Below, in pieces: positions 1 to 64,000 of a DNA stretch of 64,000 nt. Origin of the DNA: Kofleriaceae bacterium (GTDB lineage Bacteria > Myxococcota_A > Polyangia > Haliangiales > Haliangiaceae); contig JANTGM010000012.1 of assembly GCA_024762925.1 (NCBI GenBank), forward strand, positions 1 to 64,000, read 5' to 3'. Position 1 is the first letter of the stretch. Each line of letters opens with the position of its first letter. The position numbers and the translations under genes were made by a program. Below the pieces are notes generated by a model. It had not been told where the DNA came from. It made no database searches and saw only the letters and a program-made list of their open reading frames with translations.

Positions 1-120
1 CCTTGCTTGCCCCAGCAAGGTCGTCCTTCGCGCCTTGTCAAAGAACGAGCTCCCGTCGCCAGCACATTTCTATTCCTCTGAGCCGCACACTAGTTTGCTG
101 GCGAGGTGCGCGAAGCTCTT
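1..120 (+). mobile_element. Decayed, edge-truncated MITE-like element (copy A)
   Basis: The right half of the dispersed ~180-bp element. It contains the recognisable block GCTTGCCCCAGCAA, a diverged form of the internal CGCGCCTCGCCAGCAAACGAGCT block, and ends with a GCACACTAG terminus at 85-93. Directly after the CTAG (93-118) lies an inverted second fragment (TTTGCTGGCGAGGTGCGCGAAG-like), so two insertions or a rearrangement probably overlap here. The left end lies outside the window. No gene is visible in 1-229 apart from this relic. Confidence 0.6.
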
Positions 121-229
121 GCCGCTGATCTTAGGCTCTGTTGTCAACTAGGCCGGCTTTGATCGGCCAAATGTGGCACAAGCTGGCAACCCTGTTAGGA
201 ACTCGCCGCGTCTCATGCACCATTGGGGC

Positions 230-1096
230 ATGAAGCTCTTCTTGAGTGCTCTGCTATTTGGCCTGGCGGTCACCATCGCCCTCTCATGTGGTCGCCTTAA
301 CCGGGCAGAGCCCACAACGACCGCCGTTGTTGTTCGCTCGACGGTAGGAGAGGGTAGCGCTCTGCGGTCGCTACGCGTTGCCACGTACAACGTTCACATG
401 GAGTCAGCCGCTTCGATAGCCAGGGTCGTTGCGAACAATCCCGAACTCGCTGCAGCAGATGTGCTGCTCTTGCAAGAAATCGAGCACCATGGCGATGAGG
501 ATGCCAGTCGGGCAGAGCAAGTCGCTAATCACTTGGGCATGAGTGTTGCCTACGCCCCGGGGTATGGCCTGCCGGACGGCGGTAGCCACGGTGTGGCCAT
601 CCTCGCCAGGGTTTCACTTCGCGATGTAGAAATCCTCGAATTGCCGTACTTTCACGTTGTGGTCAACTCAGCTAGGCGGGTTGCTCTGGCCGCAACCATC
701 GATTTGGACGGCCAAGACGTACGCATCTTCTCTGTACATCTCGACAATCGCATAAACCCGCAAAAGCGGAAACGGCAGCTTGCCCCGGTGCTTCGATCGG
801 CTAAGAGTTTTTCTGGACCCGTCGTGATTGCCGGAGACTTGAATACCAGTCCCTTTTGCTGGGCCGTGAGTCTCTTGCCAATTCCCTGTGGCATGCAAGA
901 CGACGCTGTTGAGCAGGCTGCGCGAAAGAGTGGCATGCAAACGCCAGTCACTGAGATTGGTTCGACGAGCAAGTGGCTTGGCATGCGGCTCGATGCGATC
1001 TACACTCGGGGCTTTTCGGCCTCGTCAAGCGCTGTGGAGCGTTCGGTCGAGCTCTCCGACCACCTGCCGGTTTGGGTTGACCTGCAGCTCATCTAA
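230..1096 (+). CDS. Endonuclease/exonuclease/phosphatase (EEP) family lipoprotein
   Basis: A 288-residue protein starting MKLFLSALLFG and carrying a lipobox ending ALSC, so probably a lipid-anchored exported enzyme. The EEP (DNase I-like) fold motifs follow in order: VATYNVHME (Asn near the N-terminus), LLLQEIE (metal-binding Glu), FSVHLDN, VIAGDLNTSP (catalytic Asp/Asn) and the terminal SDHLPVW (catalytic Asp-His). The family hydrolyses phosphodiester or phosphomonoester bonds in nucleic acids, phosphoinositides or sphingomyelin; the substrate cannot be told from sequence. An in-frame ATG at 173 would add 19 residues ahead of the signal peptide, so 230 is preferred. It stands alone, convergent with the amidohydrolase gene. 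Confidence 0.85.
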   Translation: MKLFLSALLFGLAVTIALSCGRLNRAEPTTTAVVVRSTVGEGSALRSLRVATYNVHMESAASIARVVANNPELAAADVLLLQEIEHHGDEDASRAEQVANHLGMSVAYAPGYGLPDGGSHGVAILARVSLRDVEILELPYFHVVVNSARRVALAATIDLDGQDVRIFSVHLDNRINPQKRKRQLAPVLRSAKSFSGPVVIAGDLNTSPFCWAVSLLPIPCGMQDDAVEQAARKSGMQTPVTEIGSTSKWLGMRLDAIYTRGFSASSSAVERSVELSDHLPVWVDLQLI

Positions 1097-1124
1097 GACA
1101 ACCTGTGTGCGAACTCGTATTCCG

Positions 1125-1270
1125 CTAGTGCGCGATTCATGAACATAGAACGCGCTCACTCGTTCTTCTCGCCCGCTGGACAGCACCATAGGTCGAACCC
1201 TTGTGGCTCTTCGTACGAACATCACCCACGAGTGCATTCGACACCCGCGGACGATGGCGCGTCGTTCTAG
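1125..1270. mobile_element. MITE-like element remnant (copy B)
   Basis: The left 55 bp match the element consensus well (CTAGTGCGCGATTCATGAA at 1125 and the GCGCTCACTCGTTCTTCTCG block), but the match stops where the central hairpin should begin; the remaining ~90 bp are not recognisable. A CTAG closes the segment at 1267-1270 and provides the TAG stop codon of the minus-strand amidohydrolase gene. This is consistent with an old insertion at a stop codon, later partly replaced or deleted. Confidence 0.6.
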
Positions 1271-3654
1271 GGCACAAGATCGGCGGTGGTGCGTGGCTGA
1301 ATGCGCCGGGTCCCGCGCCGAAAGCTCATGGTTCCAGTGATGCCAGCTTGGCTGGTTTGGGAGGCCCAGTCGGCGTCTGAGTAGGTGCGGTCGTAGACAA
1401 CGATGCTGCCATTGACCTGCCAAAGGTTGGTGTCTGTGCAGCCGTCATCCCCCGAGCAGTCGTACGGATCCACGAAGGTTGTGACATCAGTGAGGGTAAC
1501 GAGCATACCCTCGTATGGTTCGGTGGCAGCCTGCGCGACGGTTACAGCAACTGGGACAATTGGAGTGCCAGCGCCGTTGTTGGTGAGAGACACGTTGATG
1601 AGTTCTGTGTCACCGAAAAACTCTGTGACGGTTGCTTCCACATCAACATCGTCACCAATGACGACACCCGGTTCACCACCTGTGAAGACGTGCACGCCTG
1701 AATGCGTGCCGTTGTTGGTTGGGTCCTGCATCCAGAAGCCGCGATCGTAGACAGCTGTCACAATTGAACCGCCGATCGTCACTCGACTGTCTTCCGCGAC
1801 GGTGCCGTCTTGAACATCGGCAATGCTGGCTGGTTCGGCCGGAGCCAGGCCACAAACCGAGTCTGGATTTGCGGCATCTGGGCAGAAGTCGCAAACGTTG
1901 CCCTTGTTATCCGAGTCCGTGTCGTCCTGGTCCGCATTCGCATCGAATGGGCAGTTGTCTGTGAGGTTGTCGGTGCCGTCGCTGTCGAGGTCGGCAAGTA
2001 GTGGTGTCTCATCGCATGCGTCGCCTTGACCGTCGCCATCGCCATCGGGTTGTGCGCCGCCATCGATGGGCCGAATCGGGTTGAAGACGTCGGGGCAGTT
2101 ATCTGAGTCGTTGTCGATGCCATCGCCGTCGTTGTCGGTCGCGGTAGCAAGGCCTGTGAACTCTCCGGGACGGGAGGGCACGCAGGTTGGCTCACCGGAA
2201 GGCAGGCCGCAGAAGAAGGCGGGGTAGGCGCCAGTGACTGCGCTCTTGATTCCCTCGTACGATTTGGTGAACTCCTCGGTGGCGCAAATCGATTTTGCGT
2301 TCCCACAGACGTCTACTGGGTCGCAGCTCTTGCCGAGTGCGCTGAGAAGTTTTGCATCGCCGAAGAGTGGGTTGCCAGCGGATACCACCAGAGCTACATC
2401 GGAGTTTTCCGCAGCAATGACAGCGCGGTAGTAGCGGCTTTCACCGCCATAGATCACCACATCGGCAAGCTTGCCAACAGCCAGGCTGCCAATGAGATTG
2501 TCCGATGCAGTGGCGATGGCGGCATTGATAGTTGCCATCTCAAAGAGGTCCCGCTCGCTGAAGTAGCCATCGAGTTGATTGGTGTTGTACTCGTCGGCGC
2601 AGGCGAGTTCGCGCGTCATGTTCGCCGAGCCCGAGTAGGTCCAGTCGGTGCCAAGAGCAACCGTGCCGCCAAGCCTGTGAAAGGTCTGAACCTCCGCGGT
2701 CATGCCATACAAGCTAATGTTCGATCGAGGAGACCAAAGAAGGCGGGCACCATCACGGGCCATGTTGAAGTAGTCAGGGGCGGTGAGTCCAATGGAGTGG
2801 ATGTGGGTGGTATTGCTCTCAGTAAAATCCTGAGCGTTGTCGAACGACGAAGACTGGCACCGAAACTCGGTGGCCGCGTACTCGTCAATGCCCTCCGCAA
2901 CGTGTGGCAGGTAGGCGGGCATTTCTGCGACCTCTTGTTCTGTGTCGCGGAAGTTCCAACTGCAGTCGGGCCGATTCGTGGAACTCGAGTTGCTGTCGCC
3001 CAAAGAAAATGTCTGAAACTCAACTTCCTCGAAGCCAAGAGCGGTGTCTTCCGAGCCAAGGCGATCCAGGTTGCGAACCATGCGATCCGCTTTGCCAGAA
3101 CCGACCATCGCGGTTACGCCACTCATGAGCATGCGCAACTCGCCCCATCGCGTGCCATCAGAGGCGCCACCCGTGCCATGCGGGTTTTGCGGCGTGCTCA
3201 GTTCTGCGCGCCACTGATGTCGGTGATCGTAGCGCTTGGTGCCAACGCCAATCGGTGAGCCTTCGGTGAACGTTATGTGATCGTGCGGGTTGATGAGGCC
3301 TGGGGCAATCGCGGCTCCAGCACACGTGAGTACGGTCGCTTCTGCGACCCCCGCAGCACTGTCACAATCGCAACCCACGCAGGTAATCTCGGTGCCGTCG
3401 TAGACGACCGAGCCATTCTCATAGACGACGCCCTCGCCGAGAACATCTCCGTGAATGATGGTGGCGGTTCCAGTGCCAGCAGTGATGTCGCAAACCCCTT
3501 CGCTGGGCGGTGCTAGGTCCTGCTCGCAGACCTCAATGTTGAGCGGTGGATTGTCATCACCCCCAGCATCGGCGTCATCGACCTTGTCAGTACTGCGGCA
3601 GGCTGCGAGACCTGCAATGAAAATGAAAGTGATTCGTAGAGCACGAGGCGACAT
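1267..3654 (-). CDS. Amidohydrolase-family lipoprotein with TSP3 repeats and a C-terminal OB-like domain
   Basis: A 795-residue protein with signal peptide and lipobox LAAC (Cys19). An amidohydrolase (metal-dependent TIM-barrel) domain follows: PGLINPHDHITF gives the His124-x-His126 metal pair, THIHS and LGTDWTYSG supply later His/Asp ligands, and IGSLAVGKLADVVI is the typical C-terminal composite strand. After it come calcium-binding thrombospondin type-3 repeats (DNDGDGIDNDSDNCPD, DLDSDGTDNLTDNCP) and, from about residue 640, a domain like the OB-fold region of extracellular nucleases (VTAVYDRGFWMQD). Probably a surface-exposed hydrolase; substrate unknown. The stop codon sits in the CTAG bordering a MITE relic. 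Confidence 0.85.
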   Translation of the reverse strand: MSPRALRITFIFIAGLAACRSTDKVDDADAGGDDNPPLNIEVCEQDLAPPSEGVCDITAGTGTATIIHGDVLGEGVVYENGSVVYDGTEITCVGCDCDSAAGVAEATVLTCAGAAIAPGLINPHDHITFTEGSPIGVGTKRYDHRHQWRAELSTPQNPHGTGGASDGTRWGELRMLMSGVTAMVGSGKADRMVRNLDRLGSEDTALGFEEVEFQTFSLGDSNSSSTNRPDCSWNFRDTEQEVAEMPAYLPHVAEGIDEYAATEFRCQSSSFDNAQDFTESNTTHIHSIGLTAPDYFNMARDGARLLWSPRSNISLYGMTAEVQTFHRLGGTVALGTDWTYSGSANMTRELACADEYNTNQLDGYFSERDLFEMATINAAIATASDNLIGSLAVGKLADVVIYGGESRYYRAVIAAENSDVALVVSAGNPLFGDAKLLSALGKSCDPVDVCGNAKSICATEEFTKSYEGIKSAVTGAYPAFFCGLPSGEPTCVPSRPGEFTGLATATDNDGDGIDNDSDNCPDVFNPIRPIDGGAQPDGDGDGQGDACDETPLLADLDSDGTDNLTDNCPFDANADQDDTDSDNKGNVCDFCPDAANPDSVCGLAPAEPASIADVQDGTVAEDSRVTIGGSIVTAVYDRGFWMQDPTNNGTHSGVHVFTGGEPGVVIGDDVDVEATVTEFFGDTELINVSLTNNGAGTPIVPVAVTVAQAATEPYEGMLVTLTDVTTFVDPYDCSGDDGCTDTNLWQVNGSIVVYDRTYSDADWASQTSQAGITGTMSFRRGTRRIQPRTTADLVP

Positions 3655-3772
3655 AAGTGAGGCCGCTTATAGCAGCGCGATGGCCGGTCATTTCGACATT
3701 TCTTGGTGAAATATGCGTTTGGCCATAAGGGTCGAACCTCAAAATCCTGAAACTGATTGGCATGATTTCAGT

Positions 3773-4360
3773 ATGTTACTTGCTGGTACGAGGCTTGCTC
3801 GGTTTGGGCCCGTGGTTCGCCATCTCCCATTGCTGCTCTTGCTCGCCGCCTGTGATCCCGGTGACGGAGGCATGGGCGCAGATGCTGGAGTGGGGGATGC
3901 CGGGCCCGTAGGCCAGGGGAGCGAAGCGCGCGGTGCGCTCGTCATCAATGAAGTCTCAGCCAAGCCCACAAGTGGCGCCGACTGGATTGAGCTCCTCAAT
4001 CGATCCTCAGATGCCGTCGACCTTTGCGACTTCTTCGTAACCGATTCACTAGACAGACTCGATCACTACCACCATCTCGGCGGGGCACCTCCGCCAGCTG
4101 AATGCACAAGCCAGCTGCTCGAGCCGGGAGCCTATTGGATTGTCTATGCCGACGACGATGTGCAGCTCGGCCCCGATCATGCACCTTTCAAACTTGGGCT
4201 CGCAGATGAAGCTCACGTTGTCTCGACGCGAGGCGAAGCCATCGACAGCCTTGTCTTTCTACAGGCTCGTGAGGATGAGGGGTTAACCCTTGCCCGGCTT
4301 CCCAACGGCGAGGGGCTCTTCTGGGTGACCGAGCCAAGTTTGGGAGAAGCGAACCAGTGA
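3773..4360 (+). CDS. Lamin-tail-domain (LTD) lipoprotein
   Basis: About 195 residues from the chosen ATG, with a hydrophobic stretch ending in lipobox LAAC (Cys27) and a Gly/Asp/Ala-rich linker. The rest matches the lamin tail pattern: GALVINEVSAKP, DWIELLNRSSDAVDLCDF, then strands with EPGAYWIVYADDD. In bacteria LTDs are usually immunoglobulin-like modules of exported enzymes. The frame is open back to 3713, but the residues there do not resemble a signal peptide. The gene overlaps the next by 4 bp (GTGA), implying translational coupling to the lipoprotein dikinase homologue, so the two may work together on the cell surface. Confidence 0.75.
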   Translation: MLLAGTRLARFGPVVRHLPLLLLLAACDPGDGGMGADAGVGDAGPVGQGSEARGALVINEVSAKPTSGADWIELLNRSSDAVDLCDFFVTDSLDRLDHYHHLGGAPPPAECTSQLLEPGAYWIVYADDDVQLGPDHAPFKLGLADEAHVVSTRGEAIDSLVFLQAREDEGLTLARLPNGEGLFWVTEPSLGEANQ

Positions 4361-6312
4361 GAGTATTTCTGATATCCCTACTTGCGCTGGCTCTCTCCTG
4401 CGGTGGGAAGCAGGATCCCGAGTGCACGGTGCCTGAGGGTGCTTCGCCGGATTGGATTCGCATTATTCGCTGCGATCACGATTACGAGTTGCTCGTCACC
4501 GAGCGCGACGATGCGATTTTTGCTCGCACTGAGACTCTCAACTGGCTCGTCGATCGGGAGGATGGAAATCGCGTTTACTTCATCAACTCGCGCGAGTGGG
4601 CATTGCACTACTTCTTTGCCGATGCGTATCTCAACAAGCCGGGATTGACCCCCATTGGTACACACGCAGAGTTCAACATCCTCAACTATCGCCGAGAGAA
4701 TCGGCGCTTTCTCTTGGGAAAGGTGATTCGCTACCTCGACCAAGACCTTCTGACCATCGAGTTCTCTGCGGGGGATACCGCCAACGCAGCAATGATTGTC
4801 GAGGGCTATGAGCGCATCTCGGCCGCCTTACATGATGGTGACGAGCTCTTGTATCGACCGGTTTCCAATGACCACGAACAAATGCTCGACGAAATCTCCA
4901 AGCAGATTCCGGTCATTCGAACGGAAGAAGTGTTCGTAGGGCAGACCTACCAGCCTCTCAATGCCGTCTTGGGGTATGGCACGCTGCAGTTTCGCAAGGT
5001 AGCAGAGCTGTCTGGTCGCCCTGTGGGACCCACTGACATTGTTGTTCTCGACCGTGTTCCCAACGATATCTCGCTCGTTTCCGGGATTATCACGGATGAG
5101 TTTCAGACGCCGCTCTCCCATGTCAACTTGCTCTCGAAGAATCGAGGAACACCTAATATGGGGCTTCGCGATGCATTCTCGGATGCCAACCTCCGCGCTT
5201 TGGAAGGGCAGCTCGTGCGCCTCGAAGTTGGGCCGCAAGAGTTCACAATTGAACTCGCCGAACTCGCCGAGGCGCAGAATTTTTGGGAGTCGATGCGGCC
5301 CCCGAGTGCGCTGGTACCCCAGTTTGATCTCTCCGTCGAGAGCTTGCAGGACATCGCGAATATGCAGCTCTCCGACTCGATTCGAGTTGGGGCCAAGGCC
5401 GCCAGTATTGGCGAGATGACCCGTGTGGAGGGAACTCCAATACCGCTGCCAGACTCCGCTTTTGCGATTCCCTTTTCGTTCTACCGACGACACTTGGAGA
5501 GCAATGGACTCATACCCTTGGTGGAGGCGTTCCTCGCTGACTATGAGGCTGGAAGCCTCTCGGCCGAAGAGACTCGTGCACGACTCTTCGATCTCCGATG
5601 GCGCATTTTCGTCGCTCCAATGGATGCTGATGACTTGCTGGAAGTCACCACGGCCTTGGCCGCGCGGTGGCCAGCGGATACGCAACTTCGTTTTCGCTCA
5701 TCGACCAACGTTGAAGACTTGGCGGAGTTTTCGGGAGCAGGCTTGTATACGTCTGCAGGTGTCAACGCCAGCGAAGGCTCTGAGAAAATTGCTGATGCGA
5801 TCCGTGTCGTCTGGGCATCGGCGTGGAACCACCAGGCCTTCGTCGAAAGAGAGTTCTACCGTGTGGTGCATGAAGGCGTGTGCATGGGCGTACTCGTCCA
5901 CCCAGCATTCGAAGATGAAGAAGCCAATGGGGTCGCTATAACGATCAACGAGTTTGCGAGCAATCGGCCAGCCTTCTTCATCAACTCTCAGATTGGCGAG
6001 GTCTCCGTAACAAATCCCACAGGACAGGCAATCCCCGAACAGATTCTCTACTACACGTGGTACGAGGAGCCTGAGTATGAGGTGATCACTCGCTCATCAC
6101 TCGTGGCACAAGAGGAGAACTGGCCAGGTGGACAGTCCGTACTCACAGAGGCTGAACTCGCAGAGCTCGCCGATCTTTTGGAGCGTATTCACAATCACTT
6201 TCGACCGCTGTACCCACCACGCCAAGACTTTGCGATGGATGTGGAGTTCAAGCTCACACCGGGGCGCGAACTCGTGATCAAACAGGCCCGACCTTTGGCC
6301 ACCCACATGTGA
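4357..6312 (+). CDS. Lipoprotein with PEP-synthase/pyruvate-phosphate-dikinase domains
   Basis: A 651-residue protein starting at GTG, with signal peptide and lipobox LSC (Cys15). Around residue 255 lies a phosphohistidine-like motif, TPLSHVNLLSKNRGTPNM, resembling the PEP-utilising mobile domain. From about residue 345 a PPDK-type ATP-grasp domain follows: VGAKAASIGEM, the nucleotide-binding RFRSSTNVEDLAEFSGAGLY and the terminal VEFKLTPGRELVIKQARPL. PpsA and PpdK have ATP-grasp first and the His domain later; here the order is reversed. Family members transfer phosphate between ATP, His and a substrate. Export as a lipoprotein is odd because ATP is scarce outside the cytoplasm. Translationally coupled to the LTD lipoprotein upstream. 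Confidence 0.8.
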   Translation: MRVFLISLLALALSCGGKQDPECTVPEGASPDWIRIIRCDHDYELLVTERDDAIFARTETLNWLVDREDGNRVYFINSREWALHYFFADAYLNKPGLTPIGTHAEFNILNYRRENRRFLLGKVIRYLDQDLLTIEFSAGDTANAAMIVEGYERISAALHDGDELLYRPVSNDHEQMLDEISKQIPVIRTEEVFVGQTYQPLNAVLGYGTLQFRKVAELSGRPVGPTDIVVLDRVPNDISLVSGIITDEFQTPLSHVNLLSKNRGTPNMGLRDAFSDANLRALEGQLVRLEVGPQEFTIELAELAEAQNFWESMRPPSALVPQFDLSVESLQDIANMQLSDSIRVGAKAASIGEMTRVEGTPIPLPDSAFAIPFSFYRRHLESNGLIPLVEAFLADYEAGSLSAEETRARLFDLRWRIFVAPMDADDLLEVTTALAARWPADTQLRFRSSTNVEDLAEFSGAGLYTSAGVNASEGSEKIADAIRVVWASAWNHQAFVEREFYRVVHEGVCMGVLVHPAFEDEEANGVAITINEFASNRPAFFINSQIGEVSVTNPTGQAIPEQILYYTWYEEPEYEVITRSSLVAQEENWPGGQSVLTEAELAELADLLERIHNHFRPLYPPRQDFAMDVEFKLTPGRELVIKQARPLATHM

Positions 6313-6368
6313 ACCACTCTCGTGACTGAGACCAACGTGCGCACCTATGTGTGTATGGAGGCAACGAT

Positions 6369-8156
6369 TTGAGTGTGGTTGGTACACCTACGACAATTCC
6401 GGGTAACATTCACGGCTCCATGTTTGTCGTCTTTGAAGGAATTGACGGCAGCGGCAAGACGACAGTTTCAAATCTGGTCGCCAAGGCGCTGCGAGACCGG
6501 GGCATAGACGTCGATCATATTCGCGAGGGGGGCGAGTTCGCCTCGCCTCTGGTCGCCCGAATGCGAGATTTCGGCAAAGACACGCGCAACATCAGCTTGC
6601 GCCCACTTCCAGAGTTCCTGATGTACGTGGCGCGAGATGCACAACTTCTTGCCGAGTGCATCAATCCCGCTCTCAATCGCGGCGGTCTCGTATTCGCCGA
6701 CCGCTACCTCTACTCCTATGAGGTTCTCGGTCATTACGGCCGAGGACTCGAACTTGAGCAAGTGCGCCCCATCATCGACTCTGTCGCTGCTGGAGTCTGG
6801 CCCGATCTCGTTGTTCTGATGGACGTGGATCCACATCTCGCGAGGGCGAGACGCAGATCGAGCAAGGTGCAGCAGAAGGCCAACGGCGAAAGGACGGGTA
6901 GAGGCAGCGGCAGTCGCAAGGGGCTTGGCGGCGTTGGCATGATGCATCGGCTGCGAGCAGGCTATCTAAAGCTCGCCGAACGCGAACCCAAACGCTGGCT
7001 CGTCATCGACAACTGCAACACTGACCTGGACGTTGTGGTCGAGAGAGTCACCGAAGCCATCGCGAGCTTGTACGAAGGAGCCTCCACAGCTCAGGTTGTT
7101 ACAGGGACGAAGGTGGCGCCAAGAGCTGCCACTGCTGCCGAAGCGCCCACGCTCGAGTCCGCTCGTGAAGCCTTCTACGACATGATTGCCATCCGTCGAC
7201 AGAACGAACCTGCTGTAGCGGCGTACTTCCTCGCGGGCTTGGTCGACGGCGAGGCTCATGGGTGGCGGAAGGATTTGGCTAAGGAGGCACCTCACGTCGT
7301 TGCCTACGGTCTCCGTGCTCTCGGTGGGGAAGGTGCGTGGGAGCTACGAGAAACTCTTAGGTTCGCATCTCCTCGATATGTCGCGAAGTCGCTGGCGGGA
7401 GTTGCGGTTGAGGGCGAACGCGCTGACACAATGCGACGCGAGTTCTATAACGACGTGCCGCGTGCTGTTCTCGACACGATTCGCGGCTCAGATCGAGATA
7501 TCGCCTGGGAGTTTCGCGAAGGTGCTGCAGGGCGAGAGCCTCGGGCGGTCGTGGCCTCCTTGCGACGCATGGAGAGTGCACGCGCTTGGTCGTGGCGTGA
7601 CCGCTACATAGAAGAGATGGGAGGCGACACTGTCTACGAGGATATCCTGTTGGCGCGCCCGCTTCTCGACAGCATTCGTGGGCTCGGCGACAAACGCTCC
7701 TGGGAAATCCGCAAGCGCTGCCTGGTTGAATCACCGGTGCAGGTGCTCAAGTCATTGGATGGTCTTGCCTGCGAACGCTCATGGAATCTGCGAGAAGAGT
7801 ATGCCGCACTCGCGCCCAAGGTTGTGTTGCGCACCTTCGATGGACAAGACTCCGAGTCGGCATGGGCCATGCGGCGGCGCTTTGCCTCGCGGGCAAAGGA
7901 AGCGCTCGATTCGATGCGGGGCCTCGACATGGATGCTGCGTGGAGCATTCGAGACGCCCTCATTGAGGTTTGGCCGTCGACAGTTGCAAGTTCCCTTGGT
8001 GCACTGGGTGGCACTGAGAGAGGGCTGGCTCTCATCGAGACTCTGCTCACCAAGTTTCCAAGGAATCTGAGCCTTCTAAAACATGTCACGCAGGTGGCCG
8101 CAGCTGAGGCAACAGGGGGCGCGGCTCGCAGAAATGTGCTTGATGATGCTGTCTAG
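6369..8156 (+). CDS. Thymidylate-kinase-like P-loop protein with C-terminal ~27-residue repeats
   Basis: The N-terminal ~220 residues are a dTMP-kinase-type domain: P-loop FEGIDGSGKTT, an FADRY motif (DR[YH] of thymidylate kinases), and an Arg-rich lid region RARRRSSK. The remaining ~310 residues form about ten tandem units of ~27 residues with the pattern (L/I)-x-G-L-x4-A-W-x-L-R-x7-P-x2-V-L-x-S (for example DKRSWEIRKRC...SPVQVLKS), which I do not recognise as a named family. The chosen TTG start has a GGAGG seven bases upstream; GTG 6351 and ATG 6420 are alternatives. Normal Tmk is ~210 residues, so the tail more than doubles it. The stop TAG lies in the CTAG of element copy C. Confidence 0.75.
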   Translation: MSVVGTPTTIPGNIHGSMFVVFEGIDGSGKTTVSNLVAKALRDRGIDVDHIREGGEFASPLVARMRDFGKDTRNISLRPLPEFLMYVARDAQLLAECINPALNRGGLVFADRYLYSYEVLGHYGRGLELEQVRPIIDSVAAGVWPDLVVLMDVDPHLARARRRSSKVQQKANGERTGRGSGSRKGLGGVGMMHRLRAGYLKLAEREPKRWLVIDNCNTDLDVVVERVTEAIASLYEGASTAQVVTGTKVAPRAATAAEAPTLESAREAFYDMIAIRRQNEPAVAAYFLAGLVDGEAHGWRKDLAKEAPHVVAYGLRALGGEGAWELRETLRFASPRYVAKSLAGVAVEGERADTMRREFYNDVPRAVLDTIRGSDRDIAWEFREGAAGREPRAVVASLRRMESARAWSWRDRYIEEMGGDTVYEDILLARPLLDSIRGLGDKRSWEIRKRCLVESPVQVLKSLDGLACERSWNLREEYAALAPKVVLRTFDGQDSESAWAMRRRFASRAKEALDSMRGLDMDAAWSIRDALIEVWPSTVASSLGALGGTERGLALIETLLTKFPRNLSLLKHVTQVAAAEATGGAARRNVLDDAV

Positions 8157-8336
8157 TGCCAGATCTAGGAGCATAGAACCCTCTCGCTCGCTTTCTTGCC
8201 CTCTGGACGCGCTGGCATGGCCAGCGCTCTTCGTTGCTCAGCTCCTTCCTTGCCCCGGTAGGGTGCTCGTTCGCGCCTCGTCAGAGAACAAGCCTGCTTC
8301 GCGAGAGAAAGTCGATGCTCTTGAGCTTGGCACCAG
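8153..8336. mobile_element. Divergent MITE-like element (copy C, second subfamily)
   Basis: A full-length (~183 bp) but diverged copy. It begins CTAGTGCCAGATCT and ends AGCTTGGCACCAG, an imperfect inverted repeat. The order of internal blocks is the same as in other copies (CTCTCGCTCGCTTTCTTGCC, TTGCCCCGGTAGG, TTCGCGCCTCGTCAGAGAAC). The central hairpin is present with a different sequence: GCGCTGGC-ATG-GCCAGCGC at 8209-8227, an 8-bp perfect stem. The left CTAG contains the stop codon of the kinase gene; the right end lies inside the porin reading frame. A half copy of the same subfamily is at 62873. Confidence 0.7.
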
Positions 8337-9486
8337 CCGTCTCTCGGCGCGATCGGCAGTCTCGCTCTCGCTCGTGGTCACGCTTTGGGCCTCTCCATCG
8401 TTTGCGGAAGAGCAAGTCGCAGAGCCAGCCGCCGAGGAAACGGAAACGAAGGGCGGCGACCTTGATGATTCCTATGCCGACGCTCCCACGAAGGCGGAGA
8501 AAAGCTCGTTTCGTTGGACAGGGCGTGTCTTTGTTGGCAACACAACAACTCGGCAGCGCTTGGGGGGACAGACGTTTTGGCGAAGCAAGCAGTCAGTTGG
8601 GAGTGCTCGCCTCGGTCTGCGTTACACACACAAGAGCGGTGCTCGCGCGGTAATCAAATTTGAATTTGAGGACGACGAAGCTGAACTCAAAGACGGCTAC
8701 ATTCGACTGCAGCCGCTGTCCTCAATGCGGATCATGGCGGGCCAATTCAAGCGACCGATCAGTGCGATCGGTCTCGCCTCGAGATGGGACCTCCCGGCAA
8801 TCGAACGAGGCTTGCTGGACTCGGTCAGGGTAGAAGGGCAGAAACTGCCGTTTGTCGGTGGTCGTGATCCAGGGCTCTTCTTGCAATACACACCAAAATT
8901 CCGGGCCAAGCCAAAACTTTCAGCGAGCGTTTTCCAAAATGACCTCGGCAAGGGCACGTCATCTCTCGATGCATCTGAGCACTTTGCCCAAGATGTTTAC
9001 CTAAGAGCTTCTCTAGAGCCAGTGGAGGACTTGGAATTGGCTTCGGTCTTTGCGCTCTTTGGCTATCTGGGGCAAACCGGCGACCCAGATTCATTTACCC
9101 ACGCACCCGTTGGCAGCTTAGAAGTCTCATATCAGCCAAAGTGGCTTCGTCTCTGGGCTGAGGCGTTCGCGGGAAAGAGCATGTTTGCAAAGGCCGATGG
9201 CAGTACCACGGGCAATTTTCTTGGCGCCCGTGCGCTCGTTGCCCCAAACTTGCGAACTGGCACTCCCAGACGTCTGCAACCATTTGTTGGCCTCTCGTAT
9301 TTTGACCCACGGCAAAATGAGTCTGATGACGCCAACACGGAGCTGCAAGGCGGACTGAACCTCGCGTTTGCAAAGATCTGGCGGCTGCAGTTGGAAGTCG
9401 CTCATGTCTTGGCCGAGGGAAGCGCATCGTCAGCGACCACCGGCACAGCATTCCGCGTTCAACTTGGTGCAAGATTCAAGGACTAA
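8263..9486 (+). CDS. Porin-like outer-membrane beta-barrel protein
   Basis: After a signal peptide (hydrophobic SAVSLSLVVTLWA, cleavage near ASPSFA-EE) and an acidic linker, the protein shows alternating amphipathic strands typical of phosphate-selective (OprO/OprP-like) porins: RVFVGNTTTRQ, ARLGLRYTHKSGARAVIKFE, SSMRIMAGQFKRPIS, and a final strand VQLGARFKD ending near a hydrophobic face. About 400 residues, a normal length. The frame is open from 8083 but the upstream part overlaps the kinase gene and MITE copy C. I chose GTG 8263, which lies inside the element; the true start is uncertain within 8230-8350. A lipoprotein gene follows after 2 bp. Confidence 0.75.
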   Translation: MLVRASSENKPASREKVDALELGTSRLSARSAVSLSLVVTLWASPSFAEEQVAEPAAEETETKGGDLDDSYADAPTKAEKSSFRWTGRVFVGNTTTRQRLGGQTFWRSKQSVGSARLGLRYTHKSGARAVIKFEFEDDEAELKDGYIRLQPLSSMRIMAGQFKRPISAIGLASRWDLPAIERGLLDSVRVEGQKLPFVGGRDPGLFLQYTPKFRAKPKLSASVFQNDLGKGTSSLDASEHFAQDVYLRASLEPVEDLELASVFALFGYLGQTGDPDSFTHAPVGSLEVSYQPKWLRLWAEAFAGKSMFAKADGSTTGNFLGARALVAPNLRTGTPRRLQPFVGLSYFDPRQNESDDANTELQGGLNLAFAKIWRLQLEVAHVLAEGSASSATTGTAFRVQLGARFKD

Positions 9487-9488
9487 TC

Positions 9489-10193
9489 ATGAACTACATC
9501 CCATCCATTCGCATTCTCCTGTTCTCCATCACCCTGTGCGGCGTTGCACTCACCGGCTGCGGTGGGGGGGACGATGATGGGAGCGGTGCCGATGCAGGCG
9601 CCGATGGTCCGTGCGGTTTCGAAGACCGGTATTTGCCCTATCAAGCAGGCTACCAATGGAGCTACCGAGTTACCGACCTTGGCAACCCTGCCGTCACCAC
9701 GAAGAGTCAGGAGCTGACGATGGAAGACGATTCTGAGCTGGGTGCAGTGATCATTCAGACGACAACGAAGGCGACGGGAACGACGACGAGCGCGCTAAAA
9801 CGCCAGGCCGATTCGGTGGTGCGCCTACGACAAGAAGACCGGGATGAGCTTGGCGCGTTGGAGCGCACCACAGTTTACGATCCTGGCCAGAATCGCTTGG
9901 ACGAAGCGCCTTCGAATCTTGTCTTGGGTGCCGAGTGGGATGATGTCTACACGGTAACCGTGACCGATGCATCTGGCGCCCCTGTGAGTAGTGGTGAGCG
10001 AACGGACCACTGGGAAGTGCTTGGCGTGGATGTTGAGTGCTCATCGCCACTGGGAGATTTTACCTGTCTTCATCTCCGTCGTCAGCGAATCGCTGGAGGG
10101 GTCTCCGATAAGCAGTTTTTCTACGCCAAGGGCATCGGAAAAGTGCGAGAGGTCAATGCCAACCAAGTTGAAGAACTGGTCAGCTGCGAATAG
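9489..10193 (+). CDS. Lipoprotein of unknown function
   Basis: A 234-residue protein with a signal peptide and lipobox LTGC followed by a Gly/Asp-rich linker (GGGDDDGSGADAG), a pattern common in myxobacterial surface lipoproteins. The mature part starts YLPYQAGYQWSYRVTD and looks like an all-beta domain; this opening resembles exported proteins with a single beta-sandwich, but I cannot name a family. It starts 2 bp after the porin stop, so the two are almost certainly cotranscribed and may act together at the outer membrane. Confidence 0.75.
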   Translation: MNYIPSIRILLFSITLCGVALTGCGGGDDDGSGADAGADGPCGFEDRYLPYQAGYQWSYRVTDLGNPAVTTKSQELTMEDDSELGAVIIQTTTKATGTTTSALKRQADSVVRLRQEDRDELGALERTTVYDPGQNRLDEAPSNLVLGAEWDDVYTVTVTDASGAPVSSGERTDHWEVLGVDVECSSPLGDFTCLHLRRQRIAGGVSDKQFFYAKGIGKVREVNANQVEELVSCE

Positions 10194-10202
10194 CGCTGCA
10201 CG

Positions 10203-10361
10203 CTAGTTTTCGTCGTCGGAGGTGCCAAATAGTATGGTCAGTCCTCGGGCGACGATCGCATCGACAATTTCTGAGGAATACCCACTGTCCTCCATTTGTT
10301 CCTGAATGTCGGCGACCACTTGGTACAGATTAGTGACTTGCACGCTGTTTGTTGCACTCAT
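10203..10361 (-). CDS. Small acidic protein (52 residues)
   Basis: The frame encodes MSATNSVQVTNLYQVV and ends GTSDDEN. It is helical in appearance (ADIQEQMEDSGYSSEI, VDAIVARGLTIL), acidic and without a signal peptide or Cys. It lies convergent with the lipoprotein gene and divergent from the glycosyltransferase, filling a 260-bp gap. Coding is supported only by an intact frame with a sensible start and stop and amphipathic composition. I do not recognise a family; the shape resembles small helical regulators or antitoxin-like peptides, but there is no partner gene to support that. Confidence 0.45.
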   Translation of the reverse strand: MSATNSVQVTNLYQVVADIQEQMEDSGYSSEIVDAIVARGLTILFGTSDDEN

Positions 10362-10461
10362 GATTCTTCTAACGCAGCCCTTCTCGATTGGGTTTGAAGA
10401 AAGAACTCAGCACACTCACACAGCATTCCCAAGCCGGTAACTTTGTTACGGTTGCCCCACG

Positions 10462-11151
10462 TTGAGCAAACCAAGCATCAGCTTCATTCTGCTTGCCTAC
10501 AATGAGCAGGAGTGCATTGTCGATGCGATTGCGGACTGTCGAGTCTTTGCGCGTGAGCATGCGAGGGATTACGAGATTCTGGTCGTGAATGATGGAAGCA
10601 CGGATAGAACAGCAGAGCTTGCGGGGGCGTCCAGTGAAGGCGACGTGCGTGTCATTCATCACGACACGAATCTGGGCATGGGGGCATCGATGCGAGATGG
10701 CTACGTTGCCGCACGCTGCGACTACCTCGCCCATTTGCCTGGCGACCGACAAGTGAGAGCAGAGGCTCTCGCCGAAATGTTGCCGCTGCGAGGAGAAGAC
10801 ACCGTCGTGCTGTCCCAGTTTCGCAACCCACCCTCGGGTCGGCGGCGAGCGATGATGTCCGTCGTCTTTCGACTCCTCACAAGGCACATCGGTGGCCTGC
10901 AGGTGGATTTTGCCGGCACCTATCTCTTTCATCGAAGCTGGCTCGATCGAATTTCGCTTGGCGAGGCCAGCTCCAACACATTCTTCTTCAGTTTTCAGTT
11001 GCTCGAACTCTGTAGGCGAGCTGGGGCCCACTTCTCGGTCGTGCAAATTCCAACCTACTTGCGCAAGCAGGGCACGAGCCGGGTCGCGACACCATCTCGC
11101 ATCGCGCGTATGTTCGTGGAGATTGGGAAATCTCGCATGAAGCCAAGCTAA
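10462..11151 (+). CDS. Family 2 glycosyltransferase
   Basis: About 229 residues from a TTG start. The GT-A fold family 2 signature is clear: ISFILLAYNEQECIVDAI at the N-terminus, EILVVNDGSTDRTAEL for nucleotide binding, and a DxD-like region LPGDRQVRAEAL about residue 95. The layout resembles dolichyl-phosphate-mannose-synthase-type or polyprenyl-phosphate glycosyltransferases without the C-terminal membrane domain. The acceptor is unknown. There are no other polysaccharide genes nearby, so it appears to be a stand-alone enzyme. Confidence 0.85.
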   Translation: MSKPSISFILLAYNEQECIVDAIADCRVFAREHARDYEILVVNDGSTDRTAELAGASSEGDVRVIHHDTNLGMGASMRDGYVAARCDYLAHLPGDRQVRAEALAEMLPLRGEDTVVLSQFRNPPSGRRRAMMSVVFRLLTRHIGGLQVDFAGTYLFHRSWLDRISLGEASSNTFFFSFQLLELCRRAGAHFSVVQIPTYLRKQGTSRVATPSRIARMFVEIGKSRMKPS

Positions 11152-11262
11152 GCTCTCACCCTATGCCAGATGGGTCTCCATCCAGAAATCTCCCGAGGAG
11201 TTCGCATAGAGTGCCACGCCCTAACTTGCGAACCAGACGCTCGAAGAAGCACGCGCAATTCG

Positions 11263-11574
11263 TTAGGTCTTGTCAGTGGGAAGCTCGTCGATTGGCGTAT
11301 TGGGATCGAGATAGATCGCTAGCTTCTCTTTAAGGTACTTCACGGCCTTCTTGCGCCAGAGCATGCCCGGGTCTTTGCCGTCGAAGTGAATTTTCGCATC
11401 GTCAATGGTCATCTTGCCCTGGATCATCACCATGAGGTACTTGCCGTCAAAACTTCCGGAGTTGCCATCCCATTCCACCTTGATACCGTGGCGATTGTGT
11501 AGGTAGGTGCAAAGCGCCCCAACACGGGCACGGGCGTCTTCAAGACCAACACTGTGGGGGTAGTCGAACTGCAT
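11263..11574 (-). CDS. PHA-granule-region-type small protein
   Basis: A 103-residue cytoplasmic protein. The sequence opens MQFDYPHSVGLEDARARV and has a central beta segment VEWDGNSGSFDGKYLMVMIQGKMTIDD, followed by a lysine-rich helix. This pattern resembles the family called polyhydroxyalkanoic acid system protein (PHA_gran_rgn), whose biochemical role is not established. No PHA synthase is seen in the window. It starts 9 bp downstream of the lipoprotein gene 11584-11946 and appears to be the last gene of the argC-argB operon. Confidence 0.65.
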   Translation of the reverse strand: MQFDYPHSVGLEDARARVGALCTYLHNRHGIKVEWDGNSGSFDGKYLMVMIQGKMTIDDAKIHFDGKDPGMLWRKKAVKYLKEKLAIYLDPNTPIDELPTDKT

Positions 11575-11583
11575 TGCTGCAGG

Positions 11584-11946
11584 CTACCGCGATTGCTCGT
11601 GTGTTGCAGCCCCCTCGGGCAGAGGTGTTTGCAGACTTGGGTCGCATTCTTTGGTTCCAGCGGCGGTGGTAGCGCGGGTGATGCACTGGCGAACTACGGG
11701 GCTCCACTCCTGCTTCTCGCATGCCTGAAGGAGCGCGTTCTGCAGCGTCGGCAGATTTGCCCGCGCTTGCTTGACCCGCTTGGCGTCCCCGTCTTTGGCA
11801 AGCTCTGCGCGGGCTAGAGCCACGACATGCGCGGAAACGGCGCCACAGTTGTTTGCATCCTTCTTGCCGCATGCACCCACGCTCAAGGCAAGAAGAACCG
11901 CGATTGTGCCAAGGACTGAGTGTCTTTGTAGGAGCTGAGGACTCAT
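11584..11946 (-). CDS. Small Cys-rich lipoprotein of unknown function
   Basis: A 120-residue protein with a signal peptide and lipobox SVGAC. The mature part is helical (VVALARAELAKDGDAKRVKQ) and holds four further cysteines (NNCG, LQACEKQ, RQCITRA, KECDPS), which could form two disulphides in the periplasm. No family recognised. It overlaps argB by 4 bp (ATGA-type), so it is translated in the arginine operon even though its location argues against an enzymatic role in arginine synthesis. Confidence 0.65.
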   Translation of the reverse strand: MSPQLLQRHSVLGTIAVLLALSVGACGKKDANNCGAVSAHVVALARAELAKDGDAKRVKQARANLPTLQNALLQACEKQEWSPVVRQCITRATTAAGTKECDPSLQTPLPEGAATHEQSR

Positions 11947-12761
11947 GGGAGAAGGGCAGTCCCAACACTGCCAGGAGATTGCATTTCGCGTCGCAGATCG
12001 CCCGCTTCGAGATCTCCAACGATGTGGATGGCCGCAACGCCGCCATCTTCGAGGACTCGGATCGATTCTTCGAGCTTGGGGATCATGCCACCAACCACAG
12101 TTCCGTCGGCAATTGCCGCTCTCGCTTCGGCGATGGTCATGGTCGGGATGCGCGTCGAGAGATCGCTCAAGTCACGCACGACTCCAGGAGCGCTCGTCAC
12201 AAGGACCAAACGATCTGCGCCCAAGTGCTTCGCGGTTTGGTTGGCGATGATGTCGGCATTGATGTTGTAGACCTGGCCACTCGCATCGGCGCCAATGCAC
12301 GCCAAGACAGGCACGTAGCCGCCATTGAGAAGCAGGGAAATGAGCTCTTGGTTAAGCCCCGTGACATCGCCGACAAAGCCAAAGTCGATGGGCTCAGTGC
12401 CACCACCGCTAACGACTCGCGGTGGACGCCGGGTAGCAGCAATTGCTTGAGAGCTTGCACCGTGCAGTCCGACAGGATTTGCACCAGCCGCAAGAAGAGC
12501 TGAACACAGGTCGACGTTGAGCCTTCCGGCCACAACCATCTTCATAACCTCAAGCGCGCTGGCATCGGTAATGCGCCGACCTGCGACGATGTTGGGAGTC
12601 TGCCCGAGCTCGGCTTGAAGCGCTGTCGCTTGCGGTCCTCCGCCATGCACCATTACCACGCGTTCGCCCGCCTCGCAGAGCTTGGCGATATCGCTGCATA
12701 ACGCTGCAAGCATCGGGCGGCGAAGGATGTCTCCGCCAACCTTAATCGTCGTAAGGCTCAC
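11943..12761 (-). CDS. argB: Acetylglutamate kinase
   Basis: A 272-residue amino-acid-kinase fold enzyme catalysing phosphorylation of N-acetylglutamate, the second step of arginine synthesis. Seen directly: TTIKVGGDIL (phosphate-binding N-terminal strand), MVHGGGPQATALQAELG (substrate loop), RITDASALEVMKMVVAGRLN, and a C-terminal nucleotide-binding region IPTMTIAEARAAIADGTVVGGMIPKLEE. Length fits the family (~260-300). It overlaps argC upstream and the small lipoprotein downstream by 4 bp each, so argC-argB are translationally coupled. Confidence 0.95.
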   Translation of the reverse strand: MSLTTIKVGGDILRRPMLAALCSDIAKLCEAGERVVMVHGGGPQATALQAELGQTPNIVAGRRITDASALEVMKMVVAGRLNVDLCSALLAAGANPVGLHGASSQAIAATRRPPRVVSGGGTEPIDFGFVGDVTGLNQELISLLLNGGYVPVLACIGADASGQVYNINADIIANQTAKHLGADRLVLVTSAPGVVRDLSDLSTRIPTMTIAEARAAIADGTVVGGMIPKLEESIRVLEDGGVAAIHIVGDLEAGDLRREMQSPGSVGTALLP

Positions 12762-13819
12762 GGCCAGCTGCCCGGGTCACGAAGCGATGCCATCTCATCG
12801 ACGCCAAGCATGATGTTCATGTTTTGGATGGCTTGCCCAGCGCCGCCCTTGATGAGGTTGTCGATGGCACCAAAGCAGGTCAGTGTCTTCTTACCATCTA
12901 CGGCCTCTCCAAGCGTGAACCCGACCTCCGCGAAGTTCGATCCTGCAACCGGCGCAACTTCGGGAAGCCGAGTGGTTGGACGCCTAACAAACGGCGAGTC
13001 CTTGAAGGTTTCGTCGTAGAGACCCGCGAGTTGCTCCTGCGTCACGCTCTCGTCGACTTCCACGAATGCAGTCACGAAGATTCCCCGAGAGAGTGGTGCA
13101 CTCACTGGAATGAAGCGAAGCTGCACGTCAGTTGCACCGGCGTCGCCGAGCGCCTGACAAATCTCGGGTGTGTGTTGATGGACAAGTGGTTTGTACGCGC
13201 GAAGTGTCACTGAGCGCACAGGGTGATGGGTGCCTGCACTTGGCGTTGCGCCCGAACCAGACGAGCCGGTGAGGGCTGTGACATGAATCGGGCCGCTAAG
13301 CAGTCCAGCCTTCGCAAGGGGAAGCAGCGTGAGTTCTGTGTTGGTCGCGAAGCAGCCTGGTGACGCCGTGCACTGTGCTTCTGCAATGGCTGAGCGATTC
13401 ATTTCGGGCAGACCGTAGACGAATGTGCCTTTGAGGAGCTCGGGGTGTGGGTGAGCGACGCCATAGAACTTTTCGTAGGCAGTGGCATCACGCAGGCGAA
13501 AGTCACCTGACATATCCACGATCTTGACGCCGAGCTCAAGCAGCTCGGGCACCTTGGCGGCAGTCACCTTATGGGGCAGAGCCAACAGCGCGATGTCACA
13601 TCCTTTGGCAGCTTCTTTCGGCGAGATATTCTCGAATTTGCGATCGGTGAGTCCTGTGAGGTTGGGATGGGCCGCCCACAATGGCTCTCCCACCAAGTCA
13701 ATGCTCGCGACTCGCGCGATCTCGACATTGGGATGCATAAGGAGGCGACGGAGCATCTCGCCCGCCCCATAACCGCTGCCGCCAATGACGGCCGCCCTAA
13801 ATTGCTTGTTGCTGCTCAT
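12758..13819 (-). CDS. argC: N-acetyl-gamma-glutamyl-phosphate reductase
   Basis: A 353-residue enzyme for the NADPH-dependent third step of arginine synthesis. The Rossmann start is [19 protein letters not shown] and the catalytic Cys lies in the diagnostic [39 protein letters not shown] carries the substrate-binding His. Length and motif order are typical. It heads the four-gene minus-strand operon (argC, argB, lipoprotein, small protein) and is divergent from an M20 peptidase gene only 56 bp away, so the two promoters must overlap or face each other. Confidence 0.95.
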
Positions 13820-13875
13820 CGAGAGGAGCCTACCGCGCCTGGCATAGCCTTGCGAGGGCTCTCTATACTTCCCAC

Positions 13876-15048
13876 ATGTCAGACTCTCTCACCGATGCCA
13901 CTGCGAAATGCACCCATCTTGCTCTCACGGTCTTGGACACCCTGCGGCCTTGGGTCGAATGCAATTCGTATTCGCGCGATGTGGCTGCCGTGAACGCGAT
14001 GGGAGACTTGCTGGCCGCCGACTTTGACATTCCTGGTCTCAGCCTCGCGCGCCATCAAGGCAACGGAGTTGGTGACCACCTCGTCTTCACAAGCGATGCC
14101 TGGCAGGGGGCGGACCCGGCAGATCGAATCGTGCTGATTGGCCATCACGATACAGTCTTCCCGCCTGGCAGCTTCGAGGTCTGGAATCTTGATGGTGACC
14201 GGCTGCAGGGGCCCGGTGTGCTCGACATGAAGGGTGGCCTCGTGACGATCTTGCTAGCGTTCAAGACGCTTGCCTCGCTCGACATCTTGCAGACCTTGCC
14301 GGTGGCATTTGTCTGTGTTGGCGATGAGGAAATTGGCTCCAAGGATTCATCGGCGCTGCTCTGTGAAGTAGCTGCTGGCGCTGGTGGTGCTCTGGTTTTT
14401 GAGGCTGGGCGCGCCGCCGACAAGATCATCACCATGCGCAAAGGAACAGGTGCTCTCCATGTGAGCGTCGAAGGTCTGGCAGCCCACGCTGGCAATCATC
14501 ACAAGGAGGGGCGCAACGCGATTCTCGCACTCTCGAAGTTCATCATCGAGGTGCAAGCGCTCACCGACTATGACAAAGGCGTGACGGTCAATGTTGGGCT
14601 CATCTCTGGAGGCGAAGCTCGGAACACCGTGCCACATCATGCTGAGTGCGACATCGACTTTCGATTGATTCACAAGGAAGATGGTGAAGAACTCGTAAGG
14701 GCAGTGCACGCTCTTGCAGAACGTTTTGGCAAAGAGACGTCTACGAGTTTTTCTGTGTCGGGCGGAGTCTCACGGCCGCCGCTAGAACGAAGTGAAGCAT
14801 CAGCGGGTCTTGCAGCAAGGTACGCTGATGCAGCCAAGCTCAGTGGCCTGGGCTTTGAGGAAGCAGGTCTTATTGGTGGCGGATCCGATGCGAACAACGT
14901 GAGTGCGATTGGTGTTCCTGCGATTGATGGAATGGGGCCTCGGGGCAGCGGCTTTCACACATACAACGAGCACATCGAAGTCTCCTCGCTTGCCTTGCGC
15001 GCCGAAGCACTGGTGCGCTTTCTCCTCTCGTGGGGCACACCGCTCTAG
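13876..15048 (+). CDS. M20-family metallopeptidase
   Basis: A 390-residue dinuclear-zinc enzyme. Zinc and catalytic residues are present: IGHHDTVF (His-x-Asp), [10 protein letters not shown] (bridging Asp), and GDEEIGS (catalytic Glu-Glu), with a dimerisation lid region between and a late His ([10 protein letters not shown]). The best match by shape is the carboxypeptidase G2/glutamate carboxypeptidase branch; ArgE-type N-acetylornithine deacetylase is a close relative, and the divergent argC makes a role in arginine synthesis possible but unproven. No signal peptide, so cytoplasmic. Confidence 0.85.
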
Positions 15049-15295
15049 GACATCAAGACATCGATCGCGAACGCGGCAGGATGTGCCGCTGTGAGCATTG
15101 TGCGACACCCGTGCGACTGAGAATCTTTCTGTGACCGATGCAGGTGATCTTGGGGTGATCTTAGTTTGTGCTCTCGTCAGAAAGTGCTTGTCAGCACGTC
15201 CTCAGAGGCATAGTGTAGATAGTACGGACACGCTGTACTTACAGACGTCCAAACGATTCATCCTAGATGTTTCCGCAACAAGGGAAGGGGAGCCT

Positions 15296-15780
15296 TTGAC
15301 GGGAGAAGATCCACCTCAGTAGGAGAAGTAGGCTAACGGCCGCTGCGTTTGAGGAGTGCAGAATGCTCTGCATGAGATGCCAGCGAGACGGGTACGCCAA
15401 ACCATTCGCAGATGTCGCTTGAGCGCTTGTTTAGGCTCTTGTCGGCAAACGTGAGCCATCTGGCTCAGGGAGAGAGCATGCAACTTGGAAGTCCTAGCAT
15501 CGGAAAGAGGAAGACCGATATGACAGAGGAAGATCCACCAGAATAGTCATCGTCGGCCGTGTTTCTCGGCAGTTTTCGCGAGCTGCCAAGCGACCGACGA
15601 TAAACCAGTAGACGTCCCACGCGCAGTTCTGTACCGGCCTCGACCCCAATAGCGGGCAGGCAAATGCCAAACCATCACATGAACGAAAGCGCAGCCACCC
15701 TGTTGGTATTGGGGCTGAAGCATGGAGAGCGAAGTCTCCAACGAAATGAGCGGGTCTAATCACCCCGCTCATTTTGGTTT
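15296..15780 (+). ncRNA. Candidate structured non-coding RNA ending in an intrinsic terminator
   Basis: A gene-free stretch (15049-15830) packed with perfect hairpins: TGCAGA-ATGC-TCTGCA (15357-15372), TGAGCCA-TC-TGGCTCA (15452-15467), ATCGTCGG paired to CCGACGAT (15549-15556/15594-15601) enclosing GGCAG/CTGCC, CCCCAATA paired to TATTGGGG (15644-15651/15707-15714), TGGAGA-6 nt-TCTCCA (15723-15740), then an 11-bp terminator stem. Smaller hairpins also lie upstream (for example GTGCT-TGTC-AGCAC near 15185). Open frames here are short and unconvincing. No tmRNA, RNase P or SRP RNA core motif could be found. The 5' end is arbitrary and the strand is inferred from the T-run after the terminator. 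Confidence 0.45.
15744..15776 (+). terminator. Strong intrinsic terminator
   Basis: Perfect 11-bp stem AAATGAGCGGG / CCCGCTCATTT with a 9-nt loop (15755-15763), followed on the plus strand by TGGTTT; the stem itself ends in ATTTT. The reverse strand has a weaker T-run. It closes the structured region 15296-15743 and may be bidirectional. Confidence 0.75.
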
Positions 15781-15829
15781 CGGAACCCGATGAACAAGCG
15801 CGTCACACCACTATGGCTAAGATAAATAC

Positions 15830-16013
15830 CTAGTGCGCGATTCATGGAATATGGAACGCACTCACTCGTCTTCTCGCCCGCTGGAGAGACTAGCTCAGCC
15901 AGTCTTCTTCGTTGTTCCTCGGTCGCCTGCCCCAGCAAACTCCCTCTTCGCGCCTCGCCAGCAAACGAGCTGACTTCGCGATCACGAATCAATGTCCATG
16001 GGACGCCCCCTAG
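15830..16013. mobile_element. MITE-like element, full length (copy D)
   Basis: A complete copy bounded by CTAG at 15830 and 16010. Left end CTAGTGCGCGATTCATGGAAT; right end CAATGTCCATGGGACGCCCCCTAG. Internal blocks are GCACTCACTCGTCTTCTCGC, a central hairpin GACTAGC-TCA-GCCAGTC (15888-15904, one mismatch), TTGTTCCTCGGTCGC and TTCGCGCCTCGCCAGCAAAC. No reading frame of significance. The right CTAG contains the stop codon of the minus-strand hsp70 gene. Confidence 0.85.
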
Positions 16014-17617
16014 TCGTCTTCGGGCGGACGAGCAATACTCATAGCTTCGGTGCGACGCTTCTCGACGATCTCTTCGAGATCATCTTGACTGAGACCGCCC
16101 GATGGGGTGATGCGGACCTGAGCAGACTTGCCAGTAGAGAGCTCCGTTGCCTTGACGCTCAAGATGCTCTCAACGTCCACCGTCACCATTAGCTTGATTC
16201 GTACGGTACCCGCTTTGCCCTTGGGAAGGCCGCCGAGACGCACTTGCCCGAGCTTTCGATTGCCTGTGATGGTATCGGACTCCCCTTGGTAGATTTCTAC
16301 CTCGACGAATTCCTGATCATCGAGGTTGGTAGCGAAGAGTTTGTGCTCGCGCACAGGCAACATCGAATTGCGCTTGATGATGGCAGCGAACCCGGTGCTG
16401 CCCACTTTGATTCCGATGGTGTGCGGAGCAACATCAAGTAGTGTTGCCTCTTCATCGTCTCCAGCGAGAATACCGGCGTGAGCGGCCGCTCCAAGGGCAA
16501 CCACTTCATCGGGGTTGGCCGCTTTGGAGGCGGTCTGTTCAAATATGCTCTCAACGGCAGCTTGCACTGCGGGTGCTCGCGACATGCCGCCAACCAAGAG
16601 AACCTCTTCAATGTCAGACGCGACAAGCCCCGCGTCATTCATGGCTCCATAGCAAGGAGCCTTGAGTCGTTCTACAAGGTCTGCAGAGAGAGCATTAAAC
16701 TGGTCGCGCGTGATCTTGCGTTCGATGTGAATCGGTTCCGGACCGTGAGCAGCATGCAGGTAGGGCAGTTGGATACTCGCTGAGCGCTCGCTGCTCAGTG
16801 CTCGTTTGGCACCCTCGGCAGCTTCCTTAAGACGGCCCATCGCTACAGGGTCGCTCGTTAGGTCCACTCGGTGCTCATCAAAGATCGAATCGACCCAATG
16901 ATCAATGAGCACCCGGTCCCAGTCATCACCTCCAAGCGCCGAGTCACCGTTGGTGGCAAGCACCTCAAAGACATTGTCCTCAACGGCCATGATCGAGATG
17001 TCAAACGTTCCGCCTCCGAGGTCAAAGACCGCGACGATGCGCCGACCAGCTCGAACTCGGTGGGCGCCATAGGCAAGTGCAGCTGCGGTTGGCTCGTTTA
17101 GGATGCGGCAGATATCAAGGCCAGCAATCGTTCCAGCGTCTCGGGTTGCCTGTCTCTGCGAGTCGTCGAAGTATGCTGGCACCGTCACGACCGCTCGCGT
17201 GACAGGCTCGCCCAGAGCTTCCTCAGCCTGGGTGCGCAACTCCCGAAGCACGTGAGATGCAACCTCTTGTGGCGAGATTGGGGTGTCATCTACACGAACC
17301 CAAGCATCGCCATTTGGCGCCGAAACAATGCGGAATGGGGCCGTGCGAGCAAACCAGCCCACATCTTTGGCGTTGACCTTTCGCCCGATGAGTCGCTTGG
17401 CGCCCATGACCGTTCTCTTGGGATTTGTCACCGCCTGTCGAAGGGCCTTTTCGCCAACCAAGACGTCACCAGAGTTTCTCTCACCGGTGTAAGCGACGAC
17501 CGATGGTGTGGTTCGACGATTTGCCGATCCTGCGAGCACTCGTGGGCCGGAGCCGCTATCGAAGACAGCCACACAGGAGTTGGTAGTGCCCAAGTCTATG
17601 CCAATGATTCGAGACAC
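16010..17617 (-). CDS. Hsp70 (DnaK-like) chaperone, short form
   Basis: A 535-residue Hsp70. The ATPase begins MSRIIGIDLGTTNSCVAVF; the second phosphate loop is FDLGGGTFDISIM, and VLLVGGMSRAPAVQ closes the nucleotide domain. The substrate-binding beta domain is present (IEIYQGES, NRKLGQVRLGGLPKGKAG), but the helical lid is shortened compared with the ~610-640 residues of housekeeping DnaK. It is therefore probably a specialised paralogue, as common in myxobacteria. It lies 4 bp downstream of a PilZ-DnaJ-TPR gene and forms an operon with it, so the J-domain protein is the likely co-chaperone. The stop codon is in the CTAG of element copy D. Confidence 0.9.
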   Translation of the reverse strand: MSRIIGIDLGTTNSCVAVFDSGSGPRVLAGSANRRTTPSVVAYTGERNSGDVLVGEKALRQAVTNPKRTVMGAKRLIGRKVNAKDVGWFARTAPFRIVSAPNGDAWVRVDDTPISPQEVASHVLRELRTQAEEALGEPVTRAVVTVPAYFDDSQRQATRDAGTIAGLDICRILNEPTAAALAYGAHRVRAGRRIVAVFDLGGGTFDISIMAVEDNVFEVLATNGDSALGGDDWDRVLIDHWVDSIFDEHRVDLTSDPVAMGRLKEAAEGAKRALSSERSASIQLPYLHAAHGPEPIHIERKITRDQFNALSADLVERLKAPCYGAMNDAGLVASDIEEVLLVGGMSRAPAVQAAVESIFEQTASKAANPDEVVALGAAAHAGILAGDDEEATLLDVAPHTIGIKVGSTGFAAIIKRNSMLPVREHKLFATNLDDQEFVEVEIYQGESDTITGNRKLGQVRLGGLPKGKAGTVRIKLMVTVDVESILSVKATELSTGKSAQVRITPSGGLSQDDLEEIVEKRRTEAMSIARPPEDD

Positions 17618-17621
17618 GTTG

Positions 17622-18977
17622 TTAGACCTTTTTCATGAGTTTGGATAACAGGCCCCGTCTTTGTGACGTAGCGTAACGCCGCATTTCGGCAATCTCTCTC
17701 GCGGCACGCTCGTTGGATGGATCGATATCGAGGGCGGCCTCAAATCTCTCAGCAGCTTCCATTCTGTCCCCATTCACGAGTGCTAGGCGTCCCTCGGCGA
17801 GCTCAACCCCTGCTAACGCAGTGGTATTGGTTGGGTCCTTGCGAGCTTCAACCCGAAGAATTCTTAGTGCTTGCTCGTACTGTCCGCTTTCGAGGACATT
17901 CATGCCCATCGCAACACGATTTTTCGACTCTCCTGGAGAGGTCGGTGCTCGAGTTTTGGGCAGGTTGGAAACAGGGGAACTCGCAGGGCTTGCATATCCC
18001 TGGGTGCCCGCTTTCTCAGGTTTGGCGGGTGCAGTTTGGGGAACTGTCTTTGCTTCGTCCGGCGCGGGCGTTTTGGGAGGAGGCGTCTTCGTTGGCGTCG
18101 GAGGAGGCGTCTTCGTTGGCGGTGAGTTTTGCGGAGCGGTTTTCGTTGGCGGTGGCGTCTTTGTGGCTCTTGCCGCCTTGGGGATGGGGGGCGGAGGTGT
18201 TCGCCGTGGCTGGATTGGCGGCGGGGGCGTTGGGCGCGGCGGGATTGGCGGTGCCTTGGCTACTCCACCATCGCGCTTGGCCTCGATTCCCGATAGAATC
18301 GTTCGTCGACCGTGCTCACTGACAAGGCTTCGGTATGCATCACGCAAGAGGATGAAGACTTCGTTGGCGAGTTCGCGAATTTCAAAGCTCTCGTAGCGCG
18401 TGAATCGGTCGGGGTGGTAGCGTTTTGACAAAGCACCAAATGCCGACCGAACCTCCTTGTCTGTTGCCTCATAGTCCAAGTCCAGCAGTTGAAAAGCGTT
18501 CATCTTGGACATTGAGTTGAGCTCTTGCCACAACGCTTTCACGAGATCACCCTCAGCTTGAACCCATTCATCCCCATCGGTGAGCAAAGGTGATGCCTCT
18601 GACACTTCTTCCTCGGATGGCGGAGGGGGAGGGCTGAGGGTCTCCTTGGTATCAGGAACGGGGCGCGGAGTGATTCCTGCGGAAGAGAGCGCACTCTCGA
18701 TGAGCCACATGACGCTCTGTGGAAGCGCCTGGAGGGAAATGTCGATGCCAGGTCCACGGCCGTCTAGTTCGCCTTCTTTCACAAACCGCTTGATCGCACC
18801 CGCAAGTTCCACCGTGCTGCCCGATGGCAAGGTCAGGCTAATGCGAACCGCGGTTCCCATCGGTGGTGGCTTCGCGGTCTTCAAGAAGAACGCACCACGG
18901 CTCAGATCACGAGAGTGAATGGCCGAGAGTTGCTGCCACGATCGGCAGGTCAACTTTACGCTAAGGGGAGCGGACAC
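17622..18977 (-). CDS. PilZ-like, J-domain and TPR protein
   Basis: From the chosen GTG about 451 residues. Order: a PilZ-like beta domain at residues ~1-95 (SRDLSRGAFFLKT, where the usual last Gly of DxSxxG is Ala and the RxxxR arm is not evident), a full J domain at ~160-235 (FQLLDLDYEATDKEVRSAFG, catalytic YHPDRF), a low-complexity Pro/Thr/Lys linker with TPPPTKT-type repeats, and C-terminal TPR helices (ALRILRVEARKDPTN, ERFEAALDIDPSNERA). The frame is open up to 19085 but that extension has no recognisable domain. The gene precedes the hsp70 gene by 4 bp; the pair looks like a dedicated chaperone system, perhaps influenced by c-di-GMP. Confidence 0.8.
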   Translation of the reverse strand: MSAPLSVKLTCRSWQQLSAIHSRDLSRGAFFLKTAKPPPMGTAVRISLTLPSGSTVELAGAIKRFVKEGELDGRGPGIDISLQALPQSVMWLIESALSSAGITPRPVPDTKETLSPPPPPSEEEVSEASPLLTDGDEWVQAEGDLVKALWQELNSMSKMNAFQLLDLDYEATDKEVRSAFGALSKRYHPDRFTRYESFEIRELANEVFILLRDAYRSLVSEHGRRTILSGIEAKRDGGVAKAPPIPPRPTPPPPIQPRRTPPPPIPKAARATKTPPPTKTAPQNSPPTKTPPPTPTKTPPPKTPAPDEAKTVPQTAPAKPEKAGTQGYASPASSPVSNLPKTRAPTSPGESKNRVAMGMNVLESGQYEQALRILRVEARKDPTNTTALAGVELAEGRLALVNGDRMEAAERFEAALDIDPSNERAAREIAEMRRYATSQRRGLLSKLMKKV

Positions 18978-19136
18978 CTGATTCGAAATTATAGATAGCC
19001 AGGACGTGGAATCGCAAACCCACGCACACCGCTCTTGTGCCAATTGCTCAACTGGCGGTTGGCAAGGTGCCAGCCACGTGGCCACAAGCTCGGGACATGC
19101 GGTATCATGCCACTGGGGTACTCTCTTTGTCTTTCG

Positions 19137-19297
19137 ATGAACGCTGCTCTCCTGGTGCTTCCACCATTGGGGTTGGCGTTTGGTGCTGGCGCCGTGGGCG
19201 CTGACGATTCCCGGCCGTGGGCGCGCTGACGATTCCGGGCAGTGTCATGCTGGTGGCTGCAGTCGCCCACATGGCCGTCGATCTGGCGGCGCTCTAG
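19137..19297 (+). pseudogene. Small membrane-protein gene broken by a tandem duplication
   Basis: ATG 19137 opens a hydrophobic frame (MNAALLVLPPLGLAFGAG) that runs into TGA near 19229 inside an imperfect 23/25-bp tandem repeat. Removing one 23-bp repeat unit restores one frame continuing AVGALTIPGSVMLVAAVAHM and ending at TAG 19295-19297, a ~45-residue two-helix membrane protein. The TAG is in the CTAG at the left border of MITE copy E. Interpretation as a broken gene is inference from two matching hydrophobic halves. Confidence 0.35.
19191..19238. repeat. Imperfect tandem repeat, 23 + 25 bp
   Basis: GCCGTGGGCGCTGACGATTC at 19191 is repeated as GCCGTGGGCGCGCTGACGAT at 19214, with two extra bases in the second unit. 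Neither unit length is a multiple of three, so the duplication shifts the frame of the small hydrophobic gene it sits in. Confidence 0.8.
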
Positions 19298-19475
19298 TGC
19301 GCGATCCATGGACATTGATTCGTGATCGCGAAGTCAGCTCGTTTCTGGCGAGGCGGAAAGAGGGAGTTTGCTGGGGCAAGCGACCGAGGAACAACGAAGA
19401 AGACGGGCTGAGCCCGTCTATCCAGCGGGCGAGAAGACGAGTGAGCGCGTTCTATATTGATGAATCGCGCACTAG
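19294..19475. mobile_element. MITE-like element, full length, inverted (copy E)
   Basis: A complete copy in the opposite orientation to D and F, bounded by CTAG at 19294 and 19472. It begins CTAGTGCGCGATCCATGGAC and ends TGAATCGCGCACTAG. The central hairpin is GACGGGC-TGA-GCCCGTC (19402-19418), a perfect stem that differs from the GACTGGC/GCCAGTC version by a compensating pair of changes. The left CTAG carries the TAG stop of a small gene relic. Confidence 0.85.
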
Positions 19476-19483
19476 CCCAAGTG

Positions 19484-19903
19484 AGCCCACGGAGGCCGCT
19501 TTGGTGGCGCCAAAGGGCGGTTGTAGCATTCGCAAGGAAAGCACATTGGCACGTTTTTCGAGCATCGAGCTAGGCTATCGATCTGCAGCGTTTTCTTGGG
19601 TCGGGAATGGCGGAGAGCCACCTCCGCGCACAACTCTCGAAGGGGATACAGCGGCCCAGATGGACCTCGTGTAGGCTCAGGTGCTCGTGCCCCTTCCGCA
19701 CCGAGGTGAGTTGCTAGGACTTATTCTGATTGGTACCAGCCCGTTTTCGAAGGACCACGAACGAGAATCCTCAAAGTGCTGCGGACCTTCGCACATGCCA
19801 CTGGCCAATACGTTCTTGGGCGCAGAAGCACAGGGACGCCTTGGCGCCACAAAAACGCTAGGGCTAGCAAACGACAGCTCGAGCTGCGTGCTAGGCTGCG
19901 GCC
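19484..19903 (+). pseudogene. Decayed GAF-like domain gene fragment
   Basis: In one frame the DNA reads ...RSAAFSWVGNGGEPPPRTTL...AAQMDLV, then TAG at 19672-19674, then in the same frame AQVLVPLPHRGELLGLILIG, which resembles the core of GAF sensory domains (VPL...G.LLG.L.LG). About 19764 a frame change is needed to continue ILKVLRTFAHATGQYVLG. One in-frame stop and one frameshift suggest a gene remnant, truncated at its 5' side next to MITE copy E and running into the hemE start. GAF identity is a by-eye judgement. Confidence 0.45.
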
Positions 19904-20947
19904 ATGGCTGAACACTTGTTTCTCAAGGCATGTAGGCGTGAGCCTGTAGAACGAACTCCCATGTGGATGATGCGCCAAGCGGGCCGCTATATGCACGAAT
20001 ACCGCGCGATTCGCAAGAAGGTCTCATTTCTCGAACTCTGCAAAACGCCAGAGCTGGCATGCGAAGTGACAATGCAGCCAATCAATGAGTTTGGCTTTGA
20101 TGCGGCGATTCTCTTTTGTGACATCCTTGTGCCGCTCGAGTCTATGGGGCTCCAGGTTGATTTCACACCTGCGCCTGTTCTCCCCAATCCGGTTCGGGAC
20201 CGCGCGGGAGTCATGGCGCTCAAGATTCCCGATCCTGAGCAGGAGATGCCCTACGTTTTTGAAGCTATCCGAAAAATTCGTACGGCCTTGGATAATCGCG
20301 TTCCACTGATTGGTTTCGCTGGCGCGCCATTCACCATGGCGACGTATGCGGTTGAGGGTGGTGGTTCGAAGAGCTACGAGAAGACCAAGTCGCTGCTATT
20401 CTCGGATCCCGAAACGGGTCACGAGCTGCTCGATCGCCTGGCACGGGTCACCGCGGTCTACCTAGAAGCGCAAGTTGCCGCCGGTGCACAATGTGTCCAA
20501 CTCTTTGATAGCTGGGCTGGCATTCTATCTCCTGGGGATTTTTCTGAGTTCGCACTGCGTCACGCCAATAGCGCGATCGAAATGCTCAAAGACTCGGCTA
20601 CCTACAAGGAGTCACCGGTCCCGGTGATTTACTTTGCCAATGGATGTGCTCCGTATCTGCAGCGCTTGCGCGAGTCAAAGGCCGATGTTCTCGGCGTTGA
20701 TTGGAAGATCGACCTTTCGACGGCCTGGGATGCTCTTGGCGACAAATATGCGCTGCAGGGCAACTTGGACCCAACCTGCTTGTTTATGCCGGAGGATGCT
20801 CTCCGCGCCCGCGTTAAGGAAGTGCTCGATGGTGCGGGGAACCGCCCCGGACATATCTTCAATCTCGGTCACGGAATTCTTCCCAGCACTGACAGAGAGC
20901 GTGTTCGCTTCTTGGTCAATACCGTCAAAGAGCTTTCCGCTCGGTAA
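19904..20947 (+). CDS. hemE: Uroporphyrinogen decarboxylase
   Basis: A 347-residue enzyme that decarboxylates uroporphyrinogen III to coproporphyrinogen III in haem synthesis. Diagnostic sequence: [18 protein letters not shown] (the MRQAGR signature with substrate-binding Arg), [31 protein letters not shown] (second family signature GF.G.P.T...Y) and the C-terminal [12 protein letters not shown] with the His of the active site. The ATG at 19904 gives a normal length. The next gene, protoporphyrinogen oxidase, starts one base after the stop, so the two haem genes are coupled. Confidence 0.95.
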
Positions 20948-20948
20948 G

Positions 20949-23090
20949 ATGGCCGCCAAGGTTGCCATCGTCGGCGCGGGAGTCTCAGGGCTTTCCGCGG
21001 CCCGATGCCTTCGTTCCGCAGGGCACGAAGTGCAGCTCTACGAGGCGGGCGATAGGGCAGGGGGTGTCCTTGGGGCAATCCAAGAGAACGGCTTCTTGCT
21101 CGAGCGCGCTGCGAGCAGCTTCGTGCCAGCCCCCCGAGGGGCAGCCGATCTTGCCAATGAACTTGGCGTACCGTTGGAAGAAACAGCAGAAGCTGCACAG
21201 AAGCGCTGGGTATTTGCAAACGACAGGCTTCAGGAGCTTCCAACGGGTGCTCGCAAGTTGCTCCGCAGTCCGTTGCTCTCATGGCGCGGCAAGCTGCGGG
21301 CTATGGTGGAGCCCCTCCAGCCATCACTTCCCGAAGCGGAGGAGAGCATCGCCGACTTCTGTCGTCGACGGCTTGGTGACGAAGTTGGGCGCTCTCTCAT
21401 TGGCCCCTTGGTGACGGGAATCTTTGCTGGCGACATAGAAGATCTGAGCTTGCGAGCGTGCTTTCCTCATCTCGCCGAGCTGGAGGCTCGCGGTGGGCTG
21501 ATTCGCGGTGCCGCTGCGAACAAGATTGAAGAGGTCTTTGCACGACTATCGGGTGCCGAGACAACGGTTGATGGTCGCGGAATCATTGCTCCCGTGGGCG
21601 GAATGCGCAGCTTACTCGCAGCGCTCGAGAGTGAGCTTGCTCCGTATATTTCTTACGAGACACCGATTGCCAGTCTTGAGCGAGACACCGCGGGTGGCCT
21701 GATCCTGCACGATGCAAACGGTGCGCACCATCAGTGCGATGCTTTGGTGCTGTGCACACCAGCCTATGTCAGTGCTCCGCTCGTACAGCCGTTCTCGCCT
21801 GATGCTGCAGCGGCTCTTGGGGCCATTCCCTATGCTCCTATCGCTGTCGTTGGTTTGGGGTATGCCGAGGCACCAAGTCGCTCACTCAACGGCTTTGGCG
21901 TGCTGGTTGCGAAAGGTGAGTCGCCGCGTATTTTGGGAGCTGTGTTCGAAAGCACGCTCTGGTCGGAGCGGGCACCTGAGGGCGGTGCACTCATTCGCTG
22001 CATGCTTGGTGGTACGCGAGATCCAGAAGTGCTCTTGCAGAGCGATGAGCAACTTGTCGCGACTGCTCGTCAGGGGCTTGAGACGACGTTGGGGATTCAC
22101 GAGAGTCCGAGTTATTCTAAGGTAGTTCGTTGGCCCAAGGGCATCCCTCAGTACACGGTGGGCCACATTGCTCGAGTTCGAAGAATCAAGGCCGGGCTTT
22201 CTGAGATTGGCATTGTGATGTCCAACAGTGCACTTGGTGGGATTTCGCTCAATGACTGTATTGCCAAGGGGCACAAGACTGCGGAGAGAGTCGCGAGATA
22301 CTTGGGGGCGCTTGCCACGGTGATGTTGCTTGTGGCGACTCTTGTGTCCTGTGGTGGTAAGAATAAGACAAGTTCTGAACAGCCGGCAGGCGACGGTGGG
22401 GCCGTGGATCGCATGGTTGCCCCAAAACCTCCAGAACCTGAGTTGCCTATCATCGACACAAAGTTGCCGGCAGATCGGGGCAGTGTGGAGATCATGGCGC
22501 GTTGGCTATGGCCCGCTGCGGAGTTGCGGCGTTCCCCGGGACGAAACTCGTGCGGTGCGGCGAGGGCCCCAGCAGTCTCTGTCGAAGTCATGGGAGGGCT
22601 TCGCGACGTTGCAATCCGTGCCGATTCCGGTCCACCACCGGGGCCTGCAACCGTCTCAGTCGCGCAGTGTCGCCTCACCCCTCGGCTCGTGGTTGTTGGG
22701 GTTGGAGAAGCGTTGCAGGTGGAAAACGGTGGCATCGATCCGCAAGAGGTCGTTGTTGAATCGGTAGATGCGACAGGAGTTGCTACGGGCGTGCAAGCGA
22801 TCATGCCTATGCGGGTTGCAGGACATCGGTTTGCCTATGCCCCAAAGGAACCGGGTGTCCTCCGTCTGAGCTTGAAGAGCGATCCCATGGACGTGAGCTA
22901 CGCTCTGGTTACAGAAACCTCTGCAGCGGTAACCGGGACACGAGGTTTTGCCGAACTGGAACTTGCCGCTGGTATGCATGCCATCAGCCTTTGGCATCCA
23001 CCGATTGCCGGCAAGAGCGTAACTACCGCGACTAAGGTAGAGATCAAATCGCAGATGCGAAGCAAGAAAACCGTGGACATATCGCTCTAG
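20949..23090 (+). CDS. Protoporphyrinogen oxidase (HemY/HemG-type) fused to a membrane-anchored C-terminal domain
   Basis: A 713-residue frame. Residues 1-~450 are an oxygen-type FAD protoporphyrinogen oxidase: FAD motif VAIVGAGVSGLSAARCL, AGGVLGAIQENGFLLERAAS, a typical AIVPVGG-like block (IIAPVGGMRSLLAALE) and the terminal SNSALGGISLNDCIAKGHKT. Where a normal PPOX (~450-470 residues) ends, the frame continues without a stop into YLGALATVMLLVATLVSC (membrane segment, ~452-469, with an SCGG lipobox look) and ~240 residues resembling a periplasmic beta-sandwich/cupredoxin-like domain (LVVVGVGEALQVENGG, FAYAPKEPGVLRLSLKS, AGMHAISLWHPPIAGK). Either a true fusion or a PPOX gene whose stop was lost into a following lipoprotein gene. 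Coupled to hemE. Confidence 0.8.
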   Translation: MAAKVAIVGAGVSGLSAARCLRSAGHEVQLYEAGDRAGGVLGAIQENGFLLERAASSFVPAPRGAADLANELGVPLEETAEAAQKRWVFANDRLQELPTGARKLLRSPLLSWRGKLRAMVEPLQPSLPEAEESIADFCRRRLGDEVGRSLIGPLVTGIFAGDIEDLSLRACFPHLAELEARGGLIRGAAANKIEEVFARLSGAETTVDGRGIIAPVGGMRSLLAALESELAPYISYETPIASLERDTAGGLILHDANGAHHQCDALVLCTPAYVSAPLVQPFSPDAAAALGAIPYAPIAVVGLGYAEAPSRSLNGFGVLVAKGESPRILGAVFESTLWSERAPEGGALIRCMLGGTRDPEVLLQSDEQLVATARQGLETTLGIHESPSYSKVVRWPKGIPQYTVGHIARVRRIKAGLSEIGIVMSNSALGGISLNDCIAKGHKTAERVARYLGALATVMLLVATLVSCGGKNKTSSEQPAGDGGAVDRMVAPKPPEPELPIIDTKLPADRGSVEIMARWLWPAAELRRSPGRNSCGAARAPAVSVEVMGGLRDVAIRADSGPPPGPATVSVAQCRLTPRLVVVGVGEALQVENGGIDPQEVVVESVDATGVATGVQAIMPMRVAGHRFAYAPKEPGVLRLSLKSDPMDVSYALVTETSAAVTGTRGFAELELAAGMHAISLWHPPIAGKSVTTATKVEIKSQMRSKKTVDISL

Positions 23091-23099
23091 GCCAACAAC

Positions 23100-24278
23100 A
23101 TGGAATGGCGCTGTAGACAGGAAATCGAAGACGCACTTTGGCATGCTGCGCGGAAGCAACTGCGTCCTGCCGACTTGGCTCGCAAAGCCCTGTTGCGAGC
23201 CATTACCGAGCGCACCGCTCTCTATACCACTGAGCGGTCGGAGTTGGCTGCCGTCGCACGAAGCACCATGCCAGGTGTTGATCTCGCAGCGCGCGCACTG
23301 TTCTTTTCCGTCGCAGATGCAGCCAAGATCAGTATTCCTCTTAGCGAACTTGCTGGACGAGATTGCTTGCCATCGCAAGAGAGTTGGAAGGTGTTGGACT
23401 TGGGCGCCGGCGCTGGGGCCATGGGTCTCGGGCTCCTCTCCTTTCTAGCCGACCATCACCCGGGTTTGTCGGTACACATTGATGCTGTCGATTTGGACGC
23501 AGGGGCATTGGCTGTCTACAGTGGTGCGCTCCACGCTCTTGGTCAGTCAGAGTTGGACTTGGGGCGGCTGAGCATCCGAACAATTGAAAGTGGCGCGTGC
23601 GACTACCAAGCTCAGGCAGGCGAGTATGACCTAGTGGTGGTTGGCAGCATGCTCAATGAACTACCCGAGAGCGAACGACTCGCCTTGGCGGCAAGCGCGA
23701 TGAGTGCTGTGGCGCCGAACGGTGCGCTCATCATTGTCGAGCCTGCGCTTCGGGAAACAAGCCGCGCACTTCATCGAGTAAGAGATTCTCTGGTCGCAAC
23801 TGGCACAACCATCTTTGCTCCTTGCACGCACTCACAGCCAAAGTGCCCCGCACTTATCGATGAGCGTGATTGGTGCCACGAAGATCGCGCCGTCGTCTTG
23901 CCCAGTCGAGCTAGGCAAATGGCACAGACCACGGGATTGCGCGATGGTAGCCTCAAGTTCTCGTATCTCGTTGCGCGCCACAGCGACGAGCGGTTGGTGG
24001 TGAACGACGTTGGTGAGGCGCTGCGCGTGGTCGGGCAGCCACAGCGCGGCAAAGGCCAACGAGAGTGTTTCATCTGTGGCCCCAATATCGGTCGGCGTAG
24101 GCTGCGGTTGCTCAAGCGAAATCGGAGCAGCAAAAACCGCAAGCTGGAGCGGGCACATCGCGGAGACGTGCTCATTGTCGAAGACATAGCCAAAAGCGAA
24201 CCGCCACCGGAGCGACTCGAAATCGGCAAAGAGCAGCGAGTTGGTTTGTTGCGACCAGCAGAACTCTTAGACTCGTAA
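23100..24278 (+). CDS. Rsm22/METTL17-type SAM-dependent methyltransferase
   Basis: A 392-residue protein with SAM-binding motif KVLDLGAGAGAMGLGLLSFL at residues ~97-116 and an acidic motif IDAVDLDAGAL. The C-terminal half has the cysteine pattern of the Rsm22 family: FAPCTHSQPKCPAL, DWCHED, and RECFICGPN, residues that bind an Fe-S cluster in mitochondrial METTL17. The bacterial members are poorly studied; they are thought to associate with the ribosomal small subunit. The C-terminus is basic, suiting RNA binding. It follows the haem genes by 9 bp and probably shares their transcript. Confidence 0.75.
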   Translation: MEWRCRQEIEDALWHAARKQLRPADLARKALLRAITERTALYTTERSELAAVARSTMPGVDLAARALFFSVADAAKISIPLSELAGRDCLPSQESWKVLDLGAGAGAMGLGLLSFLADHHPGLSVHIDAVDLDAGALAVYSGALHALGQSELDLGRLSIRTIESGACDYQAQAGEYDLVVVGSMLNELPESERLALAASAMSAVAPNGALIIVEPALRETSRALHRVRDSLVATGTTIFAPCTHSQPKCPALIDERDWCHEDRAVVLPSRARQMAQTTGLRDGSLKFSYLVARHSDERLVVNDVGEALRVVGQPQRGKGQRECFICGPNIGRRRLRLLKRNRSSKNRKLERAHRGDVLIVEDIAKSEPPPERLEIGKEQRVGLLRPAELLDS

Positions 24279-24300
24279 GAGCGCAGGTGTGTACGGCCAC

Positions 24301-24483
24301 CTAGTGCGCGATTCATGAATATAGAACGCGCTCACTCGTCTTCTCGCCCGCTGGATAGACGGGCTCAGCCAGTCATCTTCGTTGTTCCTCGGTAGCTTGC
24401 CCCAGCAAACTCCCTCTTCCCGCCTCGCCAGCAAACGAGCTGACTTCGCGATCACGAATCAATGTCCATGGATCGCGTACTAG
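24301..24483. mobile_element. MITE-like element, full length (copy F)
   Basis: A complete copy bounded by CTAG at 24301 and 24480. Left end CTAGTGCGCGATTCATGAAT, right end CCATGGATCGCGTACTAG. The central hairpin GACGGGC-TCA-GCCAGTC (about 24357-24373) has one G/A mismatch and looks like an intermediate between the two stem versions. The right CTAG supplies the stop codon of the PP2C gene. Next to copy D this is the closest to a consensus element. Confidence 0.85.
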
Positions 24484-25655
24484 TCGTCTTGTGGATCGAG
24501 CTCTACGGTGGGTTCGCCACTAAACTCACGGGGCGTTCCCATGCCATCTTGGGTCTTCGACCGTGCACGTTGAGGACGACCTAGCGGCATTGTTGCGCGC
24601 AAGTCGGTCTCTTCAGCAACTACCCCTTTGCTGTCGGTGCCTTCGGCGCGAAGCCCAGGGGCGGGCACAGATCTTGGCGTATCAGCGGTCGCATCAAGAT
24701 TTGGCGCATCCACTGGCATCGTGTCGTCTTTTGAGATCGCGTGTGGAATCCCATCGGAGGTTCCCCGCACGATTGGCAACGGCGCAGTCGATACTTCTTT
24801 GACCTCGGGCGCCTTGACCACTTCGACGATCACAGCAGTGATGTTGTCGTGACCTCCGCGTTCCTTTGCGGCATCGATCAGAGTCTGGAGGGCTTCCTCG
24901 GGATCTTTGCTGGTGACTTCTTCGTAGAGTTCTTCTTCCTGCGGGAAGTAGTCATGCAAGCCATCCGAGCACAACAGGAGGCGATCGCCTTCATGCAGGG
25001 TGAGATGAGCCATCTCGACGCCGACTTCAGCCGCAACACCTAGCGCGTTCACTAAGATGGTGCGAAGTGGTGAGACCAGAGCTTCTTCTGCGGAGAGTTT
25101 GCCTTCCACAACCAACACTTCGGCAACGGTGTGATCGGCTGTGATCTGTGCTGCGCTATCACCTCGCATGAGGTAGGTGCGGCTATCGCCGACATGCGCG
25201 ATAAATGCGTCCTGCCCAGCAACGAGCAAGACATCAAGTGTCGTGCCCATACCTTGCTTGTCGGGCTCAGCAACACCGCGTTCGAAGACCGAGCGATGTG
25301 CCTCTCGAACTGCTTCCTCGAGAACTTGGGCTATCTCCTGTCGCCCCTCTTCGTCCGGACTCTCGATGAATTCTTCGATGGTCTCAAGCGAGCCATTTAG
25401 CGACCGGCGAATGCCATCAACGGCCATGGCCGAAGCGACTTCTCCCGCAGCGTGGCCACCCATGCCATCAGCAACAACAAAGAAACGCATCCCATCATCG
25501 ATGGTTGCCGAGTCCTCATTGTGATCACGAACTACGCCGACGTCTGTCAACATCGCAGAGCGAAGCTGTACGGCCGCATCTTCGTCTTCGGTTCTGGCGC
25601 TTTTTGAATCGTGGTCGGGCATAGACGGTGACTCTGATTGGAGTAATGTTGTCAC
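24480..25655 (-). CDS. PP2C-family Ser/Thr protein phosphatase
   Basis: A 391-residue protein with a PPM-type phosphatase domain at ~25-275: [12 protein letters not shown] (first metal-binding Asp), [18 protein letters not shown] (core DGMGGH), [23 protein letters not shown] and [13 protein letters not shown] (last metal Asp with DN). About 115 residues of low-complexity tail follow, with [10 protein letters not shown]-like segments that resemble FHA-binding phospho-Thr peptides. The likely targets are Ser/Thr kinases such as the one at 42086. Start could be GTG 25655 or ATG 25622. The stop codon lies within element copy F. Confidence 0.9.
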
Positions 25656-25869
25656 GCGCTTAGGACATTTGTCGAGCGTCGCCGCTCAAATCTGCACTGC
25701 TGCGCTGTGACCCTCAAATGCACTGAAACACCATCAGAGCGCCTATTCGTGCCATTGAAGCGTGGGTTTGCCTCCATACTCAGGATTTGACACATATTGC
25801 ACCCGCAATTGCGGTCTCAAAGCGCGAGATTGACAGCAGCATCTAGGCACCACAAAAGTGTTAGCTAGC

Positions 25870-26778
25870 CTATTGAAGCACCCGGCACTGCAAATCTGGG
25901 GGAGGGCAACCACCCGCCGCCAACCGTGTTCCTTGCGCAACAAGACGGTCCCTTGCGCAGACCACCGCCTCCGTCTCTACATCCGTTGCGACAAAGCGGC
26001 GTCCTTCGCGTTGTGCCACGACCGCGGTTGTTCCCGACCCTGAGAACCAATCGGCGACCACATTGCCTGGCTGGGTCGTTCCCTTCACGATGCGTTCAAG
26101 CAGTCGGCTCGGTTTTTGGGTCGGCCAAGCAACGCGCTCCTTGTCGCTGCGGTTGAGCAGCTCAATATCGGTCCACCAGTCCTCGGGAATTTTGCCGCGA
26201 TGTACCGGATACCGATACACCTTGCCGGTCTTCCTGTCGGTTTTTTCCTGAACTGGCTCGCCGTTCTCGTCCATCACCACGCGCATGTGAGAGGAGGGTT
26301 TACGCGGAACGTGAACGTGTTCTGGATAGAACGCATACTCAGCACTCTTGCCGTACCAGAGGATTGTGTCGTGTTTTCTCGCAAAACGCCTCTTGCTCTT
26401 GCCACCAACCGAGTAGCACCAAATGAGTTCGTTGATAAATCGCGAGCGTCCAAAGAGGGAGTCTAGGTAGACCTTCACGTAGTGCACGCTGCGGTAGTCA
26501 AGGTGCACAAAGAGAGAGCCGGTGGCGCACAGCAGGCGATGACTCTCGACCAAGCATGGAGCAAGCCATTGAACAAAGGCGGTGGGGTTGTTGCGCCCAT
26601 CTGGGTAGCTGCGTCCTTGCGCTGTCTGGGTCTTGCCGGTGCCAAAGGGCGGGTCAATGTAGACAAGGTCCACGCTCTCGTCCTTCATCTCACGTTGCAC
26701 CTCGACACAGTCTGCAGCCACAAGCATGTCGGGCGGGCCTTGTTTGGCTCCGAATTGAATCGTTTGCTGGTTGAGCAT
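25870..26778 (-). CDS. Orphan DNA methyltransferase, DPPF type (beta class)
   Basis: About 302 residues. Motif IV DPPF at residues 42-45 precedes motif I FSGSGTT near residue 245, the order of class-beta N4-cytosine/N6-adenine methyltransferases as found in type III Mod and CcrM relatives. [18 protein letters not shown] is the conserved region before motif I. No restriction enzyme gene is adjacent, so it is an orphan. The frame is open to 27024, but the upstream part overlaps the divergent gene and does not look like an MTase. The last ~20 residues ([14 protein letters not shown]) are atypical. Confidence 0.85.
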
Positions 26779-26805
26779 TCGGGATGCACACCCTACCATC
26801 GCCCG

Positions 26806-27147
26806 GTGCTCACCGACTTTGTGCACTGGTACCCACTTGCAGACGCCGCCGAGCATGCTCCTCCAACTCCAGGAGTGTTCCAGGTCAAGGTGTCCGGCCA
26901 GCTTATTGACTACCCAACGGGCAAGAGCGCAATGGTTTGCTATGGGAGCGGCCAGAATCTGCAGCAGGCCGTAGCCGCCGTGGCAGTCGAGCACCCTGGA
27001 GCCAATTTCATGTGCCGCCATCAAGGCAGCGATGTGCCAGCTGTGTTACTGGACTTTGTGTTGGGGCAGTTTGTTCGACGTTTTGGCATCCCTCCAGCCT
27101 GGCCGGGAACTTCCTGGCAAACTGAGGGACCTGGAAGTAACTCATGA
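26806..27147 (+). CDS. Small protein of unknown function with GIY-YIG-like N-terminal pattern
   Basis: About 113 residues from GTG 26806. [25 protein letters not shown] followed by [15 protein letters not shown] resembles the start of GIY-YIG-type modules (strand with P-x-x-PGV-F, then a Y-x-G strand), but I cannot confirm a nuclease; the protein lacks an obvious catalytic Arg/Glu pair. A longer open frame upstream lies antisense to the methyltransferase and is not used. It is divergent from the methyltransferase by 27 bp and overlaps the next gene by 4 bp. Confidence 0.55.
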
Positions 27148-27695
27148 AGCTCGTTGACGCAGAGATCACTCAGGAATCAGAGGGTGCCCCCGATATCCCT
27201 CGGCCTCCTCGGCCCGCGCGTCGGCGCGTCTACACCTCGCTGCTTGTTACGCTAACTGTCTTGGTGGGCACAGTCGCGGTTATCTATGCGGTCTTCCCAA
27301 ATCGTCACAACGAGATTCTGACCTGGGCTGTCGAGGCACATCTCGACACCTCCAATCCCGATCTTTCCTCGCCAAGCGGAAACGAGATTCGGGCATGGTC
27401 CCAGGGGATTTTTGGCGAAACGGTTCCATGGCCAGAGGTTGACGCGACGCTTGTGCCGACCAGTGCGTCGGTAGTATCGGTGTTCAAGCGCGACCTTGCC
27501 TTGGTTCGCTACGATTTTGAAGGAGATGCCGTGAGCCTGGCGTTTTGGCGAGCACGTGACGCACCACCGAGAACTCTTCGCCGAACCGAGGATGGCCTTT
27601 ACGTTGTCTCGTGGCGTCGCAAGCGCTTCACGTGCATTGCGATTGGGCCCGAGGCGAGTCGCGATCGCTGGAAGAAGCGCTTTGGCGCGCCCTAG
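27144..27695 (+). CDS. Single-pass membrane protein of unknown function
   Basis: A 183-residue protein. A Pro/Arg-rich cytoplasmic N-terminus (RPPRPARRRV) is followed by one membrane helix (YTSLLVTLTVLVGTVAVIYAV, residues ~31-51) and a ~130-residue extracytoplasmic domain (SLAFWRARDAPPRTLR, GLYVVSWRRKRFTCIAIG). The layout is that of anti-sigma-factor-like proteins, and the last block resembles the C-terminal part of such proteins, but there is no zinc-binding HCC motif and no sigma factor gene nearby. It overlaps the preceding gene by 4 bp (ATGA). Confidence 0.6.
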   Translation: MKLVDAEITQESEGAPDIPRPPRPARRRVYTSLLVTLTVLVGTVAVIYAVFPNRHNEILTWAVEAHLDTSNPDLSSPSGNEIRAWSQGIFGETVPWPEVDATLVPTSASVVSVFKRDLALVRYDFEGDAVSLAFWRARDAPPRTLRRTEDGLYVVSWRRKRFTCIAIGPEASRDRWKKRFGAP

Positions 27696-27719
27696 CTATC
27701 CTCTCGCGAAGCAGGCTTG

Positions 27720-28907
27720 CTAGTCTCGCGGTTTGGTGTGGCTCGCCCGTGTGAGCCCCAAGTCGCCAAAGCGATCCTTGATCTTGTCCATGACGTCGCC
27801 GAGTCGTTCTCCCTTGGCCCGTTCTTCTTCGTGAAAACCAAGCTGCCTTGGCCCGTGACGGTTTTCCATGTTGGCGGCGCTCACACCACACAAGCGCACT
27901 CGTCCCGCCCTGCCTCGGTTGGAGTCAATAGGGAGGGACCTGAGAAGAGTTCGCACGGTCTGGAAGAGTACCTGACTGTCGCTCGTGGGATCATCGAGAG
28001 TTTGCCTTCGGGTCACCCGCTTGAAGTCTGCATACTTGATTTTTAGTACTGCAGTACGTGCACGCAAGTCGTGTCGTCGGAGCCTGCGACCAACCTTGTC
28101 GCACTGGCCAAGAAGAACGTTCTCGATGAAAGCAATGTCGCTCTGGTCGCTGGAGAATGTTTGCTCATGGCCAATGCTTACCGCTTCGTGTCCACCGGTC
28201 ACAGAACGCGAATCGTGGCCATTGGCGAGAGCATACAGGTGCGAGCCTTGCGCCACACCAAACTTCTTCTCCAAAATGTTCTGAGGGTAGTTCGCTACAT
28301 CGCCAATCGTGTGCAGACCCATGCCTGCGAGTTTTTCTTGGGCGACAGCACCTACTCCCCAGAGCCGTTTGACGGGAAGCGGATGCAGAAATGCCAACAC
28401 CTCGGTGGGGCCTATGATGCACAGACCGTCGGGCTTCCGAATGTCTGAAGCAATCTTGGCCACGAACTTGGTTGGGGCGATTCCCACCGAAGCGATGAGT
28501 CCAACTTCGCTGGCGACCCGCCTTTTGATCTCTCGTGCGACGTCTCGCGGGCTACCAAGCAAGCGTTCGGTGCCGCTGATGTCAACGAACGCTTCATCAA
28601 CAGAGAGCCCTTCGACCAATGGAGAGAAGTCCTCAAGGATGGAGAAGAATGCCGTGGACGCTTCTTGGTAGCGACCCATCGTTGGTGACACGATGATCGC
28701 CTTTGGACATCGGCGCAGTGCCTCTGACATGGGCATCGCGGAGTGCACGCCGAATGTGCGCGCTTCATACGAGGCTGCCGCCACAACACCTCGTCCACCC
28801 GAGCCGCCAACAAGCACTGGGAGTCCTCGGAGCTCCGGGTTGTCCCGTTGCTCCACGGATGCAAAGAACGCATCCAAGTCAACATGCAGAATGTGCCGCA
28901 GAGCCAT
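27720..28907 (-). CDS. dinB: DNA polymerase IV (Y family)
   Basis: A 395-residue translesion polymerase. Catalytic carboxylates lie in [13 protein letters not shown] near the N-terminus and in [11 protein letters not shown] about residue 105; [12 protein letters not shown] and the thumb region [15 protein letters not shown]-like follow, and the little-finger domain is present (ALAKRVxxRLRR-like, [16 protein letters not shown]). No beta-clamp-binding QL-x-LF motif is obvious at the C-terminus. ATG 28907 is preferred over the open frame to 28970. It stands alone; no LexA box was identified. Confidence 0.9.
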
Positions 28908-29002
28908 GATCCAGCGCTGACGGTAGCATAGGAGCCGTGTTTGTTGGACGGTGCAGGTGCAAGCGAACACGGCGGAGTTGTTCGCATGGAGGCTTGGCTA
29001 CG

Positions 29003-29992
29003 GTGTTAGGCTACCTTGTGCCCAGGAAACTGCTACGAGTCTTCTTTCACGATCGCTGCTTTGATGGCGCTACAACGGCAGCACTGTTTGCACACTACTT
29101 TCGCAGTATCGAGACCACCGACATCGCGATCGACTTTTGGGGCATGACACACACCGATAGTGACCCCTTCGCCGGCGTGCCATGGGACGCAGACGTCAAT
29201 GCTTGTGTTGACTTCCGCTACTGCGCCGACGAGCGAATGCACTGGTGGTTCGATCATCATCAAAGCGCCTTCCAACCCAGCTCACTGCGCGAACACTTTG
29301 ATAACGTGAAAAGCAAGACACAGTTCTTCGATCCAGCTGCGCGCTCCTGTGCGCTCTTCACCCATAGGGTGATGAAGGAACGACTTGGGTTCGATCTCGA
29401 CGACCCCCACGGATACTGGAGCGATATTCTCAATTGGGCCGATCGCATCGATGGTGCGGTCTTTGAAAGCGCCAAAGAAATCGTTGAGCTCAAAGCCCCG
29501 GCTTTCCACCTCATGGTCTGGCTTCGAAACAATCACGACGCGGCAAAGATGACGAAGACCATCGAGGAAATGGGTCACAGGAGCATCGCAGACCTGGTCG
29601 CGCAACCATGGATCGCCGAAGACGTTCCCGGCCTGCTTGAAGCACATAGGCATTGCGTTGCGCTGATTGGGCAGCGTCTAGAGCGCCACGGCCCGGTCGT
29701 CGCCTACGACTTGTCCGATGATGAGATTGGTGCTCACAGTGGCTTCGCCGCGTATATGCTTGAGCCTTCGGCGACCTACTCTGTTGGGCTGACCTACTCC
29801 GACAGCGGAGCTAGCATCTCTGTTGGATGTAACCCGTGGGCCGAGAATCCCGGGACTAAGAATATTGCTGATATCTGCGAACGCTATGGCGGAGGCGGAC
29901 ATCGAAACGTTGGCGGAATTGCGGTGCCTTCGGGAGAACTGCCTCGGGCTCGTGAGATCGTCAGCGAAGTCATCGCATTGCTCCGTGGCTAG
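29003..29992 (+). CDS. DHH-family phosphoesterase
   Basis: About 329 residues from GTG 29003 (a GGAGG ten bases upstream supports this start; GTG 29018 is an alternative). The metal-binding FHDRCFDGATTAALF, the signature WWFDHHQSAF (DHH), and the C-terminal DHHA1 motif GGGGHRNVGGIAV are present. Family members are RecJ-like exonucleases, nano-RNases or cyclic-dinucleotide phosphodiesterases; the compact size fits the oligonucleotide/dinucleotide-cleaving type. Divergent from dinB, convergent with the YXWGXW lipoprotein gene. Confidence 0.85.
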   Translation: MLGYLVPRKLLRVFFHDRCFDGATTAALFAHYFRSIETTDIAIDFWGMTHTDSDPFAGVPWDADVNACVDFRYCADERMHWWFDHHQSAFQPSSLREHFDNVKSKTQFFDPAARSCALFTHRVMKERLGFDLDDPHGYWSDILNWADRIDGAVFESAKEIVELKAPAFHLMVWLRNNHDAAKMTKTIEEMGHRSIADLVAQPWIAEDVPGLLEAHRHCVALIGQRLERHGPVVAYDLSDDEIGAHSGFAAYMLEPSATYSVGLTYSDSGASISVGCNPWAENPGTKNIADICERYGGGGHRNVGGIAVPSGELPRAREIVSEVIALLRG

Positions 29993-30006
29993 GCACAGTG
30001 TGAATC

Positions 30007-31128
30007 CTAGCGCTGTCGCCAGCCACCGGGAATGAAGATGGCCCCACCAGCCGCTACCCTCCATCGGCTGGGAGTCCAAACAGCACTCGCTGATGGTCGC
30101 AAGCGCCAGACTCCGGCAATCCAGATATAGGCATTGCCGTCCCAACTCCAGTAGCCTGGAGTCCAAAGCATGGCGCCGCCTCGCTGTCCAGGGGCCGTCT
30201 CGGCGCGAAGCGCCGGTGGGGCAAACGCGGCTCTCAGTGTTCTCCCTAGTCGAATGTCGGACGACGGAACACGCCAGTTTCCGGCAATCCAAACCCAGTC
30301 TGCGTCGTGCCAGTGCCAGTAGCCGGGGACCCACTCGGCGTTGACACTCAACCTGGGTGTCTTGATCTCGACGCGGGATGGTGGAGGTGCCTTCGTTGGA
30401 CCTCGGTAGACTTCCGCACTCGCGATTCGCTGGCGAAGTTCTGCTTCGCTTGGAGCCTCGCGGTTGTACGCTTCCTCCCGTTTTCTTGCGCGTCGCTCTT
30501 CCTTCGCTAAGTGTTTCTTCCAGTCTTTTTCTGAAACGCTAGGCCAATGCACAAGGTGTCGAATCTGAACCAATGCGCGCTCAAAGTCGTTGGGCTCTTC
30601 GCTCCAAATCCGAACGTCGATTGGCGCGCCCTCTCGCACGGTGTCGAGGTAGAGAACCGTGGTGGAGGCGTTTGGGCAGACCTCACCTGCAAAGTTGGTG
30701 TCCCGAAACATGCTCGGTCGATTGGTTGGGGCTTCTGAGGTTGTACGACTTCCACTGGGACCGCTCGTTGAAGAACCTGAAGAGCTCGCTCTTGTTTTGG
30801 AGAATTTCTTCGCGACAGTGGCCTCTTGGCCACGCATGACACAACGCTCGTTCTCCCACGGGCCTTCGCCAAATCCAATGGACCGATGTGCCCAAGGCTT
30901 GCCATCGACCCGCACTGATGCTCGAGCGCGAATGCCGTGTACACCGCAGGCTCGAATCTCAATGCTCTCGCCCCACTTTGCTCCCTGTGCGACAAAGCGG
31001 GTCTCAAGCGGGCCTTGCGAGCACCGCTGTGTCGCCTCAAAGGTCTTGGCGTGTACAGGCTTGCTCTTCAGATGAGGCCCACCGCACGCAGCCGAGAGGA
31101 GAGCGAGACAGAGCAGTCGAAGAACCAT
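30007..31128 (-). CDS. YXWGXW-repeat lipoprotein
   Basis: About 373 residues with signal peptide and lipobox SAAC. The middle is unrecognised (with a coiled-coil-like KKHLAKEERRARKREEAY). The C-terminal ~130 residues hold aromatic repeats of the YXWGXW type: VPGYWHWHDADWVWIAGNWR and TPGYWSWDGNAYIWIAGVWR, then WTPSRWRVA and FIPGGWRQR. These repeats are common in proteobacterial cell-envelope proteins of unknown function. ATG 31128 puts the signal peptide at the N-terminus; the frame is open to 31167. Confidence 0.8.
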   Translation of the reverse strand: MVLRLLCLALLSAACGGPHLKSKPVHAKTFEATQRCSQGPLETRFVAQGAKWGESIEIRACGVHGIRARASVRVDGKPWAHRSIGFGEGPWENERCVMRGQEATVAKKFSKTRASSSGSSTSGPSGSRTTSEAPTNRPSMFRDTNFAGEVCPNASTTVLYLDTVREGAPIDVRIWSEEPNDFERALVQIRHLVHWPSVSEKDWKKHLAKEERRARKREEAYNREAPSEAELRQRIASAEVYRGPTKAPPPSRVEIKTPRLSVNAEWVPGYWHWHDADWVWIAGNWRVPSSDIRLGRTLRAAFAPPALRAETAPGQRGGAMLWTPGYWSWDGNAYIWIAGVWRLRPSASAVWTPSRWRVAAGGAIFIPGGWRQR

Positions 31129-31373
31129 GATGTGTCCAAGAGCAATGGCCATGCCCCACAATTCCACGAGCTAAGCCATGGGATTTGCATGCCCTTGAGC
31201 GCCTTGCCCGTCACAAGGGCGTGTCTCGTTTTGCACAACTGTGGCCCTCTAGCAACAGACCTTCACAGTTCCTGAGTGATCGAGCCGAAGCTGGGTGCAA
31301 GCGTGGCGGTTGCAGCGCTAGAGCGTCATGGACTGGGAGTACTCTTCTGCGCCTGATGTTGTCAGAGTGCGCC

Positions 31374-32240
31374 TCAATCCATCACTTCAGGCACGATCGT
31401 TAGGTCCGTGAATGGTGGGCGCACGTAGCCTTGCGTGACCTTGCGCTCTGGTAAGGCAAGGGGCTTTGGCGTCACATCTTCGTATGAGAACTGGCTCAAC
31501 AAGTGGCGAATGCAATTGAGCCTGGCCCTCTTCTTGTTATCAGCCTGCACCACGAACCATGGTGCTTGTTTGATATCTGTGTGAGAGAACATCATGTCCT
31601 TGGCAATGGAGTATTCAACCCAACGATCTCGCGACTCCAAGTCCATGGGGCTTAGCTTCCATCGTCGAACGGGGTCCTTGAGTCTTCGCTGAAAGCGGCG
31701 CTCCTGCTCATCCATGCTCACCGAGAACCAGTACTTGATCACTTTGATTCCTGACCGCACGAGCATTCGCTCGAACTCAGGACAAGAACGAAGGAATTCG
31801 TCGTACTCGTTGTCGGTGCAAAAGCCCATTACGCGTTCGACACCGGCACGGTTATACCAACTGCGATCAAAGAGGACCATCTCACCTGCGGAGGGTAGAT
31901 GGGGTACATAGCGCTGGAAGTACCACTGAGTCTTCTCTCGCTCGGTTGGAGTGCCCAACGCTGCAACGCGACAGACTCGTGGACTCAGGCGCTGCTGAAT
32001 GCGCTTGATGGTGCCACCTTTGCCAGCAGCGTCCCGCCCCTCGAAAATCACGATGACGCGCAACCCCTGGGCCTTTATCCACTCCTGCAGTGTTACGAGC
32101 TCGACTTGCAGCTGTGCGAGCTTCTTCTCGTAAACGTCGCTCTTTATCTTCGGCAGATCCTTTTGTGGTGCAAAATCGTTGGTGCCCTTGCGACGGGCCA
32201 TGGTCTCAGGATCTCGATTTCCTCGTGCTTTCATTCCCAT
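31374..32240 (-). CDS. Polyphosphate kinase 2 family protein
   Basis: A 288-residue PPK2. The P-loop is FEGRDAAGKGGTIKR, the Walker B/lid region is VLFDRSWYNRAGVERVMGF, and the downstream FSVSMDEQERRFQRRLKDP and SPMDLESRDRW blocks are complete. PPK2 enzymes transfer phosphate between polyphosphate and nucleoside mono- or diphosphates; single-domain members of this kind usually phosphorylate NDPs or NMPs from polyP. The ATG at 32240 has an AAGGA seven bases upstream. A second PPK2 gene lies 20 bp upstream in the same direction, so the two are probably one operon. Confidence 0.9.
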   Translation of the reverse strand: MGMKARGNRDPETMARRKGTNDFAPQKDLPKIKSDVYEKKLAQLQVELVTLQEWIKAQGLRVIVIFEGRDAAGKGGTIKRIQQRLSPRVCRVAALGTPTEREKTQWYFQRYVPHLPSAGEMVLFDRSWYNRAGVERVMGFCTDNEYDEFLRSCPEFERMLVRSGIKVIKYWFSVSMDEQERRFQRRLKDPVRRWKLSPMDLESRDRWVEYSIAKDMMFSHTDIKQAPWFVVQADNKKRARLNCIRHLLSQFSYEDVTPKPLALPERKVTQGYVRPPFTDLTIVPEVMD

Positions 32241-32260
32241 GGGTATTTCCTTTCCAGCGA

Positions 32261-33190
32261 CTAGCGAACTGCCTGGCCGTACTTCTTGCGTTGACGCTTC
32301 ATACGCCTCAGTTCTCTGTCACCGCTCACCAACACTTTTGGGTTTGGCTCCATATCGAGGCTGCGACTGCGCCCACGATACTTGATGGAGCGCAAGATGA
32401 GCTTCATGGTCTCGAGGCGAGCGAGGTGTTTGCTATCCGAGCGGATGATGTGCCAAGGGTTGAGGTCGGTGTGTGTTTTTCGCAGAAGTTCATACTTTTT
32501 CTCAGTAAACTCTTCCCAGAGAGCCTGAGCTTGCAAGTCGACCTCGCTGAGCTTCCAACCTCGAAGCGGATCATTCTTTCTCCGCTCAAAGCGCTTTGCC
32601 TGCTCTTCTTTTGTGACGGAAAAATAGAGCTTGAGAAGGATGGTCTTGCCGTCCGCAACGAAGCTCTCTTCGAAGGAATTCACCTTGTTCATGAATTGCC
32701 GATACTGTTTCGGCGTACAGAAGCCCATGACGGGCTCAACCATGGCTCGGTTGTACCAACTGCGATCGAAGAGAACGATTTCACCAGCGTGAGGAAACTG
32801 CTCGATGTAGCGTTTCATGTGAAGCTCGGTCCGCTCGTGCTCCGAGGGCTTACCCAAGGCGACGACCCGGTAGTGCTTCTCGTTCATGTAGCGGGTGACA
32901 CGCCTGAGTGTTCCGCCTTTGCCAGACGCATCGCGCCCATCAAAAAGAATTATCGCCTTGCGACCCGTGGCTTCAAGGTGCGCCTGTAGCTTTATGAGTT
33001 CGGCCTGATAGGGCTTGAGGGCTTCGGACTCAAAGTAGCTCAGTAGCGCGGCACGCAGAATCCGCGTTCGAGGCCTCTTGGGCAACTGACGCACAAAATC
33101 GCGAATGGCATCTTTGTCGGGATTCTCATCGATATTTAGTGCCTTGAGGATGGCCTTGATTTTTGAACTACGACGGTTTGACGTTTCCAT
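32261..33190 (-). CDS. Second polyphosphate kinase 2 family protein
   Basis: About 309 residues. Walker A FDGRDASGKGGTLRR, Walker B VLFDRSWYNRAMVEPVMGF, and FSVTKEEQAKRFERRKNDP match its downstream neighbour closely, but it carries a ~70-residue N-terminal helical extension (SSKIKAILKALNIDENPDKD) and a basic C-terminal tail (RRMKRQRKKYG). The extension suggests a different substrate or partner. ATG 33190 has GGAG six bases upstream; TTG 33202 is an alternative. The first gene of the PPK2 pair. Confidence 0.9.
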   Translation of the reverse strand: METSNRRSSKIKAILKALNIDENPDKDAIRDFVRQLPKRPRTRILRAALLSYFESEALKPYQAELIKLQAHLEATGRKAIILFDGRDASGKGGTLRRVTRYMNEKHYRVVALGKPSEHERTELHMKRYIEQFPHAGEIVLFDRSWYNRAMVEPVMGFCTPKQYRQFMNKVNSFEESFVADGKTILLKLYFSVTKEEQAKRFERRKNDPLRGWKLSEVDLQAQALWEEFTEKKYELLRKTHTDLNPWHIIRSDSKHLARLETMKLILRSIKYRGRSRSLDMEPNPKVLVSGDRELRRMKRQRKKYGQAVR

Positions 33191-33381
33191 GGTGGACTCC
33201 AATGCAACGGACCGATGAGAGTCGATCTGCAGTCTTTGTCTATCCTACGAAACGCTTGATAACTAGCTGATTTTCGCGAAATTTTCGCACATGCCTTGTG
33301 GGGAACCACCCAAATAGCACGTTGACTGCGCCCAGCCCGATACATCATCGATGAAGAGTATTGCGCAAGCCCAGGCGGGCG

Positions 33382-35994
33382 CTACCGCAGCGTCTTCTTG
33401 CCTCCTCCGCGCCTTCGCTGAGGAGTTGGCCTGCTACTCGGTCTTGGGTTCGCAGGCGGCTGAGCCACTCGGCTGCGGCTCTCGCGCTCTTGCTTTCTGT
33501 TGGTCTCCATAACGCTGATCCGATTGCGGAGGCTGGCAACTTGTTGTCGCAATTGCTCCGATTCATCGCGGAGCTTGGCAACCTCTTCACTCTGCTTGGT
33601 TCCCTCGCGAAGTGTGCGCACCGCCTCCCGGCTACGGCGCTTGAGTCGATTGTCGAATCCCTCTTCGACTACAGCGCTTAGGGCACTGCAGGCAGCAGCA
33701 TCGCCAAGAGACTCAAGAGATGCGACAGCTTGCAGCTGGACGCGAAAATCCGGATCGCGGAGAAGTTCGGTCAGATGCTCGCGAATTGTGCGCACCTGTT
33801 GGTCGCCGCCATCTTTGCCAAGAACAGCTAAGGCGCGCATGGCGGCACGTCTTGAAAAACCGGGCTTGCCAAGCTTGCTCTGTGCCAGGAGAACAGGCAG
33901 TCCCTCGCTATTGCCAAGGGCGCCTAGGCCCTCGCAGCATTTCTGCTGGATAATGTCCATAAACGACTCTCGCTCCAAAGCAGCTGTGAGGGTTGAGAGT
34001 GCTTCTGGACTACGAATTTTACCTAGCGATGCACAGCACTCGGCTTCCACGAAGTAGCTCTCGTCGCCGTTCTCGATGGTGGCGACAAGCGCATCGCTCG
34101 CTTCGGCGTTGCCGCGAAGATTGCCAAGGGCACAGGCCGCGGCTTTTCGAACTCTTGGGTGTTTCGCGTCTCGCAAGGTCGCTATGAGAAGCGAGACCGC
34201 CGCAGGGGAGCGTGTCTCACCGAGAGCCTTTGCTGCGGCTGCGCGCACTGCCCAGAACGGATCGCTCGCTAGGCTCTTTGCCAGTGCTTGCTCCATCTTG
34301 TGTCCCCCCTGTTGCCCGCATATGCGTGCGGCGGCAATTCGATCAATTGCACCATCGGCCTCTGCTAGCTGAGAAACCCAAAGTGCGGGTGGCTTTTCCG
34401 AACGCAGCTGGCAGATGAGGTGTTTGCCTGGATCCAAAATCACCTGCGTGGGTTCACTTTCACAGGCAATGGTCAGTACATGGCTTCGTTCGCGCAAGTC
34501 GACCGCTATATCGCGAGAGACTCCTGCCTCAACGAGCCGTAGCTCAGTGGGCAAGCGAAAGACTGGCGTCGTCTTCGTAATTTCGTGGATCTGCTCGATT
34601 ACCACCTCTAAGACATGTTCCGATTCATGCCACTGGGTCTTCATTCGCAACTCGGGATGTCCGCTGCCTTCCAGGAGCCACTGGTCAAAGAACCAATCGA
34701 GGTTGCGACCACAGGCGCGGTCAATTGCGCGCGCAAGATCCCGCGTCTCAACGACATCACCCCGGTGGTGTTCCAGATAGTGCTGAACACTCGCGAAGAA
34801 GTCGGCATCACCAAGCACTCGCCGAATCATGTGCACCACTCGTCCCGCTTTGTCGTAGAGGTGGCGATCGAATATATCGAGAGGATCGTCGTAGCGCTTG
34901 GTGACAATGGAGCGCCGGTAGCGACTACTGTCCTCGGCAAAGTACGCTTCGCTAAACTGTGCGAGCACCAGGGCGGCCGCGTCCGTGCCTTCGGAGTGCT
35001 CGCGCCACAGGTATTCACTGTATGTCGCAAACCCCTCGTTGAGCCAGCCCTCGCCCCAGTCGCGGCACGTTAGCAGGTCGCCAAACCACTGATGGGCCAG
35101 TTCGTGGCAGACGAGCGACTCCATGTCAAAGTCAAGGCTAGCGCGTTGATCCACAAGCACCCCATCGGTGAGGCTTGTGGCTGTGGTGTTCTCCATGCCG
35201 CCGAAGATAAAATCTGCCACGAAGACTTGTGCATATTTCTTGTAGGGATAGCGGACTCCGAACAATTCTGAGAAGGCGGCGATCATCTCCGGTGTCTTGG
35301 CGAGAGTGCGAAGGCAATCGTCAGCGCGGTCAGGTTCACTATAGTACAATATCTCAATGTCTTCCCAACGCTCGCGGTGGCACGTGAACTCGCCCGCGGC
35401 TAGCGTCATCAGGTAGCATGAGTGCGGCACGTCGAATCGCCAGTGCATGTACCGTGTGTTTCCCTCTGTTGTATCCGCTATGAGTGAGCCGTTGCTCAGT
35501 GCGAACCATTTTTTGGGAACGCGCACCTTCACTTCGCTCGTGGCTTTGAAGTTCGGACTGTCAAAGCAGGGAAACCAATAGCGGCTATCTTCGTCCTGGC
35601 CCTGGGTCCAGACTTGCGATGGCTTGTTTGGATAGTTCTTGTCTGGTCCAACGAAGTACAGTCCGCGGCGTGGAATGGCGGCATACTCAATGCTCAGCTC
35701 TACCGAGGAGCCTGCGACCAGAGCTTCCGAGAAATACACACGCAGCGTTTTGCCGTCGTGCGAGAAGTTGCGGTCTTCGTTGCCTTCGTGAACACGCAGG
35801 ATGTCGAGTTCGACTGCGTCAAGCTCAACGAATGTTTGGTCGGGCGAAACGGGTGCCATGCGAATTGTGCAAGTTCCAGAAAAACTCTTAGACTCGACAT
35901 CTAGGTCTAGGTCGAGTCCATAGTGTTGCACGTCGAAGGGGCGGTCTGGAGCGTATCGCGGCTGTGTGCCGGGAAGGGCGAATTCTCTGGGCAT
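33382..35994 (-). CDS. M1-family aminopeptidase with HEAT repeats and C-terminal coiled coil
   Basis: An 870-residue zinc metalloprotease. The exopeptidase motif GGMEN is at 265-269, zinc site HELAH at 297-301 with the third ligand Glu320 in NEGFATYSEY, and a proton-donor Tyr is expected after it. From about residue 560 come HEAT/Armadillo-like repeats (AVRAAAAKALGETRSPAAV, RVRKAAACALGNL, FRVQLQAVASLESLGDAAA). The last ~70 residues are a coiled coil (KLRDESEQLRQQVASLRNR) and a basic tail. No signal peptide, so cytoplasmic. The HEAT and coiled-coil extension is uncommon for M1 enzymes and suggests a scaffold or oligomer. Confidence 0.9.
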   Translation of the reverse strand: MPREFALPGTQPRYAPDRPFDVQHYGLDLDLDVESKSFSGTCTIRMAPVSPDQTFVELDAVELDILRVHEGNEDRNFSHDGKTLRVYFSEALVAGSSVELSIEYAAIPRRGLYFVGPDKNYPNKPSQVWTQGQDEDSRYWFPCFDSPNFKATSEVKVRVPKKWFALSNGSLIADTTEGNTRYMHWRFDVPHSCYLMTLAAGEFTCHRERWEDIEILYYSEPDRADDCLRTLAKTPEMIAAFSELFGVRYPYKKYAQVFVADFIFGGMENTTATSLTDGVLVDQRASLDFDMESLVCHELAHQWFGDLLTCRDWGEGWLNEGFATYSEYLWREHSEGTDAAALVLAQFSEAYFAEDSSRYRRSIVTKRYDDPLDIFDRHLYDKAGRVVHMIRRVLGDADFFASVQHYLEHHRGDVVETRDLARAIDRACGRNLDWFFDQWLLEGSGHPELRMKTQWHESEHVLEVVIEQIHEITKTTPVFRLPTELRLVEAGVSRDIAVDLRERSHVLTIACESEPTQVILDPGKHLICQLRSEKPPALWVSQLAEADGAIDRIAAARICGQQGGHKMEQALAKSLASDPFWAVRAAAAKALGETRSPAAVSLLIATLRDAKHPRVRKAAACALGNLRGNAEASDALVATIENGDESYFVEAECCASLGKIRSPEALSTLTAALERESFMDIIQQKCCEGLGALGNSEGLPVLLAQSKLGKPGFSRRAAMRALAVLGKDGGDQQVRTIREHLTELLRDPDFRVQLQAVASLESLGDAAACSALSAVVEEGFDNRLKRRSREAVRTLREGTKQSEEVAKLRDESEQLRQQVASLRNRISVMETNRKQERESRSRVAQPPANPRPSSRPTPQRRRGGGKKTLR

Positions 35995-36033
35995 GGCACC
36001 ACGCTACCGCGGCTGGGTCGCCCTACGAGAGGC

Positions 36034-37674
36034 CTACTCGCCCTTTTCGAGTCGTCGACGCTCTTTTGCCGCAGCGCGCTCTAGACGTCTTAGCCGGATA
36101 CGCGGATCCACGGCTCTGGCAAAGAAGACAACGATCTCAAGTGTTAGGAAGATTGTGGATCCAATTGCATAGGTCGCGACGGCGACATAGTTGGCTGGGA
36201 TGAGAAGCGCCACACGGGACGAGGGCATTTCGACATGCGGAGCTGTGCCAAAACTCGCCCAAAGCAGCGCCGCCGGAATCCACGCAACCAAGAGGCCGGT
36301 CGCCACAAGCGCGTTGGCCGAGGCAAGGCGGTCGCGAAGAACGATACGCCCACGAAGCGCTAGCCAGCCAGCAAGCAGCTGTACTCCGGTGGCGACAAGG
36401 CCAAAGCGTGACAAGCTGCTCATCTCGGAGCCCCTATCTTGGAGCGCCGAGAAACTGAGGCTCTGGCCAAGCACGTCGAGCAGGCCGTAGTAGCACAGGG
36501 GGTAGGCTGGAACTGCAATCACTAGGACGCGCCAGTCAATGTGTAGTGCACCAGCACGTCGAGAGAGAGCTAGGGCAGCAAGTCCCAGAACCAACAAGCC
36601 GGCGAGTAGTATCAATCGAGCGCGGGTCTCTTTTGTCGTTTCGACGCGCCTGGCCCGCAGTGATTCTTCGTAGCGCTCCGCGTTCGTGCGAATTCGCACC
36701 CGATCTGCAGCCTGAAGTGCGCGAATCTGCTGCGGAGGAAGCTCCAAGACTTCGGTAAGAGTTCTTCCGAGAGCATGGCCCGGGGCAGGGACACCGAGGA
36801 GGGCCGCAACTGTCGGGGCGATGTCGATGAGCTCCGCAGAGCCGAGCAGAGCATCGCTTCGAATTCCCGCACCCGCCATGATGAGAGGCACCTGCAAGAC
36901 AACGTCTTCTTCGCCACCGTGCCCACCCGCGTCGGTGTGGCCATGATCCGCTGTCACGATGATGGTGTCCGCTTGCAGGTCGAGCAGCCGGAGTGACTTG
37001 CCCAGCTGTGCATCGACATCGTGTGCAGCTTGACGGTACTCATCGCTATCCCCACCATGCTCATGGCCTGCGATATCGACCTTGCCGGGGATGAGCACGA
37101 GTAAGGAGTTGGTAGGGTCGGCCATCGCCAGCTGTGTCGACTTTTCGAATGCTCCAGGCCAACGGCCGTAATACAGGGAAGAGAAGTCGTCACCAAAGAG
37201 ATAGCCAAGGCTCGGAGAGTCGTCGGCGACATACGTCGCGTGCAAACCCGCTGCCCGAACTCGATCCATGAGGGAATCGATCGCAACGGGAGACCGATAG
37301 GTGTTGTTGCGAATTCCTGAAACGAGTGGAGGCACCCCTGTGACGATCGTTGCGTGGTTTGGTCGAGAGATACTGGGGTAATGCGATGTTGCAATTGCAT
37401 CGATCCCTGTCCGGCGCAGGCGATCAAGTGTCTCGCGGCCAAAGGAGTCTTGCAGGCGCAGACCATCAATAATCACCAAGACAACCCGCCGGCTGATTCG
37501 TGGTGTTGGCGTTGCAAGTACGGGCTCATACTCCGCGATGGCCGGTTTGCGAATGTTGAGTTCGGGAAGATATGCTCGCGCAGCTCCCCAAGCGAGTAGA
37601 GCCACTGCACCGGCCACAACGGTGAGCACCAGTGCCATCACGACAGGTGCAAAAACCTTGTTGGATCGACTCAC
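36034..37674 (-). CDS. Membrane-bound alkaline-phosphatase-fold enzyme (phosphodiesterase/phosphotransferase)
   Basis: A 546-residue protein. An N-terminal membrane anchor (VVMALVLTVVAGAVALLAWG) is followed by an alkaline-phosphatase superfamily domain: VVLVIIDGLRLQD (metal Asp), SRPNHATIVTGVPP (nucleophile region, Ser/Thr before the His-Ala-Thr), DIAGHEHGGDS (metal His/Asp) and VTADHGHTDAGGHGG (metal Asp-His). After residue ~350 the chain has several hydrophobic helices (LILLAGLLVLGLAALALS, VLVIAVPAYPLCYYGLL and more). The shape is that of GPI-ethanolamine-phosphate-transferase-like enzymes, with the active domain outside the membrane. Substrate unknown. Confidence 0.8.
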   Translation of the reverse strand: MSRSNKVFAPVVMALVLTVVAGAVALLAWGAARAYLPELNIRKPAIAEYEPVLATPTPRISRRVVLVIIDGLRLQDSFGRETLDRLRRTGIDAIATSHYPSISRPNHATIVTGVPPLVSGIRNNTYRSPVAIDSLMDRVRAAGLHATYVADDSPSLGYLFGDDFSSLYYGRWPGAFEKSTQLAMADPTNSLLVLIPGKVDIAGHEHGGDSDEYRQAAHDVDAQLGKSLRLLDLQADTIIVTADHGHTDAGGHGGEEDVVLQVPLIMAGAGIRSDALLGSAELIDIAPTVAALLGVPAPGHALGRTLTEVLELPPQQIRALQAADRVRIRTNAERYEESLRARRVETTKETRARLILLAGLLVLGLAALALSRRAGALHIDWRVLVIAVPAYPLCYYGLLDVLGQSLSFSALQDRGSEMSSLSRFGLVATGVQLLAGWLALRGRIVLRDRLASANALVATGLLVAWIPAALLWASFGTAPHVEMPSSRVALLIPANYVAVATYAIGSTIFLTLEIVVFFARAVDPRIRLRRLERAAAKERRRLEKGE

Positions 37675-37806
37675 CGTTTAAGGATACGTCTGATCCTCTC
37701 CAGACTGAAGTGGTGCTCCTGGTGATGATACGTTGCATCACCGGTCAGCTAGTGCTAGGTGCGGGACGCTTCGCGACGGTGTAGGGCTTTGTTATAGTTC
37801 TCGGAC

Positions 37807-39270
37807 ATGCCAGTAGACGACCTTCGCTCAGGGACATGGGTAACCTATATCGGCGGCCAGCCACGTGGCGTGCGAGTGCGTCGATGTCGGGTCAATGTGC
37901 TTTCTGGCCCGGATAAGGGGCTTGTTCGCGAGCTCGAAAGCTCGTGCATCCGGGTTGGCGCCCGTCAGGGAAACGAGGTGCAACTGAGCGACTCAGGAGT
38001 CTCAGGGTTGCACTTTGAGATCACCTTGGATGATCGAGGCTACCGACTCAAAGACCTCGACTCTACCAACGGCACCTTTGTGTCTGGTTTGCGCGTCAAC
38101 GACATCTACATCAAACCAGAGACCGTCATTCAGGTTGGCGCGACGCAAATGCGCTTTCAGCCGCTGAGTGAATCGATTGAAGTAGAGCTTGCGAGTGGAG
38201 CCAGCTTTGGTGGAATGGTCGGCGAGAGCGTCAAAATGCGGGAGCTCTTTGCTCGCCTGGAGAAGATCGCACCAAGCGATGCCACCGTGCTTATCACTGG
38301 AGAGACTGGCGTTGGTAAAGAGCTTGTCGCGGAAGCGATGCATGAGATGTCACCACGCAAGGACGGCAAATTCGTTGTGCTTGACTGTGGTTCCATCCCG
38401 CAAAATCTCATCGAGAGCGAACTCTTTGGCCACGAACGCGGTGCCTTTACAGGGGCCACGAGCGCGCATGCTGGGGTGTTTGAGCGTGCCCACAACGGCG
38501 TTGTCTTTCTCGATGAGATTGGCGAGTTGCCCCTCGAGATGCAGCCAAAGCTCTTGCGAGTCTTGGAGCGCAAAGAGGTCCGGCGCATTGGCGGTTCCAA
38601 AACGATCAACGTGGATATTCGCGTGGTCGCGGCGACCAATCGCGATCTCGGTGTGGAGGTTAACCGCGGGCGGTTTCGCGAGGATCTCTACTACCGTCTT
38701 GCTGTGGCGCGAGTTCATGTGCCACCGCTTCGGGACCGACGCGAAGACATCCCCTCCCTTATTAAGCACTTCCTCGAAATCTTGCCTGGTGCTACTGCAG
38801 ACGCACTGAGTAGCGAGACCATTGGCCTCATGCAGCGCCATGATTGGCCGGGGAATGTGCGCGAGCTTCGAAATGTGATTGAGCGGGCGGTACTACTTTC
38901 GGAGTCTCCCTTGTCGAAGACGGCACTTCGAGGCGTCGGTGGCAAGGGCTCGGGAACCTCGGAGGCAACTTCGAAGTCGCAATTGCTCACCTCAGAATTT
39001 GTCGCAAGTCCGAATTCCGTGTCTCAGGATCAAGCCGCAAACTCTTCAGAGGCTGATGCTGGAAACCGCATGGAGGTGGTGGTCGACACGGCCATACCCT
39101 TCAAGCGCCTAAAGCAGGAGCTGATCTCGGAGTTTGAGCGACGCTACATCACGCAGCTCCTCGATGAACATGATCACAATATCTCGTCGGCAGCTCGGGC
39201 AGCGGGTATTGATAGAATGTCCATTCACAAGATGCTCAATCGTCTGGGGCTGAGCAGCAGTAAGGGCTGA
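37807..39270 (+). CDS. FHA-containing sigma-54-dependent transcriptional activator
   Basis: A 487-residue enhancer-binding protein. An N-terminal FHA domain (~30-110; RVGARQGNEVQLSDSGVSGLHFEI, DLDSTNGTFV) binds phospho-Thr peptides. The AAA+ domain (~135-370) has Walker A GETGVGKE, the sigma-54 contact loop GAFTGAT, Walker B VVFLDEIGELP and the arginine finger region (RFREDLYYRL). The C-terminal Fis-type helix-turn-helix is SSAARAAGIDRMSIHKMLNRLG. Lacking a receiver domain, it is controlled through the FHA domain by Ser/Thr kinases, a common myxobacterial arrangement; kinase 42086 and phosphatase 24480 are candidates. Confidence 0.95.
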   Translation: MPVDDLRSGTWVTYIGGQPRGVRVRRCRVNVLSGPDKGLVRELESSCIRVGARQGNEVQLSDSGVSGLHFEITLDDRGYRLKDLDSTNGTFVSGLRVNDIYIKPETVIQVGATQMRFQPLSESIEVELASGASFGGMVGESVKMRELFARLEKIAPSDATVLITGETGVGKELVAEAMHEMSPRKDGKFVVLDCGSIPQNLIESELFGHERGAFTGATSAHAGVFERAHNGVVFLDEIGELPLEMQPKLLRVLERKEVRRIGGSKTINVDIRVVAATNRDLGVEVNRGRFREDLYYRLAVARVHVPPLRDRREDIPSLIKHFLEILPGATADALSSETIGLMQRHDWPGNVRELRNVIERAVLLSESPLSKTALRGVGGKGSGTSEATSKSQLLTSEFVASPNSVSQDQAANSSEADAGNRMEVVVDTAIPFKRLKQELISEFERRYITQLLDEHDHNISSAARAAGIDRMSIHKMLNRLGLSSSKG

Positions 39271-39568
39271 TTTGAATTCAGATTTTGGCTTGAGATCTGG
39301 GCCTGGGTACTGCTATTCCACAAGATCCTGAAAAGACAGCTGATGGATCGGGTATCCACAAGTTATCCTCGCGTTCTTCAGATCTCGTGTAGATCCCTGA
39401 ATTAATGGGGTTCATTGTGAAAATGCCTGTGCATAACTCTTGACAGGGTATGTGGGCAATGTAGGCGTGTGCACCACACGTCTTGGTCCCCCAATTGGTG
39501 CCGGAAAAGCGTCTTAGAAGGACTCGTAGGGAAAGCTCGGGGCTCTAGGAGCTTTTCCGAGGGGACAT
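39271..39568. other. Intergenic region with DnaA-box-like sites and competing hairpins
   Basis: No gene. It holds GTATCCACA at 39352-39360 (one mismatch to TTATNCACA), TTATCCTCG at 39363, and TGTGCATAA at 39428-39436, which is the perfect reverse complement of the TTATNCACA consensus. The distal part contains two alternative left arms, CGGAAAAGC (39502-39510) and GGGAAAGCTC (39529-39538), for one right arm GAGCTTTTCCG (39549-39559), the second giving a likely terminator between the convergent genes. The functional meaning is unclear. Confidence 0.35.
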
Positions 39569-40795
39569 TTACTTGTTGACCTCTAGGGTCATCCGAATGA
39601 TTAGGGTGCTTACACTTCCACGGATCAGACCACCTCTGGGGCTGCCCTTGTGCCGTTCTCCACCAAATGACATCGCCGTCCAATCGGCTCCAAACGCAAC
39701 CTCTGTCGATACGAAAAACGCCGAATCTGACGTCAGACCGGGCGCTGCCACTGTCAAGTCCTCGTTTAGGTACAATACTGAGGTGCCATCGCTTGGTGTG
39801 ACCACCACGCCGGCCATCGGCTGAGACACTTCGTCAACCACACGGCCAATTAGGATGCCTTGCTCGGGAAATGTCTCATGTCCAAGTGCATCCAGGATGT
39901 CTTCAAGGACATCTGTGTCCAACAAGATTGGGGCGACCGTGAGTCCTTCGTTTGCACCATCAACTTCCTCACAAGTAACACTCGTGGTCGCCCTTGGGAT
40001 TCGCTCAAGAGTTGTGCTGCAGATTAGGTCCAGCGATGGCAGCGGGATTGCGTTGCGCCAGATCGGAGCTGGTCCGTCCAGGTCAAGGATGAGTTCAAAG
40101 AGATTTGCAAGCTTGAGCTCGAAGCCGGAGTCTGGAGCACCAGGCACTGGGGTCGCTTCACCAACACGCACCTCCACGTTGCTAGCCCGCTGGTCTTGAA
40201 GGAGCTGCATCGTTGTCATGTCGATCACCTGGGCTGCTGTCTGCGTGGGCAGGTTTGCGGCACAGCTATTGGAATCGAGCTTGCTTGGTGCGGAGCATGT
40301 TAGTGGGACGGTCACATTGGTCTCTGTCCCGGCTCGAAAGTACGTGGCCCCAGCAAAGGCAGGCTGTGGATCTTGATCGGTTTGAGGGCGACCAAAGACA
40401 TCAAACGACATCTCGGGGCAGCCCTCATTGACATCGACTTCATCGGCGTTCCAGACAGCGACCTCGACACGAATGGCCTTTGCTGGCATGCCATCAAGTT
40501 CCATTCGTGGTGCTAGGTCGGCAAGGCTACAGATCGTTTCGTTGACCTCTGCCCGCACACAGGTCTCGAGCGGACGCCCATTTTGACTTCGAAGTACCTC
40601 GCCGCTATCGATGTCAGTGAGACGCAGTGAAACCGTCGCGCCGCAGCTCATTCCAAAGTCGAGACACGATGTGCTTGGGCAGCCTCCGTGCTCGCTCTCA
40701 TCCAACGTCATGAAAATCTCCGCCCGTGTTGGGGGCTCGGATCCGCAGGCGCTCGCCACCAAGAGGGCGGTAAGCGAAGTTCTTAGAATTCCCAA
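39569..40795 (-). CDS. Large lipoprotein of unknown function
   Basis: A 408-residue protein with a signal peptide and lipobox ASAC. The mature part is Asp/Glu/Thr-rich, with about ten cysteines (GGCPSTSCLDFGMSCG, LETCVRAE, ETICSLAD) that probably form disulphides. A late segment, GRVVDEVSQPMAGVVVTPSDG, looks like a carboxypeptidase-regulatory-type beta sandwich; the rest is unrecognised. It overlaps the upstream PEGA gene by 13 bp, so the two are cotranscribed and may form an outer-membrane assembly. Confidence 0.7.
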   Translation of the reverse strand: MGILRTSLTALLVASACGSEPPTRAEIFMTLDESEHGGCPSTSCLDFGMSCGATVSLRLTDIDSGEVLRSQNGRPLETCVRAEVNETICSLADLAPRMELDGMPAKAIRVEVAVWNADEVDVNEGCPEMSFDVFGRPQTDQDPQPAFAGATYFRAGTETNVTVPLTCSAPSKLDSNSCAANLPTQTAAQVIDMTTMQLLQDQRASNVEVRVGEATPVPGAPDSGFELKLANLFELILDLDGPAPIWRNAIPLPSLDLICSTTLERIPRATTSVTCEEVDGANEGLTVAPILLDTDVLEDILDALGHETFPEQGILIGRVVDEVSQPMAGVVVTPSDGTSVLYLNEDLTVAAPGLTSDSAFFVSTEVAFGADWTAMSFGGERHKGSPRGGLIRGSVSTLIIRMTLEVNK

Positions 40796-42018
40796 CTGGG
40801 GACCCCTAGTCGGCTCTGTGTTGCGTCATTCGATGATCCGAGAGATGCACCACCAACAATCAAGATGGCAGCGGTTGCCGCGGCTGCTGTGATAGCAATT
40901 GGGTTGCGATACCAAGGCAAATCGATGGGTGTACTGACCGTGCCGTCGAGCAGGGTTGGACGCGGTACCGGCCTAGCCAAGGCGAGCATGCGAGGAAGTG
41001 CTGGCCCGATCGGTGTCTGATAGCTCAGCCGATCGAGTTCGGGAATGAAGAGAGTTGCGTTGCTCTCCTCGCCCACAACAATGAGCACAGCATCGCTACC
41101 CACCAGGCGCGAAACCCGTGCAGCCGCAACACGCAGGCTGGCCTCATCAAGACCCTGTCGGAGGGCTTGGTGGCGCAACTCGCGAGCCCGAGACACGGGA
41201 GACCGCGGCTGCAGGTCGAGCTTGATGTCCAGGGTATCACCCGGGTCGACATCAATGGCTTGCGCAGCAGCTTGATACTTTGGAGCAGAGATGGCGACGA
41301 TGTGTGTCCCTGCCGCAACAGGCAGCGCCAACGGGGCTTTGCCAACAGGCCTGCCATCGAGATAGATTGTGTCGCCGTTGTATGTCGCGGTGATATTGAG
41401 TGTGGCTGCGACCTTTGTCGGGATTCGGCTTCGGGCGCTCTCAAACGCTTTTACGATGCTCGGCGGATAGCGAACGGGATCTATGCTGTGGTCGGGCGCC
41501 AGGCGGTGCAGCAGCTGAAACTCACCAATCGCCAGACCCATGTTCTCTGCGCGCAAGTGAATGAGCGCCATGCGAAAACTCACGTCGGCAAGTAAGGCTG
41601 TTGTCTTATCACTTGGGGCCAGCGAAAAGAGGTCGCGACGTGCATCGTCGAGTTTACTTGTGGCAAGTCGGCTCTTGAACTCACCAAAGGCCAGCTCACT
41701 GGCCTCCAGCGCGCTTCTTGCGCTTGCCAGTATGGGTTCATCCGGTCCCCCCTTTGGAAGAACCCCCTCGAGGGTTTGTGCCAAGTCGCCTGTTTCTGTG
41801 GCGCGAAGACCGGGGGCCTTGGTGACAATGTCTCGTGCACGTCTCGCAGCCGCGGCAGCGTTCGGGCCAGCACTCAGGTTGACGATGGCGATGGTCCTAT
41901 CGGCCTCTTGTGCATGGGATGTGGCCACGCTACACACAACAACACACACCATCAGGAGGGACAACCTGCGTGAAGAGGAGAAGAGCCCTGGGAGGGCGGA
42001 TGCAAAAGACCGGAACAT
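40783..42018 (-). CDS. Exported PEGA-domain protein with C-terminal membrane helix
   Basis: About 411 residues. A signal peptide (LSLLMVCVVVCSVATSHA) is followed by an Ala-rich helical part, then a PEGA domain (ATLNITATYNGDTIYLDGRP, LALPVAAGTHIVAISAPKY) that is typically surface or wall associated. The C-terminus has one hydrophobic helix (NPIAITAAAATAAILIVGGA). The start ATG 42018 is preferred to the frame start at 42228 because it places the signal peptide at the N-terminus. Its promoter region is shared with the divergent Ser/Thr kinase (67 bp apart), which also has PEGA repeats. Confidence 0.75.
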   Translation of the reverse strand: MFRSFASALPGLFSSSRRLSLLMVCVVVCSVATSHAQEADRTIAIVNLSAGPNAAAAARRARDIVTKAPGLRATETGDLAQTLEGVLPKGGPDEPILASARSALEASELAFGEFKSRLATSKLDDARRDLFSLAPSDKTTALLADVSFRMALIHLRAENMGLAIGEFQLLHRLAPDHSIDPVRYPPSIVKAFESARSRIPTKVAATLNITATYNGDTIYLDGRPVGKAPLALPVAAGTHIVAISAPKYQAAAQAIDVDPGDTLDIKLDLQPRSPVSRARELRHQALRQGLDEASLRVAAARVSRLVGSDAVLIVVGEESNATLFIPELDRLSYQTPIGPALPRMLALARPVPRPTLLDGTVSTPIDLPWYRNPIAITAAAATAAILIVGGASLGSSNDATQSRLGVPSWEF

Positions 42019-42085
42019 ACTGTGGATTCGGTGACCAGCGCTGGCAAAACCTCCCCTACTATAGCCCCGCCCAGGAAAACCGGCT

Positions 42086-44170
42086 ATGGCACTTGCACCT
42101 TCTCGATATGAACTCCTAGACAGAATCGCCGTTGGCGGTATGGCTGAGGTCTTTCGAGCCAAGGCTTTCGGGGCCCACGGCTTTGAAAAGACACTGGCAA
42201 TCAAGAAGATCCTTCCTGAACTCGCCAAGGACCCAGAGTTTGAGGACCGGTTTATCGCTGAGGCGAAGCTGGCAGTTGAGCTAAGTCACGCCAATGTGGT
42301 GCAAGTGCTCGACTTCGGCCGTTTTGCCGGGACGCTCTTCATCGCGATGGAGCTGGTCAATGGTCTAGACCTTGCTGCGCTTCTCAAGTTCTACAACGAC
42401 AAGGCTGGACGAGTTTCTATCCCTGCGGCATTCCAGATTTCAATCGAGATTGTGCGCGGCCTGTCATTCGCGCATCAAAATGGCGTGGTTCACCGTGACG
42501 TCTCGCCTTCGAACATCTTGCTGTCCAAGGCGGGCGAAGTGAAGATCGCTGACTTTGGAATCGCCGTTGCCATGCGCGAAGAGCTTACTGGGGACGAGGG
42601 CCGAATCATGGGCAAGTGGCGTTACATGTCGCCAGAGCAGACCCGTGGAAGCAAGCTCGGTGAGACTAGCGACCTGTTTTCTGCTGCTGTGGTCATCTAC
42701 GAAATCTTCGCAGGCGAGAAGTTGTTTCCAGGCACTGAGTCGAAGGAGATTATCGAGAACATTCACTGCATGGACATCCCGCGGCTCTCAGAGCTTCGCC
42801 CTGGCGTCCCCGAGGCGGTCGACGAGGTTTTGGCGGCGGCTCTGCAACGCGATGTCTCGCTTCGTACGGCCAGCGGCGCCGACATGCTGCGTGCGCTCAC
42901 GGAGGCGAGCTACAAGTCGAGCATCGTTGCAACTTCGATTGATGTCGCTGATGCGGTTGAGGAAGCGCAGAAAGCGGGCATTTCCGGAACCAGCGTGAAG
43001 CCCCCCGAAGGCATCGATGCGGCGATTCGCGCGCAGCTTCTTAAGGCGCAGGAGTCGAATGAGTTCCGCCCCACCGAAAGACGAACCGCAGTTGCAGTGG
43101 GAGAGCCCGAGCCTCCTCCTGTCGAAGCTCTGGCGCGCACCGAGCTTCAACCCAAGGTGCCGGACGGTGATGGTGGGACGATGGTTCGAAGTGGAGTTGA
43201 TGAACGGGGCGTGACGATCTGGCGCCTCGATCGGGAGACCGTCGCAGCAATTCCCTCAGCCAAGCGCAGTGCCGTGATGGAGTCTATCGATCCACAATCG
43301 CCAGAGGTGAAGGCAGACTTGGAGAGCGGCAACCGGCGCTATGAGCAGGACCCAGGCGGACACGTTGGTCTCAGGCGCGGGGTGATCTTGTCGGCGATTG
43401 GCTTCCTGAGTCTCATGGCTGTGATGCTTGGCTTTGCTTTGAGCGGCAGCCCTTCAAAGAGACGAGCAGTGGGGCTGGCAATGGAAGATGCAAGTGTGAC
43501 ACCGGTGCCTGTCGAGACTGTTACCGAGCTTCTAATGATCGATTCTGAGCCCCGTGGAGCCACCGTTTTTATCGACGGTGAGCGCCTAAGCGATGTCACT
43601 CCAACGGAAGCCAATGTGCCCGTTGGCGTGGGAGTGGTCGTTCGCCTCGAACTCGATGGCTACGAAGAATACCAAGACGAGAAAACACTGAAAGCGGGCA
43701 GGGCCCTCGACTTTCGCCAAGCCCTCGTGCCTTTTCGCAGCACGCTCATTGTTGGCACCTCCCCGCCGGGAGCCATCGTGAGTCTCGATGGTGTGGAGCT
43801 TGGTCCAACACCGCTCTCTCGCACCAACCTTCGTCCAGGAAAAGGCCGCGTACTGAGAATTGAGCTCAAAGACTATGGCGTCGTCGAGCAGAGCATCGAT
43901 CTGGTTCGGGACGAAGCCGTGTCGGTACAGAAGACACTTAAGAGTACAATTGTTTACGGGCGCATTAACATCAACTCTAACAAGCTCTGGTTTGAAGTGC
44001 GCAATGGAAACAAGTATCTCGGAGACACGCCTGGCACGTTTTCGCTTCCCGTTGGCACGCACAAATTGAAACTGCGGAATCCTCCAACGGGCAAGACATT
44101 CTCGCTCACTGTCAAAGTTGCCGAGCCAAAACCAAACCAGAAGCCTCGGACCTACCAGGTGCCGCTCTAG
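42086..44170 (+). CDS. Membrane Ser/Thr protein kinase with PEGA repeats
   Basis: A 694-residue kinase. The catalytic domain (~8-275) has the glycine loop [16 protein letters not shown], the Lys of LAIKKIL, a catalytic [12 protein letters not shown] (HRDxxxxN) and DFGIA; the APE region reads [10 protein letters not shown] disordered linker follows, then one membrane helix at ~430-452 ([18 protein letters not shown]), then an outside part with two PEGA repeats ([35 protein letters not shown]) and a final third beta region. The outside PEGA modules may sense the envelope. Divergent from the PEGA protein 40783; likely antagonist of the PP2C phosphatase. Confidence 0.95.
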
Positions 44171-44210
44171 GCACTCCGCAGACTGACTCGCACGTGCACG
44201 ATTGCGAATC

Positions 44211-44232
44211 GCGCTAGGTTGGCGCCTAGCGC
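44211..44232. terminator. Inverted repeat at convergent gene ends
   Basis: GCGCTAGG-TTGGCG-CCTAGCGC forms an 8-bp perfect stem that overlaps the ferredoxin stop codon and lies between the convergent kinase and ferredoxin genes. There is no T-run on either strand, so termination activity is uncertain. Confidence 0.4.
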
Positions 44233-44540
44233 TTCTTGCGGGTTTTCTTGGGCTTGACCAAGACCGTGATGTCGCCTGCTCCTTCGACTACCTTGGCCTG
44301 GCAACTGAGGCGAAGCTTTGTTAGGTGATAGAGATTTCCTAGGTGTTTTTCTTCGATATCGTTGTAGGCCGATAGCGACTCTTCACCAGACTCAATCACG
44401 ACACGACACAGGCCGCAGGTACCCTTTCCGACACAAGCGCTCTGAATGCCCACATCGCTCTTCCAGCCGACCTCGAAGATGCTCTGACCCACGTGACACT
44501 CTTGGACCTTGCCACTTGGGAGAAATCGAATGGCAGGCAT
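44226..44540 (-). CDS. 2Fe-2S ferredoxin (plant/adrenodoxin-like fold)
   Basis: A 104-residue electron carrier. Cluster ligands are Cys36, Cys42 and Cys45 in SACVGKGTCGLCRVVI and Cys80 in RLSCQAKV, the C-x5-C-x2-C...C spacing of [2Fe-2S] beta-grasp ferredoxins. The C-terminal tail is basic (KPKKTRKKR), perhaps to dock a redox partner. It lies 5 bp downstream of the exonuclease gene. No obvious partner enzyme is adjacent. Confidence 0.9.
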   Translation of the reverse strand: MPAIRFLPSGKVQECHVGQSIFEVGWKSDVGIQSACVGKGTCGLCRVVIESGEESLSAYNDIEEKHLGNLYHLTKLRLSCQAKVVEGAGDITVLVKPKKTRKKR

Positions 44541-44545
44541 CGTTC

Positions 44546-45316
44546 CTAGGCGGCGGAGAGCAGTCGCGAGGCATCGATTGCGGCAGTGAGTTCGCGCAGG
44601 CGCTCGTCAGCGGCGAGGCTCTTTGTCAGGCCGGCTACCGCTATGCGGTACTGATTGCTATCGAGCACCCCTTGAAGAAGGCGAAATCGAAGAAAGAGCA
44701 GGGCGGTCTGGGCCACGTCAGCCAGGCAGTAGTTTCGAATCTCTTCGAGCTTGCCCTCTTTGTACATGCCGTGAACTTGCGAGCCATCCATGCCAATCTT
44801 GCCAGGAAGCCCAATGAGGCGAGCTAGCGCATCAAGAGAGCTCGCTCGTGATGCCCCATGATCTGCAAGCCAATCGCATAGATCGATGTGGCCCTCTTCC
44901 GTGAAGCGGGATCGGACGCCGCGCTCTTTGTAGTACCAAGCCATGGGCACTCCACATCGTAGGCTTCGAAGGGCCAGCACAGGCAGGTCGAAACTGCGCC
45001 CATTGTAGGTCACAAGAGATGGCCGCTTGGACTCCACAAATGTCGAGAACGAACGAAGTATTTCGGATTCATCACACCCTCCTGCAGGAAGGCCCGGAGG
45101 GAGGAGATTGAGTTCGATGAGCTGGTAGTCAGCATCGAGTAGCATGCAACCAACGACGATCACTTGATGAGCGTAGGGGGGCGGAAATGGTGGAGTATTC
45201 CCGGCTGAGGCTGCCGGTGGCTGCCAGACGCTTGCATCGGGAATGGTCTCAATGTCGAGCACCAGGTATTGGGAGGCATCTGCCACGGGCCGCACCCTAA
45301 GCGCCGGGTCTGACAT
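44546..45316 (-). CDS. Predicted 3'-5' exonuclease (DnaQ-like fold, PolB-type)
   Basis: A 256-residue protein. Motif I is [10 protein letters not shown] (Asp-x-Glu), motif [19 protein letters not shown], motif [20 protein letters not shown] with the Tyr and the last catalytic Asp, matching the family of predicted PolB-like 3'-5' exonucleases. No polymerase domain is attached. It is thought to act in DNA or RNA repair. Coupled to a ferredoxin gene 5 bp downstream, which is a surprising pairing without an obvious functional link. Confidence 0.85.
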
Positions 45317-45363
45317 TGGTCACTTTGGGCATTCGGGAGCATGCGGCATACTATGGGCCTCCC

Positions 45364-46953
45364 ATGAAGTCGCTTTTGCTCGCTCCTCTTGCTGCACTCT
45401 TCCTCTCACCGCAAGTCCTTGCACCCCGCGTCGCTGAGGCGGCTGGCGAGTGTCGAGTGGTCAATGTCGATTTTAAGCCCACAGACGATCTCCAAATCGT
45501 CATTTGGATTGAGGACACTGAGGGAAACTTCATCGACACAGTCTTCATCACGCGCAAGACCGGTAGCTATGGTCTGGGCAACCGACCTGGCATCTTCGAC
45601 TTCAACTCCTCTCGCGACTTTTGCTATGGACGACGTGTCACCACCTTTCCGATTTGGGCCCATCGTCATGGCCTAACTTGGCCGGCGATTATTTTTCAGG
45701 ACGAAGACGATCGGGATCTTAGCCACTCGATCGCCCAGAGTTCGGTGGAACGCACGTACTGCCGTCCTCTCGATCCCAGTGAGCCGCTGTGGGATGCGCA
45801 AACGTGCGCGACGACTGTCTACACTGACAAGGGCAAGATCAGCCCCAATGATACGAGTCTGTATCCGCCACGCAAAGACATCACTGTCGATAGCCGAGAC
45901 TCTGAGGATGTGCCAGCGATGATCGCATCCAACCAGTTCGACGCGATCAGCAAGCCCACACCACTGGGTGGCACGAGCTTTGGCACCGTCTGGGCAATTC
46001 CAGAAGATCTCGCAGATGGCAACTACGTTGCCTGGATGGAAGTGAGCAAGGAGTTCGACCAGAACGCAAACTACGACTTCCCATCGCCTGTCGGCATCCC
46101 ATGGTCGGAATATGGTCTTCCATATCGAGGTCAGCCAAGTGTTGTGTATCAGGCGCCGTTTCAGATTGGTGGCGCCGAAGAGCCATCGTTTTCGCTCAAC
46201 TACCACGGCTATGGGGATCCTGACGGTCTCGATGGCGTGATTCGCGCTCCTGATGACACGATCACTTCGGGTACGGAGGGCTCAGGAGCAGGCCGAATTC
46301 TGGTCTCCTCTGAGGGCGCTGAGATGTACCGCTTGCGTGTCCAAGCATCCAGCTCGGCTGATGAAACTGTGCCCGGTGAGGCGAGCGAACTGGCCGCATC
46401 AGAAGTTCTCTCAGATGCAATCGCGTTCGCGTTTGTCGCTCCTGGAGATGACGCGCAAGAGGGCACCGTGAGCTCGTACGAAGTGCGCTATCTCGCTGGT
46501 GCTGAATTGACGGCGGAGAACTGGGAGACGGGAACGCTCGCAAGTGTGCAGATCGAACCGGCTCCAGCCGGCACGGTGCACGACGTCCTGCTTGAAGGCC
46601 TTTTGCCCAATACGAACTATTCTGTAGGCGTGCGGGCCACCGACGAGTGTCTCAACGAAGGAGCCATCGCGAGCTTTAGTGCACTAACGCCAAAGCCCGA
46701 GGCGGGGACCGTCGATGCATGCTTCATCGCTACAGCCGCTTACGGCTCGCTCTTGGCCAATGAGGTTGTCTCGCTGCGCGGGTTTCGGGACAAATACCTT
46801 CGCAGTCACGCGACAGGAGAGATCCTTGTCGAAAGCTACTACACCTTTGGCCCCGCTCTCGCGAAGCTGATGGTTGGCTCACCGCTTCTCCGGCGCACAG
46901 CTCGCGCTGCTCTTGAGCCGGCCATTGAATCGGCCCAGGGGCTCGTCAAGTAG
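45364..46953 (+). CDS. Exported beta-sandwich protein with C-terminal CFI-box
   Basis: About 529 residues. A signal peptide (LLLAPLAALFLSPQVLAPRV) is followed by a large unrecognised domain with many cysteines in its first third, then a fibronectin-III-like domain (SYEVRYLAGAELT, LPNTNYSVGVRATDECLNEG). The last ~75 residues match the CFI-box C-terminal domain: CFIATAAYGSLLANEVVSLRGFRDKYL, then YYTFGPALAKLM. This domain is a sorting-like tail of some myxobacterial surface proteins. ATG 45364 is preferred over 45316. The stop codon lies in the TAG of a MITE relic (46950). Confidence 0.8.
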   Translation: MKSLLLAPLAALFLSPQVLAPRVAEAAGECRVVNVDFKPTDDLQIVIWIEDTEGNFIDTVFITRKTGSYGLGNRPGIFDFNSSRDFCYGRRVTTFPIWAHRHGLTWPAIIFQDEDDRDLSHSIAQSSVERTYCRPLDPSEPLWDAQTCATTVYTDKGKISPNDTSLYPPRKDITVDSRDSEDVPAMIASNQFDAISKPTPLGGTSFGTVWAIPEDLADGNYVAWMEVSKEFDQNANYDFPSPVGIPWSEYGLPYRGQPSVVYQAPFQIGGAEEPSFSLNYHGYGDPDGLDGVIRAPDDTITSGTEGSGAGRILVSSEGAEMYRLRVQASSSADETVPGEASELAASEVLSDAIAFAFVAPGDDAQEGTVSSYEVRYLAGAELTAENWETGTLASVQIEPAPAGTVHDVLLEGLLPNTNYSVGVRATDECLNEGAIASFSALTPKPEAGTVDACFIATAAYGSLLANEVVSLRGFRDKYLRSHATGEILVESYYTFGPALAKLMVGSPLLRRTARAALEPAIESAQGLVK

Positions 46954-47034
46954 CGTGTGATTCACCGAGAGAGAAAGCGCTCCTTCGTCTTCTCTTGCCG
47001 ATATTGGGGCGTGCTCCTGGCCATCACACCCTAG
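46950..47034. mobile_element. Internally deleted, decayed MITE-like relic (copy I)
   Basis: GTAGCGTGTGATTCACC at 46950 followed by AAAGCGCTCCTTCGTCTTCT closely parallels the left arm of the element (TAGTGCGCGATTCAT...AACGCGCTCACTCGTCTTCT), and the segment ends CCATCACACCCTAG at 47021-47034, similar to a right end. The middle half is absent (85 bp in all). The left TAG is the stop codon of the CFI-box gene. Identification is by eye at about 70% identity in the left arm. Confidence 0.5.
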
Positions 47035-47117
47035 ATAGCGACTCGTTCGCTGGCCTCAGACGCCGAGCCTCCCTTAGAATTCGGAGCTATGAGTAGCACG
47101 CTTGGGGGAGAAGCATC

Positions 47118-48743
47118 TTGAGTCGCATCGACAACTACCTTCACAGTATGGAGCGCTTCAAAGCCAGTGGCCTAGCGCTCACCAGTGGTGGCAACGTCAT
47201 CTTGAAGTTCCCCACAGGCGATAGGCAAGCAACCCAAACAACCACGCATGCGCAGATCATGGACATGGTCGGCGAAGTCGCACCCGCAGGAACTATGCCG
47301 GAGTTGATGGGCGGCAAGGTCAAGACCTTTCGCTATCAAGGCAGTCACTCCTTCTTCGATATTACCGTTACCCCAAATGGCGATACGTGGAAGGTGAGCG
47401 TGGTGCCAACCACCGCAAACAGTCCTGAGCCCGCGCCCGAAGCCGAAGCCGCGTTGGAAATCGAGCGCACTTCGTATGGAAGCGTCGGCTCCACCGCGAC
47501 TGCTGCCGCCAAGCGGCCAGCGAGCATCGATGACAGCGGCAACAAGAGAGTGCCTGTCGCGAGGGCGGTCACGCCGGCTCCCCCAAACAACGAAGCCCCT
47601 GTGGCTGCTGTCTCTTCACCCCGCGTCAAAGCTGCGAGCACCATTGACCGACAGTCTTCTGATTGGATCGATCAGATCTTGCGCCGCATGATGGAAGCAG
47701 GGTCGTCTGATGTGCATCTTTCCGCCGATGCCTATCCGTATTGGCGCATTGATGGCGAGATCGAGACGATTCCTGGAGAAGGGATCCTCGATCCAGAGTT
47801 TCTTGAGAAGCACATCCTATCGATTGCGCCAGAGGGCAACAAAGAAGAATTCGCACGGCGAAATGACACCGACTTTGCCTATGAGGTGAAGGGACTATCG
47901 CGTTTCAGGGTAAACGTGTTTCGCGACCGAAAGGGCGTGGGCACGGTCATGAGAACCATTCCGTTTGAGATTCCTTCGGCCGAACAACTTGGAGTTCCCG
48001 ATGTGATTCTGGAGATGGCAAATCTGAGCAAGGGCTTGGTCTTGGTGACAGGCCCAACTGGTTCGGGAAAGTCGACGACCCTCGCCGCGCTAATCGATCA
48101 CATTAATCGCACGCGAAAATGTCACTTGATCACGGTTGAGGATCCAGTCGAGTTTGTGCACCCAAACAAGCAGTGTCTCATCAATCAGCGAGAGATTGGT
48201 CGCCACACCGATAGTTTCAAGGATGCTCTGCGCGCAGCCTTGCGTGAGGATCCAGACATCGTTCTGGTCGGTGAGATGCGTGACTTGGAGACGATCGAGA
48301 TTGCGGTGGAAACAGCAGAGACAGGTCACCTGGTCTTCGGAACTCTGCACACGACGACAGCACCGTCGACGGTGGACCGAATCATCGATCAGTTTCCTGC
48401 GGACCGGCAGGATCAGATTCGCCAAATGCTGGCTTCATCACTCAAGGGAGTTGTTGCCCAGGTCTTGTGTAAGAAGAAAGGCGGTGGCCGTGTCGCCGCG
48501 CACGAGATTCTTGTTGGCACCTCAGCGGTCTCAAACCTCATTCGCGAATCCAAGACGTTCCAACTCTTCTCGCTCATGCAGACTGGTCGAAAGCTAGGTA
48601 TGCGGAAGATGGAAGACACGCTCATTCGCCTGGTGAAGGAGGGGCTAGTCGAGCCAATGGAGGCCTACCGAAAGGCCAACAATAAGCAGGAATTCCAAGG
48701 CCTGCTCAAGGGCGCCGGTATCGATATCGACGTACAGGAGTAG
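47118..48743 (+). CDS. pilT: Type IV pilus retraction ATPase
   Basis: A 541-residue PilT-like ATPase with a ~185-residue N-terminal extension not found in classical PilT (~345 residues). The core has the PilT N-domain (IDQILRRMMEAGSSDVHL), Walker A GPTGSGKSTTLAAL, Asp box (LITVEDPVEFVH), Walker B-like EDPDIVLVGEMRDLETI and a His box (TGHLVFGTLHTTTAPSTVDRI). The C-terminal AIRNLIRE-type motif reads VSNLIRESK. A TTG start with GGGGAG seven bases upstream is used. The N-terminal extension carries a small alpha-beta domain (HSFFDITVTPNGDTWKVSVVP) and a Pro/Ala linker. An FHA-GGDEF gene follows. Confidence 0.9.
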   Translation: MSRIDNYLHSMERFKASGLALTSGGNVILKFPTGDRQATQTTTHAQIMDMVGEVAPAGTMPELMGGKVKTFRYQGSHSFFDITVTPNGDTWKVSVVPTTANSPEPAPEAEAALEIERTSYGSVGSTATAAAKRPASIDDSGNKRVPVARAVTPAPPNNEAPVAAVSSPRVKAASTIDRQSSDWIDQILRRMMEAGSSDVHLSADAYPYWRIDGEIETIPGEGILDPEFLEKHILSIAPEGNKEEFARRNDTDFAYEVKGLSRFRVNVFRDRKGVGTVMRTIPFEIPSAEQLGVPDVILEMANLSKGLVLVTGPTGSGKSTTLAALIDHINRTRKCHLITVEDPVEFVHPNKQCLINQREIGRHTDSFKDALRAALREDPDIVLVGEMRDLETIEIAVETAETGHLVFGTLHTTTAPSTVDRIIDQFPADRQDQIRQMLASSLKGVVAQVLCKKKGGGRVAAHEILVGTSAVSNLIRESKTFQLFSLMQTGRKLGMRKMEDTLIRLVKEGLVEPMEAYRKANNKQEFQGLLKGAGIDIDVQE

Positions 48744-48790
48744 ACTACAGGTCAAGATTTGCTCTGGAGGACCGAATCACTCTAGACATC

Positions 48791-49693
48791 GTGGCCAGAG
48801 ACCAACCAGTAGCGACGCAGAAGCTCGGAAGCGCAGGCAATGGGCCCGAGCCTGCTACGCCAGCGAACAGCAACACAGGGGCTTCGCTGGTCTTGATTCA
48901 TCCGCCGATGCCAGAAATCGGACTACGTCGGCCACTCAGCAGAGATGTCACGGTTGTTGGTCGCGACGATGCCGCCGACCTCACGGTAACCCGTGGCTCG
49001 ATCTCACGGCGTCACGCAGAACTTCGGCGTGGTCCAGAAGGTGAGTGGATGGTCGCGGATATGGGCTCTACAAATGGCACCTACCTCAACGATGTCGAGG
49101 TAGACGATGCAGAACTCGAAGACGGTGACCATGTGCAGTTTGGGGACGCCATCTTCAAGTTTGTCTTAGCTGACTCAGCGCCGTACCACGACAAGGTCTA
49201 CTCGGTGACAGTGCTTGACGGAATCACCTCGATCTACAATCAGAGGTTCTTCTTCAGCCACCTCGACAAGCAGATGGCAAAGGCCCAACGCGTGAAGAGC
49301 GATATGGCAATGATCATCATTGACATTGACTGGTTCTCAGATCTCAATGAGGAGCGAGGTGAGCTGTGTGGTGATTCCGTCTTGCGAACCCTCGCACGGC
49401 GGATTTCGCTGCAAACGAAATCAGAATATCTCTCAGCTAGAATTGGCGGCGAGGAGTTTGCGGTTTTCATGCCCGGAGCCGAACTCGATGATGCTCTGGA
49501 TCTGGCGGAGAGTATTCGCGAAGCGGTGGACTGCGAAGCATTTGCCTTTGAAGGCAACGACTTTGAAGTGTCGGTTAGTGCTGGAGTGGCCGCGAGCGCC
49601 GAAGGTGAGTTGAATGCTCGCGAGATTGTCGATGAGGCACGCAAGCAGCTCACCTCTGCCAAAGAGCATGGCCGCAACTGCGTGGCTCCCTAG
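48791..49693 (+). CDS. FHA-GGDEF diguanylate cyclase
   Basis: A 300-residue cytoplasmic protein starting at GTG. The FHA domain (~35-125; VVGRDDAADLTVTRGSISRRHAEL, DMGSTNGTYL) reads phospho-Thr; the GGDEF domain (~140-297) has the active loop RIGGEEFAVFMP (GGEEF) and the N-terminal metal site MIIIDIDWFSDLNEERG. The usual upstream inhibitory RxxD site is not evident. The order pilT-then-cyclase, with Ser/Thr kinases nearby, suggests c-di-GMP control of pilus-driven motility gated by phosphorylation. Confidence 0.95.
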   Translation: MARDQPVATQKLGSAGNGPEPATPANSNTGASLVLIHPPMPEIGLRRPLSRDVTVVGRDDAADLTVTRGSISRRHAELRRGPEGEWMVADMGSTNGTYLNDVEVDDAELEDGDHVQFGDAIFKFVLADSAPYHDKVYSVTVLDGITSIYNQRFFFSHLDKQMAKAQRVKSDMAMIIIDIDWFSDLNEERGELCGDSVLRTLARRISLQTKSEYLSARIGGEEFAVFMPGAELDDALDLAESIREAVDCEAFAFEGNDFEVSVSAGVAASAEGELNAREIVDEARKQLTSAKEHGRNCVAP

Positions 49694-49701
49694 TCGGCGT
49701 G

Positions 49702-50991
49702 CTAGATGAGGCCGAGAGCGGTGATGCAGATGAAGGTGAACATGCCAGCGATATAGGAGATAAGCGCGATAAGGCTTATGCGCTTGAAGTACCAGACAAA
49801 GTCGATCTTCTCCATGCCCATGAGAGCGACGCCAGCGGCCGAACCCACGATCAGGATACTGCCGCCTGTGCCAGCGCAAAACGCAATGAGGTGCCAGAAT
49901 TGGCCATCGGCGGGGAAACTCTCCATGGGATACATCGCCATAGATGCGGCAACCAGTGGGACATTGTCGACAATCGCAGAGAGGATGCCAATGGTGCCGG
50001 CGAGTACCTCTGGGGATGATGTCATGTCGTTTAGCCCGGTTGCTAAAACGGTCAAGAGTCCGGCAGACGCAAGCGCACCAATGGCGAGAAGAATACCTAG
50101 GAAAAAGAGCACACCCGATACGTCGATCTTTGTAAAGGCGTAAGGGACTTTTACGTGTTCTCGACATTCGTCGCTGTGGCGATGCACCACGTCGGTGACA
50201 ACCCACATCACACCGAGCCCAATGAGTACGCCGACAAAAGGGGGCAGATGAGTGAGCGTCTTGAAGACGGGCACAAAGATGAAGGCTCCGAGTCCAAGTG
50301 CAAGCACGCGCCGCGCTCCGACTTCGACTTTCTGACTGTTCTCTTCCGATTCTCCACCATAGTGGCCTCTTTGCCCGAGGCCGAGAAGGAGCACTGCAAC
50401 CACCATCGTAACAACGCTCGGGATCGCCAGTGCAGTTATGACACCAAGTGTTGAGACTTGCCCGCCGATCCAGAGCATGGAGGTCGTTACATCGCCCATT
50501 GGTGTCCAAGCGCCGCCCGCATTTGCTGCGATGACAACCATGCTGCCTAGCAGGATGCGATTCTCGCGATCTGGAAGAATTCTTCTTAGCAGCGAGACCA
50601 TCACAATCGTCGTTGTGAGGTTGTCGAGTAGCGCAGACATGAAAAATGCCAGCACAGCGAGTATCCACATGATTCGCCGCTTCGAACGCGTTCGGATCAT
50701 GTCTGTCACGAGACGAAAGGAGCCGTGGGAATCGATGACTTCGACCAGCGTCATGGCGCCGAGCAAGAAGAAGATGATCTGGCTGACCTCTGCGAGGTGT
50801 CGTTCCAGCGCGTGGGTTGCGGTGTGCAAATCGGGGGCAACACCAACGAAGTAGAGTGTCCAGAGGGTGCCAGCAAGGAGGAGTGCTGTGGCACCTTTGT
50901 TGACGCCAAATCGGTGCTCAAAGACGATGAAGACATAGCCGACGACAAAGGCCGCGATCATCAGAATATGAACAGTTTGAATGGAATCCAT
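49702..50991 (-). CDS. nhaD: NhaD-type sodium/proton antiporter
   Basis: About 429 residues with 10-12 hydrophobic helices, belonging to the ion-transporter superfamily. Typical segments: AFVVGYVFIVFEHRFGVNK, the family-diagnostic SALLDNLTTTIVMVSLLRR, VVIAANAGGAWTPMGDVTTSM, and at the end ILSAIVDNVPLVAASMAMYP, with the paired DN-containing hairpins that carry the transported-ion residues. It expels Na+ or Li+ in exchange for H+, as found in marine and alkaliphilic bacteria. ATG 50991 is preferred over 51024. Convergent with the FHA-GGDEF gene (8 bp apart). Confidence 0.85.
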   Translation of the reverse strand: MDSIQTVHILMIAAFVVGYVFIVFEHRFGVNKGATALLLAGTLWTLYFVGVAPDLHTATHALERHLAEVSQIIFFLLGAMTLVEVIDSHGSFRLVTDMIRTRSKRRIMWILAVLAFFMSALLDNLTTTIVMVSLLRRILPDRENRILLGSMVVIAANAGGAWTPMGDVTTSMLWIGGQVSTLGVITALAIPSVVTMVVAVLLLGLGQRGHYGGESEENSQKVEVGARRVLALGLGAFIFVPVFKTLTHLPPFVGVLIGLGVMWVVTDVVHRHSDECREHVKVPYAFTKIDVSGVLFFLGILLAIGALASAGLLTVLATGLNDMTSSPEVLAGTIGILSAIVDNVPLVAASMAMYPMESFPADGQFWHLIAFCAGTGGSILIVGSAAGVALMGMEKIDFVWYFKRISLIALISYIAGMFTFICITALGLI

Positions 50992-51497
50992 CGGTTGCTT
51001 TCCGAGCAAGAGCAGGTAGCCCAAAGGGGCGGTGGATTACAAGTCTTGGTGAAGGTGTTGTGTTCTTCGCTTGTAGGTCAGGTTGGCAATCGCAAGCCAA
51101 AACGGGGCGAGTGTTCTTGTGCAAGTGTTTGTAGTTGTTATGTATTTTCTTTGCTATCCCGATGTCGGCTCCTTCGGTAGGGCTTTGCGTTTTGCTCCGC
51201 GTCACGAGCATCAGCGCTTGAGCATCTCGTCTCAGACTGCGGTGACATGAGGCTCTGCATGAAACACTCGGCGGCACGTGCCGTCTTCTCGTGAGTGGCA
51301 CCGCTGTCCGAGCCTCAGACTTATTCTTAGGCGTATGTGTGGTGAGGTGGAAGTGCTCTCATATCCCACCGACGCAGGGCATTTTGGACTACAGTGAATT
51401 TGAAAGCGGCCGGTATCGTCAGTACCATTTGTGTGGCCGGCACAACTGTGTGCCACGCTTGGCGCTTGCGCCGCGGACAAATATCAAAGGGGTTAGA
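50992..51497. other. Divergent promoter region, no gene
   Basis: A ~500-bp gap between divergent nhaD and the split exported-protein gene. It holds short low-complexity GT-rich stretches on the plus strand (GTGTTCTTGTGCAAGTGTTT near 51111) and no convincing reading frame or hairpin of note. It presumably contains both promoters. An AAAGGGG at 51486 precedes the chosen TTG start of the next gene. Confidence 0.4.
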
Positions 51498-52487
51498 TTG
51501 GCCGGACGAAGATTCTTCCTAGGGGTAGTGGTGGGTTGCGCAGTATTGAGCGCGCCAAACTCGTTTCAAGAAAATGCAGGAGTCGCGGAGGCACAAGAGA
51601 AGCGTGCCTACTGGGTGAACGACTTCGAGAAGCAATACACGAAGTGGACCCAGATGTTGGACAAGCAGATTGCAGCCAACAAGGTTTACCCTTCGGATAT
51701 CAAGCGAGGGCAGGATGCTCTCAAGCACGCGATCACCGGTCTCACACGGGACGGTCACGATCCAGCTCCCTACACAGCGCGCATGAACGCCTACTTCAGC
51801 ACGGTTCAAGCCCGAGTTGACGAGGCAGCGCTCAAAGGCAAGCGGAACTCGATCTCTCGGAAGATTCCCTTGATCAAACCAGGGCCGAATGTCGAGACGA
51901 TTCCCAAGGGAGTTCCCACGTGGTGTGGCGACATTGTCGCAAAAATGAAGCAGGCTCGCCGCTCTGCTCCAAACTCTCTCAAGCTCCCAACCTATGCCTC
52001 AACGATCAATATTGAGGATGTCACGACAGCGGCGCTCTTTGCTTGTTCGGATGCAAGCTATGGCCCGATTCAGCAGTGGAGTCAGGCGTACCGACAACAC
52101 ATCAGCAACCTAACGGGCTTTACGGCTGCGCAAAACGATGCGCTTTTCGCATATGCAACCCGCATCTACCAGCCACCCAAACGTCGAGGATATCAGGGGC
52201 GTCCTGGAACCGGCGGGCGAATTCCAGACAAGCCTCGATGCGCAAAGCATCCAGCAAAGACGGATGGTCTCGCGGAAGATCAGATTAGCCGCAACCTTGA
52301 GCGCAACTTGCTCAAGTGCAAAGGCGGGACTCGACTTAGCTTTGAAGTGAAGTTGAATCTCTCTTTCGCCGGCCAGCAGTATCCCTACTGGATCGTCGAT
52401 ACGGCAGCTGGTCCATCGACAGAGATTGCGCGCGCTGGGCTCGTCAAGCAGCTCATCACCAATCGAGTTTACGAAAATGCGCTCTAG
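51498..52487 (+). CDS. N-terminal half of an exported protein, ended by an in-frame TAG
   Basis: TTG start with AAAGGGG about five bases upstream; signal peptide AGRRFFLGVVVGCAVLSAP with likely cleavage in GVAEA-QEKRAYWV. The mature part is helical and Cys-poor (EKQYTKWTQMLDKQIAANKV, TAALFACSDASYGPIQQW). The frame ends in TAG at 52485, context CTCTAGGATC. The following bases continue in the same frame for 1,149 nt with the same kind of sequence (DPRAIKNPEVLMQNYAV), so this is best read as the first part of a ~710-residue protein whose gene has acquired one nonsense codon. The first part would still be exported alone. No family recognised. Confidence 0.6.
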   Translation: MAGRRFFLGVVVGCAVLSAPNSFQENAGVAEAQEKRAYWVNDFEKQYTKWTQMLDKQIAANKVYPSDIKRGQDALKHAITGLTRDGHDPAPYTARMNAYFSTVQARVDEAALKGKRNSISRKIPLIKPGPNVETIPKGVPTWCGDIVAKMKQARRSAPNSLKLPTYASTINIEDVTTAALFACSDASYGPIQQWSQAYRQHISNLTGFTAAQNDALFAYATRIYQPPKRRGYQGRPGTGGRIPDKPRCAKHPAKTDGLAEDQISRNLERNLLKCKGGTRLSFEVKLNLSFAGQQYPYWIVDTAAGPSTEIARAGLVKQLITNRVYENAL

Positions 52488-52517
52488 GATCCTCGCGCTA
52501 TCAAGAACCCCGAGGTC

Positions 52518-53636
52518 TTGATGCAGAACTACGCTGTGGCGCGAACGGTGAAGATGAGTACGCCAGCTTTGGAGAAGGAGATTACTTCTCTCGGGCTTGA
52601 TGAAGCCTATGAGTGGCAGCTGCGCTTCCGCACCTACGGCATTCATCAGGCCATGCGGAACATCGAAGCCTTCACCAATGCGTGGCTTGCTGAGAATCCT
52701 CAGTACAAGGCAGTCATCATCGATGGCCCCGAAGCTGCGGTTGCGAAAAATCGCAAGCAGACGGCCGACAACAAGGCGCTTCTCGATACGATTCTCGCAA
52801 TCCAAGACCGAATCGATCCAAAGAAGGCCGGAGGTCTCAACGGTTGCGGCGAGGCACTGTATCCATACTTCTCAAAGTGGCTGCGAGCGAAGGCGAAAGC
52901 TGACAAGGTTGCTAGTGCCAAGGCACTAGACTTCGACGACTACCAAGGCTCATCAATCCTCTACGGGCTCTTCCTCTGCTCGCATGGCGATGCGGCAACC
53001 ATGGGGCTAACAAGAGCGCTGTATTCGGCATACTCTCGGACCCTTATTCAACACGGCCCGCTAAGTGCGGCCTATGCCGGCATGCTAGAGAGCTTCAACG
53101 ATGTGACCGCGAAGCAAAGCAAGGCTTCGACATTCACTTCTGCGCGACGAGGAAGTGGACCGAAAATCGATTTCTCCAAACTCACGTGGAACCCAATTGC
53201 GCGCCCAGAGCCGCCTCGGAATCTGTTCACAGGAAAGAACATCAGCAAGCAGACTGGTGTGATCAAGAGCGTGAAGAAGAGCGGTGATCGAGTTGTCTTC
53301 CAATTCAAGACGGTGAAGTACCGAGTGCCAACCTTTAAGTGTAAAGACACAAGGCGCATCTCCTACATTCAGGACAATGGCATCGTGCACTACAAGCAGA
53401 ACTGTGTGAAGACTGGAAGTCGCGAGGTCAAAGAGACCAACGATCCTGTCTCGATTCCCTCGTGGGCTGCCGAAGGAATCAAGAAGAATATGTCGATGAC
53501 GTACTATGCCGAGAAGGCTTCTAGCTCCAGGGCGTCAAAGAAGGGCAATGGCCCAGTGCGCGGAGGTTGGCCCGTCGAGGTCTTCAAGAGCCAGAAACAG
53601 AAGAGGCTCGTCGGTCTCTATGGCGTGAAGCTCTAA
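52518..53636 (+). CDS. C-terminal half of the same exported protein, downstream of the in-frame TAG
   Basis: In frame with 51498-52487 and 30 bases after its TAG. ATG 52521 has GAGG five bases upstream, so separate translation is possible, but this half has no signal peptide. The helical region around SSILYGLFLCSHGDAATMGL echoes the first half's ALFACSDASYGP, suggesting an internal duplication of the original protein. The C-terminal ~130 residues are basic with a beta segment (GVIKSVKKSGDRVVFQFKTVKYRVPTF) and end VGLYGVKL. Function unknown. Either a pseudogene or an uncommon case of amber suppression. Confidence 0.6.
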   Translation: MMQNYAVARTVKMSTPALEKEITSLGLDEAYEWQLRFRTYGIHQAMRNIEAFTNAWLAENPQYKAVIIDGPEAAVAKNRKQTADNKALLDTILAIQDRIDPKKAGGLNGCGEALYPYFSKWLRAKAKADKVASAKALDFDDYQGSSILYGLFLCSHGDAATMGLTRALYSAYSRTLIQHGPLSAAYAGMLESFNDVTAKQSKASTFTSARRGSGPKIDFSKLTWNPIARPEPPRNLFTGKNISKQTGVIKSVKKSGDRVVFQFKTVKYRVPTFKCKDTRRISYIQDNGIVHYKQNCVKTGSREVKETNDPVSIPSWAAEGIKKNMSMTYYAEKASSSRASKKGNGPVRGGWPVEVFKSQKQKRLVGLYGVKL

Positions 53637-53678
53637 GCAGGCCAGCCACCATGTGATCGCCTGGCAATCGTTGCTCAG

Positions 53679-53710
53679 AGCCCAGGCCCGTTAGGGCTTC
53701 TGGGCTTTGT
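53679..53710 (+). terminator. Intrinsic terminator after the split gene
   Basis: AGCCCAG-GCCC-GTTA-GGGC-TT-CTGGGCT forms an 11-bp stem with a 2-nt bulge, followed by TTTGT. It overlaps the last codons of the minus-strand small gene (stop at 53691-53693), so it could serve the convergent genes in both directions. Confidence 0.6.
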
Positions 53711-53828
53711 CGCGTTTTGGCTTCTCGGCCAAAGAGGAGCCATGTTGGTGTGCAATCAGGGCAAGTGAACCGACAGCTGACACAAGAGCGCTGCTAGCAA
53801 GAATGGTGGACAAGGCAAATCGATTCAT
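53691..53828 (-). CDS. Small exported or membrane protein (45 residues)
   Basis: The frame encodes MNRFALSTILASSALVSAVG then SLALIAHQHGSSL and a basic tail AEKPKRDKAQKP. It has a signal-peptide or single-membrane-helix pattern and a charged C-terminus. It is divergent from mutS2 by 27 bp. Coding is suggested by the intact frame and plausible topology only; no family recognised. Confidence 0.4.
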   Translation of the reverse strand: MNRFALSTILASSALVSAVGSLALIAHQHGSSLAEKPKRDKAQKP

Positions 53829-53855
53829 GCCCGCATTCCTGTGCATAATTGCCCC

Positions 53856-56249
53856 ATGGAAGCGGAGAAGACACTCTTGGATCTAGGCTGGCCCAAGATC
53901 ATGGAGGCCTGGGCGTTTCGTTGCAGGACAGAGCGCGGTTCGGCTGCGGCACTTGCAAGTACTCCACTGCCCAATGTTCGCGAAGCGCGAAGGCGTGTTC
54001 GCGAGATCGACGAGGCTCGCAGCATGGAAGACAAAGGGCAGCCAATGTCCTTTGGCGGCATCGTTGATGTCCGCGTCGCTGTCGTGCGTGCTGAGAAAGG
54101 AAGTGCGCTCGAAGGGGAAGAGTTGGTTGCCATCGCTGATAGCGCCCGCGGGTATCAGCGGCTTCGAGAGCAACTCGAGGTTCAGGCCGAGTCGGCGCCG
54201 CTGCTGTGGCGGAGAGCCGAGGAGATTGCAGATTTTGTCGACTTGTATGCCACGTTGTCTCGCGCGTTTGAGCCTGATGGACGTCTTGCCGATACTGCAT
54301 CCAGGCAACTCGGCTTGCTTCGAAAGAAGGTCGCTCGTCTGCTTCAGAACCTCGAGACTAAGGCAAAGTCGATGCTTGATGACTCGCACATTGTCGAGCA
54401 TCTCCAGGACACCTATTGGACCCAGCGGGAGGATCGCTATGTGCTTCCTGTCAAAGCATCATCGCGCTCACGTGTTCCTGGTGTGGTGCATGGCAGTTCG
54501 GGAAGCGGGCAAACGGTCTTTGTCGAACCGCATGCTCTCGTCGAGCTCAACAATGAGCTGAAGCTAGCTGAGTATGAAGAGCGCGAAGAGGTCTTGCGAA
54601 TCTTGGCGGCGCTCAGTGCGCGAGTTGGTCAGGATGCGGAGGACCTGAGGCGAGCGTCGGATATTGCTGTTGGTCTCGACGTCATCGCAGGAGCGGCCAA
54701 CCTTGCGAATTTTCTGCACGCTAGATCTCCGAATTTCTCTGAAGATGGGAAGACTGTTGACCTGCGTACTGCAAGCCATCCGCTGATGCTGCTGTCAGGC
54801 AAGGAGTGCATTGCCAACGACATCCTCATGGAAGAGGGCAAGCTCCTGATCATCTCTGGGCCGAACGCTGGCGGCAAGACAGTGGCGCTCAAGACCGTTG
54901 GCTTGGCGGTACTCATGTCGCGCTACGGTTTGCACATCGCCACCGGTGAGGGCAGCAGCTTGCCTTGGTTTGGCGAAGTTCGCGCTGCCATTGGCGATTC
55001 ACAGAGCCTAGAGTCAGAACTCTCAACATTCTCTGCCCACCTCGTGCTGTTGCGGTCCTTCTTGGAAGAGGCTGGACCTGGGACCCTCGTTCTCATCGAC
55101 GAAATCTGCTCTGCCACGGAACCGGAGCAGGGCGGCGCCCTAGCACAATCGGTACTAGAGACCCTGGCAGACAGAGGCACGACAGCACTCGTCACGACCC
55201 ACTACGAGCGGCTCAAGGCGTTGGCGTCGCAAGATGAGCGCTTCGAGAACGCGTCGGTGGGATTCGATCTTGAGCGCATGGCTCCAACGTTTCACCTGCA
55301 CCTGGGGGTCCCTGGTGCTTCCGCTGCGATCGATGTTGCCCGTCGTATGGGGTTGCCTGAGTTCGTCAATTCCCGAGCAGAAGAACTCGCAGGAGGCGGA
55401 CGCGCGCAGATGGATGAACTCCTCCGGATCGTCACCGACGAGCGCGAGCGGCTCACCGATGAGCGTACTGCTCTCTCAGAAGAACGTGCTGCCACAGCGA
55501 TTGCCTACGAAGAAGCGCGGGCGTTACAAGCCACGGCTGCAGAGGATGCCCGCAGGCAGCACGAAAAGGACTATGAGGGCGCGATGAGTGCGCTGCGACA
55601 GGCGCGTGCCGAACTCGAACGTGCCAAGAAGGGAATTAAGAAGCGCGTGAAGGTGGATGCATCATCGCTGCGAGCGGACAAGGGAACCCTGGATGCACTG
55701 GCTGGCGAGGTTGGAAAACACGCGCCCAAGAAGGTGCGGCCCGCTGGAGACGCACCGACCGCAGAACAACTCAAGGTCGGGGCGCCAGTCTCAGTGATTT
55801 CCCTAGGGAATCGTGGCGTAGTTGCGGAGGCACCAAAGAAAGGAAGCGTTCTGGTTCAGGTTGGTCTCATTAAGACGCGCGTTCCGTTCTCCGACTTGCG
55901 GTTGGCCAAAGCGGCTAAGAAAAAGGATGAGTCTCTGCGCTCTCGAAAGGGCGCAATTCAAGTCACGGTAAACAAGGCGGTCGACGATGCCATGGTCCGT
56001 TCACCAGATTCGACGCTCGATCTTCGCGGGGAGCGTGCAGATGATGCGCTTGCTCGCGTCGACCAGTTTCTCGATTCAAGCGTTTTGTGTGCGCGTGAGT
56101 GCGTGTTCTTGATTCATGGGCACGGCACGGGTGCTCTGCGCAACGCGGTTCGATCGCACTTACAAGGCCATCCAAGCATCTCCAAGTGGCGACGAGGCGA
56201 GCAGGGCGAAGGTGGGGATGGCGTGACGCTGGCTTGGCTATGTGATTGA
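53856..56249 (+). CDS. mutS2: MutS2-type ATPase with Smr domain
   Basis: About 797 residues. The core is MutS-like: Walker A ISGPNAGGKTVALKT near residue 335, Walker B LVLIDEICSATEPEQGGALAQS (where most members have ELGSGTDP) and the signature loop DSQSLESELSTFSAHL. A long coiled-coil clamp follows, then a C-terminal Smr domain (TLDLRGERADDALAR, HGHGTGALRNAVRSHL) that gives nicking or RNase activity. MutS2 suppresses recombination or rescues collided ribosomes. ATG 53856 is preferred to 53841. A TGTGCATAA (DnaA-box-like) lies just upstream. Confidence 0.95.
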   Translation: MEAEKTLLDLGWPKIMEAWAFRCRTERGSAAALASTPLPNVREARRRVREIDEARSMEDKGQPMSFGGIVDVRVAVVRAEKGSALEGEELVAIADSARGYQRLREQLEVQAESAPLLWRRAEEIADFVDLYATLSRAFEPDGRLADTASRQLGLLRKKVARLLQNLETKAKSMLDDSHIVEHLQDTYWTQREDRYVLPVKASSRSRVPGVVHGSSGSGQTVFVEPHALVELNNELKLAEYEEREEVLRILAALSARVGQDAEDLRRASDIAVGLDVIAGAANLANFLHARSPNFSEDGKTVDLRTASHPLMLLSGKECIANDILMEEGKLLIISGPNAGGKTVALKTVGLAVLMSRYGLHIATGEGSSLPWFGEVRAAIGDSQSLESELSTFSAHLVLLRSFLEEAGPGTLVLIDEICSATEPEQGGALAQSVLETLADRGTTALVTTHYERLKALASQDERFENASVGFDLERMAPTFHLHLGVPGASAAIDVARRMGLPEFVNSRAEELAGGGRAQMDELLRIVTDERERLTDERTALSEERAATAIAYEEARALQATAAEDARRQHEKDYEGAMSALRQARAELERAKKGIKKRVKVDASSLRADKGTLDALAGEVGKHAPKKVRPAGDAPTAEQLKVGAPVSVISLGNRGVVAEAPKKGSVLVQVGLIKTRVPFSDLRLAKAAKKKDESLRSRKGAIQVTVNKAVDDAMVRSPDSTLDLRGERADDALARVDQFLDSSVLCARECVFLIHGHGTGALRNAVRSHLQGHPSISKWRRGEQGEGGDGVTLAWLCD

Positions 56250-56367
56250 CATCGCAAGCGGTAATTGGGGCGTAGAGTCTTTTCCTGTGGTTGTGGGGGG
56301 ACATTTGAGTCAGGAACAGCGCTCACATCGTGTATGCTGCGGCCGAATTCGGTCCAAGGAACCCAAA

Positions 56368-57756
56368 ATGCGAACAATTTCAAATATTTTTGCGACATCT
56401 CTATTCTCCATAGCAATCGCAGGAACAGGCTGTGGCTCATCGGATGACGGCAACGGCAACAGCAGCGGTGTCGTTGATGCGGGCAGCGCGACTGACAGCG
56501 GTGGCGATCCAGAGCTTGATCGAGCCACTCTACGAGGAACGGTTTGGGTCCCGGGAAACGGTCCAGGAATGGTGCCATCAGGTCACGAGATTCCCGTTTT
56601 TGATGCGGTCGTCTACCTAACCTCCGCTCGCCCCGAGCCAATTGAGGATGGCGCGACATGCCGTCCTTGTGTGGAGGCGCCAGCCAATGCAGTGCAGACC
56701 GATCACAAGGGCACCTTCTCGATTGGTCAAGTCATGCCCGGCGAGTACTGGATGATCATCGAGAAGGGCGACTTCCGACTTGAGCAACAAGTGACGCTTA
56801 CAAGAGGGCAGGTGCTCACGCTCGATGGCGCTCAGACCACGCTTCCTTCCGAGCACGATCCAGCGAATGGCAAGACGATTCCCAAGGTCGCACTGGCAAC
56901 GGGGCAGTTCGATGACATGGAAGACATCCTCGGCAAGATGGCGATGGGTTCTGTTGACGCGAGTGGCGCGTTCGAAGGTCCCAGCGCCGCCGGCATCTTC
57001 GATTTCTACGACAATGGTGGTCCCAATGCGGACCAGGCGGTGGGCACGCTTGAAGACCTCGTACGAGATCTGAATACGATGCTCACATACGACATCATTT
57101 TTATTCCGTGTTCGGGCTCCGCATTCTCCGATGCTCTCAAAGATACGGCGGTGCTCAACAATGTGCGCGACTACGTGTCTGCGGGTGGAAAGCTCTATGT
57201 AACTGACTGGTCAGGAGAATGGGCCGACAACGTATTTCCTGCCCAAATCGAATTGGACGGCTCGTCGGATACGCCTGCGAGTGCCTACGACCCATTGACC
57301 GATACTTGGAACTTTTCTCAATTTGGGGATGCCAATGGGTCTCCGCCCTATGAATCTGAGCATGCAGAGGCAGTGAATGAAGACCTGCTTCTTTGGTTGG
57401 ACGGACAAGTCGGTCCATACGTTGGGGGCATGGTCGGTCCCTTTGAGGCGACCGACATGGTGATCGAAGGCAATTGGAATCACATCGAAGGGTTGCACTC
57501 AGTGCAAGTCGGAGTTGATGACATGGGCAATGCCATCATGGACAATCCAGTCAAGTACGTCATTGGCGACGACACCCTTGATGGTGCAAAGAAGCCGCTA
57601 ACGGTGACGTACGAACCTGCTGGGTGTGGACGAGTGCTCTACTCGACCTACCACACAACCGAAACCACCCACGTTGGTCTCGCTCCCCAAGAGCGCATCC
57701 TAGTGTACCTAATCATGGAAATCGGTGTCTGCAAGGACGACATCGTCATCGACTAA
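56368..57756 (+). CDS. Lipoprotein with regulatory-type beta domain, unknown function
   Basis: About 462 residues with AAGGA eight bases before the ATG and a signal peptide ending in lipobox GTGC, then a Ser/Gly/Asp linker. The first mature domain (ATLRGTVWVPGNGPG, KGTFSIGQVMPGEYWMIIEKG) resembles a carboxypeptidase-regulatory beta sandwich. The second has flavodoxin-like strands: YDIIFIPCSGSAFSDALKD, NVRDYVSAGGKLYVTDWSGEW and GRVLYSTYHTTE, a pattern close to GATase-like (Trp repressor-binding/ThuA-type) folds. Precise function unknown. A strong terminator follows. Confidence 0.8.
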   Translation: MRTISNIFATSLFSIAIAGTGCGSSDDGNGNSSGVVDAGSATDSGGDPELDRATLRGTVWVPGNGPGMVPSGHEIPVFDAVVYLTSARPEPIEDGATCRPCVEAPANAVQTDHKGTFSIGQVMPGEYWMIIEKGDFRLEQQVTLTRGQVLTLDGAQTTLPSEHDPANGKTIPKVALATGQFDDMEDILGKMAMGSVDASGAFEGPSAAGIFDFYDNGGPNADQAVGTLEDLVRDLNTMLTYDIIFIPCSGSAFSDALKDTAVLNNVRDYVSAGGKLYVTDWSGEWADNVFPAQIELDGSSDTPASAYDPLTDTWNFSQFGDANGSPPYESEHAEAVNEDLLLWLDGQVGPYVGGMVGPFEATDMVIEGNWNHIEGLHSVQVGVDDMGNAIMDNPVKYVIGDDTLDGAKKPLTVTYEPAGCGRVLYSTYHTTETTHVGLAPQERILVYLIMEIGVCKDDIVID

Positions 57757-57771
57757 ATTCGCCCAGCTCTC

Positions 57772-57810
57772 ATCGCGCGCCATGAATGTTTCGTGGCGCG
57801 CGATTTCGTT
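57772..57810 (+). terminator. Strong intrinsic terminator between convergent genes
   Basis: A perfect 11-bp stem ATCGCGCGCCA / TGGCGCGCGAT with an 11-nt loop, followed by TTCGTTT. It lies 16 bp after the lipoprotein stop and just before the menB stop on the other strand, so it may work in both directions. Confidence 0.8.
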
Positions 57811-57818
57811 TCAGCCAA

Positions 57819-58727
57819 TCAGTAGTGCCAGGGAAAGCCACTGTAGTCTTGTGGGCGCTTCTCAAGAAAGGCATCGCGCCCTTCTTGTGCTTCGGGCGTT
57901 CCGTAGGCGAGGCGAGTTGCTTCCCCCGCAAAGAGCTGCTGGCCAACCATTCCATCATCGGGAAGATTGAATCCGTACTTGAGCATGCGCATGGCGGTGG
58001 GGCTCTTGGAGTTTATGAGCTTGCCCCACTCAAGCGCCTTCGCTTCAAGTTCTGCATGCGGAACAACAGCGTTCACCATTCCCATGTCCATCGCTTCTTG
58101 GGCGCTGTAGTTTAGGCCCAGATAGAAGACTTCCCTTGCGCGCTTTTGACCAATCTGCCGCGCGAGAAGTGCTGAACCATAACCGCTGTCAAAACTCGCA
58201 ACATCTGGATCGGTTTGCTTGAAGATGGCGTGCTCCGCACTTGCAATGCTCATGTCGCAAACCACGTGCAAGCTGTGGCCTCCTCCGACAGCCCACCCAG
58301 AAACGACCGCAATGACGATCTTGGGCATAAAGCGAATGAGCCTCTGCACTTCGAGAATGTGCAAGCGACCTAGGCGCGCTGGATCCGGTGGCGCTCCATT
58401 GGCCTCTTCATACTTGTAGCCATCCTTGCCGCGAATGCGCTGATCACCGCCTGAGCAGAAGGCCCAACCTGCATCTTTCGCCGATGGACCGTTTCCCGTG
58501 ATCAGGACACAGCCAACATCACTCCACTGTCGCGCATGATCTAGGGCTCTGTATAGTTCGTCAACGGTCTTGGGACGAAACGCATTTCGACACTCGGGGC
58601 GGTGAAAGGCGATTCGAACCGTGCCTTGGTCGTTGGCGCGATGGTAGGTGATGTCCTCAAAGTCGAACCCAGGTACTTCGGTCCAGCAAGAAGCATCAAA
58701 AATCTCAGAGACAGGGGCGTCACTCAT
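57819..58727 (-). CDS. menB: 1,4-dihydroxy-2-naphthoyl-CoA synthase
   Basis: A 302-residue crotonase-fold enzyme that closes the second ring in menaquinone synthesis. Diagnostic: GWAFCSGGDQRIRGKDGYKY (the oxyanion/active loop of MenB), SGWAVGGGHSLHVVCDMSIAS, the DPDVASFDSGYGSALLARQIGQKRAREVFYLGLNYS stretch with the catalytic Asp/Ser/Tyr region, and the C-terminal ending FPWHY-like. No other men genes are in the window. MenB suggests a menaquinone-based electron transport chain, in keeping with the c-type haem lipoproteins nearby. Confidence 0.95.
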   Translation of the reverse strand: MSDAPVSEIFDASCWTEVPGFDFEDITYHRANDQGTVRIAFHRPECRNAFRPKTVDELYRALDHARQWSDVGCVLITGNGPSAKDAGWAFCSGGDQRIRGKDGYKYEEANGAPPDPARLGRLHILEVQRLIRFMPKIVIAVVSGWAVGGGHSLHVVCDMSIASAEHAIFKQTDPDVASFDSGYGSALLARQIGQKRAREVFYLGLNYSAQEAMDMGMVNAVVPHAELEAKALEWGKLINSKSPTAMRMLKYGFNLPDDGMVGQQLFAGEATRLAYGTPEAQEGRDAFLEKRPQDYSGFPWHY

Positions 58728-58788
58728 GGGATGAAAGCTAGAGCGTGCTTACCTCCCCGCGCAAGGTAGCCGAGGCCTCTTCTAGGCA

Positions 58789-58970
58789 CTAGCAGGGCGA
58801 TCCATGGACATTGATTCGTGATCGCAGTCTGCTCGTTTGCTGGCGAGGCGGGAAGAGGGAGTTTGCTGGGGCAAGCGACCGAGGAACAACGAAGAAGACT
58901 GGCAGAGCCAGTCTGCCCAGCGGGCGAGAAGACGAGTGAGCGGGTTCTATATTTATGAATCGCCCCCTAG
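58789..58970. mobile_element. MITE-like element, full length, inverted (copy G)
   Basis: A complete copy in the same orientation as E, bounded by CTAG at 58789 and 58967. Left part AGCAGGGCGATCCATGGACATT, right end TTTATGAATCGCCCCCTAG. The central hairpin is GACTGGC-AGA-GCCAGTC (58897-58913), a perfect 7-bp stem. The right CTAG carries the stop codon of the minus-strand di-haem lipoprotein gene. Confidence 0.85.
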
Positions 58971-59719
58971 TCGGCTCGGATCGCCTTGGTGTGACATCCT
59001 GAGCAGGTTGTCAGCAATTCGCCGTAGAGCTTCGCACGGTCGTCAAGGCTCTCAAGGCTCTGTGCCTTTGTGGCCAGCGATTGCAGTGTGGCGAGCTTGG
59101 CTTTGGCATCAGCTTCGGGCATGCCGTGCAGTGAGAGCATGCTCGCTGGCATCGGATCGGCCTGGAGGACCGTGGCGCCCGCTCGCCAGCTGTGCTGAGA
59201 GGGGCCAACGAGGCCTTCCCAAAGTCGGTCCATCGCCCAGCGGTGGCGTTGCATTCGATCGGCGCCGGTCTCATTGGGAACCGGCGCCTCGGTCCACTCA
59301 AAGCTGGTGATTGAATTGGTGATGAGATGACAGCTGCCACATTGGGTGGCCAACGTTGCGGCGCTTGCTGCCATGACCGCCAACGTCTCCGCTTTGGCAA
59401 TCGCTGTAGCCGTGGCACGCACTCCTTCAATCTCCTCAGAGTAGTTCTCAATCTCTTGTGCACTTTGATGGTTTGCTAGCGCTTCGGCTTCGCGCTTTGC
59501 CAATGTCATATCTCCCAGAACGATGGCGCGCTCAACAGAGCGAATCGACTCGAAGTGTTCCTTCATGTGCGCCTGCAAACCACCGTCGATCGGAGCGGGG
59601 CGAGCTGGAGTCGCCGGCGTTGGCTGTGGGGTAACCGCAGGTGCTGGCTCCTTCTCCGATTTGCCACATGCAACAAGAAGAAGGCCAGCAGCAAGCGTTG
59701 CCTTGACTGTGTGAAGCAT
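58967..59719 (-). CDS. Di-haem c-type cytochrome lipoprotein
   Basis: About 250 residues with a signal peptide and lipobox LVAC (Cys18), then a Pro/Ala-rich linker (PAPAVTPQPTPATPARP). Two haem-binding motifs, CGSCH (about residue 128) and CSGCH near the C-terminus, mark it as an exported c-type cytochrome. The upstream frame to 60037 does not look like a signal peptide. It lies 2 bp after the AgmX-type gene and ends in the CTAG of element copy G. Likely part of a periplasmic electron-transfer group with the cytochrome at 60372. Confidence 0.85.
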   Translation of the reverse strand: MLHTVKATLAAGLLLVACGKSEKEPAPAVTPQPTPATPARPAPIDGGLQAHMKEHFESIRSVERAIVLGDMTLAKREAEALANHQSAQEIENYSEEIEGVRATATAIAKAETLAVMAASAATLATQCGSCHLITNSITSFEWTEAPVPNETGADRMQRHRWAMDRLWEGLVGPSQHSWRAGATVLQADPMPASMLSLHGMPEADAKAKLATLQSLATKAQSLESLDDRAKLYGELLTTCSGCHTKAIRAD

Positions 59720-59721
59720 TC

Positions 59722-60261
59722 CTATTTGCCTTTCTTCCTTTTCTGGTTGCTCTGCTGTTTCGGGCAGCCCTTGGCATTCCAACAACTCTCCAAAGGACCG
59801 ACTCCTTTGATGCTGGTCTTCTGAAAGAAGAATGGGATCACGGCGTTGGTGAACCCCGGTTTCTTTGGAAATGTCCATGTCTTTGACAGTTTCTGAATGC
59901 AGTTTGAAACCCCGTCGCCCTTGACGGTTGGTGCCCGCACCCACAATCGCTGCAACGTACCTTCGGGACGAATAAGCATCTCGAGCGAGAGCCTGCCACT
60001 CACTCCCTCTTGCTTCGCGGTGTGTGTCTTGTAGCAACTGCCAATCGCCGGAACGTGTGGTGCCATTGCCGCCTCGATTTCTTCGCGGCTGAGGATTCGC
60101 TGGTTGCGTTGCATGCGCAGTCGCGCTCGTCTTGCGGCATCCGACTCGGGAGCTTTCTTTGCCAACTTGCCTTGGGTCTTTGGCTTGTTCGCGTGCGAAG
60201 GGATGGCCGGTAGGGCCACACTGAGCCCTAGCAAGAGGGGAAGAACTCTTAGCATGAACAT
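59722..60261 (-). CDS. Exported AgmX/PglI-type C-terminal-domain protein
   Basis: A 179-residue protein with signal peptide (MLRVLPLLLGLSVALPAIPSHA). A Lys/Arg-rich linker leads to a domain with the pattern IGSCYKTHTAKQEGVSGRLSLEMLI...GDGVSNCIQKLSKTWTFPK, matching the AgmX/PglI C-terminal domain common in Myxococcota: two cysteines framing a TonB-like beta fold. The last ~30 residues add two further Cys and a basic end. It precedes the di-haem cytochrome gene by 2 bp, so the two are coupled. Confidence 0.8.
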   Translation of the reverse strand: MFMLRVLPLLLGLSVALPAIPSHANKPKTQGKLAKKAPESDAARRARLRMQRNQRILSREEIEAAMAPHVPAIGSCYKTHTAKQEGVSGRLSLEMLIRPEGTLQRLWVRAPTVKGDGVSNCIQKLSKTWTFPKKPGFTNAVIPFFFQKTSIKGVGPLESCWNAKGCPKQQSNQKRKKGK

Positions 60262-60371
60262 CGGTATTGCAGGCGCAGTGCCAAGCGGTGAAAGTGGCCC
60301 CAGATGACTTGGAGCCCTCGTTCTGGCAGATTTTTCACCTGAAGAGCCCCTCGTGCAAAGAATGCCGGCAG

Positions 60372-60893
60372 CTACTCAGGCACGGGAAACTGCAAGAATA
60401 GGCTGTGACAGGTAATGCAGGTTTCGACCGACTTTCCATACTGCAGCGCCACCGCATTGCCGTCTTTGGCTTGGGCTGCAGCCTGCAAGCCCAAGATGGC
60501 GGCATCAAGTTGATCTTGGAGGTCGAAGAACTGGGCGGGCAACATCGCGTTGATGGTGTCCAGGTCCCCTTCGCCCGGGCGTGTCAGGGTTGGCGCCTTG
60601 GAAATCATCTTGGCGATGCCATCGGTGGATTCGAAATCGAGCATGAGCGCTGCCCACAGCAGATTCTCCGTATCGTCTCCGTGGTTTTGCATGCGTTTGC
60701 GCAACGCTGCTCGTGCGACCTGGGGCAAAGGCTCAGCACGCACAAGGTTTGGTGTCTCACTCTTCTCTACCGACGTCCTTGTGGGCGATGCGACACCACT
60801 TGGAGTGGTTGCAGGCTTGGCAGGTTTTGGATCTTTGCAGCTAGAGAGCGCGGCTGCGGCCAAAGCAATGATCGACATGGAGATGCTCTGCAT
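60372..60893 (-). CDS. Mono-haem c-type cytochrome lipoprotein
   Basis: About 173 residues with signal peptide and lipobox LSSC (Cys19), a Pro/Thr/Ala-rich linker, and one haem motif CITCH near the C-terminus. The helical middle (ENLLWAALMLDFESTDGIAKM, FDLQDQLDAAILGLQAAAQAK) resembles the four-helix cytochrome c-prime-type layout with a C-terminal CxxCH. Same direction as the two downstream genes. ATG 60893 is chosen; ATG 60902 and the frame start at 60923 are alternatives. Confidence 0.75.
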   Translation of the reverse strand: MQSISMSIIALAAAALSSCKDPKPAKPATTPSGVASPTRTSVEKSETPNLVRAEPLPQVARAALRKRMQNHGDDTENLLWAALMLDFESTDGIAKMISKAPTLTRPGEGDLDTINAMLPAQFFDLQDQLDAAILGLQAAAQAKDGNAVALQYGKSVETCITCHSLFLQFPVPE

Positions 60894-60959
60894 AGCAGTC
60901 ATCCCTTGCGAAGGCTGGGCCAACCGCTCACCCCGAGGCCAGGTCGACGAGTCGCCATT

Positions 60960-61366
60960 TCACTTGCAGCGCGGCGGTTGGGCCCAAGTCAGCATGGAGA
61001 CCGCATCCTGAACGTGAATGAGGGAGAGGTGGTATGGGCCGATCGCAGGATTGTCGGTGAGAGCAACCACTTCGCTGCCCGCCGCGGCGATGTCATATCC
61101 GTCGCCAGCAAAGGCTTGCAGTGAGTCGCGCTGCCATCCAAGGTTGCGTGTGCCTGAAAGCTGCGACTGTCCGCGCCCTGTGGAACAGAGAATGGTACGC
61201 CGGTAACGAGGTCCGTTGCGCAGCGGTCGATCGGTGCGGCAGAGCTTCCACAAGCGCCGGCTAGCAGAGGCGCAAGATGATGTGAGCGCAGGCGTTCGTA
61301 GGGGCGATATGGGGGCATTGTTTTCAGTGGGGATCTTGCGAGACAAGCAAAATGAATCAGGTCCAT
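60960..61366 (-). pseudogene. Frameshifted exported-protein gene remnant
   Basis: One frame gives a lipoprotein-like start (HHLAPLLAGACGSSAAP) and DRCATDLVTGVPFSVPQGA, then degenerates about 61140. A second overlapping frame takes over with LGWQRDSLQAFAGDGYDIAA, AGSEVVALTDNPAIGPYHLS and VSMLTWAQPPRCK, which reads like real protein. Together they suggest a ~125-residue secreted protein broken by one frameshift. It lies upstream of the cytochrome gene in the same direction. The assignment rests only on composition. Confidence 0.35.
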
Positions 61367-61487
61367 AACTTGTTTAGGGGCGGTTTAGTCCCGGTTTTGG
61401 GCGCTTAGGGCAACTGCACTCCCAATCTCGCTGTCATCAATCACCCTGCGCCTCAATTGCCCACCGTGTTGCCCGTAGGGCGAGCCC

Positions 61488-61544
61488 ATGAAATCCTTTG
61501 GCCGATTTTTATCCAAGAGACTTTTGGGAGTAGCTAGACAATGA
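61488..61544 (+). CDS. Short upstream ORF (18 residues), possibly a leader peptide
   Basis: Encodes MKSFGRFLSKRLLGVARQ. The stop TGA overlaps the ATG of the next gene in the arrangement ATGA. An AGGGCGAG lies ten bases upstream. A leader peptide that couples translation of the downstream gene is possible; chance cannot be excluded for so short a frame. Confidence 0.3.
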   Translation: MKSFGRFLSKRLLGVARQ

Positions 61545-62875
61545 CACCAGAGCAACGCCGCGAACAGGGCAAGCGCCTCATCGGGAGTATCGACTGGAAC
61601 GCGTACGACTACACAACTGCTGAAGGAGCCGACATGAGCTTCCCGGATTTCCCCGAGGGGGAGACCGTGAACACTCGCCCAGTCTGGCTCTCCAAGCACT
61701 ACAACGCAACCAGCAACATGGTGACGTGCCACGTGACCGATCTCAATGGCATCCAGGGTGGTTTTGAACGACGCCTTATGGCGCTTTATGGAATCCCCGT
61801 GGAGTGGACTGGTGGAGAAGAATCAGAATATCTCGCACGCATCGAAAAACTCGATCAGGCAAAGGCTGCTGGGCCAGAATTGTTTGCGCAGTGGTTGAGC
61901 TACTACGGCATGGTCAACGAAGAGCACTTTGAATGGATGCGTGAGCGCGTCACAGGCAAGGTGGGAGCTGTTACCCGGGCCGCAGCACAGAACATGCTCG
62001 ACAACAAGATGGAAGAGCAGAAGCAGATGCATGCAGCACGGGCAGATGCAATGCGTGAAAGTGGAGAGCTCGCACCCTTTATGGGCGTTGCGTTGGAGGA
62101 TTGGGCTCGCTGCCAGGCGGCAATCACCTCAGGGGCAACGATGGATCAGATTCTGCCATCCCTTGGTATTGATGAGGCAACTTGGCAAGCTGTGAGTGCT
62201 GAGTGGAACGCTCGAATGTCACGCGACACAACGACAACCATTGCAACCGTCTACGGTCAAGCATTTGCCGGCGCTGGAGCTGGTCAGTTTGGTGCCGCGG
62301 GACAAGCAACCGCTGCAGCGATGAATCCGGGCGGTAGCACTTCGGGAAGTGAAGCACCGGTGCCGTTCGAAAAGTGGATTGAGATCACCGTGGCCCAAGG
62401 AGCAGGTTCAGAACAGGGCAAGGATCCCGCAGCTGTCCTGGCAGGTTTTGGAATCACCCCTGCTGAATGGGGCACCATTGGAGGATGGTGGGGCCATCAC
62501 TTCAACGCTCACGCGATGGAGATGATGGAGGAATACAACAAGTGGACTGCGCACTATGAAGCCCAGTATGGCGTTGGACATGCTGATGGACTCACCTCGG
62601 ATGAGCGAGAAGAACAGACCATCGCACACATTCTTGAGATGGGACGAAGTGGGCAGGCTGGTCAAATCGTCGCCTTTCTTAAGGATAAGTTTCCAGATGA
62701 CGCCGACGATATGGACGCACTAGATTGGTGGGTCGACAAGGCTTGTGACCTTTGTGGCGAGCAGGGCGACCGCGCAACGGCTGCCCAATTGCTGCCGATT
62801 CGCTACAGCCTTCAGGAAGATGAAGATGACCCAATGAACGAGTGGGTCGAGTCCGAAATGAATTCACTCTTCTAG
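61541..62875 (+). CDS. Internally repetitive protein of unknown function
   Basis: A 444-residue acidic, cytoplasmic protein. Three related segments share the pattern (L/F)-x-x-(F/L)-G-I-(T/D/P)-x-x-E/A-(T/E)-W-x-x-x-x-x-x-W: YGIPVEWTGGEESEYL, ILPSLGIDEATWQAVSAEW and VLAGFGITPAEWGTIGGWW, each next to a Trp-rich block (DWARCQAAITSG, KWIEITVAQGAG). The C-terminal ~70 residues are very acidic. No family is recognised with confidence. The gene starts within a possible upstream ORF and ends in the CTAG that begins a half MITE. Confidence 0.65.
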   Translation: MTPEQRREQGKRLIGSIDWNAYDYTTAEGADMSFPDFPEGETVNTRPVWLSKHYNATSNMVTCHVTDLNGIQGGFERRLMALYGIPVEWTGGEESEYLARIEKLDQAKAAGPELFAQWLSYYGMVNEEHFEWMRERVTGKVGAVTRAAAQNMLDNKMEEQKQMHAARADAMRESGELAPFMGVALEDWARCQAAITSGATMDQILPSLGIDEATWQAVSAEWNARMSRDTTTTIATVYGQAFAGAGAGQFGAAGQATAAAMNPGGSTSGSEAPVPFEKWIEITVAQGAGSEQGKDPAAVLAGFGITPAEWGTIGGWWGHHFNAHAMEMMEEYNKWTAHYEAQYGVGHADGLTSDEREEQTIAHILEMGRSGQAGQIVAFLKDKFPDDADDMDALDWWVDKACDLCGEQGDRATAAQLLPIRYSLQEDEDDPMNEWVESEMNSLF

Positions 62876-62940
62876 AGGGCAAGAAAGCGAGCCAGAGGTT
62901 CTATGCTCCTGGATCAAAGAGGCCAGCGAGCGAAGAATCG
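62873..62940. mobile_element. Half copy of the MITE-like element (second subfamily)
   Basis: CTAGAGGGCAAGAAAGCGAG at 62873 and GAGGTTCTATGCTCCTGGATC are the reverse complement of the left part of copy C (GATCTAGGAGCATAGAAC... CTCGCTTTCTTGCCCTCTGGA). Only this ~65-70 bp is present. The TAG of the leading CTAG is the stop codon of the upstream gene. Confidence 0.6.
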
Positions 62941-62970
62941 AGTTTGCTTCAATTGTAAATGCATCAGGCA

Positions 62971-63153
62971 CTCGTGCGCGATTCATGAATATAGAACGCG
63001 CTCACTCGTCTTCTCGGCCGCTGGAGAGACTGGCTCAGCCAGTCTTCTTCGTCGTTCATCGGTCGTTTGCCCCAGCAAACCCCCTCTTCCCGCCTCGCCA
63101 GCAAACGAGCTAACTTCGCGATCACGAATCAATGTCCATGGATCGCGCACTCG
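62971..63153. mobile_element. MITE-like element, full length (copy H)
   Basis: A complete copy flanked on both sides by CTCG rather than CTAG (62971-62974 and 63150-63153). Left end TGCGCGATTCATGAATATAG, right end CCATGGATCGCGCA. The hairpin GACTGGC-TCA-GCCAGTC (63028-63044) is a perfect 7-bp stem. The changed flank on both sides supports a target-site duplication. It is the one full copy not at a stop codon and lies ~120 bp before the cotransporter gene. Confidence 0.85.
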
Positions 63154-63271
63154 TCGGGCAAAGCCGAAAACGCTGCAAATCGGAGTGCGCGTGCGGACTC
63201 CCTACGGTGGTTGGTTCACGCACATTTGATCTTGGCTCGCAGGATGCAACGCATTCGCCGGAAGGAGTAGC

Positions 63272-64000
63272 TTGAGTTCTGCATTGCAAGTACTTGGTGG
63301 CCTAGGGCTGTTTCTGCTTGGCATGTCACTAATGACCGACGGCCTAAAGTCGTTGGCCGGTGGATCCGTGCGCAAGGTGCTAACGCGCTTCACACGCAGT
63401 CCTACAAGCGGGGCGATAACTGGTGCGGTCGCTACAGCCGTTGTCCAGAGTTCGAGCATCGTGGTTGTCACGGCAGTGGGGTTTGTCGGCGCCAAGCTTC
63501 TCACCTTTCCAGAGGCACTGGGCGTCATCTTTGGTGCAAACGTCGGTACGACGATCACGGGCTGGTTCGTCGCGCTAATTGGCTTCAAGCTCTCATTGGA
63601 CGAGGCGATGCTACCCCTGGTCTTTGTTGGCGCGCTGATTCATCTCTTTGGACGCAACCGACTTGGCAAAGTTGGGTTCGCTCTGGCCGGCTTTGGACTC
63701 GTCTTCGTTGGAATCAGCATGCTGCAGGGAGGCATGGCGGCCGCAGAGCATTTTGTCTCGCCTGAGAGTTTTCCCAGTGACACGGTCAGGGGACGCCTGC
63801 TCTTGGTTCTGATGGGGGGGGCGATAACGCTAGTAACCCAGAGTTCGAGCGCGGGTGTAGCGACAGCAATCACTGCCGTGAGCGTTGGAGCAGTTTCCTT
63901 TCCACAAGCTGCCGCGATGGTCATCGGAATGGATGTGGGCACCACGGTGACCGCAGCATTGGCCACCATTGGTGGCAACACCGCGGTTCGTCGGACTGGT
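63272..64000 (+). CDS. Na/Pi cotransporter family protein (3' end outside window)
   Basis: A partial gene from TTG 63272 (GAAGGAG four bases upstream) to the window edge; 243 residues are visible. The repeated PNaS-type QSSS motif is present twice (TAVVQSSSIVVVTAVG and ITLVTQSSSAGVATAIT), together with the GANVGTTIT and GMDVGTTVT blocks, the signatures of the NptA/YjbB family that carries sodium-coupled phosphate uptake or export. Hydrophobic helices fill the visible part. The promoter region probably includes MITE copy H. Confidence 0.85.
   Translation, partial: MSSALQVLGGLGLFLLGMSLMTDGLKSLAGGSVRKVLTRFTRSPTSGAITGAVATAVVQSSSIVVVTAVGFVGAKLLTFPEALGVIFGANVGTTITGWFVALIGFKLSLDEAMLPLVFVGALIHLFGRNRLGKVGFALAGFGLVFVGISMLQGGMAAAEHFVSPESFPSDTVRGRLLLVLMGGAITLVTQSSSAGVATAITAVSVGAVSFPQAAAMVIGMDVGTTVTAALATIGGNTAVRRTG

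Follow-up and report, generated by a model that had tools for sequence, protein, structure and literature searches.

A candidate structured RNA gene between M20 peptidase and Hsp70 genes in the Kofleriaceae

Long structured non-coding RNAs are uncommon in bacteria, and several form unusual complexes. OLE, GOLLD and ROOL are large ornate bacterial RNAs (PMC12286853), the raiA-motif RNA is a further structured bacterial RNA (PMC11706538), and Pxr, a stem-loop sRNA of myxobacteria, has been described with three stem-loops (PMC5684412). Here we analyse a stretch of 64,000 nucleotides (the window) on contig C12 of the 6.8 Mb genome (G000) of an uncultured Kofleriaceae myxobacterium, from a lineage with few described RNAs. 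One of its intergenic spacers probably carries a gene of ~555 nt for a structured non-coding RNA that is transcribed independently, from its own sigma-70-type promoter to an intrinsic terminator, and that would serve as a scaffold in trans. Comparison with a related species supports the assigned strand, selection on structure and the lack of coding, and conservation is high enough for a promoter-like block and a 3′ domain to be recognised. The element is most likely a member of an undescribed, narrowly distributed RNA family found in one genus of Kofleriaceae-type myxobacteria; a literature search turned up no account of a comparable RNA from these bacteria.

Layout of the locus

The spacer between the M20 peptidase gene and the Hsp70 gene is 961 bp long, and argC and argB are divergent from the M20 gene. 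A preliminary description had called 15100-15780 of this spacer a gene-free stretch of stem-loops ending in a terminator, and the observation is confirmed: all the stems that it named, the internal repeat and the terminator stem were located at those places or within a few bases of them. Its two distant pairings are ATCGTCGG (15549-15556) with CCGACGAT (15594-15601) and CCCCAATA (15644-15651) with TATTGGGG (15707-15714). The internal repeat corresponds to GAAGATCCACC at 15305-15315 and 15529-15539, within a 26-nt repeat whose copies are 77% alike. The 11-bp terminator stem AAATGAGCGGG (15744-15754)/CCCGCTCATTT (15764-15774) is present as well; its U-tract is weak, and a simple terminator scan gave the + strand site no score.

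The region was also said to lack a convincing reading frame, and we observe only short ORFs of ≤92 aa. Comparing all six translated frames with the corresponding spacer of the congener G002 gave weak matches spread over several frames and both strands, as expected of conserved non-coding DNA. No frame was outstanding or conserved, which fits a structured non-coding RNA, and a coding region was rejected on this basis.

Features of the M20-Hsp70 spacer, its surroundings and a related spacer (window coordinates unless a contig is named)
Feature	Position	Strand	Remark
M20-family peptidase gene	13876-15048	+	PF01546; upstream of spacer
Promoter-like block AAAGTGCTTGTCAGCAC	15177-15216	+	consensus match only; -35-like TTGTCA 15188-15193, 17-nt spacer, -10-like TAGTGT 15211-15216
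Proposed structured RNA, ~555-560 nt	15223-15782	+	between promoter-like block and terminator; predicted ends
Conserved 5′ block GAGCCUUUGACGGGAGAAGAUCCACCUCAGUA with first copy of GAAGAUCCACC repeat	15291-15322	+	conserved in G002
Hairpin UGAGCC/GGCUCA	15452-15467	+	upstream of AGAGAGCAU block; pairing probability 0.96 in both species
Second internal-repeat copy (GACAGAGGAAGAUCCACC)	15521-15546	+	77% identical to 15297-15322
Helix AUCGUCGG/CCGACGAU with inner hairpin GGCAGUUU/GAGCUGCC	15549-15601	+	compared with G002 in the text
Domain closed by CCCCAAUA/UAUUGGGG	15644-15714	+	contains invariant AAUGCCAAACCAUCACAUG (15663-15681)
Hairpin UGGAGA/UCUCCA with GCGNAG loop	15723-15740	+	two double changes in G002
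Terminator-like stem-loop and U-tract (intrinsic)	15742-15780	+	compensatory change preserves the stem in G002; U-tract better there
MITE-like repeat copy	15830-16013
Hsp70/DnaK-type gene	16010-17617	-	PF00012; downstream of spacer, convergent
MITE-like repeat copy	19306-19475	-
MITE-like repeat copy	24299-24471	+
MITE-like repeat copy	58795-58970	-
MITE-like repeat copy	62971-63141	+
G008 spacer (L051)	G008:C335 1540-2215	-	strongly folded; two 51-nt AAUGCCACCGG modules, 16-bp terminator stem

Transcription probably begins near 15223, because the block just upstream resembles a promoter for the unit. In G000 and G002 this block shares 17 consecutive invariant bases around TTGTCA and the same 17-nt spacing to TANTGT. 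The proposed promoter and terminator are consensus-like sites conserved in both species, yet simple scans scored neither in the window. The G002 terminator, TTTTTGTTTT, is much better than that of the window and has its T-rich tail on the + strand only; this, together with a promoter-like block that reads the same way, assigns the RNA to the + strand. We infer the transcript and both of its ends from these sites. The analysis as a whole supports the earlier suggestion of a structured, gene-free RNA of ~480-650 nt ending in an intrinsic terminator.

The element starts <180 nt past the stop codon of the M20 gene, on the same strand and with no terminator found between them, as would be expected if it were no independent gene but part of the M20 mRNA, either its long, structured 3′ UTR or a tail processed from it, which stabilises or ends that transcript. 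We consider this quite improbable, since a conserved promoter-like block separates the RNA from the M20 gene and since G001, the third congener, lacks the element at the site: its M20 gene has no such tail and lies ~15 bp from the Hsp70 gene. A role in cis is also less likely for an independently transcribed RNA whose own predicted promoter separates it from the M20 gene and whose other neighbour, the Hsp70 gene, points the opposite way. Its absence from the site in a sister species indicates a specialised rather than a housekeeping role.

Immediately downstream lies an interspersed repeat that is separate from the RNA. It is 175-185 bp long with inverted ends CTAGTGCGCGATTCATG / CATGGATCGCGCACTAG, its copies are 90-94% alike, and it looks like a MITE inserted at CTAG sites. 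The copy nearest the RNA extends into the 3′ end of the Hsp70 gene, and the Hsp70 stop codon seems to be situated within the end of the repeat. The window also contains a partial copy at 1125-1183 (90%) and a diverged copy at 8153-8304 (68%), and a further copy is present on another contig of the same genome (G000:C17, L095).

Conservation of structure in a congener

By energy alone, the region in the window folds little better than shuffled sequence does (z = -2.2 for 15100-15790 and z = -1.8 for 15170-15780), so the stems alone would not prove an RNA; the G002 orthologue, of ~526 nt, gives z = -3.7. The case for more than chance comes from this second species, in which the region is conserved and shows compensatory change. 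G002 is a Kofleriaceae MAG in which the same M20/Hsp70 pair flanks a homologous spacer (G002:C566, contig JAHEAK010000346.1). The promoter-like block, the 5′ block and a ~240-nt 3′ domain (CGUCG to the terminator) are conserved between the two genomes, and the remaining spacer from the terminator towards the Hsp70 gene does not align. In G002 the RNA and the Hsp70 gene are separated by a MarR/GbsR-like regulator gene (L002, 857-1411 +); the window and G001 have none at that place.

The 5′ block follows the common pattern GCCUUUGACGG..GAAGAUCC(A/G)CC.CAG. Hairpins in the middle part occupy matching places with different letters in the two species, as matched by eye. At the place of the hairpin UGAGCC/GGCUCA, G002 has GCCAC/GUGGC just before the AGAGAGCAU block, a correspondence drawn by eye; automatic full-length alignments misplace that block. 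A first alignment of the 3′ domain (A4) was dropped because it misplaced the CCCCAAU block.

Among 31 pairs in five helices of the 3′ domain, 96.8% of cells are paired over both genomes and six pairs are changed on both sides, compared with 35-54% paired and 0-1 double changes in controls in which the partner was slid by 1-3 columns. This difference suggests that the RNA structure of the 3′ domain is under selection. In the outer helix at 15549-15601 every pair is kept in G002, with one double change, and the inner hairpin is redrawn as AGAAGC/GCUUCU. Both 7-bp arms of the CCCCAAUA/UAUUGGGG stem and the 19-nt motif AAUGCCAAACCAUCACAUG are identical in G002, so that this stem is conserved with no pair changed; the motif itself is mostly unpaired in the structure model. 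The window's own fold offers a rival register here, with 15635-15643 paired with 15709-15717. As a modest figure, 8 of 500 letter shuffles reached the observed 3′-domain values, and the covariation count covers two sequences, one clear relative being known, from which the structure was itself partly drawn. The evidence for the 3′ domain is for these reasons good but not overwhelming. Loss of the stems in close relatives had been named as the outcome that would speak against an RNA; they are kept, with compensatory changes, in one of two congeners.

An intergenic sequence under no selection, with stems arising by chance, would account for the weak single-sequence folding score and for the very narrow distribution. 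It is very unlikely to be the explanation given the block-wise conservation and the double changes in stems, in contrast to the flanking spacer, which fails to align at all. The locus is a case in which one syntenic relative convinces where folding energy alone would not.

Distribution and a possible distant relative

When 318 genomes of the class were searched with R1, a covariance model of the 3′ domain, the element was found in 2 of them. The rest of the G001 genome (82% complete) gave no match to R1. An R1 match in G007, at the terminator that follows a subtilase-like gene, was lost under stricter filters. An exact 18-mer scan of ~85,000 species genomes returned four matches, among which the G002 contig is the only credible one; the other three had no model match, and the one in Mucilaginibacter adjoins rpsL in a likely reading frame. 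The phage, plasmid and IMG/VR collections gave no credible match, and a 26-bp match inside a transporter-like ORF of G035 was taken as chance.

Another genus of the family (G008) has a terminator-ended 650-nt spacer behind the same M20 gene, with a folding z of -4.8. Its AAUGCCACCGG modules are flanked by complementary arms of 15-17 nt, and beyond the spacer lie a phosphoribosyltransferase-like gene, a MarR/GbsR-like regulator gene resembling the one between the RNA and the Hsp70 gene of G002, and then the Hsp70 gene. R1 did not detect this spacer even with filters off, and ~25 further M20 loci whose downstream sequence could be used lacked the ATGCCA..CC motif. A shared-motif pattern tried as a link hit 19 genomes of the class besides G008, yet its gap was too short for it to hit G000 or G002, and being this unspecific it proves nothing. 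The G008 spacer may hold a separate or distantly related RNA; as a possible distant relative, it would fit a history in which the site held an old RNA and G001 lost it. Two copies each of the GACRG..GAAGAUCCACC and GCCAAACCAU motifs are present in the window. A more speculative reading, which we put forward tentatively, is that the element is the first member to be seen of an undescribed class of large Kofleriaceae RNAs with a two-module architecture, the G008 spacer being a distant member. In that case sequence search would understate both the age and the breadth of the class.

Possible function and comparison with known RNAs

The core motifs of tmRNA, RNase P RNA and SRP RNA had been reported as missing from the region, and the comparison with known families agrees. 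None of the 4227 models of Rfam 15 matched anywhere in the window at the gathering score; for 14900-16050, at E up to 10, there was a single meaningless match on the other strand. ARAGORN found no tmRNA in the window. The tmRNA of the genome (RF00023) is at C53:36494-36856 (172.5 bits), and its RNase P RNA (RF00010) is a single match at C2:124185-124556 (311 bits). These two RNAs are, like the element, structured and of a similar order of length, but they are housekeeping RNAs encoded elsewhere in the genome. Long-range stems in a compact structured region could also suggest a retron RNA or a degenerate self-splicing intron; the region has no Rfam intron match or other match and its neighbours are peptidase and Hsp70 genes, which makes this highly improbable.

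We favour a structured scaffold that would act in trans, presenting to a protein or RNA partner those conserved stretches that are mostly unpaired, namely the GAAGAUCCACC repeats and, inside the domain closed by CCCCAAUA, the motif AAUGCCAAACCAUCACAUG. Weighing against this preferred explanation as a whole are the two clear sequences available, the window z of about -2, the 8 of 500 shuffles, and the absence from the G001 site and from all the other genomes of the class that were searched. The same 19-nt invariant motif and the repeated unpaired motif would also suit target pairing, so that the RNA might instead be a regulator whose AAUGCCAAACCAUCACAUG or GAAGAUCCACC repeats pair with mRNAs and alter their translation or stability. 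This is unlikely: near-perfect antisense sites of the invariant motif (≤3 mismatches) in G000, G001, G002 and G008 were about as numerous as those of the reversed control pattern, with no near-perfect complementary site standing above it, and antisense sRNAs are typically far shorter than this RNA. A sponge of the CsrB/RsmZ type, titrating CsrA through repeated GGA motifs, would likewise be an intergenic RNA with stem-loops, and several GGA motifs are present, some in predicted loops. CsrA (PF02599) was found in 0 of 6 genomes (G000, G001, G002 and three family members), with control genomes expected to have it giving it, and GGA motifs are not enriched over shuffles (12 against 11.6 in the window element, 14 against 12.9 in G002). 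The sponge reading is contradicted unless a divergent CsrA exists, and we give it next to no weight.

For the trans-acting scaffold that we prefer, the described RNAs offer analogies of differing closeness. Pxr is much smaller and is set apart by its description. From OLE, GOLLD, ROOL and the raiA-motif RNA the element differs in having no Rfam match and in being confined to one myxobacterial genus, with no shared sequence or structure shown. The likeness to these four lies in the manner of working only: each is a structured RNA of unknown or little-known function that has many conserved unpaired stretches.
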